DNA of 64,000 nt from Cantharellus purpuraceus (lineage: Eukaryota > Basidiomycota > Agaricomycetes > Cantharellales > Hydnaceae). The notes below the pieces were generated by a model. That model had not been told where the DNA came from and searched no databases. It was given only the letters and a program-made list of their open reading frames with translations. Where the stretch lies: positions 186,001 to 250,000 of the forward strand of contig JALBUN010000010.1 of the NCBI GenBank assembly GCA_025174535.1, in the 5' to 3' direction. The translations under genes were made by a program, and so were the position numbers. This document shows positions 1 to 64,000 of this stretch, piece after piece. The stretch's first letter is position 1; each line of letters opens with the position of its first letter.

Positions 1-493
1 TTGGAGTCGATGTGACAAGCTGCTTGAGTTTATCAAAGGCTTCTTGTTCTGGGCCATTGGGTATCCAGGACCACTGTGTATCTGCCTTTGTTAACCGATT
101 CAGAGGCTTTGCGATATGTGAGAAGTCCTCAATGAAGCGATGGTAGAAATTGATGAAACCTAAGAAGGATTTGACCTCTGTCACATTGCGTGGTGTGGGC
201 CAGTCTCTGACTCCAGCCACCTTAACTGGGTCCATAGCTACCTGTCCCTGTGAGAGAATCAATCCAAGATAATCTACCTTCTGTTGTGTGAAAAGGCATT
301 TCTCTGGTTTGAGGTACAGGTGGTTGGCCTGAAGAATTTCAAGGACAGATTGCATGATCGTGTGGTGTTGTTCCAGGGATTCAGTGAAAATGAGGATGTC
401 GTCCATGAACACTACCATAGTGCCATCATCAATGAGGTCCTTGAAAATGTCATTCATCATCATCTGAAAGGTTGCTGGGCTGTTTGTGAGACC
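1..493 (-). pseudogene. Ty3/gypsy reverse transcriptase fragment
   Basis: Read on the minus strand this is an open stretch of Ty3/gypsy reverse transcriptase. It starts at GLTNSPATF, passes an FMDD catalytic box (VVFMDDILIF) in place of the commoner YLDD or YVDD, and continues through VKSFLGFINFYHRFI in the connection towards RNase H. It runs off the left edge and is cut at 493 by the LTR of element A. It differs from elements A, B and C, so it is another gypsy family. No stop codon is seen in the visible part. Confidence 0.85.
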
Positions 494-1070
494 TGTTACG
501 CACTAGGTCTGATTGGGGGTTGGAGATTGGATTGGAGGTTGGGTTGGAGGTTGGGTTGGAGGTTGGGTTGGAGGTTGGGTTGGAGGTTGGGTTGGAGGTT
601 GGGTTGGGGTCAGAGTACATCGTGGGGGTCGGAACGGACTTGGCTTCAGCTTATGTGCTGCGCCCTCACTAATACCGGTGTCCGAGATTTTGGAGATGGG
701 GTACGACTTAGAGAGTTAGGATCGGACTTAGGAGCTAGGTGTGATTTGATATTCGAACTGGGGAATGAAGTCCCCAGTTGGGCAACTTAAATACATATTT
801 TGAAATCTAATAATAATTACTCCGGTGATGGGTCTCCGAGGCCGATGGCCTTACATGAGTATGTCCGAGTCCAACGGGGACGGATGTCTGGGTTCCTATG
901 GTGATGCTGATGCATCAATCGGAACCGGAGACGGATGGGCGGAATCGGTGGTGACAATCGGACAGGTAAATGGAGATGTAGTGGTTTCCAAATGGAGTAT
1001 AGATTTCATATGCGCGGGGATCTGAGTGGATTGGACGGGGATCTGGTTGTTAATGAATATAGTCATAGCA
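494..1070 (-). repeat. Left (3') LTR of element A, family A, with a 12-bp minisatellite
   Basis: 577 bp, starting TGTTACGCAC and ending AGTCATAGCA. It aligns with 8814-9324 and with 31889-32491. Positions 530-605 are about seven tandem copies of a 12-bp G-rich unit (GGTTGGGTTGGA). The right LTR of the same element lacks most of these, while the copy at 31889 has about ten on the opposite strand. Confidence 0.88.
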
Positions 1071-1171
1071 GTATCTCTCCATTTAAGGCCGAGCCCCTGA
1101 GGCCTCATGTCCATGGATTGAATAGGTGAGACGATTGGGCGCGGTTGGAGTTATACTGGGGGTCTGGAGAC

Positions 1172-1179
1172 ATATAAAA
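1172..1179 (+). promoter_or_regulatory. TATA box of the antisense gene in element A
   Basis: The motif ATATAAAAG lies outside the LTR (which ends at 1070) and about 40 nt before the first ATG of the plus-strand reading frame at 1212. This spacing suits a promoter dedicated to that gene, separate from the LTR promoter that reads the other way. Start-site use is inferred. Confidence 0.55.
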
Positions 1180-1211
1180 GGAGGGGCATGATTGAGGTCT
1201 TATCCTCAACG

Positions 1212-2975
1212 ATGTCAAACCCTTTGGCAAGCATGAGCATGGCTGAGCTTGAGCAGCTGCTCTTGGCCTGATGGAAAGAAGAGGAGGAGGAGTAGAAACG
1301 GAAAGAGGAAGAGGAAGCAGAACGGAGATGGAAGGAGGAGGAGGAGGCAGAATGGAGACGGAAGGAGGAGGAGGAGGTGGAACGGAGACGGAAGGAGGAG
1401 GAGGAGGCGGAACGGAGACGCAAGGAGGAGGAGGAGGTGGAACGGAGACGCAAGGAGGAGGAAGAGGCGGAACGGAGACGGAAGGAGGAGGAGGAGGCGG
1501 AACGGAGACGGAAGGAGGAGGAGCAGAGGTGGAAAGAGGCGGTGGAGACGGAACGGAGATGGAAGGAGGAGGAGGCAAAAGCTGAGAGAGCTTGCAGGGT
1601 AAAAGAACTTGCGGCAGTGATGGAGGCTGCAAGACTGAAGGAAGTGGAGGAGCAGGCGCATGAGCTAGAGGCCACCATGGAGGTAGAGGAGGAGGTGACC
1701 GGAGCAGGGGGAACCAGCCACCCAGGAAGTCCGAGTGTGCCAGTACGGCCAGGGACCCTGGAAGTTGCCATCATCTCTGTTACATGGATGGAGTTGACTC
1801 GTTTGAGGACTGTCACTGCGGAGGACTCGCCGTTACGTCCACGGGCATGGCCCTTATTTGAGTTGGGGGCAGCTGAGGAAGATGATGCGGCGGAGACGGA
1901 GAGGGTGGAGGTGGAAGTGGATCCCGATGCCAATGTGGAGCTCAATGCAAATGCAGAGCCCGAGGCAGGCATGGATGTTGGGACGGATGCAGAGCTGGAT
2001 CCCACTTCGAATTCCTACAAGGAGATGGCTTGGGTAGCTGTGGTTGAGGCTCGCAAAAGAGTGGAGCTCTATGCCGCTACCACCAAGAAGAATCTCGATG
2101 TCGCGGTCTTTTCATTGAAGGCGTACCCGAGTGCTGATATGGAGAAGCGAGAGGCGGACCGGAGGGTCATATGGTGCAAGGCGGAGAGTCGCGTGTTGGC
2201 AACCTGTAAGAAGGAGCTGCGTGTCGCGAGGTCGGCGATCCATCTTTGCAAGCGCGAGATGGAGAAGGTGGCGGCAGAACAGCAGGACAAGGAGGAGGAG
2301 AGGGAACGCTTGGAGGCCGCAGCGAGAAGGGGCGGACCACCCAAGGCTCTGGCTCCAACGGAGCCATTTGGCGGACCCGGCGTAACTTGCGACTTATGTC
2401 GTGATGCGGGTGTGGAGTGCGTGTGGCCTACTGGCCCAACTTGCCGACTTCGGTCCTGCGATTGTTGTTGGGGTCAGAAAGGAGGGTGTAGGATCAATGG
2501 GAAGTTCAATCCCTGGAGTCGGAGCATCAAGCCCCGACTAGTGGTACAAGGAGGGGCAGAGAAGGAATTGGAGGGTTGTCCAACCAAAAAGAGGCGGATG
2601 GAGATGGGTGCTGTGGCAGCTGGGGGTAGCGGCATCGGATCGGAAGGGGCAACAACTGGTGCAGGTACGGGGCGCGTCTCGGTGCCCAATAGCACCGTGG
2701 GCCAGCTTATCCAGCTGGTTAACCTGCAGTCGGAGCACCTTTGGCGGACAGAGGGGTTGTTAGTAGACTTGGTGAGGATGATGAAACAGAAGGAGGTTCT
2801 GGAGGGTCGTCAGACAGCCAAGTTACATCGGTTGTGGAAGTTCATGGCCCCGTTGGACGAGGATTCGGACATGGGAGATGAGAAGGATTGGGTGTCGGAT
2901 GTAGAGAGTGATGAGGAGTCAGAGACGGAGCCTGAGGTAGATAAGGGAAAGGGGAAAAGGAAACGTGATGTATAA
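1212..2975 (+). pseudogene. Antisense element-borne gene: coiled-coil protein with a Zn2Cys6 cluster (two stops near the start)
   Basis: About 587 codons. The first ATG (1212) gives MSNPLASMSMAELEQLLLA, then TGA at 1269 and TAG at 1290; from 1293 the frame is open to 2975. Residues about 30-125 are a 10-residue E/R-rich coiled-coil repeat (units like AERRRKEEEE, a 30-bp DNA repeat). After an acidic middle and a second helical region, residues 393-426 hold cysteines spaced C-X2-C-X6-C-X12-C-X2-C-X6-C, which fits the fungal Gal4-type zinc cluster. A basic stretch (TKKRR) follows, then a leucine-rich helix near residues 493-530, an acidic tail and a terminal KGKGKRKRDV signal. The layout resembles a DNA-binding regulator. 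It lies tail to tail with pol, 149 bp from its stop, inside the element. Both early stops fit single C-to-T changes (CGA, CAG), so the gene was probably intact recently. No homologue is named; the role is inferred. Confidence 0.7.
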
Positions 2976-3123
2976 AATAAAAATGAAAATGATTATCAAT
3001 TTCAGAATGGAGAAGAATGAGGTGGAGTGATTCCTTTGGAGCTTTTTGGGCAGGCATGTAATTTCCTTTGACTTGTAATAAAATGATGATGCGAAATAAT
3101 AGAATTAGCATTAGTAATCGAAC

Positions 3124-5140
3124 TTAAAGATTCATAAGAGGGCCAGGTTTGTCTGGATAAGCAGAGTGAAAGTTGGAGACGGATTCGGATGCATGATCAA
3201 GTTCAGACGTGGAGATCCATGAGGACTCTTCATCGGTGCCTTTGTACCCAGTCCATTTGACTAAGTACTGGAGCTTGCACTTGTATTGACGGTCGATCTT
3301 CAAGTCCAGGATCTCGGATATCTCATATTCATTGTCTCCTTCAATGATGATCAGGGGAGGTGGGGGTTGCGTGCGACCGGAGATCTCGTTCGTGGTAGTG
3401 GGTTTGAGCATTGATATGTGGAAGACCAGATGAACTGCTCAGAAGTGGTCCGGGAGGCGGAGGGTGAAAGACCTGCTGCCTGCGTGAGCAATGACCTCAT
3501 AAGGACCTAAGTATTTCTCGGAGAGTTTCTTCGATGGATGGGTGGTCCGGAAGTGTTTGGCCTTAATGAATACTTTGTCTCTGATTTGCAGGTCCGGAGC
3601 TGGAATGTGGCGTTGGTCTGTGGAGACTTGATATTGTTTCTGAGCATCGGAGATGGTCTCTTGGAGATGTTGGTGTAGTTGATCGAGGTCAGTTACAAAT
3701 TGGCGGGCTTTGGTGGAGGCAAGTTCTTTCTCGGGGTGGACGGAGATGTTCGGATGGTAGCCTTTATTAGCAAAGAATGGAGAGATGCCGGTAGTCGCGT
3801 TTGGAGTGTGGTTGTAGGCAAACTCTGCGATCGGAAGTAGATCAGCCCAGTTGTCTTGTTGATAGTTACAATAGATTCAGAGATATTGTTCCAGGGACTG
3901 ATTCATTCGTTCTGTTTGTCCGTCTCCTTCAGGGTGGTATCCGGAGGTGAAATGAAGCTTCATGTTGAGAGCCTTTCCTAATGTGCGGAAGAAGGAGGAC
4001 ACAAACTCCGAGCCCCGATCAGATGTGACATGTGATGGGACTCCTGTGAGGGCGACGCTGATGACGAGGCCACAACAACAAGATACTCAATAAGTGAGAG
4101 CCGATAAGAAATAATGCCAGCTGGTACAGCGGATATCCTCAGTCTATACAGCTGTTTCTGATAAATACATGGGACTTACCTGGTACAGCGGATATCCTCA
4201 GAGATCAAGCTGAGGGGATCACACTGCACCAAGGCGAGTCTTTATACTAAATGATGGAGACGGATAGGAGAACCAAGATAGGGGAGGAAAGATAGGGGAA
4301 GTGATAGGGGCAATGAAATAGGGGAGACGCACCCTGACAGGCTGCGCTGATAGGGGTGTCAAGAGAAAATACTAAAAATAGAATATGACTTATTTGAACC
4401 CTGACAACTCCATGTTTAGAGAATATGTGGAGAATGAACAATTTAGCTAGCGAGGTGGAGGTGATGGTGTCATGTGTCGGAATGAATAGTGACTGTTTGG
4501 TGAATCTGTCGACAATCACGAGTATGGTGTCATATCCAAGCAATGGGGGGAGCTTCTCTATGAAATCCATGGAGATGGAGTTCCATGGTTGCTCTGGGAT
4601 CGGAAGTTGCTTAAGCATTCCGTAGGGTTTGTGCCTTTGCAATTTTGAGCGCATACACGTGGTGCAGGAGTTACAGTAGTGTTGAATGTATTCCCGCATT
4701 TTTGGCCATACATAGTCTTGTCGGATTAATCCTTGTGTGCAATTTTGCCCAAAGTGGCTGGAGATCGGGTGATCATGATAATACTGCAAAATTCAGAGTC
4801 GGAGGTCGTTGGCATTGGGGATGTATATCTGGTCGTTGTGTCGGAGGTGCCCTTCGGGGTCAAGTGACCATTTCGGATCGGAAGGGTTGTCCAAGTGTTT
4901 AACTGCAACAGGATCAGATCGGAGTGATGAGCGGATGTCGGAGCAGAGTTGGTCGATGTCCATAATGGTGACAGCTCAGAGGGTGGGAGTCATGAGGGTG
5001 GATGCTCATAGGGACGATGCCAGCTGCTCGTTAGTGAACACAGGATGAAAGTTGTGTGGGTTTACAGTGGCATAGTCGCTATTCCCCTCTTTAGGGTAGA
5101 CGTCCCAGCGTCTAGTTAACACGTCGGGCTTTGCTCCAAG
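3124..5140 (-). pseudogene. Element A integrase with C-terminal chromodomain
   Basis: Minus-strand continuation of pol after RNase H. An HHCC zinc-binding region (4789-4650, with CNSCTTC) is followed by the catalytic core (SMDFIEKLP, VIVDRFTK, then VTSDRG on the far side of an inserted LTR), the GDGQTERMNQ segment and a chromodomain at 3411-3124 (YEISEILD, LVKWTGY, SSWIS). Chromodomains guide chromovirus integration to particular chromatin. Stops seen include TGA in the QYL-IYCN segment near 3880, TGA just before AVHLVFHIS near 3437 and TGA at 5141; all stand where Arg is expected. A solo LTR at 4045-4406 splits the core. Confidence 0.85.
4045..4406. repeat. Solo LTR, family E, inside the integrase of element A
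   Basis: 362 bp with ends TGTGAGGG and CCCTGACA, flanked by the 5-bp duplication ACTCC (4040-4044 and 4407-4411). Removing the insert and one ACTCC rejoins the integrase reading ...FSKHGV-PSHVTSD..., which proves the boundaries. A related copy lies at 52861-53129. Confidence 0.92.
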
Positions 5141-6469
5141 TCAACCAGGATGGAAACGGATAATGAGATTGAACTGAGATAGGTATTCGGACCATCGGAC
5201 CTGTCTCCGGGTGAGCAGTTTCGTTGTGGAGAAGTATTCCAAGTTCTTGTGGTCCGTTATGATGTCCACCGGATTGGAGGGACCCTCAAGGTAGTGTCTC
5301 CATATCCGGAAGGCTTCATATATGGCAAGGAGCTCTTTGTCATGGACGTCATAGTTCAGTTCGGGGGGCGTAAATGTATGCGAGTGAAAAGCGATCGGGT
5401 GGACTTGTCCGTCATCCAGGGAGATGATGGACAGGATCGCGGCAAGTGCATAGTCGGAGGTGTCGGTCTCTAATAGGATGGGAACGTCTGGAACCCAATG
5501 AGTCAGTATCGGAGTGGAAGTAAAGGCCTTTTTCAAGGTCTCAAAGCTCTGTCTACATTTGTCAGTGAAATTCCATTGGATACCCTTCCTAGTGAGTTGG
5601 GTGAGCGGAACAGTGATATTGGAGTAGCCGTGAATGAAGCAGCGGTAGAAGTTGGCGAACCCTAGGAAGGACTGTACATCCTTGACTTTCCAGGGTTCTG
5701 GCCATTCCTGTATGGCTTTGATTTTGTCATTGGACATTGTCAATCCTGCCAGGGAGAGGATATAGCCTAGGTATTCAACTGAGTCGGAGTGGAATTCGCA
5801 TTTGTCAGCGCGGGCGAAGAGGCCATGCTTTCGGAGACATCGGAGTACATCTTGGACATGTGTCCGATGTTCTTCTTCGTTGTCTGAATATACCAGAATG
5901 TCGTCTAAGTAAACGAGGACGGTCACATTGAGGAGGTCAGCGAAGGTATCATTCATGAACTGCTGGAAGGCGGCCGGAGCATTGGTTAGTCTGAAGGGCA
6001 TGATGCACCACTCGAAAGATCCATAGGTCGTTTTCCATTTGTCGCCTTCTCGGATACAGACTAGATGGTAGGCATGTTGGAGATCTATTTTGGAGTAGAT
6101 CTTAGCCTTTCAAGGACTCTTGAGTAGGTCCACGGTGCGGGGTATCAGGTATCAGTCTTTCTTGGTGATCTTGTTGAGTCCACGGAAGTCAATGCATAGA
6201 TGGAGTGATCCATCCTTTTTGTGGACAAATAGGACCGGAGCTCCATGAGGAGATAGGGATGGGCGGATGAAGCCCGTGGCCAAGTTCTCATCTATGAATG
6301 TTCGGAGAGCCAGCAGCTCTTTTTGGGATAGCGAGTAGATAGGGCCAAGCGGAGGGGTGGAGTTGTCATGCAGTTCGATCTTGAGGTCGTATGGTCGGTG
6401 TTCCACTAGGGAGTCGGCTTTAGACTTGCTGAACATGTCGGCGAACTCATGATACTCCTTGGGAACCAT
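5141..6469 (-). pseudogene. Element A reverse transcriptase and RNase H
   Basis: The N-terminal RT part (6469-6152) contains the [16 protein letters not shown] block. The palm (6001-5141) has FRLTNAPAAFQ and the catalytic YLDD (VLVYLDDILVY), then FLGFANFYRCFI. RNase H shows ETDTSDYALAAILS, HDKELLAIYEAF and [11 protein letters not shown] frame break between 6001 and 6152 and the TGA at 5141 inactivate it. The sequence closely matches the corresponding parts of element B, so the two are the same clade. Confidence 0.88.
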
Positions 6470-7020
6470 AGAGAGGTCCGGTGGAGTTGATCAGGCGGAA
6501 CGAGCAGCAAGGAATATCGGATCGGAGAGGTGGACCTGGAATGTGTGAGAACCATCCAGTTTGCTTAGTCTGGTGAAGACCATAGCATCCACCATTGATA
6601 TAAACGGAGGGGTAGATGGTATCTATCGGAGCGGAGTCAGCAGAGGCGGAAGATAATTTCGCACCTATAGTTGCTGGTGACGTCAGGGATGACACAGCCT
6701 GTGCTGGAGAACGGAATGTGATATGGCCCAATGCCCAGTCAATCAACGGATTGTAGCGGGTGAGCCAGTTATGTCCGAGAACCACAGAACAGCTGGAGTC
6801 AAGCGGAGTAACATAGAATGTAAGGGTCTGGATTTCTCTGACAGAAAAACGGATAGACAGATCTATAGCTCATGAAATAACAGCATTATTAGTGCCATCA
6901 AATAATCAGAGTGATATCAGAGTTATGTATGGAGTTTATGTAAATCAGAAAAGGAGGAATCAAGGAAACAGTGAGTAGAACCAGAGTCAATTAACGCTTG
7001 AATAGCGGTATCGGGAATGG
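6447..7020 (-). pseudogene. Element A aspartic protease
   Basis: The retropepsin active-site motif LIDSGSTHCFLDS reads on the minus strand near 7005-6965. The C-terminal half is at 6785-6447 with [19 protein letters not shown]. The region between (about 6786-6960) carries several stops. It lies between gag and RT as usual for Ty3/gypsy. Confidence 0.78.
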
Positions 7021-7149
7021 AGTCGGAGTGGACGAGGAGGGTAAGGGAGTCGGAGTGGGAAAGAGTGGATGCATTCAGGCGGACCTCGTTTGTCATACGG
7101 GGAGTACCAACGCAGCCCTCAGCCCGTACAGAGGCTATAGGACTGCTTA

Positions 7150-8781
7150 CTATTTTTTTTGGTCCGTCGCTTTAACGTCGGACTTGTCCGTCGTGGCATT
7201 GGTGGCACGGCCCTTTGCCTTTGCTGCAGACAAGGTTGCCTTGTTGCAATCCTTGGCTTGGTGACCAGGCTTTCCACAGAACAGACAGAGGTTGTTGTCC
7301 ATGCGGTGCTGGCGTTCCTGCGGGGTGAGTTTTCCGTCCTTTCCCAGCTTGGTGGAGAGGTCCAGAGTACTCTTGCGAGCTCCGGAGTTATTGCTGGTGC
7401 CGGAATTGTTCTGACCAGAACCGGAAGCGGCAGCGTTACCAGTGTTTGACTTCTGGCCTGAGTTGGCGGTGGCCTGCTTATCAGACCCCTTGTTGGACTT
7501 TGGGGTCTTGTCTGACATTTTGTCTGATTTGTTGTTAGCCGAGTTCTCGTGGGAGACCTCGGATTGATGTTCCCAATAACGGGCGTCGATGCATTGGGCG
7601 AGCTTGCGGAGGGTAGCCAAAGTATCCGGCTTACTGACGCGTGATATCTCGTCCTTGATGCGGGATGGGAGTCCAACGTAAAATTGGCGTTGGAGTGCGG
7701 CGTTGCCCCATTGGACTTTCAGGGCCAGCTGCTGGAAACTCACAATGTATTTTGCGATTTTGTGATTTTCCTTCATCTGAAGTCGATCGAGTTCGTTCTC
7801 GGCATCGGCCTTGGGGTTATAAGGGCCAAAATTGGTCCGAAGTTCGGAGATGAAGTCGGAGTAGTCCTCTGACGAGTTATTGCTGGTGCCGGAATTGTTC
7901 TGACTGGAACCAGAAGCAGCAGCATTACCAGTGTTTGACTTCTGGCCTGAGTTGGCGGTGGTCCTCTTATTGGACCCCTTGTTGGACTTTGGGGTCTTGT
8001 CTGATGATTTGTCTGATTTGTTGTTGGCCAAATTTTTGCAGGAGACCTCGGATTGACGTTCCCAATAATGGGTGTCAATGGATTGGGTGAGCTTGGGAAG
8101 GGTAACCAAAGTATCCAGCTTACCAATGCATGATATCTCATCCTTGATGTGGGATGGGAGACCAACGTAAAATTGGCATCAGAGTGCAGCGTCGCCCCAT
8201 TGGACTTTCGGAGCTAGCTGCTGGAAACTCACAATGTATTTCACGATTTTGTGATTTTCCTTCATCCAAAGTTGATCGAGTTTGTTCTTGGCATCAGCCT
8301 TGGGGTTGTAAGGACCGAAATTGGTCCAAAGTTCAGAGACGAAGTTGGAGTAGTCCTCTGACCATATTGGGTCATCGGAGTCATCCATGAGTGCTGGCTC
8401 AAAGTAGTCCAGTGCAGTGCCCTTGAGATAGGACATGGCAAAGGTGACCTTCGCCTGATCAGATGTGAACGCGTTGGGGCGGTTGTGGAAATTCAACCGG
8501 CATTGCACCAAGAACGGCTGGAGCATTCACGGATCGGAGCCATCGAAGGGGTCGGGTTCTCAGACCTTGGTCCAGGACTTAGGAGCTTGTGGGTTACGGA
8601 TGCTGCTGGCGAGCAGGGAGATGGCTTGCGCCAGATTTGGAGAGGGCGGGGTGTCATCTTCTTCATTGACGGCCTCTATGTGGTCCGTCAGTTCTTCAAC
8701 GACCTCGGGGATGGTGTTGATGCTGGGAGCGGGCACCTCAACGGTTTGTGCGCGTTCAGAATTGGCAGTGGATCGTGGCAT
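7150..8781 (-). pseudogene. Element A gag with CCHC zinc knuckle and an internal duplication
   Basis: The likely start is the ATG at 8781 (MPRSTANSE), 33 nt inside the right LTR. The capsid-like part includes KVTFAMSYLKGTALDYF. The C-terminal part holds the zinc knuckle CLFCGKPGHQAKDC at about 7290-7245. Stops occur at 8560-8562, 8527-8529 and near 8180, the first two as TGA for conserved Arg. A 489-bp stretch of the capsid and Asn/Ser-rich linker is present twice in tandem and in frame, making this gag longer than that of element B. Confidence 0.85.
7385..8362. repeat. 489-bp in-frame tandem duplication within gag
   Basis: Unit 7385-7873 is repeated at 7874-8362, starting GAGTTATTGCTGG and ending CCTCTGAC in both. 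489 bp is 163 codons, so the frame is kept. The units have diverged by scattered substitutions, many of them C/T or G/A, so the duplication is not an assembly copy. Confidence 0.9.
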
Positions 8782-8813
8782 TGGTAGGAGTGAGTATGGC
8801 AGTTCAAATATAC

Positions 8814-9324
8814 TGTTACGCACTAGGTCTGATTGGGGGTCAGAGATTGGGTCAGAGGTCTGGTCAGAGTCGGAGTACATCGTGGGGGTCGGAACAGACT
8901 TGGCTTCAGCTTATGTGCTGCGCCCTCACTAATACCGGTGTCTGAGATTTCAGAGACAGAGTATGACTTAGAGAGTTAGGATCGGACTTAGGAACTAGGC
9001 GTGATTCAATATTCAAACTGGGGAATGAAGTCCCCAGTCGGGCAACTTAAATATTTTGAAATCTAATAATAATTACTCTAGTGATGGGTCTCCAAGGCCG
9101 ACGGCCTTACATGAGTATGTCCAAGTCCGATGGGGACGGATGTCCGGGTTCCTATGGTGATGCTGATGCATCAATCGGAACTGGAGATGGATGGGTGGAA
9201 TTGGTGGTGACAATTGGACAGATAGATGGAGATGGCGGTTTCCAAATGGAGTATAGATTTCATACGCACAGGGATCTGAGTGGATCGGACGGGGATCTGG
9301 ATGTTAATGAATATAGTCATAACA
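8814..9324 (-). repeat. Right (5') LTR of element A
   Basis: 511 bp, starting TGTTACGCAC and ending CATAACA in plus orientation. It aligns along its length with 494-1070 except for the 12-bp repeat tract, which is reduced here to two degenerate units. It cuts a LINE reading frame at 9325. Confidence 0.88.
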
Positions 9325-10401
9325 GTTGTGAGCCTTGTTGCTGGCGGTTTTGGTTTGAGCCCAGTCTGGGGTGCCACATGCTTGGTATTCCAACCTGCTA
9401 AGCTTTGCATATTCTTTGTGGAGTGAAGTAAGTTCAGCTGTCCACCATCTTTTTGTGTATCTGGAGAGTCTTAGTTTTGAGATGGATTTGCATATTGTTT
9501 TCTGTAGTGCTGAGGTAATGTCTTGTATGTATTGGTCTAATTCTTGTACAGAGGTGGGTTCATAGTTAGCATTGGTAAGAACAGGGTAAGGGGAAAGGGG
9601 GTTGATAAGGTTATCTTGGAATTTTTGCCATTCCACTGAGTGGAAGTTCCAAAGGATAGGGGGTTCTTTGGAGTATGTATTGGTCCCAATAGATGTGTGA
9701 ATGGACAGATGATCAGCTCCAGGTATGCATGAATCCATATCTGAATTACAGTGTAGATCATGTCTAGTATGTTGGGTGTGCAGAATAGTAGGTCTATTGT
9801 AGACCATGTGTTGTGGCTATCCAAGTGGTATGTGGGAGTGGCTGGGGGGAGTCTGAGGATGAGCCCATATTGTGCAAGTATTTCTATAAGTAGTGATGTG
9901 TCACTTCTACAGGTAATGTGGGCCTGCCCAAATTGCATGATGTTTGTTGAGGTCACCTGCCAGAATGGTACCCATTGATTCTTGGGTAGGATGGTTCTGG
10001 AGCCAGTCGTGAAGTTCAACAATTGTGTGGTTTGTGTCAGGGGGATTGTAGATGCTGTATAACTGGAGTGGGTCATTACTTAGTGTAATTGAGATTGCTG
10101 TTATATGGTCTGATTGGATCAGGAGCTGTTCAATGGTGCTTGATTGAATGTTAGCATTCAATAGTATTATAGATTTGAGGGGGGAAGCATTATCTGGTGT
10201 TCCTGTGGGGTAGATCAGGGTCCATTTGTTTGATGCTGCTGTTAACCAAGTATTGGGATATATGTATGGTTCTTGTATGAGCTGTATATCCCAGTATTCT
10301 GGGTCTGTGAGGTTGATTAACAAGAAGGTGACATCTTTGGATCTTCTACAATTTTGTTGTTTGATGTTGAGGTGGTGTATGCATGTAGGTGAATTAAACA
10401 T
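9325..10401 (-). pseudogene. LINE ORF2, apurinic endonuclease domain, truncated
   Basis: Starts MFNSPTCIHHLNIKQQNCRR. The endonuclease signatures LIQEPYI and AGDLNKHHAIW are visible, then the C-terminal WSTIDLLF motif in a second frame and the linker to RT (RWWTAELTSLHKEYAKLSRL) in a third. Two frameshifts (near 9920 and 9800) break it. In the intact family this domain nicks target DNA for target-primed reverse transcription. Confidence 0.8.
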
Positions 10402-11314
10402 TGAATGAGACCAGGGAGGAAGGTGGAATTATGTTGAATTGCATTAGTGATGAAGCAGGTGGAGGTGAAGGGGTCTGTGGCCTGCATCTGGTGGCTGAGG
10501 AGAATGTGGGTGCAAAAGTGTAGGGGGTGTGAGCTTCATAGTGTCTGGTGCTATAATGTTTTCTATGTAGTTGTGCTGTGAATGTGGTTTTAGCTTTGGG
10601 GCATGATCTTATCCAGCTGTAGTGGTTGTTGTTGCAGTTTGCACATTTGGGTGCTTTAATAATACAATGTTGGCCTGGTGGGCACAGTGTAGTGTGTGTG
10701 CAAGTGTGTTGCAATGTGGGGTGTGGTCCAGCACATTTACCACAGCAGTCCTCCCTGGTGCACTCCATCACTCCCCAGTCTTGACACTTGAAGCACTGAG
10801 GAGGTCTCAGGATATATATGCTGGCATTACATAGTATACCTTTTAGTGTGATGCCTTGGTTGATTGCTATATTTGCATTCTCTTTTGATTTAAAGCTAAT
10901 CATTAGTGGGCCTCTACCTGTTTTCTGTCTTGCATCTTCACTGTTTAGCCATGCTATATTTGCAATGTCAAAATCAAATGCCATTGAGTCCTGATTTTCC
11001 TTTTTGATAGCTTCAATGACCTGGCTGTGACTTCCCATGCCTACCCATATTGATGTGGGGGCATTGTGTGCTACAATGGTGAATGTACAGTGGGGCATGG
11101 TAGCATTAGGTTCAAGCTTCTTGCACCACTTGTTCACATGTGCCCTGGCCCTTAATGCATCTGCCTTGGTCTTGAATGTGATCATGAGGTTGTTGTTGGA
11201 TGATCTGGCAATGCCACAGATTGGGTCTAGCATGGGGATACCTCTGTTTTCTGGCATCAGAAAGAAATCAGAGAGGGTTTTGTTGCAATGTTGGGTGGGC
11301 TCCATTTGCAGCAT
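10394..11314 (-). pseudogene. LINE ORF1, nucleic-acid-binding protein
   Basis: A 306-residue frame, MLQMEPTQHCNKT at its first Met. The C-terminal half has gag-like CCHC knuckles: CFKCQDWGVMECTREDC, then CGKCAGPHPTLQHTC, then CANCNNNHYSWIRSC, which is typical of Tad-group ORF1 proteins that bind element RNA. It overlaps the start of ORF2 by 8 nt (ATG 10401). Upstream reading continues towards 11500 with stops, so this is probably the 3' part of a longer ORF1. Confidence 0.8.
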
Positions 11315-11653
11315 GGTGATTAGGGGAGATCTATTGTCAGCATGTTTTAGTGAGACAAAGATTTGTTTCTCTTGGAATGGTTGAACTCTCCCAGATCTTG
11401 ACAGTTGACAATTTCATGTCCCATGCCAACCTGATCTTACCTTGCCTAATAACGTCAAATGAGTGTTCTAGAGGTGATTGACATGAAGAAACTATGTGAG
11501 TTGCTAAGACAGAGGTCATATAACACCATCATAGATGCTTTTCATCCCCCCTGTGCAGGACTCTACCCAAACATGGCAGCAAAATTTGCCACACTACTAC
11601 TGACCATATCTGACAGAATTCATGTAGCAACTCTCCCGAGAAATATGTTTTGA

Positions 11654-12278
11654 GGTTGTGATTAAAAACTTAAATTTGAAAACTTACTAATTACTAATGC
11701 TATTATGTAACTCCACAACCCGCCGGTGAGACGACTGACTTGATAGCACAACTAGGCGGCGGTTGCGCTCGCACCCTCCATTTTTCTGTCAATCTCAATC
11801 CACAAGAACAAATGAAGTTGAGACTTGCGCTTTGTTATGTAAGTGCAGTTTAGCTAATTCCACGTATGACACTTGTTCACTAGATGCCTAACTGGGGTTA
11901 GACTGGGTAAGTGGGGTTCCAGGTATAATCAAATATGAATACCCAATCCCATTGGCTTTGACAGCCCCACCTATTGCGCCCCGTCGAGTCGCTAAGCTTG
12001 TCAAATTAGAGCTTCAGGTCCGTGGAAATGTCGAACGACAGTTTGACGCTCTGTGCATCAATTGATGTGTCCGTTATGCATTTCCTTCATTTGCAGTCGG
12101 TAACGCCGGTTGATTTCGATGGCGAAGGATACCGAATGGATGCTGCGGGATTTTCGTCCCAACTCTTTCCAGGAACCACGTCAATCAGGCACTCTCTCTA
12201 ACCTGGTGACCCTAATCAAAGTCATATAAGGCCCACACATCCATCTCTAAACGCCACGCATTTCCTCGCACTCGTTGA
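11654..12278. other. Intergenic stretch and probable promoter of the DUF6533 gene
   Basis: No gene seen. Composition returns to host-like. It separates the LINE from the first host gene and must hold that gene's promoter; no clear TATA motif was found. Confidence 0.5.
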
Positions 12279-14249
12279 ATGGCCCTCATGTCGCTTTCAG
12301 ACACCAACTCAAGTACCCATTCCATGTCGGATGCGCCACCTATGCCAGGAGCACCACCACTTTCGGTTTTGATTCAAGTGGCCACCCATCTGTACGTGCA
12401 TGTTTGGTATTCTAGATCCATTTCGCACATTGGCGTATTCTGTCGTCATTCGAGTATATGCGCTCAAATCCCTCTAGGCAAGCAGCAAAATACTTTTTGG
12501 TTGCGGCATACGTCATGCTGCTTTATGATCATTGTGTGTACTCTTTCGAGTAATTGGGTATTTCTTCTTTGATTTAACGTACTCCTTATACGCTTTCTGA
12601 TTGACTAGTGATAACATTTGGTGATGAGGTCAAACGCCAGAGCACCACTCCTTACACCTTTTTCTCACTTTGACAAAATATCCAGATCGAGCGAATATGG
12701 AAACAGCCGTGGTCTGGAGCAACCATCCTATTCGCCCTGAACAGATACGTCACACTATTGCAACAGCCAATCATTATCACAGCCTTCACTTCCTCGGCGT
12801 GGTCAAGAAACGTAGGCATATGCGCTGATAGCGAGCTCTCAAGCTTACGGTTTTTATTACAGGTGTATGTTCTGATACTGAATTTGTCATTAGCTACCAA
12901 CCTAATATTCCATACAACTAAAGGCCAGCGTGCGAGCATTTCGTTCGTTTCGAAGGTGGTTCGACTCTTGCATTAGTAGCCAGTCAGTGACATCATCATC
13001 TGTTGTGTTCGTGGTAACTCATTGTTGACCTAGTCTGCGAAAGTAAGTTCTCCTTCTCACACCCATCATCACTTAGCGTTGTGGCGCTCAATATCAAAGT
13101 AATTGGGTGTTCTCAATGTCTCAACTCACTTGTTCATTCCGTAGTTATCATGATGCTACGTGTCTATGCTGTCTGGCATAAAGATAGGCGTATCCTTGCT
13201 ATTCTGGCCTTTTTCTGGTTCGTTCAGATCGCATTATGTGGAATGGCGTTAGGGTTTGGAAAACGTATGCTTAAGTGTCATCATGGCTCTACACAGATGC
13301 TGACACGGGTCATATCTTTTCATGAAGGTGTCCCTTTTCCTCCCATTTTTGTAGGATGTATTCTCACTGGTGCTAATAACCTCTGGAGTACGTAGTGCAT
13401 CATATGGGTCTGATGTCAGTCTAACCTTTCTCATCAGGTCCGTTCTGGATTATGCCCTTAATAACTGATACTGCGGTCTTCCTTCTGACGCTTTTGCGCA
13501 TCACGCGGTACTCTGAAGACACTAGAAGTATGCCGTATGTACCAAGCTCGTGTTCTGCTCTCCTCCTCTTTCAGTGCCCATGGCTAGAGCTAAAGATCAC
13601 TTGCCGTCTTATCAAATCAGTGGGTTGTGCAGATGCTGATTGGTACCATTGACTGGGCAGGATTTTGCGACTTCTCGTTCGTGATGGTACTCTCTATTAT
13701 TTTTGCATCTTCAGTGCCAACCTGCTCAATGTGATAATGTTCTTGGTATGTTGCTATCTGTAGCAGTCGGCGCCCAGTTTTGACACATTTTTCTGAAATA
13801 GGCTGCTACAGAAGACTTGAAAGCAATTGGTGCAGGGTACGTCCACACTGTATTTGGGTCATCAATCATAAACCCCAAGTTTTATTCCCGCTAGATTCTC
13901 CCAGATTCTCACCTGTGTCATGGTCTCTCGCCTCGTCCTCAACCTGCGTAATGCCCGTAATGAGTCCGCAGGCACAGGTCAGATTCTAGAGTCACACTCT
14001 GTTGGGATTGGGAATTGGGCTGCTGCCAAGCCAGAGGGAACATACAAAAGGAGTAGACTTGACACTATGTTTGGAGCTCTTAGTGAAGAACCATCTAGAT
14101 CTATGGGCTATGCTGATGATAGCTCGACCGTCAGGGGCAGTCTTAATCCTCACACAGGCGACGCGATTGCCTTGACGAGCATTAATGCGGGATCTAGGAA
14201 TCTTTTAGGCGCGTCTCCTAGATGGCAGGGTGTACAGAACCACACATAG
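12279..14249 (+). CDS. DUF6533 domain-containing membrane protein
   Basis: Eleven exons are proposed: 12279-12391, 12478-12533, 12609-12628 (20 nt), 12686-12798, 12924-12982, 13145-13264, 13328-13387, 13438-13534, 13661-13745, 13802-13836 and 13895-14249. They sum to 1113 nt, an open frame of 370 residues. The N-terminal DUF6533 signature is clear (KYFLVAAYVMLLYDHL, FGDEIERIWKQPWSGATILF). Hydrophobic segments follow (LAILAFFWFVQIALCGMALG, PFWIMPLITDTAVFLLTLL, LYYFCIFSANLLNVIMFL), then EDLKAIGAGFSQILTCVMVSRLVLNLRNAR and a polar tail, giving about seven membrane passes. The junction between exons 4 and 5 is the least certain. The family is abundant in mushrooms and its function is unknown. A paralogue lies downstream in the opposite direction. 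Confidence 0.88.
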
Positions 14250-15605
14250 ACCGCTACTTCTGGTTTTCAGGTCAAGTGTAGTATCATTACGAGCAGTCGT
14301 TTGATTTTGATTTTGAATATTCCCAAACATCTACACGTTCTAGTTAGTGTGCGATGCAGTTTTGGGTGCCTGTTACTATATTCGTGGAGCCATAGGGCAG
14401 TTTTCGGCCAGGCTAGGCGGTGAAAAGCAGCATGTTTCTACGAGATGTATGTACTGACTGAAGCTGAAATAAGCTACGCCTTTTGGAAAAGAGCGTATGA
14501 ACGTAATAGCCGCCCAGTCGGGGCTTTGGAGTTACAAAATTTTATCAGTAAATAAGAGTAGAGCAATGCTTACTTTCGGCCAACTCCTCGGATTTGTTTG
14601 ACTATGGAGCTCAGCATCCTATCCCACATACACAGCTCTTTAACAAACTGCATCAGTCGCGCCACCGCCTGGAAGTTTGTCAGTAGCGAGCCACAAGGCC
14701 TCCTGAGATCATCGCAGGAACAAGGCTGAATGGATACCCAAGTGCCTTCAATCCTTTGCAGTCCCATGGGACTCGTGAGAACGGCACCATCAATAATATT
14801 ACCTGGAGGCTCTATCATGTTGGCTTAGAATCCAAATGTACACGAAGAAGACTGTAGCGACTCAACTAATTTCTCAGCGTCTTGTTGATGATATTAGCGC
14901 AATGTTATCCATGTCGCTCCGGGACCTCCTCCGACGACGACGTCTCAGTTCCTCACACTGGCAGAACCACCAAACTCTGCCATAACGGCATCGTGCAATC
15001 TCTGGCCCTTATTTCATAAATAGTGGCACGAAAAATAAAGAAGATGGTGGAGGGTATGAGGTGGGTGTGAGGCGTTGCAGCTAGTACTACAGAAGACGGT
15101 GATAAATGTGGCACATAAATTTCAAACGGGTCAAGAAGAACTGGCATGTGTCCCTGTGTGATATCGTCTCAGACTGAAAACTGCTCTTCAGAAATGATGG
15201 CAACCGCGGGAAGCAAGGCACATGAGGGAGAAGGGTTGGAACCTCCTCAAGAATAGTAGGTAACGGTTTGATTGATAGTTTCAGGTTAAAGCGTCTGGAG
15301 ACCAGATGCTTGATCAACTTGCATACTCGATACCGACGTACGACAGCTCATGAGCCTGGAGCCTAGGCGATCTAACCACAACTCCATGCAATCTTAGAGG
15401 CCCTTTATATCCAGGATATCGTTAAATTCGACCTGGCCTGTCCTATAGAAGATAATTACGCAGAGACCAAGCTCTTCCTGAGATTTTCACACTGCCTGGT
15501 GAAGATAAATATCAAATGCTCTCACACACTGCTCCCTAGAGTGCCCCAAATCATGCCACCTGGAAATCCCATCATATCACCCAGCCAACTGAACATGAAG
15601 CAAGC
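14250..15605. other. Intergenic region with a remnant of a DUF6533-like 3' end
   Basis: No intact gene. On the minus strand near 15005-14965 the peptide RLHDAVMAEFGG matches the C-terminal motif of the neighbouring DUF6533 paralogue (IHDTVMAEFGD) and of the remnant near 55720 (MHDAVMAEFSN). The surrounding sequence has stops. A minus-strand 82-codon frame at 14570-14818 has no recognisable feature. Confidence 0.55.
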
Positions 15606-17246
15606 TCAACAGATTTCAGCCTCCTGTGGCCGGGACTGAGTCTCTACAAGAGCCATGTTGACTTCTGTTGTCTCAGCTGGCATATCATAATCCGCAGGCA
15701 TGACCGCCTCTCCAGCCCTGACACCATCAGGGTGCGAATCGCCAAACTCCGCCATAACGGTATCGTGGATCCCTTGGGTGGCCGCATGAAAGCTTCCATT
15801 CGAAATGGTAGGCAAGCCCCCGGGAGGTGTTCATATTGGGATGCGCATTTTTCTTTTGAAGATCTAGGTGAAGGCGGCAGATAATGATTAAGGACAAGCT
15901 GCGTATAGTTAGTCGATATCTACAATGCTTGACTCTCAATCACCTGTTCTGCTTAAGTGAAAGACATTAGCAATGCTAAGCTAATGTTCAAAAATGCAGT
16001 GGACATGAACAATGTGACGTACTCTCAAGACCTAGAGTGTTTGGTTAGTCAAGACATAGAAAGTGTTACATCGACGTACGAGTGGCAAGACCGTGGAAGC
16101 AACACTGATAAGCACGAATCTGATGATGATCAGTTCTATATTCGTTGGTGATAATCACGAATGAAATACCCATATCTCATAAGACCTGATGGTGGTGTGC
16201 TTCCAATGGAGATCATGGCCTACTTTGTTGGGCCAGTAAATGTGTGAGTGTCAACCCATTTTTTGTAAACCCTCCATGTTCCGAGTGTGCTGACGAGTGT
16301 CACAGCAACCACTACTGAGTCAAACAAAATGTTGGAGATTGAACTGATGATACCGACTAAAGAAGGGAAATCAATCCTGTGATATTGATTATCACGTCCA
16401 CGTGTCTTCCATCTGATGGACCATTGAGCATATTGAGCACATATAATACGAGATTAGGCTGTTCTCACAATATGATAATGTGGACTTGCCAGTCGGTGAC
16501 ATTACACCCACTGTCAAAAATTGCTCTTGCCTGTAATGGGTTCCCATCATGGATGGTCATGGAAATGTTGGCATGAACATACCAGTTCCAGCATAATGCC
16601 GAAACAATAAAGAAGCCCGAGAATTGCCAACACCAGTTTCTTGATCGGTAATGGCATATGTCCGCAACAATAGAAGGCCTGCGTGCTCAATATTGTTGTC
16701 GGCCAGAAAATCTTTCCACACCTTGAACGCCAATGACCGGTAGTAATACCACACCCATTTGTAAGCGAACAATTACCTTGCACGTCCTAAGTTGTTGTTT
16801 TAAAGTCGCTTGTTACAAGGAGTGCTCCTGGACTTATTACATTCATCAAGGATTATTTATGTGCATCAACCAAGGTCATCAGAAAACTAACGTGAAATGA
16901 CGTAAAATTCAGAAGTTCACTGGTTATTAGTAGCAAGAAAAACAGTAGTGCTGGGTATCGCGCTAGGATGTATAGAATTGTTCCCAATCTAAACTCCTTC
17001 CATTTATAATGAACTTCTTGGGACATCGTCAGTAAACTGTCGTAGACCAAAAGGGCTATTCCAAGCGGCAGGCGGTTAGCTGGGTTGTGTATATGAACTT
17101 TGCGCTCACCAAAGGATGCCATAGTGACGTAGTTCTCAGCCGTACTGGTAAGGTATAAAGGGTTCAGATATCAATGCGCCCCAGCGAGTAACCACGCACA
17201 AATCTGATATTGCTTGAATGGCTACAGGATCTGCTTGAGATGACAT
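15606..17246 (-). pseudogene. DUF6533 family paralogue, frameshifted
   Basis: The start is probably the ATG at 17246 (MSSQADPVAIQAISD). After an intron comes TAENYVTMASF, then after a second intron ALLVYDSLLTMSQEVHYKWK and RLGTILYILARYPALLFFLL, the DUF6533 core. A later exon reads LLLRTYAITDQ, then the frame slips and continues as KKLVLAILGLLYCFGIMLEL, a one-nucleotide shift near 16640. The last exon (15815-15606) ends GSFHAATQGIHDTVMAEFGDSHPD and a polar tail. Either a real pseudogene or a sequencing error; otherwise it looks complete. It converges with the DUF6533 gene at 12279-14249, consistent with an old local duplication. Confidence 0.7.
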
Positions 17247-18503
17247 AGTGATGAGACGACGAGGATGCGCGCGGTATACTTTGGACTAGTATCGCGGGAA
17301 TCTTAGTATGAGACGGGCAGAACGTCTGAAAGAGAATCATATATACTAGATGGTGAGTACAACCTGTGCCAACTTTCTGACCGTCAACGCCGACGACAGC
17401 TATCCATCCATCAGCCCTACCGCAACCGACCCTGCATCATGGATATAGTAATGTGTGCTCCAGAGGTGCCATGGCGTGGCACTGAGTGGTCCCACATTCG
17501 TCCCTAGACTACACTAGTGTCATACTATCTGGAACTATTTCCTGTTTTCAATTTGATGAACAATAACGTTTGTATCTGTCGGGTAATATTTAGCCCCGCC
17601 AGTCGCAGATTACACGTTGCTCGTCATGAATGGTAGGGCTAGTACAGCCACGAGTAACGATGGCACATCGGAGAGAGAATGACTGGAGGGTCTAAAAGAC
17701 TCTGGGGTGACAGGTGATGGAATTTCAGGTTGGAGGGTCCGGGGATCTGACGTTTAATCATAGGGCATTAAGTCCAGCAAGCACACCTAGGTTTCTCATC
17801 ATAGGCTGCAGTGACGTGTCGGGTTGTAGAGAAAAACCATTCATAGGTACCCTGGGCCGGACTGGTGGACTTGTGCACCTGTATAAGTGTACCGTGACAA
17901 GCTGAACTTAGTTGCGATCTTTTGTCCGTAATCAGAGTGCTCGGAGCAGTGTTGACAATGAAATTGGCGCCTATAATCTTGAGTTCAAACTCATCACAGA
18001 AATGTGAAAGATGAACAAATGGAAGCGGTGGAAGGGAAGGACTTAACTGAGGGTATGAGCCATCGGGAGGCAATGCACAGGATAGAACGATTGACATACG
18101 TATGCAACCCCCATTCGACCAAACTCACCTTTCGTCGATATGCTACGCAACCGGAAGCGAATCGGGGCCGCGTTGTGCTGAATCAGCAATGCAGGCTGGT
18201 TCTGTGACATGAATACTTCAAGTACCTGCAATCGCCCCCTCCAGTAAATTAACATCGTTGAAATTTACCCGTCTCTCGTTTCCTGCTGAAAGATCAATAA
18301 ATAGGCCAACTTTGTTCATATACATAGGAGAAATGAGAGATCGCAATTCATTCTCCGCAGCTATGCTTTGAAAGCAGCACGTTCTAGGTATCCAACTGTC
18401 TTGAGCTGCAGGAAGATCCTTAGGAAATTAAGGTGCTTATATGACGATCGACCAAGCGGAATTTTTATGAGCTAATCGATAATTTGTTCAAGGTATCGTC
18501 ATC
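17247..18503. other. Intergenic region between the DUF6533 paralogue and GSH2
   Basis: Holds the two divergent promoters. Short open frames here show no conserved motif. Nothing else recognised. Confidence 0.5.
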
Positions 18504-20551
18504 ATGGATTTCCTGGAGTCCAATTGCCTGCCCAAGTGGCCGCCGGAATTATCAGAGGAGCAGTTGGACTCGTTGACGTTACTGGCGACGACATATGCAT
18601 TGTCACATGGGCTGCTTTATCTCCCCATGACGAACCTCCCTGGTGCCTCTGCGGTGCCTTCACTGCCATCCGCTGCTACTCCACTACAACATGCTGCTCA
18701 TGCTGCGCCGACATCGGCTATACATGCCCCCATAACGCTCTTTCCTTCCCCATTTCCACGGCTTTTGTTCTCGCAAGCCGCGAGACTGCAGCCGATATAT
18801 AATGTGCTTTATGCCCGCATTGCGATGGATTGGGCGTTTCTGGATAGGGTGATGGGTGCGGTGGAGGGTGTGGGGAGGGTGGATGAGTTTGTGGGCGAGC
18901 TGTGGAGGGGGTGGAAGGAGGTAAGGGAGAGGGAGGGAGAGGTTCAGGATGAGACCGGCGGAGCCCAGGTGCGCAGTGCGTTTACTTTCGCTGCTTTGAG
19001 CATGCGCACTTTTGCGGTGGCACGTGTTCTGGTGTCGAGCATGCATTTCTAACTATTGATTCTTCTTTTGGGTTGTTAAAGCGTAAGCCCCTGCACCTGG
19101 GACTGTTCCGGTCGGATTATATGATACACGAGAATCCGGCGACGCACGAGCTGGAACTGAAGCAGGTGGAGTTTAATACGATTTCGGCGTCGTTTGGTCC
19201 GCTGGCGTGTCAGGTGTCTGCGATGCATCGGTAATTGTCCTTGAGCACCCGTGGCTCTCGGGAAACTGCTGCTGAATCAGGAATGAGGGCAGGTACCTTT
19301 ATGCCGCGACTGGGTATTATGGCGCGAGTACAGAGTTGGCGCCGGGGAACATGCCTGCGAATGAGAGTTTGCGTGTGCTTGTGGAGGGTCTGGCGGAGGC
19401 GCATAAGGCTTATGGCAAGCCAGAGTGCGTTGTGGCTGTTCATATTTAAGATTTGCAGGCGAAGTTGTTGATCTCCCTCCTGGTGATCTAGCGCTCGCAT
19501 CCTATTCGTCGTTCAAGCCGGAGAGCGCAACATATTTGACCAACGTTGGCTTGAATATGAGTTGCTTGAGAAGTGAGTGTATTCATTTGGGGACATCCTA
19601 TTCGCACGCTTGTCTGTGGGAGTGTATGTTGGTGATCATGTGGCCTCGCTCAGCTGCGTCTCCCAACCGCTGATGTCGCTCCAGCACTAGCTTCGCTTCC
19701 ATTTTTACTTCATCTGTTCAATCATGGATTCTAAACTTCCCCATCCTGGTTAACCTAGGCACGCGATCCACGTCCTTCGCCATACACTACATACCCTCTC
19801 CGCATCCTCAACGCTGACTTCTTCACATGCATTGCAAGTCACAGTTCCCACTCACAGTGCACCTTTTGAAATTTCAGTTGTTTATTACCGAGCGGGATAT
19901 ACCCCTACGGACTATCCGACGGCAGCAGAGTATGCGATACGCATTAAGTTGGAGAGCTCGCGCGCAGTACAGTGTCCTTCGATTGCGGTGCAGCTTGCGG
20001 GGGGAAAGAAAGTACAGGAAGTGCTGAGTCGACCTGGGGTTGTGGAGAGTTTCCTGCTGGACCCGTCTAGAGGACCTGAGAGATTTATGGAGTGGCAAGT
20101 GAAGGAGCTGCGTGACAGCTGGATGGGGATGTGGTCCCTGGACCTGGAGGGAGACGAAGGGGTGCGTCTGGCGCATGCGAATGCGCTCGATCTTGTTCTA
20201 AAGCCCCAGAGGGAGGGCGGGGGAAATAATGTGTACAAGGAGTCAATACCTGGGTTTTTGGATGAGTTGCCGAGGGAGGAGCGTGAGGCGTGGATTGCGA
20301 TGGAGTTAATTCGGCCACCTCAAGGAGTTGGTAATTGGTTGGTAAGGGCGGGCGGAGGAACAGAGGGGCGTGTGCGGGGGGATGTAGTAAGTGAGTTGGG
20401 CATATATGGGTGGGCGTTGTTTGGGGGAGGAGGGGATGTGAAGCAGAACGAGGGGGGTTGGCTGGTGAGGACAAAGGGGAAGGAGAGCGATGAAGGGGGT
20501 GTTGCGGTTGGGTTTTCTGTGCTAGACTCTCTTGCGTTGACTAATAATTAG
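18504..20551 (+). CDS. GSH2: Glutathione synthetase
   Basis: Joins gamma-glutamylcysteine and glycine with ATP to make glutathione, in the cytosol. Five exons: 18504-18941, 19082-19230, 19293-19424, 19492-19572 and 19759-20551, together 1593 nt and 530 residues, the usual eukaryotic size. Hallmarks in order: ITLFPSPFPRLLF and RIAMDWAFLDRVM; LGLFRSDYMIH, KQVEFNTISASFG; ARILFVVQAGERNIFDQRW; VVYYRAGYTP; QLAGGKKVQEVLSRPGV; the glycine-rich LKPQREGGGNNVY; VSELGIYG; and the C-terminal EGGWLVRTK with GGVAVGFSVLD, the substrate lid. The first donor could instead be GTAAGG at 18921, which removes seven residues and keeps the frame. It is an ordinary single-copy metabolic gene on the host island. Confidence 0.95.
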
Positions 20552-21463
20552 ATTCATGTCCAAGCTAGAGTGGGACATCACAGTTGGATTATGTGTGCTG
20601 GACTCTCATTAGACGAGCGCTCTAGATTCATGCCCAGGTGGGATCTCGAAAAACCTTGATGGAATGAACACTGATAATCATTCTTATTCCTGTGCTGCGC
20701 AGTCCAGGCGGAGCTTCAATATGGAAGCTGTAGAGCCTGGCTACATTGGACAAGGGGGGATGAGCGAGGAAAAATAAACACCAATCGTCATTCCAAATCG
20801 TCTCTAGTCCAAATGTACCCAAAATATAACTGTGGAGCCACATTGGAAATTTTTGAAGAAGAGTGACTACTGGACCTGATTTGACTGATAGATGACTCAG
20901 ACTCAGCATCAACGTTTTGGATTCATGCCTGGGCTGGACGTCCAGGCAGTCCCTCGGAAAACATTGGAGATATAGATGAAAGTCGACTATTACTCCTATC
21001 TTTCTCAAGATAATCAGCATGAAAAGCGTGGAACCACATCGGGAGAGCGACGAGGGAGCATTGTTGTTGGATTCTCTGTGCTAGAGTCCACGTACCTGGG
21101 TTCATGTCCAAGGAACTCGGAAAGTGGCTCTATTTTGTATTTATTGGTAAGATGAGCATCAATGATTCATGTCCGGACTGGATTTCGGAAAATGTTGGAG
21201 GCGCAAATGAATCCCGATTATCATTCCTATCACTGTGCCGCCCACGCGGCGCGTTGAAATGGAAGCAATGGGGCCACATCGGAGTCTTGCGAAAACTCCA
21301 CTCGCAGCAACGATAGCGGGTACGGTATATATATAACAACTAGTCAGCGCAGGAAGGGTGCCACCACATGTGCTCGATTTCCCACGTCCGGGCCTTATAC
21401 ACTTGCAACTCCGCATGCAACTCCGACAGGTCTTGTGAGACTGTGCTTTTGACTACCATTTGG
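20552..21463. repeat. GSH2 3' flank with three degenerate repeat copies
   Basis: No gene. Related segments of about 130 bp begin near 20624, 20926 and 21166. Each carries a GATTCATGCCC/TCC motif, then CTCGGAAAA or similar, then a run like ATCATTCCTATCACTGTGCC. Spacing is about 240-300 bp. Origin unknown; the region also serves as the promoter of the kinase gene (a TATA-like run at 21323). Confidence 0.5.
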
Positions 21464-23380
21464 ATGCCTGGAGGAAGTACTGTCACCGCTTTCTTTGCAG
21501 AAGATCCATTCGATGGCCTTGAAGAGGTACCTTCCAGCAGACCCTGGCCCGTCAGAGTCGCCAGCGACGACGACCACGACGCCACCTCTAAATCATGGGC
21601 ACCGGCATCAGACTTTATAACACGCCCTAGCTTTGGCATCGCAGGAGAGGATCTGGAGTTAGACCTCGTCTATTCTCCAGAAGACGACATATACCACAAT
21701 ACCATGGACGCATCGTCCTCGCCAGCAGCCGCATTTTTGTCCGCATTCACATTACCACCACCGCCACCACCTTCTCATTCAGAAGACACCATCGCAGGCT
21801 ACGTTCTGGGCGCTACCATTGGAAATGGTGGTTTCAGCACCATCAAGCTGGCCACCGCTCCCTCTGGCGGTATCGTTGCCGTCAAGATCGTCCGACACAC
21901 CGCCTTCAACACTCTCCCACCCCGCGAAAAGGCTCGACAGCGCTCCCGCCTCTCTCACGAAGCTCGCGTGTGGGTGTCTCTATCACACGAAAACATTTTG
22001 CCATTGTTCGATTCTCATCGCACCCCCGAAGCGACATACCTCATCACATTATACTGTCCCGCAGGATCGCTGCTTGATATTTTAAAAAGAGAAGGCACGC
22101 CCGCGTTGGAACAGACCGACGCGGGCTGCATGTTTCGTCAGATCGTCAAGGCACTGCGATACTTGCACGAGATCATGGAGCTCGTGCACGGAGACGTTAA
22201 GCTGGAGAATGTCCTCGTCGATGAGAGTGGCGTATGTCGACTCGCTGACTTTGGCCTCACACGGCGCATTGGCGGAGACTCAAGCCAGGTGAGCAGCGGT
22301 GAAGACGACGAGGACGAGCCGCGCGACCGCAGCAAGAGATCAGGCACGTCCGCGCTTCCTGTCCATCTCTCGCTCATGCGCCATGGTCCCCAGCGCCATC
22401 GCAATTCCTCGCCGTTTCCCGCCACTGTGACACCGCCCACGCACCCGGACCACTCGTTTTTACCTGGCTCGCTGCCTTACGCAGCGCCGGAACTGCTGCT
22501 TCCACATACGCAGTCCATGGAGGCGGTGAACGGACACAACCGTCGGCCAACAGCGCACCCCGCGCAAGATATGTGGGCGTTGGGCGTGTTGCTCTATACA
22601 TTGTTAACTGGCATGCTACCGTTTCGTGATCCTTTCGAACCACGATTGCAAATGAAAATATTGAGAGGTGCGTCTGATGGTTGGGTTTGATATGAAATAT
22701 TAAGTAATGTTCTGGGCTAATATGTAGGTACTTATGACCCTCCCCCCGCGATTGGCCCTCTGGCAGAGTCAGTGCTGAAAGGATGCCTGGAGCGCAATGT
22801 GGGAGAGCGATGGACTATTGCGATGGTGGACGATGCATCGTGGGGGATTGGGTATGGAAATGTGGAGGTTGACCCTGTAATTTGTGAGGAGCAGCGGGCG
22901 CAGTCGCAGTCTCAAGCAAGGGCACGGGCGCGGGGCATGTGTCTTGAGCTTGGGGGGCTACTGTCGCCAGCGAGAGGGTGTGATGAGGAGTTGCTAGTGA
23001 GCATGTCGTCGTGCTCGCTGGTATCATCGGTAGGAATGCATGCGATAGGTTCACAGTCACCAATACCGCGTGGAAGGGCGCGTGGAAGGAGAAGGGACAG
23101 AGCGGAGGATGTGCGTAGTCAGAGCCGGAGTCCGAGTCCGAGTGTGGCGCCGCGGACTCCGGAGGATGATGACTCTGAAGCGGTGATGTATTTTTCGACA
23201 AGGCAGCGGGGACGGGGACGGGGGAATCAAGGGGATGTGCAGATTGTATTGGAGGATGATGAGGATGGAGATCTAGGTGCCAGTGGAGATGCGGATTCAA
23301 GGGAGGGAGAGGAGAAGCGGGAAGAGAGGCGGGAGGGGAGTCGTTCGAGAAGGTGGTCGTTGGATTCGCTGGCGCGATGA
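21464..23380 (+). CDS. Serine/threonine protein kinase
   Basis: Two exons, 21464-22667 and 22728-23380, 618 residues; an in-frame ATG at 21368 would add 32. The kinase domain spans residues about 105-445: glycine loop IGNGGFSTIKLA, VAVKIV lysine, LVHGDVKLENVL catalytic loop (HGD instead of the usual HRD), ADFGLTRR, then about 70 extra residues rich in Ser, Asp and Glu before PYAAPELLLP, and DMWALGVLLYTLLTGMLPF. The loop Asp, Lys and Asn are kept, so it should be active; HGD kinases lack the Arg that reads activation-loop phosphorylation. The tail has many Arg/Ser pairs (SQSRSPSPS, SRSRRWS). It resembles fungal regulatory kinases, but no orthologue is named. Confidence 0.9.
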
Positions 23381-24901
23381 TGGTAATGGGCGTGAAGGAG
23401 TGGTGGTTTCTCTGTTGAAGGATATATTTTCCGGCTTGTGGCTGGACGGTGGGTAGATGGGCCGATGGAAGGGAGAGGTGCTCTGAGGAAGGCTATAGTC
23501 GATGGTCCTGATCTGGATGGATTTCAAGGACCAGGAGAGAGGACGCGATGAAATTGCGAGGCACAAAACCGTCGACCCGCGATACGGCCAAACAAATCGC
23601 GAATATAGAGTCAGACGACTGCCCGGCGCACCAATGGGTCCTTGTCTTTGAACCCTGGTGCGATTATGATGCTGATGAGACGCTTAATCTCTCTTTTCAG
23701 TCTTGCATTAACCATGAGCGCCCTCTCTTCCTCTATTTGTCGAATCTCCCTTCATCTCTTGTGGGCTAATAGCCTCCGTGGGTCCTATTGTTACCATCAT
23801 TTCGCCGTCACCTCTCATCATTGTTTTGCTGTGGTGTTTTCGTCGCTTTGGCTCTGGTCCATGTCCCATATCACTTGTCCTGTTCTATGTTTTGGATTTT
23901 TACCATATGTACAGTGCGTATTGTGCTCGAGTCTGGTTCATGCGTCATCCTGTTTGTGTTATTCTGGATCTATCTATAGTTGTTTTTGTGTTCTATTCTG
24001 TACAATAATGTGTTTATTTGGCATTCTGATTATATATAAACCTGATACGGGTTTTCTATCATGGTGGAGTGTATATGCGTGAGATGCGTTAAATAGCTGG
24101 CCATTCGGAAGAGAAACGAAAGCGAGTCGAGTCTCGGGTCGTTTGGTGATTGGTGCCGGGCTGTAAGCTTTGAGATAAGAAAAAATTGGAGTGAGTGCAT
24201 CGGTATTGGTAGATTCGTGACGGAACTAGGGACTTTGCACCGCGCGGTGAGTGATTCGGAACTTTGGGGGTGTTGCCACTGAATCCTATCGAAGCTATGT
24301 ATCATATAGCCCGAGGGTGACAATGAGTCCGGAGACAAGAGACTAGAGATAGAGACTGAGATGATATGATAGGACGATGTCGGACACCACCCGCCGGGCA
24401 TCCCGAGGTTGACTTGGATATTCGAGCTCGACTCCAAGTCCGAGTGTGAGTTCATGCATTGTACCTTCCACCACTTCCGTTGATCACCTTTCAAAATTTT
24501 ATGCATATCAATACGTGTATCGTAGGTGCGAGTTGAACACCCTCTCCATGTGTATATGGGCGGCCGCTCAGACAGCTCAACTGTCATGAGCTAGAACTGT
24601 TACTACCCTCCAGCACTTCTATTGATCATCTTTCGAAATTCCATAATCAGAATGTGGATCATAGATGTCTGCGTGATCTTGTACCTGAAATTCTGTGCTT
24701 GGCTGTCTATCAGATGGTCCAACGGGTTTTCAACGAGGTGCCTTTGTCGCTTCGCGTAGCGAGATTAGTGCGGCCATTGTTGAACAGCAGTGTATAATGC
24801 GAGAAAATCCAAAGGTAGTTGATTAGATAGCACAGCGTTACCCATTTCAATCATTTTGCTGTCAAACATGCTGACCCTTTTGAAAATTTAGGCGCCCCAC
24901 T
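23381..24901. other. Intergenic region downstream of the kinase
   Basis: Likely kinase 3' UTR followed by sequence with no gene recognised. Two related segments (about 24467-24530 and 24606-24670) share a CTTC..TTGATCA..TTTC.AAATT pattern, an old short duplication. Frames here (146 and 185 codons) lack conserved motifs. Confidence 0.5.
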
Positions 24902-25175
24902 TGTCACGACTCACGAAAGTCCTCTATATTCTATAGTGAAAATAATAAACTATGGGGTTCGATGTAGAGTGTGAACTGGTTTTGGATTTTGGGATCTGGG
25001 ATTCGTGGGAGTAGAAGATGATACAGGACGTTAGAGTCTGGGGCAAATGCTCATAACTATGGCATCGTACCTGGGATCCGTGGGAGTAGAAGATGAGTCT
25101 CCCACGGATCCTCCCGTCTACATGAACACCAAACAAGACCAAAGTGATTGGTCATTGTCGCGTCACTCTGCAACA
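24902..25175 (-). repeat. 3' LTR of the second copia element
   Basis: 274 bp with ends TGTCACGACT and CTGCAACA in plus orientation (TGTTGCAGAG to GTCGTGACA on the element strand). It is preceded on the element strand by a purine tract complementary to 25176-25184. A 24-bp segment (GGGAGTAGAAGATGA..) is duplicated within it. The left boundary is inferred from the TG/CA rule only. Confidence 0.65.
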
Positions 25176-27840
25176 CACCCCCCTGACGCGACGCGTTTCT
25201 ACTGTATTCCCATCGATAACCTATGTCGTTCCATCGCGGAAGGGCCTTGTTCGGCGCGTCCGCGATCATATCTCTCGTTGGTAGATACTTGACCTTTAGT
25301 TCCCCATTCGCGACTTTGTCCCGTAGCCAAAAGTACCGTAAATCTAGATGTTTCATTTATCCATGATGCTCTGGATTTCAGGCCACTGATAATGCCGATT
25401 GGTTATCCATATTCAGGTCCGTTGGTTTGCCTCCATTGACGTCCATCTCTGTGAATAGTTGTTGCATCCAGACGGTCTATGTCTCTGTGGCTACCGCCAC
25501 CACATACTCAGCTTCAGTAGTCGATAGGGTATGGTCTGTAACTTGCTCCCCCATCTGATCGCACCACCACTGAATTTTAGGATGTACCCTGATGTTGATT
25601 GTCCATTATCTGGGTCACTGCCATGATCTGCATTGCCCCATACCTCCAATGCTTGGTGTGGGGCACCCAGTGCATATGTGAGCTTCAGTCCAATTGTGCC
25701 CTTCAGGTAACGAAGCAAATGCTTTATGGCCTGCCAGTGCACCTTGCCTGGGTTTGAGTTGTATCTTGCCAGGTGGCCAACTGCATATGATATATCAGGT
25801 TGCATTGTGATTGCCAGGTAATTCAGTGCTCCGACCACATTCAAGTAAGGTATTTGTTCCATTCTTGCCTTCTCCTCCTGATCTTTTGGTCCATGGCAGA
25901 GCTGAGGTGAAGACTGGGGAGCATTGGGGTGGTAACAGGTCAACAGTCTGCCATATTGAATTGGTTTAGAATTTCCTCAATGTACTGCTGCTGCGATAGC
26001 TTCAATGTTTTACATTCTGTCATACTTGATCTCAACCCTAAGGAGACTCATGATGGGGCCTAGATCCTTCAGTTCGAATGTATCCGCAATGCTCTGTTTG
26101 ATGTGGTCAAGCTCTTGCTTTGAGTTTGAAACCAGCATCAGGTCATCAACAAAAACAGGTATGATGATTTTGGTAGTCTTGTGGTTCATATGTATATGCT
26201 TGAGTCAGATTGAGGAGGTTTAAATTCCATACCTTCCAAACACTTCCATAGCCTATCATACCAGAGCCTCCTGCTCTGTTGCAAGCCATAGAGCCCCTTT
26301 GGAGCTTACAGACCTGGTTTGGCCCACCATGGTGATATCTTTTGGGCTGCTCCATGTATTTATTTGTGTTCTCTTTGAGGATTCCATTCATGTAGGATTT
26401 CAAAATATCTATTGATTTGATATATGCTCCTGATATTGTGGCTTGTGCTAGGATGGCCCTGAGCATTGCCCATTGTGCTGTGAGTGCAAACACTTCATTG
26501 AAATCTATACCAGGTTGCTGATTATATCCTAGTCTCACCTTGTACTTCTCAATAGACCCATCTGAATTGAGCTTTATTTGGAACACCCCCCTGCACCCAA
26601 GAACCTTCTGATTGGGTGGCAACTCCACTAATTCCCAGGTACCATTGTCCAGTTGAGCTTGTATTTTGGCATTGGTTGCTTTCCACCACTTCTTGGCATC
26701 CAGGTGCTTCATCACTTCATAATATGTGTGTGGCACTCACTTGTCCTTAATACCTTGTAGGCCATTTCAAGACCTTCAGCAATTGTCTGTATGTTGTCAT
26801 CACCACTTTCTTCAGGGATGGGGCCATCACATCCTCAGCACATCTTTGGGCATGTGCCTGGATCGTGTAGCAACCAATAGTCCACCGAGGGATTGGTACA
26901 TGTTATCTGGGTCAATCTGTGGATTTGTAGTGGTTCTGTTATGGGAGAAGATGGTGAGCTTTCAGCTTGTGTGGGAGGTGGCATGTAATTGTGTTCTGGA
27001 CTTGGTGAGTGGTCAGGTTGCAATTCTGGTGGTGCATCTGATGTCTGTGAATCAGGTGGATCCAATGGATGCTGTGGTTGGGGCATCCATGTGCTTGTAG
27101 CTAGCATTAGGGGATGCATTTCAGGGGTGAACTTGAGTCCAGGAAATTCTGATTCATCAAATATGACATCCCTTGAGATGATGACTCTGTTAAGGTCTGG
27201 GAACCTGTGTTTAAAAGGAGTAACTGGAGTTTGGATGCTAGTGATAAAGGGGAAGGCACTTTACTGTTCCAGTTCAACCAGAGACAGAGTGGGCAATAAC
27301 TATTGAGTTGGATTGAGTGGACTTGGCTTCAACTTGTGTTGTGCCCCCTTGGATCATTGGTCCAATATTTCAGAGTTTGGAGGTATGGAGTTGGATCAAG
27401 GATCCAGAGTTTGACTTGTCAAGAAGGGACTTGTCAAGAAGCTAGCAACCAAGAAGTTGATGGGGTGAATCTTAGTTGATATATGAACTACTGTAACATA
27501 CAGAGAATAGCCCATATAAGTATGTGAAGAATTGAATGATAAAACTAAAAGTGATAGAACAATAAGATATGGAGTACAACATGGAAAGGAGTTTGGAGTT
27601 CAGACCCAAGTCCAAACTAATACTAAGCAATATAATAGACGGCAGTTTGTTGTAACCCATAAGAAGAAACTACTTATAAAGAGAACAATAATGGAGTTTG
27701 GGGTTGATAGACATGGAGATGACAGAGGTGGAGATGGACTTGGTGTTACAGGATGTAACAGACTTGCTTAGCATCTGTAACCATACAATGCCACCCCTTG
27801 TACCCTTCCTTGAACCCTGTTAAGTGCTGGACATGGGAAT
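25176..27840 (-). pseudogene. Ty1/copia pol remnant (integrase tail, RT, RNase H)
   Basis: Minus-strand order: an integrase tail segment (KGYKGWHCMVTDAK style, near 27835-27765), then after an inserted LTR RFPDLNRVIISRDVIFDE, an acidic-proline linker, and RT (26736-25940) with WKATNAKIQAQLDNGTWEL, the palm FNEVFALTAQWAMLRAIL, VDILKSYMNGIL and FVDDLMLVSNS. RNase H follows (VGALNYLAITMQPDISYAVGHLARY, LEVWGNADHGSDPDNGQSTSGY, MKHLDLRYFWLRDKV), ending before the 3' LTR. Stops and an RT frame break make it inactive; gag, protease and most of integrase are missing. Confidence 0.85.
27212..27761 (-). repeat. LTR of family F (reverse), inserted in the copia remnant
   Basis: Aligns with the reverse complement of the element B LTRs from its AATAACTGGAG segment to its TGTTACATCC terminus, ending GGATGTAACA at 27761. 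The first 30 or so bases of the LTR are missing at the left, and no duplication can be seen there. It separates two adjoining parts of the copia integrase tail. Confidence 0.75.
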
Positions 27841-28209
27841 TTGGAGACATAACTGGAGTTGGTGCTAGTGAAGAATGAGAAGGGACTTTACTGTTCCAGT
27901 TCAACCAGAGACAGAGTGGTGCAATAACTATTGAGTCAGATCAGGTGGACTTGGCTTCAACTTGTGTGTTGCATCCCCTTGGATTGTCAGTCCAATATTT
28001 TGTAGTTTGGAGGTATGGAGTTGGATCAGAGATCTGGAGTTCGACTTGTCAAGAAGCTAGTGTCACATCCTGTATAACCTAGCCCAACCTCCTACTCCAT
28101 GTCCATCAACTCCATCTCCAACAATTCCAAACTCCATTCATTGTATTTTTGATAAGTAGTTTCCTTGTTATGGATTACAATAACCATCATCTTTTACATT
28201 GATTAGTTA
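27838..28209. repeat. Mosaic of two family F LTR fragments in opposite orientation
   Basis: 27838-28068 matches family F in reverse; at 28071 it switches to the forward LTR start (TGTCACATCCTGTATAACC) and runs to the mariner insertion. A head-to-head joint of this kind suggests recombination or two independent insertions. Confidence 0.65.
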
Positions 28210-28211
28210 TA

Positions 28212-28426
28212 CAGTGACTCAAAAAACTGTTTCAATGTTTGCTTGTTTTGACTTTACAGTGCCATAACCTAACAAATAAATTTGGTAAAATATCCAAAAT
28301 ATTACCATATATAGTAATGCATCTTATCTTCAAGACATTCATTGAATTATGTTGATCGGGTGTGATCTGATAGAGATATGGAAACATTAATCTGGTCATA
28401 TCATTCAAACAGTTTTTTGACTGACA
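28212..28426 (+). repeat. Left terminal inverted repeat of the mariner element
   Basis: Matches the reverse complement of about 30203-30417 with a small indel (the right arm has an extra AATGCATAT step). The outer CAAAAAACTGTTTCAATG motif occurs again, inverted, at the inner end of the arm, so each arm carries two facing copies of the putative binding site. Confidence 0.88.
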
Positions 28427-28440
28427 GATTATAGATACTA

Positions 28441-30051
28441 TTAGTACTTTGTATAGCCTCCTTTGGCTTCTACTACAGCAGAAATTCTTCTAGGCATACT
28501 CTCAATTAGTCCTTGACATACCTCTACTCCTATTTTTCCCCATTTATCTTGTACTCTCTCCCAAAGTTTCAAAATTCCCTGAGGGGATGTCTCATACTCT
28601 GCTAGCCTTCTCTTCAGGTGATTCCACAGGTATTCAATGGGATTAAGGTCTGGTGATTGTGCAGGCCATAGGAGGACTTGGAAATTATGGTCTTTGAACC
28701 AGTCTTGAGCCTTTTACAGATGTGTTTTGGATCACTGTCCTGTTGAAAGATGATGCATGGAGTCTTGCCATAATATGAAAGGCTGCGTTGGAGTTCATCC
28801 TCCAGAATCTTGATGTAAAGGTCTCCATCCATCCTCCCATCTATCTTGCATCCATCCCCAACTCCCTCCCACAGCATACAGCCCCATATCATCAAGGATC
28901 CTCCTCCAAACTTCAGGGTTCCCTCCACTAATCAGTCACTCAATCCCTCTCCTGTCTTTTTCCACACCCATTTCTTGCCATCTGCCCCAAGCAATTGATT
29001 TTGGTCTCATCTGACTGAGCAACCTTCTTCCAGTCCTCCAAAGTCCAGTACTGATGACTTATGGCAAAGTCTAGCCTCTCCTTTCTGTAATGGTGGGTGA
29101 GCCCTGGCCTTTTCTTCTTCACCACAGCCTTCATTCCAACTCTCTTCAAGCCAATCCTCACTGTTTGTGTTGAGAGAGGTTGGTTGATGACATCCTGAAG
29201 TGCTTTAGTGGCCTGGACAGCATTTTCAGCTCTGCCAGAGCTAATAAGACAAAGAGCATGGTGAATATTAGTATCTGAAAGTTTGTTTGGACAACCACCA
29301 GGAGGCTTTGGAAGATGGGATGAGTGTTTAGAGTGTAGTCTGGAGATAGTAGCATTGGATACACCTGTTAAATGCTGAGATTCTATTGAAGTTTCAATGG
29401 GGTAACCGGAGTTTGGATGCTAGTGATGAAGGGAAGGGGACTTTACTGTTCCAGTTCAACTGGGACAGAATGGGGCAATAACTATTGAGTTAGATCAAGT
29501 GGACTTGGCTTCAACTTGTGTTGCACTCCCTTGGATTGTCGGTCCAATATTTTGGAGTTTGGAGTACAAAGTTGGATCAAGGATCTGGAGTTTGACTTGT
29601 CAAGAAGGTACTTGTCAAGAAGCTAGCAACCAAGAAGTTGATAGGGAAAATTTGGTCGATATACGAACTACTGTAATAGACAGAGAGTAGCCTGTATAAG
29701 TATGTGGGGAATTGAATGATGAAACTAAAAACAATAAGACAATAGGATGGATATGAAGTACAACATGAAAAGGAGTTCAGAGTTTGGATCCAAGTCCAAA
29801 CTAAACTAAGCAATATAAAAGAAGAAGGTTTGTTGTAACCCATAAGAAGAAACTACTTATAAGGAAAACAATAATGGAGTTTGGGGTTGACAGAGGTGGA
29901 GTTGACGGAGAATGGAGATGGAGATCTGGAGATTGGACTTGGTATTACAGGATGTAACAACACCAGTCTGGGATGAGATTTGATAGCCTGAGATGCCTGA
30001 ATCAAGGAGGGAAAGGATATGAGTCTGTAGAGAGGGAGACAGAGGCTTCAT
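28441..30051 (-). pseudogene. Tc1-like DDE transposase, broken
   Basis: N-terminal helix-turn-helix MKPLSPSLQTHILSLLDSG and GYQISSQTGV (30051-29965), then the insert, then SNATISRLHSKHSSHLPKPPGG, a second DNA-binding part (VRIGLKRVGMKAVVKKKRP), and the catalytic core: SDETKIN (first Asp), QQDSDPKH (second Asp), SPDLNPIEYLW (Glu), a DD34E arrangement. The tail is IESMPRRI and EAKGGYTKY with TAA at 28441. Two single-nucleotide frameshifts (near 28725 and 28975) and a TGA in the GLSD-LVEG segment add to the LTR insertion. Confidence 0.9.
29366..29959 (-). repeat. Solo LTR, family F, inside the mariner transposase
   Basis: 594 bp in reverse orientation, TGTTAAATGC to GGATGTAACA, flanked by ACACC at 29361-29365 and 29960-29964. 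Excising it with one ACACC rejoins the transposase at QTGV-SNATIS. The family matches the LTRs of element B, so that family was active after the mariner insertion. Confidence 0.93.
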
Positions 30052-30415
30052 GATGATGTAGAGTAGATCAACAAGTTGTTATGGTCTATTTGGCTATTGT
30101 TCAAGAATCATGTGACATAAAGGAATCATTATATGCCAAATACGCCACAACAGGTACTGTCTGGAGGTCCACAAAAGCAGATCCTCAGTTACAGATCAGC
30201 CAGCCAAAAAACTGTTTCAATGATATGACCAAATGTTTCCATATCTCTATCAGATCACACCCAATCAACATGATTCAACAAATGTCTTGAAGATAAGATG
30301 CATTATATGCATTACTATATACAGTAATATTTTGGATATTTTATCAAATTTATTTGTTAGGTTATGGCACTGTAAAGTCAAAACAAGCAAACATTGAAAC
30401 AGTTTTTTGAGTCAC

Positions 30416-31390
30416 TGTATATGTATCTACAGCATTCCCTTATGGAATGCTACTTCTTGGTAGCTATATATGCCCATGGTGTGCATATATACAGTCATAA
30501 TATAATCAGTGGACTCAAGTATACATGTGGGTCCATGTGTAGTAGAACAACTTAGATTTAACCACACCACTGTTGCACATAGCACAACTAATAAACCTTG
30601 GTTGAGTTCTGTGTTGGTGTGAACTAAGTCACACATCTTACACATTTTTGAACTTCCACAGGAAGAATCAGTTGATTCTTCCTTCTTATTGAAGTTTTCT
30701 AGCCAGTGCTAGAAAACCAGCTGTTGCTGGTGTACAGATGTATACCAACCCCTCCAGTTGCTCACACAAGTGAGCAACTAGTAAACTAACTTAGTTAGTC
30801 TACAGAAGCAGAAGAGAAGGAGTCATCATAATGATGAGTCAAAGCAGAGCAAGTTGTGCTGGTAGTGCCCAGGACATCATAAATGATGAACAGTGGCACA
30901 TAGCCAGCAGTAGAAGCTCCCATGAAGGGGAGCTAGATCCTAGATAGGGACTTCTCATCAGAAAGACTCTAGGAGAGAGTCATTGCAGTCATGAGACCAC
31001 ACAGATGATTGTACAATAGATCGTCTGTCAAACAAGAACCTCTTGTCGAGTGGTTCTTTAGTAAGAAAAGAAACAAGGAGACAGCTGGGAACTGCCTCCA
31101 ACATTCCTAAAGGGAAGGAATGTGCTTGAGAGATGAGCACAAGTAGAAGTAGCAATACTTCTATCAGGGCATTGCACAGCATGGAGCAGTATGAAACTCA
31201 CCGGTCAATTGCAAGATTGACTGAGCAAATCATGTGCAATCAGCATGAGATGAAGAGCATTAGTGAAGCTAGTGCTCAGGCAGCCAAGATGGCCACCATA
31301 GCGGAACATGCTGCCACCACTATGGGGCAGCAAATCACAGAGCTGGGAACAATGTTAAAATTGCTCCAAGAAAGCTCTGAGCAACACAAG
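30416..31390 (+). mobile_element. Fragment of element C: LTR, leader and gag start
   Basis: 30416-30642 aligns with the element C LTR (family G) and ends TTACA; 30643-31390 aligns with the leader and the start of gag (frame STSRSSNTS, RSIARLTEQIM, MGQQITELGTMLKLLQESSEQHK). It stops where an LTR of family H begins. It keeps many of the short inverted repeats seen in the full copy. The left edge abuts the mariner end. Confidence 0.85.
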
Positions 31391-31888
31391 TGTATGGGAA
31401 CTGGTTTTCCCTGAAAAGATCTTGTTTATGGTCCTGAAATTGTATATTTTCGCTTTATGGCCATAAAATATCAGCATATACATGCTGCTTTGTCTTGATT
31501 TGGGGTCATTCAAATATTCTCTATTTTTTCATATTTTTTTTGGGAATTTTCCATGCAGAAATGGAAACACAAATGTATTGTCCTGCTGGGTGAAGTTTTG
31601 GACCCACATGGACCCACAAAACTTCGCAGATGTCAGCAGTTTCAAAGTCAGCAGAGTCACCTGATCTACTGACTCATTTTCAATCACATGACTCATTTCA
31701 ATCTCTGACCCAATCTGATTACCGTTGCCAGTAAATACTCAATATCTTGGCAACCACAGCTCCTCCTGACTCCATTTTTGGTGGAGCTTTCAATCAAAGC
31801 TGTGCCTACCCATAGCTGTGCTGATCAGCGTGTGTAATGGGGTATTTCCCAAGTTATTTGAGTAATAGTGACTCATGCTATGACTCTT
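31391..31888 (+). repeat. Fragment of LTR family H
   Basis: Begins TGTATGGGAACTGG like the complete solo LTR at 51102 and aligns for about 500 bp, including TGACTCA motifs. It is cut at 31888 by an LTR of family A. The 5 bases before it are ACAAG; the other side is lost. Confidence 0.85.
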
Positions 31889-32553
31889 TGTTATGACTAT
31901 ATTTATTAACACTCAGATCCCTGCACACATAAAATCTATACTCTATATGGAAACCATCACGTCTCCAATTATCTGTCTGATTGTCACCGTCAATCTCGCC
32001 CATCTGTCTCCAGTTCCGATTGATGCATCAGCATCACCATAGGAACCCAGACATCCATCCCTGTCAGACTTGGACATACTCATGTAAGGCTGTCGGCCTT
32101 GGAGACCCATCACCGGAGTAATTATTATTAGATTTCAAATATGTATTCAAGTTGCCCGACTGGGGACTTCATTCCCCAGTTTGAATATTGAATCACGCCT
32201 AGTTCCTAAGTCCAATCCTAACTATCTAAGTTGTACTCTGTCTCCAAAGTCTCAGACACTGGTATTAGTGAGGGCACAGCACATAAGCTGAAGCCAAGTC
32301 CATTCCGACCTCCACGATGTACCCTGATTCCCACTCCAACTCCAACCCCAACTCCAACCCAATCTCCAACCCAATCTCCAACCCAATCTCCAACCCAATC
32401 TCCAACCCAATCTCCAACCCAATCTCCAACCCAATCTCCAACCCAATCTCCAACCCAATCTCTGACCCCCAATTGGACCTAGTGCATAACAGTATATTTG
32501 AACTGCCATACTCACTCCTACCAATGCCACAATCCACTGCCAATTCCGAATGC
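31889..32553 (+). mobile_element. LTR of family A with the start of its gag leader
   Basis: 31889-32491 is an LTR (TGTTATGACT to GTGCATAACA) of the element A family in forward orientation, with about ten copies of a 12-bp repeat (TCTCCAACCCAA) at 32355-32462. 32492-32553 matches the element A leader and the first gag codons (MPQSTANSE), so this is the 5' end of a second family A element. It is cut by an LTR of family D. Confidence 0.88.
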
Positions 32554-33045
32554 TGACGAGCCAGGACGCATCGAGCTCTGACAGTCCAACTCCACCAGCG
32601 TCTTTTCGTATCAAACTTTTAAATAGTGCCACAACTCCCTCTCCACCTCAGTCTCTAATTCTAGCCATTGATCGTCACTCATGTTTCATCGCCATCAATC
32701 ATTATCAGCCTTCAATTCACACCGATCCTTTCATCATCATTCACATGGCTTCCAATTCTATTCCCCTCTCTAACATCTCTTCTAATAATACATCACACTG
32801 GTCTCTGGACACAGAGGACTATCAAAAATACACTGAGCTCCATGGGCATGTTAAGCCACCTCCACATGTCAACATACTTCCAAAACTCTTTCAATGTCCA
32901 AGATCCCTACCATGTCTCTCTTATGCCATTGGTGATCCTCTTTCATGATTCTGTTGAACCATATACATTCCTTGGCATTTCGCCTCTATATTGTAACACG
33001 GATAGAAGAGTTGAACGTGAGGTAGAATTTCAGTCACCATCGCTG
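32554..33045 (+). repeat. Truncated LTR of family D
   Basis: Begins TGACGAGCCAGG and aligns with 44596-45090 until the ACCATCGCTGAT point. The 5 bases before it are AATGC. Its 3' two thirds are missing. Confidence 0.85.
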
Positions 33046-33504
33046 ATTGCATCCCTTGCATGCCTTTATGTTCAGAAGTGCCCTTGTTCTGATCAAATGG
33101 CTTCCCATTTATGACAATACATAGCCAGCGGAGGGGCGTTAGCAATGAAAGACCTTTGATGCACCAGGCGTTAGCTGTCTGCATGCAAAACGCCTGCCAT
33201 AGCTGCATCCTTTAATGAAGGAAGACAGGGAGTGGAGGGACGGGGTAAGCCGTAGCTAATTGGCGCAGCTGCGCAGTTGTGACAGCTGAGGGCACCATCA
33301 TATGGAGGTACTATCTAGCTCCGTGCTCATTTGAATTGTGCAAACCTTACCATGCCAACTTCTTAACCGCACATGGTAGTATAGCACCCACACCAGCCCG
33401 GGGAACACACATGCCTATCTCCATCAAAACCTCACACAATGGAGTGGACGTTTATATAAAAGAGAACCGCAGAAATTTTCAGTGGAGACACCATCGTAAC
33501 TGGA
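33046..33504. other. Unassigned stretch within the repeat block
   Basis: Does not align with the repeats named here. A TATA-like motif (TTATATAAAAG) sits at 33451-33461. No coding sequence recognised. It could be part of an unrecognised LTR or of a host gene broken by insertions. Confidence 0.4.
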
Positions 33505-33975
33505 CTAACTAAAGACAGGGTATGGGTATAGTTCCTCATCCGTGGTGGTCAAAGGTAGGTAAGGTGGAGGATACGAGCTTGGGCCAGCTGCTGAGGGTCC
33601 ACTGACGGGGAGCCCTACCGGCTCATTACCATGCTCCGGGAACCAATCCAAGCCAATGGGGGGGTAGGGATGGCATGGATCTTCGTCATATGCGCGATGA
33701 CGAATATGAGGGAGAGCTCCGCCATCGAGCCCACCAGTAGGGAACAGGATCATCCCACTATGGTGCACTGGCTGAGGCAAGTGGCCCAGACTCGAGGGCT
33801 GAGGCGGGTGTACCACCCCATGGAACTGATGTAGCTCCTGGTGTTTCACCGGATACAATGAGGGGAGCTCGTCAGCAGTGGGCAGGGTATATAATCCTTC
33901 AGCCGAGCTCTCGACCTTGGTAGCCTCCTGCCACATCTGTAATGCACTTGAATTGACAGAGTAATTATCTCTCAC
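33505..33975 (-). CDS. Hypothetical Pro/Tyr-rich protein, possibly a gene fragment
   Basis: A 156-residue frame starting MRDNYSVNSSALQMWQEA and ending TTDEELYPYPVFS. It is rich in Pro, Leu and Tyr, with no signal peptide, membrane segment or repeat. It keeps CpG better than the surrounding elements, as host sequence does here, and has no internal stop, so it could be the last exon of a host gene stranded among the transposons. No family recognised. Confidence 0.35.
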   Translation of the reverse strand: MRDNYSVNSSALQMWQEATKVESSAEGLYTLPTADELPSLYPVKHQELHQFHGVVHPPQPSSLGHLPQPVHHSGMILFPTGGLDGGALPHIRHRAYDEDPCHPYPPIGLDWFPEHGNEPVGLPVSGPSAAGPSSYPPPYLPLTTTDEELYPYPVFS

Positions 33976-34474
33976 TTATTCTGTCTGTGTGTCTGAATCT
34001 ATTCGTATCTGGAATATCTCCATAACGAACGCGTATTTCTATTAGCTTTTGCATATTCTATTAGAATATTTCATATCCCACTCGAATCTCTAATTATGAA
34101 GCCATACAATCACTGGCCACTTTTTTATTAAGCATTTACTCTTGTTCGAGTCATCTGCTCCTCATCCCTGCTTAAATTGTCGATATCTAGACGAAGATCA
34201 CACCAAATCCCATCAAACTTCGTAGGAAGATACTACTCAAGTATATCTTCAATTCGACTACACATACTTTGTGTTCCCACCACTGCTCCACTTTCTATTC
34301 AACTTCTGCTCGTCACTACACCCCAGCAAAGCAATTATTTACATTATTCAAATAACACCCTAGGCCTACATCCACATTCAGGATGCAGATCTGGATCCAT
34401 GTGCCACACAAGGGATATAGAAAAGGTACAGAGACTTGCATGTAAACTAATCACAGGCACATTCTGCTGTATGG
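33976..34474. other. Unassigned sequence with a LINE reverse-transcriptase scrap
   Basis: Mostly AT-rich sequence without a gene. At about 34405-34466 the plus strand reads IEKVQRLACKLITGTF, a motif from the end of Tad-like LINE reverse transcriptases. It is fused to the copia gag fragment that follows. Confidence 0.5.
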
Positions 34475-34710
34475 CAACGATGCTCAAGGATGAGCCATTG
34501 AATGGTGTAATTGGAGTTGAGTCAGCAAAAGATGTTTGGGAGAAGTTGAGTGCATGATATGAAGGAAAGGGCACACAAAAGGTAGCCTACCTGATCAGAG
34601 AATTGTTTTATAGCAGCCTCATGGACACAGAGCCACTCAAGCCCCAAATCAATAAGATACAGTGAGGTGCATGGACTCTCAGAGCACTCAAGAATGAGAT
34701 CAATGACAAA
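34475..34710 (+). pseudogene. Copia gag fragment (UBN2-type), 5' side
   Basis: Reads MLKDEPLNGVIGVESAKDVWEKLSA, then a TGA, then YEGKGTQKVAYLIRELF and LKNEINDK, the conserved middle of copia gag in fungi and plants. The next residues, LISIAIILSLPPSYSTLQ, are found at 48022 after element B, which fixes the insertion point of that element. Confidence 0.85.
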
Positions 34711-35326
34711 TGTTACATCCTGTAACACCAAATCCAATCTCTGGATCTCCATCTCCATTCTCCATCTCCTTCATCTCTATTCTCCATCAACTCCATGTCC
34801 ATCAACACCAAACTCCATTATTGTTCTCCTTATAAGTAGTTTCTTCTTATGGGTTACAACAAACCTTCTTCTTTTATATTGCTTAATTTAGTTTGGACTT
34901 GGGTCTGAACTTCAAACTCCTTTCTGTGTTGTACTCCATATCCATCTTATTGTCTTATTGCTTTTAGTCTCATCATTTAATTCTCCACATACTTATACGG
35001 GCTACTCTCTGTCTATCACAGTAGTTCATATATCAACTAAGATTTGCCCCATTAACTTCTTGGTTGCTAGCTTCTTGACAAGTACTTTCTTGACAAGTCA
35101 AACTCCAGATCCTTGATTCAACTCCATACTCTGAACTCCAAAATATTGGACCAATGATCTGAGGGGGTGCAACACATAAGTTGAAGCCAAGTCCACTCAA
35201 TCTGACTCAATAGTTATTGTCCCATTCTGTCTCTGGTTGAACTGGAACAGTAAAGTCCCCTCCCCTTCTTACTAGCAGCTAAACTCCAGTTATTCCATTG
35301 AACCCTGAGTTTCCCAGCCCTTAACA
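34711..35326 (+). repeat. 5' LTR of element B (family F)
   Basis: 616 bp. It is almost identical to the nested solo LTR at 38793-39408 (opposite strand): the last 79 bases match fully and the first 59 differ at two sites. It is clearly more diverged from its own 3' LTR. Confidence 0.92.
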
Positions 35327-35355
35327 GTATATACAAACTAATACCCTTGATTGTC

Positions 35356-36491
35356 ATGCCCCCTCAAAGCACCCAAACCTCCATCTGAGCAGGAGTACCA
35401 CCTGCCACCATTGGGGGAGTCCCTGGAGAAGCTCCAGTATCTGATCAGGAGCTTAGGCTCTCAGGAAGGCACTCCTCCAGCCAATCCCTCATCTGTCCCA
35501 GTCTCTAACCTTGTGAAAGCCCTCAGTATATTGGCTAACTCCATATCATCTCTGAAGAAGTCCTCTGCTTGGACAAAGGTCTGAGAACCAGATACCTTTG
35601 ATAGATCCAATTCCCACAAACTCCAACCCTTCCTTATGCAATGCACCCTTAATTTCCACAACTGTCCTGATGCGTTCTCTAATGATAGTGCTAAAGTTAC
35701 TTATGCTCTATCTTATTTAAAGGGAACTGCACTCAATTGGTTCAAACCCACCCTGACCTCTGATTCTGAACCCTCTTGGCTAGACAACTACTCCTTCATG
35801 TCTGAATTGAAGACCAATTTTAGACCTCATGACCCAGAGGCCAAAGCCGAGGCCAAACTTGAGAATCTTCAAATGCATGATAACCAGAGCCTCTGATCAC
35901 TAACTATCTAGTTTAGTTCAATTGACTAGCTGCTCATGTCCAATGAGGAAATGCTGCCCTCTGACACCAGTTATACAATGGCCTTCCATCCTGAATTAAG
36001 GACAAAGTTGCCAGAGTAGGCAAACCCATCACCCTATCTGAACTCAGGACTTTAGTACAGTCCATTAATGCTTGGTATTGGGAACGACACTCCGAGGTAG
36101 CTTGTGAGACCTCCTAAGGCAAGAACCAGGACAAGTCCAACAACAAGAACAAGTCCACTTCATCCTCCAACACCCAGGGCAGCAACAACAAGAAGCAGTC
36201 CAACTCTGGTAAATCCAGTAACCCAGATCCAACCCCTCTATAGCCTCTACCTCTGGAACTCCAAAGCAGACCCCCGACCTCTCTATCAAGCTTGGTAAAG
36301 ATGGTAAACTTACTCCACAGGAACAACAGCATCATATTGAGCAGAACCTCTGCCTCTTTTGTGGACAAGTAGGTCATATTGCCAAGGATTGTCCAAAGAC
36401 CACCTCAGCAGCTGCAAAAGCTTGTGCTGCTATGATGGACAACAAGTCTGACAAGAGCTCCAAAGCCAAGGCTACAGAGCCAAAAAAATAA
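35356..36491 (+). pseudogene. Element B gag with CCHC zinc knuckle
   Basis: Starts at ATG 35356 (MPPQSTQTS), 30 nt after the LTR, with a stop and frame change soon after. It continues as SILANSISSLKKSSAWTKV, a TGA, EPDTFDRSN, VTYALSYLKGTALNWF and the zinc knuckle CLFCGQVGHIAKDC near 36353-36394. It parallels element A gag, including a TGA at the same place after WTKV, but without the 489-bp duplication. Confidence 0.85.
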
Positions 36492-36595
36492 TCAGCAACC
36501 CTCCAGCTCCAGCACTGGACAAGGGTTGCATTGAACTCATTGGTGCCTTTGCGGAGCTATGTCTCAACGCATCTGCTCTTTCAGATCCTAACTCC

Positions 36596-38059
36596 TTGAC
36601 ACTCCAACTCACCTCTGATCTCATCCCCTTAACTCCAATCTCAACCCTAGTGGACTCTGGTTCCACTCATTGTTTCCTTGACTCTTTGTTTGTCTCTGGA
36701 CATCATCTCCAGACTGAAGACATCACTCCAATTCCATTACAGCTCTTCAATGGATCCTCTAACTCTGTTATTAAATCCACAATTGACTTGCCACTCCATT
36801 TTCCTATGGGAGAAACCCACTCCATTACTTTTTATATAACTCCATTGGATGTTAGTTGCTTGGCGGTTTTGGGATACAACTGGCTCACCCACTACAATTC
36901 ATTGATTGACTGGGCATTGGGTAGTATCTCATTCCAAACTCCAATAGAGACTAAATCCTTGGTGCCATCCGAGTTAGTAGCATCAGCTCCACTCAACTCC
37001 ATAACTCTGTCTCTGCTTGTTGCTCTGAAAATTGCTTTTGTCAATGTGGCAACCTTTGCCTGTGACTCTTTGTGAGCTGACATACAAACATTCAAGTTGT
37101 TCATCTCCTCAACAGTTCCAAAGAACTCCAAGGACCCTCCAGTTGACATGAAGAATGTTCCAACCAAATATCATGAATTCACAGACATCTTTAGCAAAAC
37201 TCATGCTGACACCCTACCCACTCACAAGCTGTATGATTTGAAGATTGATGGAACATCTCCTCCTTTTGGTCCAATCTACTCCTTGTCTCAGAGCAAACTC
37301 CAGGCTCTTTGAGAATTCATTGATGAGCATCTATCTTATGGTTTCATCTGGTCAACCTGATCTCCAGGTGGCACTCCAGTCCTTTTCATTTGGAAAAAAG
37401 ATGGCTCCCTCCAACTCTGTGTTGATTTCAGGGGCCTCAATAAAATCACCAAAAAAGACCATTATCCACTTCCTTGCACCTCCAATCTTCTTGACAGTCC
37501 TAGGAAGGCTTGATTCTTCACTAAAATTGATCTCTGGCATGCTTACCATCTTGTCTGGATTCATGAAGGTGATAAATGGAAGACTGCATTTTGCACTTGC
37601 TATGACTCATTCGAGTGGTGCATTAGGCCCTTTGGACTTACCAATGCTCTGGCAGCATTCCAGTGTCTTATGAATGACATCTTCTCTGACCTCCTGGATA
37701 TATGCATCCTCATGTACTTGGATGATATCCTGATATACTCTGACAACTCCAAAGAACACAGCAACCATGTCCGTGAAGTCCTTCTCTGACTTCAGAAGTA
37801 TAAGCTGTATGCTTGAGCCAACAAATGTTCTTTCCATGAGAGCATGGTCAAGTACCTCAGATATATTATCTCCAAATGGACTTACTATGAACTCCAGCAA
37901 AGTCCAGATGATACAAGATTGGCCAGAACCCCACAAAGTCAAAGATGTGCAATCCTTCTTAGGTTTTGCCAACTTCTATAGGCATTTCATATTCAACTAC
38001 TCTGATCTCACAGTTCCAGTAACTTGTTTGACTCATAAAGGAACTCCACGGGAGTTCTC
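36596..38059 (+). pseudogene. Element B protease and reverse transcriptase
   Basis: Protease motif STLVDSGSTHCFLDSLF at 36640-36690 and VLGYNWLTHYNSLIDWALG. RT has [42 protein letters not shown], the catalytic YLDD ([13 protein letters not shown]) and FLGFANFYRHFI. Many stops and frame changes. The solo LTR G follows at 38060. Confidence 0.85.
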
Positions 38060-38308
38060 TGTTATTTGAGTGTCTTAGTTCACACCGTTACACAGAACTC
38101 AACCAAGTGTATTGGTTAGGTGCTGTATAGTGTGGTAGTTACTCAGTTCTGTCTACTATAAGTGGACCCACATGCATACTGGGTCCACTGGCTTACATAA
38201 TAACTATACATATGCACCCTATGGGTGCATATATCTACCAAGAGGATAGCATTCCTTAAGGGAATGCTGCATATATGTTATAGTAAGTAAGTACCTTGGG
38301 TACTTACA
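38060..38308 (-). repeat. Solo LTR, family G (element C type), inside element B
   Basis: 249 bp, TGTTATTTGAG to GGTACTTACA, flanked by TTCTC (38055-38059 and 38309-38313). It is the reverse of the element C LTR. It contains three compact inverted repeats, for example around the GGGTGCAT motif at 38215-38232. Confidence 0.92.
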
Positions 38309-38792
38309 TTCTCAGACTCCTGCTGGACATTCTTCAAAATGTTCAAGAGAGCTTTCATCACAGCTCTGGTCTTATTGCAATGGAACCCAGGATCTCTATT
38401 CATTGTAGAAGCTGATGCCTCCAACTATGCACTGGCAGTCATTCTATCAACCATCTCTCCAACAGACAATGAGGTTCATCCAATAGCTTTCTATTCCTGG
38501 ACTTTCACTCCAGCAGAACTCAACTATGATGTCCATGATAAAGAACTACTTGCAATCTTTGAAGCTTTCAAGTCCTGGTGACATTACCTCAAAGGATCTC
38601 CAACTCCAGTCAATGTCATCACAGACCACAAGAACCTTGAATACTTTTTGACTACCAAACTCCTTACATGGCAGCAAGCCCACTGGTCCGAATTCCTGTC
38701 CCAATTTGATCTGGTAATCTGTTTCCGTCCTGGCAAACTTGGTACAAAACCAGACTCGTTAACTAGACAATGGGATGTCTATCCTAAAGAGG
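38309..38792 (+). pseudogene. Element B RNase H
   Basis: Resumes after the solo LTR with [56 protein letters not shown] and [17 protein letters not shown], the connection to integrase. Homologous to 5141-5600 of element A. Confidence 0.85.
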
Positions 38793-39408
38793 TGTTAAGG
38801 GCTGGGAAACTCAGGGTTCAATGGAATAACTGGAGTTTAGCTGCTAGTAAGAAGGGGAGGGGACTTTACTGTTCCAGTTCAACCAGAGACAGAATGGGAC
38901 AATAACTATTGAGTCAGATTGAGTGGACTTGGCTTCAACTTATGTGTTGCACCCCCTCAGATCATTGGTCCAATATTTTGGAGTTCAGAGTATGGAGTTG
39001 AATCAAGGATCTGGAGTTTGACTTGTCAAGAAAGTACTTGTCAAGAAGCTAGCAACCAAGAAGTTAATGGGGCAAATCTTAGTTGATATATGAACTACTG
39101 TGATAGACAGAGAGTAGCCCGTATAAGTATGTGGAGAATTAAATGATGAGACTAAAAGCAATAAGACAATAAGATGGATATGGAGTACAACACAGAAAGG
39201 AGTTTGAAGTTCAGACCCAAGTCCAAACTAAATTAAGCAATATAAAAGAAGAAGGTTTGTTGTAACCCATAAGAAGAAACTACTTATAAGGAGAACAATA
39301 ATGGAGTTTGGTGTTGATGGACATGGAGTTGATGGAGAATAGAGATGAAGGAGATGGAGAATGGAGATGAAGATCCAGAGATTGGACTTGGTGTTACAGG
39401 ATGTAACA
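38793..39408 (-). repeat. Solo LTR, family F, inside element B
   Basis: 616 bp in reverse orientation, TGTTAAGGGC to GGATGTAACA, flanked by AGAGG (38788-38792 and 39409-39413). It sits between RNase H and integrase; the frame rejoins at WDVYPK. Same family as element B's own LTRs. Confidence 0.93.
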
Positions 39409-40114
39409 AGAGGGAGGAAATGATTATGCAGCAGTAAATCCCCATGATCTTAGGCCTGTGTTCACTAATGAACAGTTAACTGCTTCCCTCCAAGCAATGA
39501 TGTTCTACTCTCCAGTCCTCTGAGCAGCCATCACTATGGACATTGATACACTCCACTCCAATATCCGATCCACACTCTGATCAGATCCATCCATCTCTGG
39601 ACATCTCATTAAACTGACCAATTGCTGGTCCATTGACCTGGAAGGCTTACTCCATCTCAACAACCACATCTACATTCCCAATGTGAACAATCTCCAACTC
39701 TGTGTACTCCAGAAAAAACATGACCATCCAATCTCTGGTCATTTTGGACAGAACCAAACTATAGATCTAGTCAGGTGAGACTATGTCTGGTCTGAACTCC
39801 ATGGTTCCTTTAAGTCCTACATCAAGTCTTGTACCACTTGTATGCACTCAAAGTCACAGGGACATCATCCTTATGGACTACTCAAGCAACTTCCCATTCT
39901 GGAGAGTCTGTGGAACTCCATATCCATGGACTTCATTGAGAAGCTCCCAGTATCCTCCAGTTACAACACCATCTTAGTTATTGTGGATCACCTCACCAAG
40001 CAGTCCAAACTCCATTTCACCTCTAAATACCATTCGGAAGCCGATGGACAAACTGAACGAATGAACCAGACTCTGGAACAGTACCTCCAAGTCTATTGCA
40101 ACTACCAATAGGAC
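39409..40114 (+). pseudogene. Element B integrase, cut by element C
   Basis: Reads DYAAVNPHDLRPVFTNEQL, LNNHIYIPN, HDHPISGHFGQNQTIDLV, CTTCMHSKSQGHHPYGLLKQLP, SISMDFIEKLP, VIVDHLTK, then a shortened core and EADGQTERMNQTLEQYLQVYCNYQ. About 60 codons of the catalytic core are deleted between VDHLTKQS and LHFTSKYH. Element C starts at 40115. Confidence 0.85.
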
Positions 40115-40391
40115 TGTTGAAAAATAATTTCGCCTTGCTGGGAGTGTGTGGAGAGTAGATTAATTAGTGTATGCAGCATTCCATTAAGGAATGCTGTCTT
40201 CTTGATAGATATATGCACCCTATGGGTGCATATGTATAGTTATTATATAAGCCAGTGGACCCAAGTACACATGTGGGTCCACATATAGGAGACAGAAAAC
40301 TTAGTAACTACCACACTGTACAGCACATCACCCAACCAATACACTTGGTTGAGTTCTATGCAACGGTGTGAACTAAGACACCCAATTAACA
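40115..40391 (+). repeat. 5' LTR of element C (family G)
   Basis: 277 bp from TGTTGAAAAA to CCAATTAACA. The last 220 bp align with the solo LTR at 38060-38308 and the fragment at 30416; the first 55 bp differ, so the 5' end may be a distinct subtype or a rearranged end. Imperfect or perfect hairpins at 40157-40177, 40206-40230 and 40255-40280. Confidence 0.78.
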
Positions 40392-40582
40392 CTTTTTTGA
40401 ACTTCCAAAGGAAGAATCAATTGATTCTTCCTCATTATTGAAGTTTTCTAGTCAATACTAGAAAACCAGCTGTTGCTGGTGTACAGATGTATACCAACCC
40501 CCCCAGTCGCTCATATAAGTGAGCAATTAGTAGACTAACTTAATTAGCCTACAAAGATAAGAGAAAGAAAGGAGTCATCATA

Positions 40583-42700
40583 ATGATGACTCGCAGTAGA
40601 GTGAGTTGTGCTGGCAGCGCACAGGACATCATAAATGATGAACGGCAGCATGTAGCCAGCAGCAGAAGCTCCCAGGAAGGGAAGCTAGACCCTAGAGAAG
40701 TCGCAGGGACTTCTCATAAGGAAGACTCTAGAAGAGAGTCACTGCAATTGAGACCACACAGATGATTGCACAATAGATCATCTGTCGAACAAGAACCCTT
40801 CATCTAGTGGTTCTTTGATTAGAGAAGAAAGGAGGAGACAGTCATCTACTGTCTCTAACGCTCCTAAAGGAAAGGAACATGCTCAATATACAAGCACAAG
40901 TAGAAGTAGCAATACTTCTACTAGGGAATCATGTAGCATGGAGCGGTGTGAAACCTACAGGTCAATCGCAAGATTGACTGAACAACTCATGCATAATCAA
41001 CATGAGATGAAGAGCATTAGCAAAGCTAGTGCTCAGGCAGCTAAGATGGCTGCTGAAGCAGGGCATGCTGCCACTACTATGGGGCAGCAAATAGCAGAGC
41101 TAGGAATGATGTTAAAATTGCTCCAAGAGAACTCTGAGCGACACAAGTTGTGTCACCAAAGATCAGATTCTCGACAAGAATCTGAATCCAGAGAGTCTGG
41201 ACCTCCCCAGGGTGAGAGGGTCCAACCGAATGATTGGTTAGACAGAGGAAATGAAATTCCCCCAATGGAGGGAATTAGAGACCCAGTAATCCCTGTGAGG
41301 CAAGGATTACCAATCCAGATTGAAGAGGAAACTCCTCAATCTATGGCAAAGGAGCTCAATCAAGAGATCAAGCTATGGAAACAATGAGAAGTTGAGGCTT
41401 CTTGTAAACATAGATTAGCCCTTGAACAGAAGGCTAAACATGCAGAGCAGGAACTTGGCCAGATGTTTAGAGAGCAGCGGCCCCAGCAAGAACTCAAATG
41501 TGGCTGTTGATTTAAATTGACAGTCATGACATGCACTGAACAGTTATCAGTGTGTGCAAGTGGTGGGCCTTTCAGGAGACACCCACCATGAGCAACAAGA
41601 TACCCAATGGATGCCTTGAGAAGACGTTCCCCATAACAGAGAACAATCAGCGCCATTGACCTCAGAAGGTCAAGGCATACCAGATCAATTGGGCACAATT
41701 GATCCTATTGACAGCATTACTCGCATGGTGTGAGTAGCCATAGTTGATAATAGAGATACAGACCCAGAGACATCTGTACTTGCCAAGGTGGACATTAAAG
41801 TATCGCCTCCTGAGCAATACACAGGAGGTGCAGATCTTGAAGAGTTCAAGATCTTTGTAGTAGGCATGCTATGATGGCTGAAGATGAACAATCTCCTAAG
41901 GCCATCAAGTACAAAGTTTCAACTATTGTACTTAAACACTCACCTTAAAGGTGAGGCCCAGGAATGGTTTTACAGGAATGTAGAACACTATGACAGGGTA
42001 GTCTAAGACTGGACCCTGGAAACTGCAATCCTTGGATTGCAGTGTAGATTCCTACACACTCTAATGCATCACCATGCATCAAATAAGTTTGACTCTGTAA
42101 TAGAGGGTCAAAGGACCATTCACAAATTAATGAATGGCCTAGATAAGTATGCGGGTCGCATGATAATGCCACTGGATGTGTACATGTACAGGAAGAGGTT
42201 TGTAACTGCAATGCATGAACCTCTGAGACAAGAAGTCCTCAAGAAGGGCCTCAATGCCGAATTTAGCAGTATCAAGCAGTTGTATGAAACTGCTTGAATG
42301 ATAGAGGAAGTGACACGATACCACCACAGTATGTAATGCCTGGAGAACATGACTAACACGTCCTCCTCAACCCATAGACCAGCAGTCAATAGAACTACTG
42401 GCATGATGAATATGGGGAGTCAACCCACACCCCAAGGACATGTGTATACGGCTCCCAACACACACTCACAACAAGTGAGTGTGTCAAGGTTGGAACCCTA
42501 TAATGGAAGCTCCAGGTCCAATTCCAACAATTACCTTTTCAAGGGTAATTATCAATTGAAACCACCAGCACACATGAGTGGTGATCGATTGAACAACATT
42601 ACTAGTAATGTTGTGTGCTACGAATGTGGCCAGACAGGTCACATGCAACCTAGCTGCCCCAAATTACAGGGCAACATAAGGGCGGCTGCAGTCTGAAAGG
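40583..42700 (+). pseudogene. Element C leader peptide and gag
   Basis: A 60-codon frame (MMTRSRVSCAGSAQDIIND) precedes the main gag frame, which starts near 40815. That frame has RSIARLTEQLMHNQHEMKSI and MGQQIAELGMMLKLLQ (a helical, probably oligomerising region), KVSPPEQYTGGADLEEFKIF, the capsid-like NTHLKGEAQEWFYRNVEHYD and FVTAMHEPLRQEVLKKG, and the zinc knuckle VCYECGQTGHMQPSCPKLQ at 42615-42666. Several TGA stops. Confidence 0.82.
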
Positions 42701-43059
42701 ATGTGTCCTCACACATAGTGGAGGATAAGGTAGATGGATTCTCCCCAATAGAGGGAGAACATGAAGAAGCAATGGATGATCCCAAGGACCATCTAGATGA
42801 AAAAGTATCAGCTATAGACGTGGCTGACGAATGGGATGAGGAGGTCACCCCATACAAATGGGACGACCAAGATGACACCCCTGAAAGGGAGGCTATGCCA
42901 ATGTATCACTCTAATGCGATACAAATTTGACCCAATGATCAAATTCCACCAAGACATACCTATGCAGTGCATTTCTGTAGTGCAACAAGATTCCTGAGAA
43001 GCAGGGAATCATGACAACTACATATAGCTGCTGTCAGTGTCAACAGATCAGCCAAACCT

Positions 43060-43923
43060 ATGTATAATCATAAGAGCCAACAGAAGTCGACAGCGCAACC
43101 AGATAGACCATGCATAGACAACAAAACAATCTCTGGGTATTGGGAGATTGGGGGAACACTAGCCCATTGTCTATTAGACAGTGGAAGCGAGGGGATAATG
43201 ATCCCCCCTGAGTTCACACATGTGACAGGTATGAAGACATTTGCGCTAGAGCAACCCATTGTACTGCAATTAGCATGCATTGGGAGCAGGAGTACCATAA
43301 ATTATGGTACTCACACTACCATAAAGTTTGGTAGTTGGAACATTGAAGAGTATTTCAATGTCACCAACATTGAGTATTACGATGTAATACTTGGTACCCT
43401 ATTCCTATGAAAGCTAGGAATATGCCTGGACTTTAAGGGCCCAGGCCAAATCATGATGGAAACTGAAGAAGTCCTCACCAATGGAGAGCATAATACCAAT
43501 GCTCTTCATACCCCATCATGGGGTATAAACTCAATACAAAGAAAGAGTGTTGGCATGAATAAATGATGCCAAGGGGGTAACTCTAAACACGAGCTACCCA
43601 CAACGCATTCCTTCCTAAAAGAAGGACTAGACTCAGTAAAGGACCCCCCAATGGAGGATCCAAATAAGAGCATGATGCGAATAGCTTTGTCTTGTGAAGG
43701 ATCAACCACTTACACAGCTGGTCAGATCCCTCAGTTGAGGGATCAATGGAAAGAAAAGTACGCTGACCTATTTGGCAGCATACCCTTAGAAGTTACCCCA
43801 TTTAGGGAAGTTAACCACAAGATTAATCTTGTGGATCCTGACAAGCGAATACATTATCGCTTGCCTAAGTGTCCAGAGCACTACCAAGCAGAACTTTCAG
43901 AGCCTTGGTCACCTAATAGATGA
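43060..43923 (+). pseudogene. Element C protease and RT N-terminus
   Basis: Retropepsin motif AHCLLDSGSEGIMIPPEF near 43160-43215, then NVTNIEYYDVILGTLFL. RT begins with LRDQWKEKYADLFG and NHKINLVDPDKRIHYRLPKCP and stops at about 43920; the rest of the fingers and palm, including the catalytic Asp pair, is deleted. Confidence 0.82.
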
Positions 43924-43984
43924 CCAAGGCATGCACACAGATGATGATAAAATGCAGCAAATATGAGAATGGAGATGACCTAGG

Positions 43985-44595
43985 TCATACCACAAAGTCC
44001 AACATTTTCTTGGACTAGTGCAGTATCTGGCATACTATATGCCAGACATAACTGCATACACAACCCCATTATTGGGTTGTGCTCGTAATAATCATCCGTT
44101 CTTATGGACACCACTGCTGGAGAAATGCTTCAAAAGCATTAAACTCCTAGCATGTAGGGCTCCATTATTGAAGCCCATCGATGTCAATAACCCCAATACT
44201 ATTTGGGTTATTACTGATGGCTCCAAAACTGGAGTTGGAGCTGTCTATGGACAAGGAAAAGATTGGCAGACCTATCCAAGAAATTTAGTGCTGCACAACA
44301 GCACTATAAGACCCATGAGCACAAGACTATAGCTGTGCTCAAAGCCCTAATGAGATGGGAAGATAAGCTACTAGGATGAAAGTTCATCCTAGTAACTGAC
44401 CACAAGGGTCTTGAATACTTTGAGACCCAAAAGAACCTGTCTCCTAGACAGATTGGGTGGTGGGAGTTCTTATCCCATTTCAACTTCACCACCCTGCATA
44501 TAGATGGGGTAGAGAACAAAGTAGCGGATTGTCTATCACTACTATGCTGATGACACCCCAACAGAGAGTCATTCCAACTACATCCATGTGAGTGC
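43985..44595 (+). pseudogene. Element C RNase H
   Basis: Resumes at HKVQHFLGLVQYLAYYMPDI, TPLLGCARNNHPF, then RNase H: ITDGSKTGVGAVYGQG, HEHKTIAVLKALMRWE, FILVTDHKGLEYFET, LHIDGVENKVADCLS. One frame break lies near 44290. It ends at YIHVSA where the family D LTR starts. Confidence 0.82.
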
Positions 44596-47292
44596 TGACA
44601 AGCCAGGATGCATCGAGGACGTATATCAAACCACTCTGACAGTCCAACTCCACCAGCGTCTTTTCATATCAAACTTTTAAATAGTGCTGCAACTCCCTCT
44701 CCACCTCAGTCTCTAATTCTAGCCATCAATCGTCACTTGTGTTTCATCGCCATCAATCATTATCAGCCTTCTATTCACACCGATCCTTTCATAATCATTC
44801 ACATGGCTTGCAATTCTATTCCTCTCTCCAACATCTCTTCTAATAATACGTCACACTGGTCTCTGGACACAGAGGACTATCAAAAATACACTGAGCTCCA
44901 CAGGCATGTTAAGCCACCTCCACATGTCAAAATACTTCCAAAACTCTTTCAACATCCAAGATCCCCACCATGTCTCTCTTATGCCATTGGCAATCCCATA
45001 TTCTTTCATGATTCTGTTGAACATTCCTCAGCATTTCACCTCTATATTGTAACACGGACAGAAGAGTCAAACATCAGGTAGAGTTTCAGTCACCATCACC
45101 GACCTACCCCCCACTTCAATCCGACTCAGGTTACATCGTGTCAGGCAAAGGGACCGAATACCCTTGGAATGGTGCTGACTGAAGTCCTCATGTGACTCAG
45201 GGTCGATTTACCTTCGGAGCTGTAGGGAAGATGATATTGGTGGATGTTTCTATTGTTCTTTTATATGACTCACCCCTGTTTCATCTTGCAATTCATTCAC
45301 ATGGCTTACTCATCCTTGTTCTATTTTTGGTTCTTTTATTACTCATCACCTCCTATTCTTACAAAGATTACCCCTATCTGTTCATTTCATTTCTCCATGA
45401 TTTCCCCATTAGTAGTTCAACTTCACATGCTTGATCAGCTGGCTTGATCAGCATTTCTTGCATCATATCACATCATTTGCTCCTCATATTGTGTCATTGT
45501 TCCCTGGGGATTTGTATATAAAAGGGCGCTAGTTTTTGCCTTTTAGATCAATCAACAGGTTTTCAGCCAATGCTCTAAAGTCAAAGTCCATGCTCTAAGT
45601 CTACACTCTATGCTCTACATCACAATCACTGAGGCAAAGCACCTTGGTTCAATGATCAGATTTCCCTCTGCCACCGAGAGGTCGCATCTCCTGAAACCAG
45701 CTTTCACATACCTCTCAACCAGGCCCCCCATCATCCTCCAGTCACAGAGCACGATCTACCATTTTGACCATCCTTTTCACTCCCCATCATCCTCCAGTCC
45801 CAGAGTACTATAAATTGGCCCAACAGCACCCTCTTCATTCACCCTCACCAGACACAGAGCACTATTACACTTACCCATACTCAGCGCTACCCCTTGGCCT
45901 GACAGTTCTTTGGCATACTGAACAACTGCATTACACACCATCTGTTTGCTAGGACTGTTGCACTGTTGGTTTGCTTATGGAATAGATCCTATAAGCCTGC
46001 GCGCAACGGTCCTAGCAAACAGATGGTGTGTAATGCAGTTGTTCAGCATGCCAAAGAACAATCAGGTCAAGGGGTAGGGGTAGCACTGAGTAATGGGTAA
46101 GTGTAATAGTGCTCTGTGGTTGGAGGAGGATGGGGAGTGAAAAGGATGGTCCAGATGGTTGATCGTGCTCTATGACTGGATGACAATGGGGAGCCTGGTT
46201 GGGAGGTACACGAAAGCTGGTTTCAGGAGATGCAACCTCTTGGTGGTGGAGGGAAATCTAATCATTGAACCAAGGTGCTTTGCCTTAGTGTAGAGCTGAT
46301 GGATTGTGATGTAGAGCGTAGAGCGTAGACTTAGAGTGTGGACTTTGACTTTAGAGCATTAGCTGAAAACTTGTTGATTGATCTAAAAGGCAAAAACTAG
46401 CGCCCTTTTATATACAAATCCCCAGGGAACAATGACACAATATGAGGAGCAAATGATGTGATATGATGCAAGAAATGCTGATCAAGCCAGCTGATCAAGC
46501 ATGTGAAGTTGAACTACTAATGGGGAAATCATGGAGAAATGAAATGAACAGATAGGGGTAATCTTTGTAAGAATAGGAGGTGATGAGTAATAAAAGAACC
46601 AAAAATAGAACAAGGATGAGTAAGCCATGTGAATGAATTGCAAGATGAAACAGGGGTGAGTCATATAAAAGAACAATAGAAACATCCACCAATATCATCT
46701 TCCCTATGGCTCTGAAGATAAATTGACCCTGAGTCACATGAGGACTTAGTCAGCAACCACAACAAATACTCCTTATTGTCTTAGTGATATGTCTCCATAT
46801 GGTATCCCATTCCAAGGGTATTTGGTCCCTTTGCCTGACATGATGTAACCTGAGTCAGATTGAAGTGGGAGGATAGGTCGGCGATGGCGACTGAAACTCT
46901 ACCTCACATTTGACTTGTCAAGGAATGTATATGGTTCAACGGAATCATGAAAGAATATAGGATCGCCAATGGCATAAGAGAGACATGGTGGGGATCTTGG
47001 ATGTTGAAAGAGTTTTGGAAGTATTTTGACATGTGGAGGTGGCTTAACATGCCCATGGAGCTCAGCATATTTTTGATAGTCCTCTGTGTCCAGAGACCAG
47101 TGTGATGTATTATTAGAAGAGATGTTGGAATTAGAGACTGAGGTGGAGAGGGAATTGAAGTGCTATTTAAAAGTTTGATATGAAAAGATGCTGGTGGAGT
47201 TGGACTGTCAGAGTGGTTCGATATACATCCTCGATGCGTCCTGGCTCATCAGCACACAGGCTTATAGGATCTATTCCATAAGCAAACCAACA
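44596..47292 (+). repeat. LTR of family D (copy 1) interrupted by copy 2
   Basis: Forward copy starting TGACAAGCCAGG at 44596. It runs to 45963, is broken by copy 2, and resumes at 47256 with ACAGGCTTATAGG to end CAAACCAACA at 47292. About 1.4 kb without the insert. A TATA box (TATATAAAAGG) sits near 45515. No clean duplication flanks the whole, since the left flank is element C and the right flank is the 3' end of element B; a deletion probably joined them. Confidence 0.82.
45964..47251 (-). repeat. Solo LTR, family D (copy 2), inserted in copy 1 in reverse
   Basis: 1288 bp from TGTTGGTTTGC to GGCTCATCA, flanked by the 4-bp duplication GCAC (45960-45963 and 47252-47255). Removing it restores the 3' end of copy 1. 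It lacks about 110 bp present in copies 1 and 3. Because it lies in reverse directly beside copy 1, the two form a 1.3 kb inverted repeat. Confidence 0.85.
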
Positions 47293-47403
47293 ACATGTTT
47301 AATAAACTGGCCAGCCTCATGCACCAATTCAAAATGCATATACCAACAATTTTCCCATGATGCTGACTAAAGATCTCATGGGCTCGATCTAGAAGGGAGA
47401 TAC

Positions 47404-48018
47404 TGTTACATCCCATAACACCAAGTTTGATCTCCAGATCTCCATATCCATCTCCATCTCCCTCATCTCCATTCTCTGTCCACTCTACCTCTGTCAACAC
47501 CAAACTCTATTATTGTTCTCTTTATCAGTAGTTTCTTCTTATGGGTTACAACAAACCTTCTTCTTTTATATTGTTTAGTATAGTTCAGACTTGGGTCCAA
47601 ACTCCAGACTCCTTTCCATGTTGTACTCCATATCCATCTTATTGTCTTATTGCTTTTAGTCTCATCATTTAATTCTCCACATACTTATACAGGCTACTCT
47701 CTGTCTATCACAGTAGTTCATATATCAACTAAGATTTGCCCCATTAACTTCTTGGTTGCTAGCTTCTTGACAAGTACTTTCTTGACAAGTCAAACTCCAG
47801 ATCCTTGATCCAACTCCATACTCCAAACTCCAAAATATTGGACCGACGATCCAAGGGGGTGCAACACACAAGTTGAAGCCAAGTCCACTCGATCCAACTC
47901 AATAGTTATTGCCTCATTCTGTCTCTGGTTAAACTGGAACAGTAAAGTCCCCTCCCCTTCTTACTAGCAGCCAAACTCCAGTTATTCCATTGAACCCCAA
48001 GTTTCCCAGCCCTTAACA
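47404..48018 (+). repeat. 3' LTR of element B (family F)
   Basis: 615 bp, TGTTACATCCC to CCCTTAACA, followed by the duplication ACAAA. It differs from the 5' LTR at many sites, mostly transitions. Confidence 0.92.
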
Positions 48019-48023
48019 ACAAA

Positions 48024-49083
48024 CTAATATCAATAGCCATCATTCTCTCACTACCACCATCCTATTCAACCTTGCAGACAATTCTAATTTCAGTAGATGA
48101 TCAGACAACAGAAGATGTCACAGCCAGGATCCTTGCTAAGGAATCCTAAAGGCAAGAGACTGCAGCTCAGACTGTGCTCATGGCCAGATTCCACTCTACT
48201 ACAAAACCAAACAAGGATTCAAAGGAGAAGAAGAAGAAATGCAGTAACTGCAGCAAGTGGCATGCTGGCAAATGCAACAAGCCCAAAAGTGAACCAAAAG
48301 AAAAGAAATCCAAAAAGGGAAAAGGAGATGCTGTAGCTAAAATTGCACAGACTGAAACTGATGACCCTATCCAACTCTTCATTGCTGATAAGCTTGCATC
48401 ATGCAGATATATGGTGGACAAGTGGATCATTGATTCTGGTGCATCTGCACCAATGAGCACACACTGAGAATGGTTTGCAACATACAAGGAGCTTCACCCA
48501 CCTCAAAAGGTCTGGCTTGGTGATGAGCAATACATCCTGGCAATTGGAAAAGGGTGTGTACCCCTCAAGATGGAGACCATCAGCTCTCAGCCATTGTCCA
48601 AAGTCCAAAACATACTATATGTACCAGACATCCAGGGCAACCTCCTATCGGTCTCTAGCCTCACTCAAAATAGCCTCCATATCAGCTTTGAAAAGGACAG
48701 CTGTTGAATCCTAAACCAGCAGCATCAGTTAGTTGGTGAAGCCAGCAGAGAAGAAGACTTATACATACTACATGCATGGACAGTCCCCTCTGAGCTGAAA
48801 AGCCATCTATCTAATGTAGCACTGGCTGTAAACACCAAACCTGTCTGCCAAGCAGACATAAGGACTTGGCACTGCCAGCTAGGTCACATAAACATCACAT
48901 CAGTACTCCAAATGATACAGAATAGCATGGCAAAGGGAATGTCACTCACAAAGGAAAATGATCCCACAACAGAACCAATATGTGAGCCATGCCTACATAG
49001 CAAACAAAGCCGCCAGCCAATAGCCAAGGAAACAATCAATTGAAAGACTGCTATATTAGCTCAGATATTTTCAGATGTGTAAC
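48024..49083 (+). pseudogene. Copia gag end, protease, GAG-pre-integrase and integrase start
   Basis: Reads LISIAIILSLPPSYSTLQ, VLMARFHSTTKP, a lysine-rich zinc knuckle (CSNCSKWHAGKCNKP), the protease motif WIIDSGASAPMSTH, LYVPDIQGNLLSVSSL, the GAG-pre-integrase motif TWHCQLGHINITSV and CEPCLHSKQSRQPI, and stops in the integrase at IFSDV. A few stops. The continuation is found in reverse at 50868. Confidence 0.87.
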
Positions 49084-50868
49084 TTCATTGTGACAGAGTT
49101 AATGTGTGTCAGATGCAGTCCCTGGTTACTTCTATGTCAAGGATCCATCAAGCTTCTCCAAGGTCAGTCATTTCAAAATGATTTTGAAGTTCCAGCTTGA
49201 CCTTTGCTACCACAGCTAGGAAGTTTGACATAATGAGGAGATCATCAACATATATAGCAATGATTATTGTTGTGCCCTGCTCTGATAAGTAGAAGATGCC
49301 ATGGTCCAAGTGGTAGCATGAGAAGCCTAGCTTCTTGAATTTGGTGCATATTGTTTTGTACCACTCCTGGCTCACTTGCTTAAGACCATATAGGCTCCTC
49401 TTCAACTTCCAGACAAGTTTGGCTTGTGGAAACCTGGTGGTAAGCTCATGTATATTTCCTCATTTAGCTCACTGTTCAAGAATGCTGTTTTGATGTCCAT
49501 TTGCTGCAAGTCCCAGTCATTGTGTGCAACAAATGCCAGGAGGATATGGATCAAGGTGAATTTGACCACTAGAGCAAAAGTCTCTGTGTAGTCTATACCT
49601 TCAACTTGGATGAATCCTTAAGCAACCAGTTGAGCCTTATATTGGATGGCCTCTCTGTCTGGGCCTCACTTCACCTTGAAGACCCACTTGCATTCCACCT
49701 CCTTCTGTCCATTTGGCCAGTTGACCTCATCATACAGCTGTGTCTTGATGAACAATCACAGCTCCATATTGCAGGTGGCTCGCCAGTGTGGTGCCTCTGG
49801 AGTTGACATGGCCTCTTCATATGAGCATGGTTCAATAATGGTACATGTGGCAACTCTTGCTTGATGTTTGCCCACTGAATTAGGCTACTGTCTAGATCCA
49901 TATGATGATATCTTGTATCAAGGATCATCATCTCAGATAGGGGCTGTGCAAGTGTGAGTAGAATGATGTAGTTCTGACTGTAGTGCATTACAGTCTCTGG
50001 TGTAGAGCTTCTCCTCATGGGTACAGCTGGTGGCAGGTCTTCTTCATCTTTGTCATCTTTGTCAGCTGAATCTTCATCCTCAAGCAATGAAGGTGTGTCA
50101 GTTGACTCCTCTTCTATGATTGCATGAGCTTGATCCAGTTTAACATTAACTGATACTGCATTTTCAGCTGGTTTAGCTGCCACTGCCACTTTCTGTGGGC
50201 CAGTGCCATCAACTGGTGCCATCTCTCTCATCATGACATCATGGACTTGTATACAGTTCCAGTGCATCTGTCAATGCAATGGTAAGCTCATTTATCCACT
50301 GCATATCCTATGAATGTGCACTGAATGGTCTTGGGATCTAGTTTGTGCTGCTTTTCATCTGGGATATGTACATATGCCTTGCAACCAAAAATTTGGAAGC
50401 AGTTCACAAGGTAGATTCCTGCTCCATTCTTTGAAGGGGGTTGAACCACTGAGTGATTGAGTAGATATAACATTTCAGATTTGCACTGCATATTCCACAG
50501 CATCTGCCCAGTATGAAATTGGCAAACCAGCATCATTCAGTATCATGCAAGCAGATTCCATGAGGGTGCAGTTCATCTGTTCCAACACCCATTTTCCTGA
50601 GGTGTATGGTTTTGTTTTCTCATGCTGGATGCCCTTTGCCTTGAGGTAAGTTTTGAATGCTTGAGAGCCATACCACCACCATCACTTCACAGGATTTGCA
50701 CTTGCTTGCTGGTCTTGACCTCCACTTGTTTGACAAAGATTTTGAAGTGCTTCAAGGCTTCACTTTCTCCTTCATGAATGCCACCTTCAGGAGCCATGAT
50801 GCATCATCAATGAATGTGATGAAATATGTGTACCTGGTGCATGACTGGGTTTGCATCTTTTCACGTGT
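49084..50868 (-). pseudogene. Inverted copia segment: integrase core to reverse transcriptase
   Basis: On the minus strand from 50868: MQTQSCTRYTYFITFIDDAS (integrase core), YGSQAFKTYLKAKGIQHEK, the integrase tail NCFQIFGCKAYVHIPDEKQHKLD, an acidic linker, RT (LQQMDIKTAFLN, MKRSLYGLKQ, IIIAIYVDDLLIMSN) and FEMTDLGEA, ending at LTLSQ near 49090. This is exactly the part missing between the two plus-strand halves. Confidence 0.87.
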
Positions 50869-51101
50869 TGGTCATTTTGGAGCAGCATGGGATGATTGAT
50901 TCACAACTAACATCTACTCCTATGGTTTCAAAACTAACATTACCACAGCTCATGGCACCTGAGATCAATGCTAAGACTTTCCAAAGTGCAGTCAGTTCAC
51001 TCATGTATGCAATGATCAGCACACAAGCAGATCTGGCACATGCAGTGGGTGTATTAAGCCAGTTTAGTGCCAATCCAGGCAGCAAGCACTGGATGGCACT
51101 C
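50869..51101 (+). pseudogene. Copia RT C-terminus
   Basis: Reads ILEQHGMIDSQLTSTPMVSK, SAVSSLMYAMISTQADLAHAVG and SQFSANPGSKHWMAL, where the solo LTR H begins. The frame resumes after it. Confidence 0.85.
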
Positions 51102-51382
51102 TGTATGGGAACTGGTTTTCCCTTAAAAAGATCTTGTTTAAAGTCCCGAAACTGTACAATTCCGCTTGATGGCCTTAAAATATCAGCATATATCTGCTGC
51201 TTTCTCTTGATTCAGGGCCATTCAAATATTCTCTATTTTTTCATATTTTTTTGGGAATTTTCCATGCAGAAATGAGTCTACAGACTTATTGTTCTGCTGG
51301 GCGAAGTTTTGGGACCCACATGGACCCACAAACCTTCACAGATGTCAGCAGCCTCAAAGTCAGCCGGAGTCACCCGGACAAC

Positions 51383-51720
51383 TGACTCATTTTCAATCAC
51401 ATGACTCATTTCAATCTCCGACTCAATCTGGTCACCACTGCCAGTAAATGCTCAATATCTTCACAACCACTGCACCTCCTGACTCCATTTTCAGTGGAGA
51501 GTTCAATAGAAGCCATGCCTACCCATAGCTGTGCTAATCAGCCTGGGAAACGAAGTATTGACCGAGTTATTTGAGTAATGGTGACTCATGCAATGACTCC
51601 TGCCATGACTCATGCTATGACTCCTTCCATGACTCATACCATGACTCCTGTGATTACTCATACTATGACTCCTGCTCTGAGTCACACTATGACTCCATCC
51701 ATGACTCATGCCCTGAGTCA
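51383..51720 (+). promoter_or_regulatory. Array of TGACTCA (AP-1/Gcn4-type) sites in LTR H
   Basis: Perfect TGACTCA or TGAGTCA heptamers start at 51383, 51402, 51582, 51606, 51630, 51678, 51702 and 51714. Five of them share a 24-bp period (51582, +24, +48, +96, +120), within a tandem repeat that alternates TGACTCA and TGACTCC. The array ends about 130 bp before the TATA box. Such sites bind bZIP factors like Gcn4; the effect here is inferred. Confidence 0.65.
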
Positions 51721-51850
51721 GAGCAAATCCAAGCAGCTCATTGGCTAGGAAACTTCCACCCCCTTCTCACATATTCCACTAGCTTCCAGTAGTTTCCATC
51801 TATTAATAGGTAGAAGTTTCCAGTAGTATTAGTCAGCTCCTGTAAATACA

Positions 51851-51860
51851 ATATAAAAGG
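51851..51860 (+). promoter_or_regulatory. TATA box of LTR H
   Basis: ATATAAAAGG, followed by GAGCCC. It fits the U3/R boundary of an LTR and lies downstream of the TGACTCA array. Confidence 0.6.
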
Positions 51861-52412
51861 AGCCCATTCTGCCTCTGAAATAAATAACCATTTCTACCCC
51901 ATCATTTGCACATCAGTGTGACTAGAGTGACATACACTGTCATCCTCTATATCTCAGTAACTGTTGATTGTCCAGTTCAAGGGTCGCTTACAGTTGTGTG
52001 TACTGCCTTTGCAGAGCATTAGAATCTTGAACTCGTGTGAAGCAGTTGCTAGACTACTTCACACATCGCTGTTACCCGCTTCAGAGTGTCACTGGTTGGA
52101 CGGTCGGATTCATCCACCTACTTCCTCTAGCCTCTAAGTGCATTCCCCTCTTTTTGGAATATCTGGACCCCTAAGCGTCCGTGAACTCTAGACTCTGGAA
52201 GTCTTATTCATTCCCTACTGCTAAGAAATGTATTACCTTCCTGCGTATCGTCTGCATTGACCATTACAACGGATTGTAACCAAAGTACAAACGTTAAATC
52301 GTTTCTGGAGTTGTGCTGCAGTAGGATTTGATATTCTTCTCAGCTGTTCATTCACGGAATTGTGGTGATTTAGAGTTTGCCCTAACACCATAATTTTGCG
52401 GGTTCCAAAACA

Positions 52413-52617
52413 CACTCAAGTGAGTTTTTCAATATCTATGAGGCACCACCAATTTATTTCTGCTTTATGATAGAGCCAAGAAGGATGCCAAACTTACTGG
52501 TTTTGTTGATTCTGACTGGGCAAGTGACAAGAATGATCACCACTCTATAACCAGCTATGTCTTCCTCATTTGTGGTGGCACCATAAGCTAAAGCTCCAAG
52601 AAGCAGAACTCCACCAC
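52413..52617 (+). pseudogene. Copia RNase H, first part
   Basis: After the duplicated CACTC it reads NLFLLYDRAKKDAKLTGFVD, SDWASDKNDHHSITSYVF and SSKKQNSTT, where the family D LTR interrupts. The missing QSSTEAEY follows at 54398. Confidence 0.85.
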
Positions 52618-54393
52618 TGTCAGTTCACTTATGGAATAGATCCTATAAGCCTGCACGCAATGGTCCTAGCAAACAGATGTGTAACACAGTTGTTTAGCAT
52701 GCCAAAGAATTTGTCAGGCTGAAGGATAGTACTGGGTGATTGGTAACTGTAATAGTACACTGTGTCTGGTGAGGGTGATTAAAAGGGCACTGTCAAGATG
52801 ATTTATAGTGCTCTGTAGTTGGAAGATGAGGGTGAGCAAAAAGGATGATCAAGATGGTAGTATGAGGGCTATGCTGAATGACGAGGCCACAACAACAAGA
52901 TACTCAATAAGTGAGAGCCGATAAGAGATAATGCCAGCTGGTACATCAGATATCCTCAGAGATCAAGCTGAGGAAACTGTGCTACACCAGGCAAGTTCTT
53001 TATACTAGATGATGCAAGGAATAGGGGAACAATAGGGGAGAGATAGGAGAGCGCATCCTAACAGGCTATGCTGATAGGGGCGATGAGAAAGGGACTAAAA
53101 ATAGAAACTGAGTCATATGAACCCTGACAGGTAGATTGTGCTCTGTGCTCTCTGGCAAGATGGTTGATTGTGCTCTGTGACTGGAAGACGATGGGGAACA
53201 TGGTTGGGAGGTACGTGAGAGTTAGTTTCAGGAGACACAACCTCTTGGTAGGGAGGGAAATCTGATGGTTGAACCAAGGTGTTTTACCTTAGTGTAGAGC
53301 TGATGGATTTGGATGTAGAATGTAGAGCATAGACTTAGAGTGTGGACATTGACTTTAGAGCATTAGCTGAAAACTTGTTAATTGATTCCAAAGGTGAAAA
53401 CTAGTGCCCTTTTATATACAAATCCCAGGGCACAATGACACAATATGAGGAGCAAATGATGCAATATGATACAAGAAATGCTGATCAAGCCAGCTGATCA
53501 AGCATGTGAAGTTGAACTACTAATAGGGAAATCATGGAGAAATGAAATAAACAGATAGGGGTAATCTTTGTAAGAATAGGAGATGATGAGTAATAAAAGA
53601 ACCAAAAAATAGAACAAGGATGAGTAAGTCATGTATGAATTAAAAGATGAAACAGGGGTGAGTCATATAAAAGAACAATAGAAATGTCCACCAATACCAT
53701 CTTCCCTACAGCTCTGAAGGTAAGTCAACCCTGAGTCACATGAGGACTTCAGTCAGCAACCACAACAAATACTCCTTATTGTCTTAGTGATCCATCTCCA
53801 TATGGTATCTCATTCCAAGGGTATTCGGTCCCTTTGCCTGACAAGATGTAACCTGAGTCAGATTGAAGTGGGAGGATAGGTCGGCGATGGTGACTGGAAC
53901 TCTACCTCACATTTGACTCTTTTATCTGTGTTATGATATAGAGGCGAAATGCCAAGGAATGTATATGGTTCAATGGAATTGTGAAAGAATATGGGATTGC
54001 CAATGGCATAAGAGAGACATAGTGGGGATCTTGGATGTTGAAAGAGTTTTGGAAGTATTTTGACATGTGGAGGTGGCTTAACATGCCTGTGGAGCTCAGT
54101 GTATTTTTAATAGTCCTCTGTGTCCAGAGACCAGTGTGATGTATTATTAGAAGAGATGTTGGAGAGAGGAATAGAATTGGAGGCCATGTGAATGATGATG
54201 AAAGGATCAGTGTGAATAGAAGGCTGATAATGATTGATGGCAATGAAACATGAGTGACAATCAATGGCTAGAAATAGAGACTGAGGCAGAGAGGGAGTTG
54301 CAGTGCTATTTAAAAGTTTGATACAAAAGATGCTGGTGGAGTTTGACTGTCAAAGTGGTTTGATATACATCCTCAATGCATCCTGGCTTGTCA
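52618..54393 (-). repeat. Solo LTR, family D (copy 3), in copia RNase H
   Basis: 1776 bp including a nested solo LTR E; TGTCAGTTC to GGCTTGTCA, flanked by the 4-bp duplication CCAC (52614-52617 and 54394-54397). Excision rejoins KKQNSTT-QSSTEAEY. Same orientation as copy 2. A TATA box in reverse lies near 53410. Confidence 0.87.
52861..53129. repeat. Solo LTR, family E, nested in LTR D copy 3
   Basis: 269 bp, TATGAGGG to CCCTGACA, flanked by GGTAG (52856-52860 and 53130-53134). Aligns with 4045-4406 but is shorter; its first TG is changed to TA. Confidence 0.9.
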
Positions 54394-54397
54394 CCAC

Positions 54398-54743
54398 ACA
54401 ATCAAGTACAGAGGCAGAGTATATGGCTGGTGCACATGCTGCAAAAGAAATACCAGGGCTCAGGACTTTTCTTTCTGAAATTGGGAGGATGCAAGGCTCA
54501 CCAACCTCTCTACTCATTGATAGCCAATCTTCTATTGTGCTTGCCAGGAATCCTGAGTTTCATAACCAAACAAAGCATATTGCAGTTCACTATCACTTCA
54601 TTAGGGAGAAGATTGAAGATGGTGAAATAGCCCCTCAGTACATTCCCACTAGTGAACAAGTCACAGATGCACTTACCAAAGGCCTTTCTGAGGCAAAGTT
54701 CAATTACTCCGTGAAGGGAATGGGACTAAGATGGAGTATTTGA
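54398..54743 (+). pseudogene. Copia RNase H, C-terminal part
   Basis: Open to its stop: QSSTEAEYMAGAHAAKEIPG, TSLLIDSQSSIVLARNPEFH, TKHIAVHYHFIREKIEDGEI and QVTDALTKGLSEAKF, the classic end of copia pol. The 3' LTR begins about 20 bp downstream. Confidence 0.9.
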
Positions 54744-54766
54744 GGACACGTCATGAGTGGGCATGT

Positions 54767-55077
54767 TGTTGGAATCGCAGGAGTGCATTCATAGATACAT
54801 GATGGTCCACAAACACCCATGTTGTTTGTGCTGCACTGCTACTGAGTTGGATTAGATGTGGGATATATAAAGGAAATTTTTTCTTTTGGTAACCTCAGTC
54901 TTCACTTTATACAAGACTGAGGTTCATACCCCATTTGTTTTTTTCATACAGTTTTTTCTCTGACAGTCAACCTATAGTATTTTCAACTCTAGTCCCCCTT
55001 ACTACTGTGCAATATCTCCTAGCCTACAATAAATAGATCATTCCCATTGCCCAGCATACAGGCCTTCTGTTATTACA
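54767..55077 (+). repeat. 3' LTR of the host copia element
   Basis: About 311 bp, TGTTGGAATC to CTGTTATTACA, typical copia ends, preceded by a purine-rich stretch. Contains TATATAA at 54864 and AATAAA at 55029. The 5' LTR is not in the window, so the right end is inferred from the CA rule. Confidence 0.75.
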
Positions 55078-57202
55078 GACGTATGCCACTACCACCCACA
55101 AGAGCCTAATATTAGTAATATTGGGGGTTCTCAGTTGTTGCTCCATTATCTTGATACTAATATGTATTCATGTTTGCATTTCTGCATGCACGTATGATGG
55201 ACACCATCACAGGCAGTAGCACATCTGGATAGGTGTGACCTCACCAGCACAGAACTCCACATGACCACTCAGTAAGTACTGTTAAAATCCCACATTATTA
55301 TATTCAATAAGTGATTAGACGTAAGACACATGAGTGATCAACACAGAAACTAGAATTCATTATTTCTTAGTTTTGTGCTGACAATCACTCTTGCTAGTGT
55401 GCTTTTGTCATTGGTATGTCAACCTATCAAGTTTTATGCCATGACTAACAAATGCACTAGACATTGAGGGTGCATCAAATCAATATCTGCTGTATTATTG
55501 GTCCATTCAATGTGAACTTTAGCCTACCATTGCGACAGTTCTCTCACCTATGCAAGACTGGTGAGTCTGAGTCAGACAATCCAGATGTCATCGACACTAA
55601 TTTATGTAGCTTGTCCACAATCCTCATCTGCTGCTGTCACCTCAACCTCTAAGAGAGGAATGCACACCTGAACACAAACACCTCCCCGGGCTTGCCTACC
55701 ATCTCCACCGGAAGCTTTCATGCGGCCAGACAAAGGATGCACGACGCTGTAATGGCAGAGTTTAGCAATTTGGCTGATATACTTGACAGCACCAAAGCAT
55801 CACTGCTGAATATTGGACTTGAGCAATGGGCTGCAAACAGGGACGACAGAGTCTGATATCGCACCTGTGGAAATGCAGTCCCAGCCACGGGGTGTTGAAA
55901 TTACTCCGGAGGGCTAGAACCAAGCCATAAGTCTTCATAGGACTGAATGATTTACAGTTGGATTTGTAGCACACAGACATCAACATTCTCGAAGTATTAT
56001 GGACTACAGCATGTGTGGGGTTTTGAATATTTGGTCAGTCAGCGCGAAGATCTCGGGAAACTATGTTTTCTGAAACTGTAACTACTTTTGTATCGGACGT
56101 TCCTGGTCATTATTCTTCATCTCTATGGTAGCACTCTAAAACTGCCACGGAATTGCGGACAGGTGCTAGGTAACCCTCCTGCTTCCCAAAATCCCGTGTG
56201 ATGTTCGTATGGCAAGCCCTTGATTCAAGTGGAGACACTACTAGTAGCACAGTCTTTCTCTCTGATCATCAGTCGCATATACATGTTCGTGGGAGAGGAG
56301 GCAGAGACATCGCAAATCGTGATTCTGCTTTCATTCAATTGCCATAGCAATACATAAGTATGTCTTTGTTTTCTGGACCTTGTTATAGTTGCATATGCAA
56401 AGACCAGTCCACACAGCCTTAGCGAGTCACCGGAGCTGACAGCGCCGAATAACTTGCCATGTTGAGCCCCCGGGCTGACGTCATGTGGCTGCAATGAACA
56501 TTTTTCGGAACTGTGCCTTGGAGGCGATCAATCGATCACTCGCTGTAATACTGTCCGTTGTCTCCTCTCGGTGAGCAGTTTCATTTTGTACTGCCATCCT
56601 GATTAAGCTCGACCATTGCGTTGTAGTTCCCGGCTTCCACATTTGTTTTAGTGCTGATGGTGCTTCATGCTGGCATGCGACAACTACGTCGAGCCGAGCG
56701 CCTTGGCATATTCAATATGTCTTGAATAGGACTAGTCGATCTTTCAGAAGGGCTAACTTTTCTATCTCACGATGGTATTAACGAGGTTATGAACTAGTAC
56801 TCACTGCCTTCTTGCCCGAGTCGCTTCAAAATCCTAGGGGATCTTACTGAGGACTCACTAGGGTGTCTATTCTTTGCTATGCTACGTGTCTGCTGTCCCG
56901 TAACGCTCGCCCTTGACCCCCATAAGGCGACCTTGGCTATCATAGGAGCCAACTAGTCTCAAGAAAATATCCTTGGCATCGAAACGACCATCATATCATT
57001 CTCACAAGACAGATGCCTTCAAGGCACGGTGTAACGCAATAATTACCTCCCAGGCGACCTCCCTCCGGCCAAACAAATATAAAAGGCCTACAGACTTCGC
57101 AGATAATCGACATTCTACCGAACTTGACGTTCACCTTTGCCCACTTCAGCCTTTCGTTCTTCGTTCCTTCGATTCAATATTTTACCACATCATCTCTTCA
57201 AG
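55078..57202. other. Host sequence with a DUF6533-like C-terminal remnant
   Basis: On the plus strand, about 55650-55856 reads ERNAHLNTNTSPGLPTISTG, SFHAARQRMHDAVMAEFSNL and ends at a TGA. It matches the last exon of the paralogue at 15606-15815. No DUF6533 core was found upstream, where the transposon block lies. From 55860 to 57070 nothing is recognised. A TATA box (TATAAAA, 57078-57084) stands 119 bp before the next ATG. Confidence 0.6.
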
Positions 57203-57786
57203 ATGCAATTCTCTCGTGTCGCCACTTTCTTCGCTATCGTTGCTGGCATTGCAATGGCCAGACCCATGCCCCTTCATGCCCGTTCCTGTGATCTTGCTGG
57301 TCAGTCTTCCGTCAGTGATATCATATGTTATGGTGCTAAGAATTATGGGACTTTGTTAAGCTTGTGCAGCTTCCCTTGGACCCACTGCAGCCACTTGTGG
57401 ATTTGCGGTTGCACAGAAAGGCAAGGGTGAGAATTCCAGACAAATAATATTCTTCGCATGCCCATCTACTACTCATGTTGAACTTGAAGATGCCAGCCGG
57501 GATGTCTCCTGCCTTGCCGGTATCGTAAACAACGTGGAGAACGTCGTGAGTCACCATCAATATAACTCTGATGACTCACATGAATTGAATCGCACCGTCT
57601 ACCCAGCCTGCCTCTTGCTCAGCATGTGCAGGGACACTTGGCACGTTTGTCGGAGACGCAGTGAATGGTGTAGAGCATGCGGGTGCGGCAGTCGTACATG
57701 GTGTCGAGGACGCTGCCGACGATGTTGGGAATGCGATCGGCAATGGCGTTAGCGACGTCGGGAACTTTGTTGGCAGCATTTTCTGA
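57203..57786 (+). CDS. Small secreted cysteine-containing protein
   Basis: Four exons: 57203-57299, 57370-57426, 57490-57545 and 57607-57786, 390 nt and 129 residues, with GT-AG introns of 60-70 nt. The N-terminus MQFSRVATFFAIVAGIAMA is a signal peptide, followed by RPMPLHARSCDLA, probably cleaved after the Ala-rich end or after the HAR motif. The mature part has five cysteines (SCD, TCG, SCL, SCSAC) and a Gly/Ala/Val/Asn-rich C-terminus with amphipathic steps (VGNAIGNGVSDVGNFVGSIF). It has the TATA box, long 5' leader and size of fungal small secreted proteins, many of which act at the cell surface or in interactions. No enzyme motif. Confidence 0.85.
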
Positions 57787-58106
57787 GTCGATCATTAGGT
57801 TATAGTGATTGCTCAGAGTCTGTGGGCGTTCATGGCAGGATCTGCGATTCTGCTCTACCGAGAGAATTTTGCTATAATACAGATGCTATGAATAATGGAT
57901 AATCGTGCACGATCATTTTTCTGTGGTGTGATGCAACTTGTGTCAGAATCTGAGCATATAGTATTGGAATGTCGACAGTCGACATCTGAGTTGATCGTGA
58001 CAAGATTTCGATTTGGTCAAGCTGATCCTGAGGAAGTGAAAGCTACCTTTCCTAATAATGATGACGACCCGGTCCCAATTTAACAACACACACATATATA
58101 TCTAGT
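57787..58106. other. Intergenic, convergent 3' ends
   Basis: Between the secreted-protein gene and the carboxylase gene, which converge. A 62-codon frame at 57895 has no supporting feature. Nothing else seen. Confidence 0.5.
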
Positions 58107-61094
58107 CTACAGTGTTTCCTCAAACTCAATTTCAACCAATTCTTTTCCCTCTTCCACCATCTCCCCTGCCTTGCAGCCAACACTCTTGACTGTCCCCACG
58201 CCATCAGCTCTGAGCACGGTCTCGGTCTTCATACTTTCCAGAACAACGATCGCCTGCCCCATCTTGACCTTGTCTCCACTATTGACTTTGACCTCAACCA
58301 CAAGACTAGGCATGGGTGACCTGATGCCTCCCTTCGCTGCACTCAGTACGGCCTTGCCTTTCTCCTGTAGCCACGCAGGTGCTGGTAGTAGTATCGTCGT
58401 CTTGCGGCCATCGTGGAAAACGTGCAGTCGTTCAGCTATAGACGTAGACGCAGAAGACGTGGGAGGCGTTGGTGGGGATGGCTGCGAAACAATCGTCGTG
58501 CGCAACTTCGCCCCATTGAGGGTAGACAACAGCGTTGAAGAATCAATAAGTGATGCAGGGACCGAAGTATAAACGACGTCGCCAGTAAGAGTTGTGATGG
58601 TGACGTCAAAGGCATCAGACGGCGTGGGGATGAGGCGGACTGCCGTACGGTGCGATTGCGAGTCGGTTTGAAGAGTGATGAGGCGTTCGTAGCGTTCACC
58701 TCCAAACCTTCTAGCTCCCAGTGAAGCCCACGGGGAATTCCGAACAGCAACTGAAGGGCGATCGCGCAGTGCAACAAATAATGCGGCAAGCGCAAAGACT
58801 TCCGGAGGGGTGTTGGAGAGGTCAGGAAAGAGTTCTGCATGGTGTTTCTAGCCCATATGCAGGTGTCAGCGTATAAGCCACTGGGTCAACGATGATACGC
58901 ACGGCAATGAAACCCGTCTCGACCTCGCCGTCAATAAATGAATTGTGACTAGCCAGGCTGTGGAGAAATTCGATATTTGTAGATACACCGACCACTTGGT
59001 ACTCTTCCAATGCTTTTCGAAGGACCCTGAGAGCTTCGGTTCGATCCCTACCTCGCGTCACGAGCTTCGAAATCATAGGATCATAGTAAACTTCGATATT
59101 AGCTCCTTGCTCGAATCCCTGCTCCAAGCGCAGGTTTTCTGCAGGAGTCGGGGTTGAGAGATGCAGAAGGGGCCCAACATCAGGCAAGAACGCGTTCCGT
59201 GGATTCTCGGCGTATATCCGTGCTTCAAAGGCATGACCTGATAGGGGAATCTCGATCTGAGCGAGAGGGAGTGGGTTTCCTGCCGCAACCTGTGAACAGA
59301 AGCTACGTTTGTCGACATGAGGAGTCAGTGACATAGTTGACCTGCCTCGAGTTGCCATTCTACAAGGTCTTGTCCGGTGATCATTTCTGTCACGGGGTGC
59401 TATAACAGGTTCATAACTGATGATGCTGATCGCTATCCAAGATCTTACCTCTACTTGAAGACGGGTGTTCCTAGAAACCGGCATCAAAGACAAGACCGAC
59501 ATTCAAAAATAAGAACCATTACATTTCCATGAAGTAAAATTCCTGCTTATCGGTATCAAAAATGAATTCCACTGTGCCTGCACCAACATAATTGACAGCT
59601 TTGGCCGCGGCGACAGCTTTGGCACTCAGGTCTGCTCGTATCACATCGGGAAGGCCTGGTGCGGGAGCCTAGTGGAAACACAGACAGTTAGACATACGCA
59701 TATGAAAGTCACTAAAACTGGCCTCTTCAATGATCTTCTGATGCCTCCGTTGAACGGAGCAATCCCTCTCCCAGAGACTAACTACATTCCCCATCATATC
59801 ACCGAACACCTGAACCTCCACATGACGTGGGCGTTCGATATATTTCTCAACGAGCACCCGGTCATCTCCGAAGGACTTCCTCGCCTCTCTTCGAGCAGAC
59901 TCTAAAGCCTCTGGGAATTCGCCTGCAGATCGTACAATGCGCATGCCCTTGCCACCGCCTCCCAGAACTGCTTTGATCAGCACAGGGTATCCCATAGTTG
60001 ACGCAGCAGAAAGTAATGTTTCAGTAGACTGGGCATCTCCATGATACCCCGGGACGCATGGCACATCAGCAGCTAATAACAGTCAATGGAGGCACACCCA
60101 AGGATGAAACTGGATAAACCTAGCATGATGTCCTTAGACTCGCTTTAAGATATCCAGTGTCAGAATTGTAATCCCTTGACATAGACTTTTTGTTACCTTT
60201 TTGACCCCATGCTTCTGATAGCACTTGCTGGTGGTCCAATGAATACGATGCCCTCCGAAGCTAATCTCTCAGCAAAAATTGCGTTCTCGCTCAAAAAACC
60301 GTATCTAGTGCGCTATTAGAATATCTGACGTCAACCTCCTGCCTGAACCTACCCAGGATGAATGGCCTGATGGTAAACCAGTTGGTGATTTGAGAAATAA
60401 ATATACACGAGGAAGAAACCACCTGTGCACCGGTCCTATGAGCGATTTCTATGATTCTATCTGCTCTGAGCTGTGAAGCAGTATCAGTATTATGGATAAC
60501 GCAATATATGATTTCCGTACATAACTCTCGGTCGAAGGTGCAGGACCAATGCAATATGCCTCGTCTGCCTGGATGAAAGATATGAAAACGAATTAACAAA
60601 GGAATCATCAACCACACCATTCGAACGTGTAAGGCATTATTGTCGACTTCACTGTATACAGCGACAGTCTTAATACCAAGTTTTTTGGCGGTTCTTATGA
60701 CTCGGCATGCAATTTCACCTCTATAGTTGTTGCCCAAAGTCAACAACTAACTAATTTCGACACGAAGAGATGCCGCGCACCTATTCGCTATAAGTATTTT
60801 GTCAAATAGGGGCTTCCGGTTTAACTTGTCCGATGTTACTTCGGAGGCTGTCAAGGTATTGGCTTTTTATAGAAACGGATTCAAGAGACCGCTCCAACCT
60901 TTTGCAAATCCTCGGGTTTGCATATGGAGTATATCTGACCCTTCATTGCTGCGTGAAATGGCTCTCTGTATAGTGCTGGAACTGGATATGAAGTTACGCG
61001 AAATAGCTCTTGTAGACACAGGTTTGATACAAGTTGGAGTAGAGGTAAAACATGCTCGAGGCCTCACAGAACGTGACGAAGTCTTTAGTAACAT
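58107..61094 (-). CDS. mccA: Methylcrotonoyl-CoA carboxylase subunit alpha, mitochondrial
   Basis: Biotin-carrying subunit of the enzyme that carboxylates 3-methylcrotonyl-CoA in leucine breakdown. Fourteen exons: 60899-61094, 60781-60847, 60618-60720, 60521-60568, 60423-60470, 60353-60366 (14 nt), 60197-60304, 60120-60142, 59723-60072, 59523-59668, 59449-59470, 59346-59399, 58903-59289 and 58107-58847; 768 residues. The N-terminus is Arg/Ser-rich (targeting). Biotin carboxylase follows: [91 protein letters not shown]. The C-terminal biotin domain has the acceptor lysine in ESMKTE. Two introns (59669-59722 and 59290-59345) start with GC rather than GT. The substrate is inferred from overall likeness; another acyl-CoA carboxylase is less likely. 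Confidence 0.92.
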
Positions 61095-62145
61095 TGGAGA
61101 TTCTTAAGGCAGAAGCCAAGATCGCTAGACAAGCTCCTGCTCCGATCAGCTGAACTCCGCTGACTATCGGCGCGGCGCCCTTCACCCGACCGGCGGTACC
61201 TTGTGTTGCCAGATATATAACCCAAACGTCACACGTCACGCTGCAAACTCCACCGTCTGTATTTACAACTATTACAACATAAAATGTTACAACTTGAAAT
61301 TTTATCAACTTCTAGATATTACACAAGCGGAAGGACGTAGTTAGAACAACTTCGAGCTCCGAAACAGCCAGTGAGTCACAGTAAAAATCGAACCTTTTCT
61401 CATATTGTCCGGGACTCGATTTGGAAATGAGATGGATCGGCGTCCGTGGGGGCTTACTCGAATCCACATCAAACGCTCATCAAGTTGGTCACTGTGAAAG
61501 AGCATCTAATATTAGATAAGTACCCATCTACCCTAGCTTCTTCTCCATATTATTTGGTGCTTCCCAGTGTTCCAGAAAGTTACGGTTTCCCTGCCTGCAG
61601 CAGCTTTGCCACTCCATTTTGTCACGCAGGAGTTGCAGGTGCTGGTGACCCAGGAAGTCTGACTGCGACCGAAGAACCAGCGACGGGAAGCAAGAGACGT
61701 TAGTTCACAGATGCAATCATCTTGAAAAGAGGACAATGGGGTTAGAACTACATCAAACTTGTATGATGAGGAGCAGCAATATACCAGTGCTATATCATAA
61801 GCGCCTATCACCTACAGCTCTCCACTTTGATACTGTGTTTCTCTCTCCTACGATACCTATTTACTATTCAGGGCTTCCTTCAAAAGCTTGTCCGGTTATA
61901 TGCCGGCCGAAGAAGCGAGGAGCCTGAGAACTTTTTGTCGCCAAGCTGCAGGATGAATGCCGCAAGATCACGGAGTAGATGTCACAACTGGGGAGTGCAT
62001 GCATACGGAAGTGCTGCACGTCCCTTGGTCTCATTCACCAACCTGAACTCTTCACGAAATGCAAGCGGTGGATAGAATACCCACTATGGCAGCTATAGCG
62101 GGTGGGGTGGTGCGTGTTTTCCTCCCAGAGTCCTAGAGGAACCAT
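61095..62145. other. Divergent intergenic region between mccA and the P450 gene
   Basis: No gene recognised. Should hold both promoters. Short frames at 61446 and 61533 have no motif. Confidence 0.5.
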
Positions 62146-64000
62146 TTGACGAACAGTGTTTGTTACCACCAGGCTTCCCACTTCATATTCAATCGATATG
62201 AACCCAGACGACCTCTGCCAATCCTATCCTTGATTTTTGGGCCTCCAACCTTGATTGCGGTGCTCCTTTGGTCATCCAACCGAAGTTCTGCCATAGTAGT
62301 CCTGAGATCCTATGCTATTCACTTCGGAAGTCTGATCGCCTCAATCATCGCATATCGTCTCTCCCCATATCATCCATTGGCATCCTTTCCAGGACCTGTG
62401 ATCTGCCGGATAACGAGACTCTGGGCGCTTTATATTGTGTATACGGGGAAGCAGAGGCAATACTATCAATCTCTCCATTCCCGCTACGGCACGCATGTCC
62501 GAACTGGTGAGAAGATCAGCCTAGCAACCTAAAGGCATCGTAACCTTGCATTTCAGGTCCCAATCATCTCCATATCAGTACTGCTGATGCTCTTCCGACA
62601 GTGATGGGGATAAAGCCTTTCAGGAGAGGCGATCGTGAGTTGCCATGTCTACTATGTGTAACCTACTTTCTTATTCATATTATCAGGGTATGACATAACC
62701 AAAATTCCTGGGACAACTGGCAATCTCGTGTCGATAGTTGACCCTCAAGAACATGCTCAACGCCGAAAAATATGGGACCGGAGCATGAATAATCAAGCTG
62801 TACTAGGCTATCAAGACATGCTTTTCGCGCGCATTAGCCAACTTGTTCATGAGCTTGAAAAACGAGAGGGTTCAGAGGTTGATCTTGCGTCATGGTTATC
62901 ATGTCTTTCGTATGCTGCGTTCCTGCCGGGTTTGCTCTTGGTTTCTTTCTTCTAACTACCATGTCATGCAGTTTTGACTTTATGGGTGACCTAGCGTAAG
63001 TTTTTTCGAACCCCAAGAGTTGATATCCAAGGGAATTCCATATAGGTTCGGCGGAGCATTCCGACTCCTGGACCATGGTTCCGATGTTGACGGCTATATG
63101 AGACTGGCGGGACTGACCAGCATGTTTGTCCCACATCCACCTTTCTCTAATGATGCATCCTGACCCGCTTAGATATCATGAGACATTTGGAACAATTCCT
63201 TGGATCAAACCTTTCGTGGGCTTGCTCCCTGGTGTGGGGCGAGGAAAGAGGGACCGCTTCTTAGAGTTTTCAAAAGAAAGCGTTCTTGCCAGACAGGCGC
63301 AAGGTTCTTCAAGGAGAGACGTCTTCTACTACCTGGTAAGTTAATCACATTATCTACTCAGGACAAGATTCATATTCTTCGAATGCAGCTTGATGAGGAA
63401 GGGATTGGAAATGGCCCGCCATCGTTACCGACGCTGATTTTAGAATCCGGGTTAACAATTGTTGCTGGTAACTTCACGTTCCTCGTGTCTCTCCTCGACG
63501 AGGGCACTGACGTAGCACAGGTTCCGACACTACAGGGACTGCACTGTCTAATATCTTCTTTTACTTACTGTCCAATCCCGAGATTTTTGCGCGTCTACGA
63601 CAGGAAATTGATAGCGTATTCCCGCTGGGAATAGACGCTTCCTCTTCCGCCGGAGCAGCCAACATGAAGCTCTTGAATGCCGTCATGTAGGTCTCGTCCC
63701 TCGTCAAACTCATGTTGTGACTAGACTATTATGCTAGAAATGAGACATTGAGGCTTCAGCCTGCTGTCTCGAGCGGCGTCCAGCGTCTCCTGCCGTCGGG
63801 CAGTGGCGGAGTGAGTGTCGCAGACCGGTAAGCACGCCGAGGTATGTGCACTTATGTTGGGAATTGAGCCGGCATAGTTGGATTCCAGAGGGGACCACTG
63901 TTCAAGTGTCAACATACACCGGTGTGTTTTCTTGTCCACAGGTACACGCGATTGTATTTACTACGGTGTAACGTTTACAGTGCATCGAGATCCCCAATAC
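62146..64000 (+). CDS. Cytochrome P450 monooxygenase, 3' end outside the window
   Basis: Haem-thiolate enzyme anchored in the ER by its N-terminus. Exon 1 (to about 62507) has hydrophobic runs (LPILSLIFGPPTLIAVLLW) and the proline hinge YHPLASFPGP. Later exons read GPNHLHISTADALPTVMG, YDITKIPGTTGNLVSIVDP with EHAQRRKIWDRSM (C helix), FDFMGDLAFGGAF, the I helix IVAGSDTTGTALSNIFFYLL split by an intron, and the K-helix ExxR as NETLRLQP. The haem-binding Cys would follow beyond the edge. The order and the RRKIWDR motif are typical of basidiomycete P450s; the family cannot be set from this part. The start codon is the first ATG of the open frame and is uncertain. Confidence 0.88.

Follow-up and report, generated by a model that had tools for sequence, protein, structure and literature searches.

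Short hairpins tile a Ty3-type LTR retrotransposon family in Cantharellus purpuraceus

In RNA viruses, ordered RNA structure extends over the genome and packaging signals are dispersed, with many local hairpins across the coding RNA. Among LTR retrotransposons, palindromes inside the element are described in an account of the plant Sireviruses (PMC2829016). Reports on template-switch mutation at inverted repeats, in yeast genes (PMC8604942) and in rRNA and microRNA hairpins (PMC8794818), give homogenised arms and an inverted spacer as marks of the process. In the 64,000-nt stretch of C. purpuraceus DNA that we analysed (the window), an element designated C shares the LTR, gag zinc knuckle, protease, and RNase H of chromovirus-like Ty3-type LTR retrotransposons (Metaviridae), and other copies of its family add the RT, the integrase, and a weak candidate chromodomain. 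Local hairpins run throughout C, including its coding sequence. We know of no hairpin-tiled Ty3-type element, and a literature search found none.

Identity and hairpin content of element C

Element C is a truncated, decayed copy of a hairpin-tiled family of Ty3-type LTR retrotransposons. The initial annotation had placed it at 40115..44595. We moved the start to 40161, where the family match begins in 6 of 20 loci, and the match reaches at furthest 44598 (query up to 44610), the copy being cut after RNase H. In other copies, the family runs about 2.7 kb past this end, and that part is also hairpin dense. C's LTR is missing the first ~25 to 50 nt relative to other LTR copies, and C is without the integrase entirely and without ~535 bp of the RT. 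The RT, RNase H, and integrase were found in copies L022 and L028, and the family fits the Ty3-type domain order, protease first; LTR sequence is present as the LTR part of C and as solo LTR pieces. In L022, the counterpart of C's RNase H matches Pfam RT_RNaseH (1.2e-18), and a Pfam Chromo match stands below its cut-off (E 0.0037). The protease has 252 homologues at E ≤ 0.001 (120 of the 252 listed), records from Ramaria rubella and Gautieria morchelliformis among them. With an inverted repeat (IR) defined as a perfect stem of 7 or more bp with a loop of 12 or less, counted without overlap, the parts of C and the family pieces elsewhere in the window are as follows.

40161..44598, + strand: element C, family sequence truncated 5' and 3'
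40161..40391, + strand: LTR part of C; matches the solo LTR at 38060-38308 and LTR pieces in L026, L027, and L033
40716..41386, + strand: gag N-terminal coding region; 11 IRs versus 1.0 in codon-preserving shuffles
41749..43869, + strand: gag-protease frame with in-frame stops; 24 IRs versus 2.1 in codon-preserving shuffles
42613..42663, + strand: gag zinc knuckle (zf-CCHC; Pfam PF00098, E 9.9e-6)
43144..43395, + strand: aspartyl protease containing YDVILG and a DSG motif (Pfam Asp_protease_2 at E 3e-4, short of the cut-off)
43902, + strand: deletion junction; the missing RT segment is present in other copies
44105..44553, + strand: RNase H region in two frames (Pfam RT_RNaseH_2 at E 5e-5, short of the cut-off)
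30430..31391, + strand: 5' fragment with 81.5% identity, from a second subfamily of the element; hairpins at many matching places
38060..38308, − strand: solo LTR of the family, 4 IRs of 8 to 10 bp

Between 40115 and 44595, we counted 56 perfect IRs against a mean of 3.18 in 100 dinucleotide shuffles (maximum, 9). Longer stems were also in excess, with 33 of 8 or more, 22 of 9 or more, and 14 of 10 or more bp (shuffle means, 0.82, 0.18, and 0.08). Chance, base composition, and codon usage are thus ruled out as the cause by the dinucleotide and codon-preserving shuffles together, C lying far above both. The initial annotation had claimed more than 40 such stems and called the element a string of hairpins, and both statements hold. 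All 12 repeats that it quoted are present in the sequence, two being slightly longer than it gave (40409-40432, 12 bp; 42272-42297, 10 bp). It had also judged C denser than elements A and B and host genes; tested against the rest of the window, A and B not being delimited, C is clearly denser. Outside 40001-44000, the window holds 0 to 4 IRs per 2 kb, three bins excepted: 30001-32000 (14), 38001-40000 (7), and 44001-46000 (8). Because 12 of the 14 in the first fall within the second-subfamily fragment and 4 of the 7 in the second within the solo LTR, the denser bins outside C are largely accounted for by the same family. From 44595 to 46500, no IR was found. Individual hairpins of C, given without strand, are listed below.

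40174..40196: perfect IR, 9 bp
40255..40282: perfect IR, 9 bp
40409..40432: perfect palindrome, 12 bp
40443..40466: perfect IR, 10 bp; in the second subfamily, one pair altered on both sides
40572..40592: perfect IR, 10 bp
40758..40785: perfect IR, 9 bp
40899..40922: perfect IR, 10 bp
41163..41185: perfect IR, 9 bp
41683..41704: perfect IR, 9 bp
41832..41854: perfect IR, 10 bp
42272..42297: perfect IR, 10 bp
42460..42484: perfect IR, 10 bp
42593..42614: perfect palindrome, 11 bp
43163..43185: hairpin across the protease active-site DSG codons; axis in 21 rows of the copy alignment; stem up to 11 bp in other copies, no perfect 7-bp stem in C
43290..43312: perfect IR, 11 bp; leads a run of five successive protease hairpins
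43508..43526: perfect IR, 9 bp
43725..43744: perfect IR, 9 bp
43815..43834: perfect palindrome, 10 bp
43902..43930: perfect IR, 10 bp
44026..44046: perfect IR, 9 bp
44369..44394: perfect IR, 12 bp

Hairpin axes in the family and its relatives

About 40 places in the 40-Mb genome match a 1-kb family probe, and we aligned copies in 24 rows (20 loci, L044, and the window). Hairpin axes recur among them, as the initial annotation had proposed to check: 88 are common to at least 2 of the 24 rows in 4.4 kb. Across the window and 23 loci, IR density was 11.5/kb in family sequence versus 1.57/kb in other sequence. L022, which covers the RT to the 3' part, has 58 axes in 4,490 nt, 2 of them within an inserted element. 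The hairpins are of narrow size, 66 of the 88 axes spanning 20 to 26 nt, with no excess beyond 30. Majority states pair in 246 of 255 cases at spans 13 to 19 and fall to background (about a fifth) by spans 28 to 30. A typical hairpin is thus ~22 nt long, with a stem of ~8 bp and a loop of varying length (0 to 12), and the hairpin sequences are unlike one another.

The nearest other Ty3 family found in the genome (L041 and L042) is without hairpin tiling. L043, a piece of the neighbouring family, has 7 IRs versus 2.2 expected, 4 of the 7 in the flank ahead of the coding frame. Over 89 residues, the protease aligns to the hairpin-free family with just two compensating 2-residue gaps, which implies that the hairpins arose by substitution and not by insertion. 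Protease codons conserved against that family number 25/50 in arms and 12/36 elsewhere. When we asked whether these hairpins could still be encoded by the residues of relatives (120 of the 252 protease relatives, of which each hairpin had 72 to 120 usable), the real geometry outdid the slid one at 6 of the 7 hairpins tried; hairpin 43127 did no better than slid geometry. Swapping arms between protease relatives made little change, with no consistent direction, and this check therefore reflects homology rather than covariation. If the hairpins amount to a structural code, the His-Cys that relatives conserve ahead of DSG in the protease may reflect it at the protein level. A search of IMG/VR and GTDB contigs for relatives' DNA found none. 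A carboxylase gene matched a metagenome best, at 94% identity across 63% of the query.

Variation in arms, loops, and strands

Shared (inherited) variants numbered 58/1207 in arms against 184/2122 in the rest, and 0 of 2,000 mask rotations were as low; for private variants, the counts were 166/1207 versus 317/2122 (367 of 2,000 rotations). Because inherited variants are about halved in arms while private ones are equal, these counts suggest that arms were kept while the element was active and neglected afterwards. Fixed differences between two subfamilies gave 11/301 in arms and 53/496 in the rest (p = 2.6e-4), and arms again had fewer in the noncoding LTR and leader alone (7/188 versus 28/262, p = 0.007) and in gag (4/113 versus 25/234, p = 0.02). 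Divergence was 0.061 in arms and 0.108 outside with CpG columns included and 0.026 versus 0.042 without them. Repeat regions in bacteria also appear conserved in the account of PMC8604942. Since a homogenising process might mimic such conservation, that of the arms falls short of proving selection.

For stem covariation, which the initial annotation had wished to see examined, no clear excess was left once CpG decay was taken out. The strong signal (77 paired cells, 29 pairs) is mostly CG decaying to TG/CA or CA/TG in both arms and was set aside. With CpG-type columns removed, there were 5 double changes in 8,305 cells versus 2.8 expected (p = 0.16), and all 5 kept the pair, compared with 15/36 in control pairs. 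One compensatory double change separates the subfamilies, and the 40 inherited variant types in non-CpG arm columns are all one sided. The scarcity of compensatory double changes counts against active arm conversion, which is expected to give more.

Under a strict rule (exact loop inversion including a transversion, each form in at least 2 rows), inverted loops occurred at 2 of the 88 hairpin axes and at 0 of ~8,376 other axes (p = 1e-4). A looser rule gave three more at hairpins but also flagged 8 nonhairpin axes of C. Inverted loops at hairpin axes are a template-switch signature. The hairpins with alternative loops, again without strand, are as follows.

40211..40233: 10 bp, loop TAT, inverted (ATA) in other copies; 3 versus 5 rows
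42022..42043: 10 bp, loop TT, inverted (AA) in most other copies; 3 versus 15 rows
42062..42081: hairpin of row L026.1, loop inverted in copy L034; outside the 88 axes

Of the three rows with TT at 42032, two (L026 and L027) look like a single duplicated insertion. Axis 41513, a third candidate under the strict rule, differed by transitions alone, which CpG decay could have produced, and was discarded. Apparent loop inversions in two cases, an LTR hairpin (GTAAGTACC...) and a palindromic repeat, were rejected, since the strand of the loci showed them to be opposite orientation.

A preference for G-U over A-C mismatches, a mark of selected sense-RNA structure, was not seen in family stems. Stems with one fixed mismatch had 4 GT and 9 AC, and one-sided inherited changes included 16 GT and 17 AC; because stems were selected as Watson-Crick runs, those containing G-U are hidden, which limits this comparison. 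Stem ends had an apparent excess of A-C in C (19 to 8) and L024 (20 to 8) that did not recur in L022 (3 to 5) or L037 (6 to 5), for both of which the 3' part was counted. Folding z scores for sense versus antisense were −5.7 versus −5.0 in C (sense mean of seven 300-nt windows), and the two strands of the L022 3' part gave −5.7 versus −6.3, so that the strands fold about equally well in both. Having neither a G-U preference nor a sense-strand bias, the hairpins are poorly explained by a purely sense-RNA function.

Proposed explanation and comparison with known systems

Our leading explanation, to which we give an even chance, is that single-stranded intermediates of replication fold into the hairpins, that template switching makes or mends them, and that selection keeps them. 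Hairpins would form in single-stranded DNA (or RNA) during reverse transcription, and the element's polymerase, presumably, or alternatively a host polymerase, would occasionally jump from its template to the opposite arm. Such switching would make the arms exact complements, mend drifted arms, and sometimes leave the loop inverted. Purifying selection on the folded intermediate, for compaction, protection, or packaging, would then retain hairpin tiles, and synonymous and tolerated codons would thereby be recruited into hairpins. We entertain only tentatively the stronger proposal of a self-palindromising retroelement, which in replicating would depend on, and itself generate, one-size hairpins along the whole element in single-stranded cDNA, a structural code written by template switching over the protein code.

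Selection on the sense genomic RNA alone, with dispersed hairpins binding Gag for packaging or shielding the RNA from small-RNA silencing or antisense pairing, is a less probable account that we still take seriously. Hairpins of this size are ordinary for RNA, predicted RNA folding is far beyond chance, and inherited variants are fewer in arms, noncoding parts included. RNA sites scattered beyond the main Ty packaging regions may also contribute, according to a review (PMC4974528). However, G-U is not enriched over A-C in either mismatch class, the antisense strand folds about equally well, the loops run from 0 to 12 nt with no shared motif noticed by eye, and selection alone does not explain inverted loops. 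The initial annotation had offered packaging, escape from silencing, and a replication process that copies stems as causes; the loop inversions directly support the last, and the first two are disfavoured as purely sense-RNA roles. We consider it rather unlikely that a pure mutational ratchet is at work, in which reverse transcriptase switches at chance stems and functionless hairpins accumulate where proteins tolerate them. It would fit the loop inversions, the Watson-Crick stems without wobble preference, the equal strands, the sharp upper size limit, the undiminished private variants in arms, and the hairpin-free nearest family. By reasoning, though, unbiased arm conversion predicts no drop in inherited arm changes, which are about halved; moreover, the non-CpG variants are one sided throughout, and arm codons are no less conserved than others.

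It is highly improbable that the palindromes function in double-stranded DNA, be it as binding sites or as places where nested insertions prefer to land. LTR retrotransposons reportedly target palindromes, and 1 of 10 insertions with target site duplication (TSD)-like ends lies within 1 nt of an axis, but the other 9 insertion points are 4 to 46 nt from the nearest axis and the hairpin sequences differ among themselves. With that single case, nested insertions aimed at hairpin centres were rejected. Small palindromic mobile units exist in other systems, but the insertion of many of them into an ordinary element has a negligible chance of being the answer here, as the units have no common sequence and the protease frame aligns to the hairpin-free family almost without gaps.

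If our leading explanation is true, a single type of replication error, in which the opposite hairpin arm is copied, shaped a whole gene set, and the result was kept by selection. It would also point to a fold of an LTR-retrotransposon replication intermediate with no known earlier description. The many copies allow the creation, maintenance, and decay of perfect hairpins to be traced, which bears on how RNA and DNA structure evolves.

Compared with RNA-virus structure, C's family has perfect Watson-Crick stems of narrow size, no G-U preference, and strands that fold about equally well. Among Ty3-type elements, the nearest other family in the genome is untiled, unlike that of C. Sirevirus palindromes, as described in PMC2829016, are recurring motifs, most of them built on a CGG-CCG core, that lie in the LTR and close to the ENV gene, whereas those of C's family are unlike sequences throughout the genes. 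The template-switch cases of PMC8604942 and PMC8794818 share the perfect arms, short spacers, and loop inversion seen here; as given there, they are single scattered events, whereas C's family has 88 recurrent hairpins of narrow size in 4.4 kb of one element.

Hairpin density and the retrotransposon family

Perfect, non-overlapping inverted repeats with stems of at least 7 bp and loops of at most 12 nt were counted in element C, a truncated and decayed retrotransposon copy. The initial annotation had described a density of such hairpins far above that noticed in elements A and B or in host genes, and all 12 of its examples were present. We found 56 repeats across 40115-44595, against 3.18 on average (never more than 9) in 100 dinucleotide-preserving shuffles, and 14 with stems of at least 10 bp against 0.08, so that the excess is borne out. 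The claim that it extends into coding sequence also held against codon-preserving shuffles: the gag-protease frame (41749-43869) has 24 repeats against 2.1 (maximum 8; 300 shuffles) and gag (40716-41386) has 11 against 1.0 (maximum 5; 200 shuffles). Beyond 40001-44000, the rest of the window has 0 to 4 repeats per 2 kb except in three bins (30001-32000, 38001-40000, and 44001-46000), which contain additional family sequence; 44595-46500 has no repeat of this stem and loop size. Over the window and 23 loci, family sequence carries 11.5 repeats per kb versus 1.57 in other sequence, a figure that takes in some unrecognized family pieces.

Features of element C, its family, and other repeats noticed (L numbers are loci fetched from the same genome)
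40161: 5' start of element C, inside the LTR
43902: gap in element C, about 535 bp of RT missing
44598: 3' end of element C
30430-31391: family fragment holding 12 of the 14 repeats of bin 30001-32000
38060-38308: solo LTR of the family holding 4 of the 7 repeats of bin 38001-40000
L022 559-1023 and L037 2869-3729, reverse strand: extra reading frame 3' of the chromodomain, no Pfam match above cut-off
L032 9293-9323, L033 5562-5592, L035 5021-5051, L037 7990-8020, and L038 7593-7623: 14-bp perfect palindrome ATTCTGATGTATAT with a 3-nt loop, probably the core of a different repeat
L030 8517-8601: perfect inverted repeat of 38 bp around a 9-nt loop, not part of the family
32330-32470: runs of tandem units of the CCAATCTCCAAC type

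Element C codes for a zinc knuckle, an aspartyl protease (DSG, YDVILG), and RNase H (Pfam; the latter two matches lie under the cut-offs), and other copies have RT, integrase, and a weak chromodomain. The family is one of Ty3-type LTR retrotransposons. Other copies extend about 2.7 kb past the end of C, where 28 and 33 repeats were counted and 2.5 and 1.8 would be expected. A 1-kb probe matched at least 46 pieces (40 of 170 candidates scored) in the 40.15-Mb, 50-contig genome, and a few of the places look like mutual duplicates. The copies at L021 to L040 show CpG-type decay, which suggests past cytosine methylation, and are broken up by nested insertions, 10 with 5- to 9-bp overlaps resembling target duplications. 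The deletion of about 535 bp fuses the centre of hairpin R526 directly to the base at which hairpin R1078 begins (L022, reverse strand), as if a template jump had gone from hairpin to hairpin.

The closest other Ty3 family detected in the genome has about 40% protease identity to this one. Its pieces hold 2 repeats versus 2.1 expected (L041), 1 versus 1.9 (L042), and 7 versus 2.2 (L043, with 4 of the 7 in the flank ahead of the coding frame). It keeps long open frames across gag, protease, RT, and RNase H (L041 366-3000).

Hairpin size and fit to the protease

The 24 aligned rows of copies gave 107 hairpin axes with stems of at least 7 bp, of which 91 recur in two or more rows, or 88 once overlaps were removed. 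These 88 span 1987 of 4438 nt, and 66 have a span of 20 to 26 nt. Loop lengths range from 0 to 12, and the excess is gone past about 30 nt. In non-CpG columns, majority states pair at 246 of 255 positions at spans 13 to 19, which owes part to the stem selection procedure, at about half at 23 to 25, and at background by 28 to 30.

Between the proteases of the two families, 89 residues align with two compensating 2-residue gaps, and codon identity is 25/50 in arm codons versus 12/36 in others. The near-ungapped alignment and the arm codon identity indicate that the hairpins, there at least, came by substitution that spared conserved residues. At 43163-43185, the arm facing the active-site codons encodes His-Cys, which is absent from the hairpin-free family and retained in 108 of 109 relatives among the commonest forms listed (119 examined), with AHCLLDSG in 83; the relatives are mostly from metagenomes, with a few from Ramaria and Gautieria. 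The His-Cys may be a vestige left by the hairpin. A test for covariation among the relatives' protease residues showed none.

Inherited variants and loop inversions

The bulk of visible paired differences is CpG decay, in which ancestral CG in both arms became TG in one arm and CA in the opposite one; variants were counted with CpG-type columns removed. Variants private to one row, taken to be mostly postinsertion damage, are equally common in arms (166/1207) and elsewhere (317/2122). Those in at least two rows, hence for the most part passed down by active elements, are about half as frequent in arms (58/1207 versus 184/2122). When the arm mask was rotated along the element, 0 of 2000 rotations were as low for shared variants, against 367 of 2000 for private ones. 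Fixed differences between the two subfamilies, the second represented by two rows, fall in the same pattern (11/301 in arms versus 53/496; p = 2.6e-4), which also holds when the noncoding LTR and leader are taken by themselves (p = 0.007) and again for gag (p = 0.02). Because shared variants are halved in arms, private ones are not, and the subfamily differences agree, the arms were conserved during the element's active life and not later.

Two published studies (PMC8604942, PMC8794818) give spacer inversion and arm homogenization as signatures of a template switch from one repeat arm to the other. With arms essentially unaltered, the loop at axis 40222 is TAT in 3 rows and ATA in 5, and that at 42032 is AA in 15 and TT in 3, the last probably amounting to two, since L026 and L027 have identical extents 15 kb apart and would be one duplicated insertion. 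Strictly defined, with the two loops being exact reverse complements that differ by a transversion and each form occurring in at least two rows, inversion was found at 2 of 88 hairpin axes versus 0 of about 8376 others (p = 1e-4). A looser scan admitting single rows added 42072 in L034 and, in the RT and 3' parts of L022, R526 (whose commonest loop requires one more transition) and R4061 (covered by two rows). It also marked 8 nonhairpin axes in element C, of which two sit 1 nt and 3 nt away from hairpin axes and the others 9 to 35 nt away; in L022, the remaining marks were half-step shadows of R526 and R4061.

Candidate explanations and known elements

Selection on the sense RNA predicts G-U pairs in stems. 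Majority states at spans 8 to 24 comprise 500 Watson-Crick, 6 G-T, 26 A-C, and 41 other pairs, in stems chosen as Watson-Crick runs. The corresponding G-T, A-C, and other counts are 4, 9, and 6 for stems with a single fixed internal mismatch, 16, 17, and 7 for inherited one-sided changes, and 46, 54, and 46 for private ones. Relative to shuffles, the two strands fold at -5.7 and -5.0 standard deviations in C and at -5.7 and -6.3 in the 3' part of L022, versus -0.6 and -0.5 in the outgroup. With no G-U preference and both strands folding alike, exact copying or a demand of single-stranded DNA fits better than a demand of sense RNA alone, which leaves both the loop inversions and the missing wobble preference unexplained. 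Neutral arm conversion as the sole cause should not suffice either, since by our reasoning it would not halve inherited change.

The hairpins tile the element, keep to a narrow size, are specific to the family, have arms poorer in inherited variants, and at a few axes show inverted loops. A combined reading, to which we give about an even chance, is that hairpins would form within single-stranded cDNA, that reverse transcriptase would jump to the opposite arm, and that selection on the folded intermediate would retain the tiles. Among the titles and abstracts that searches of open-access articles listed, there was no hairpin-tiled element of this kind. The organization is thus one for which we found no description, in an element that is itself a member of a known group.
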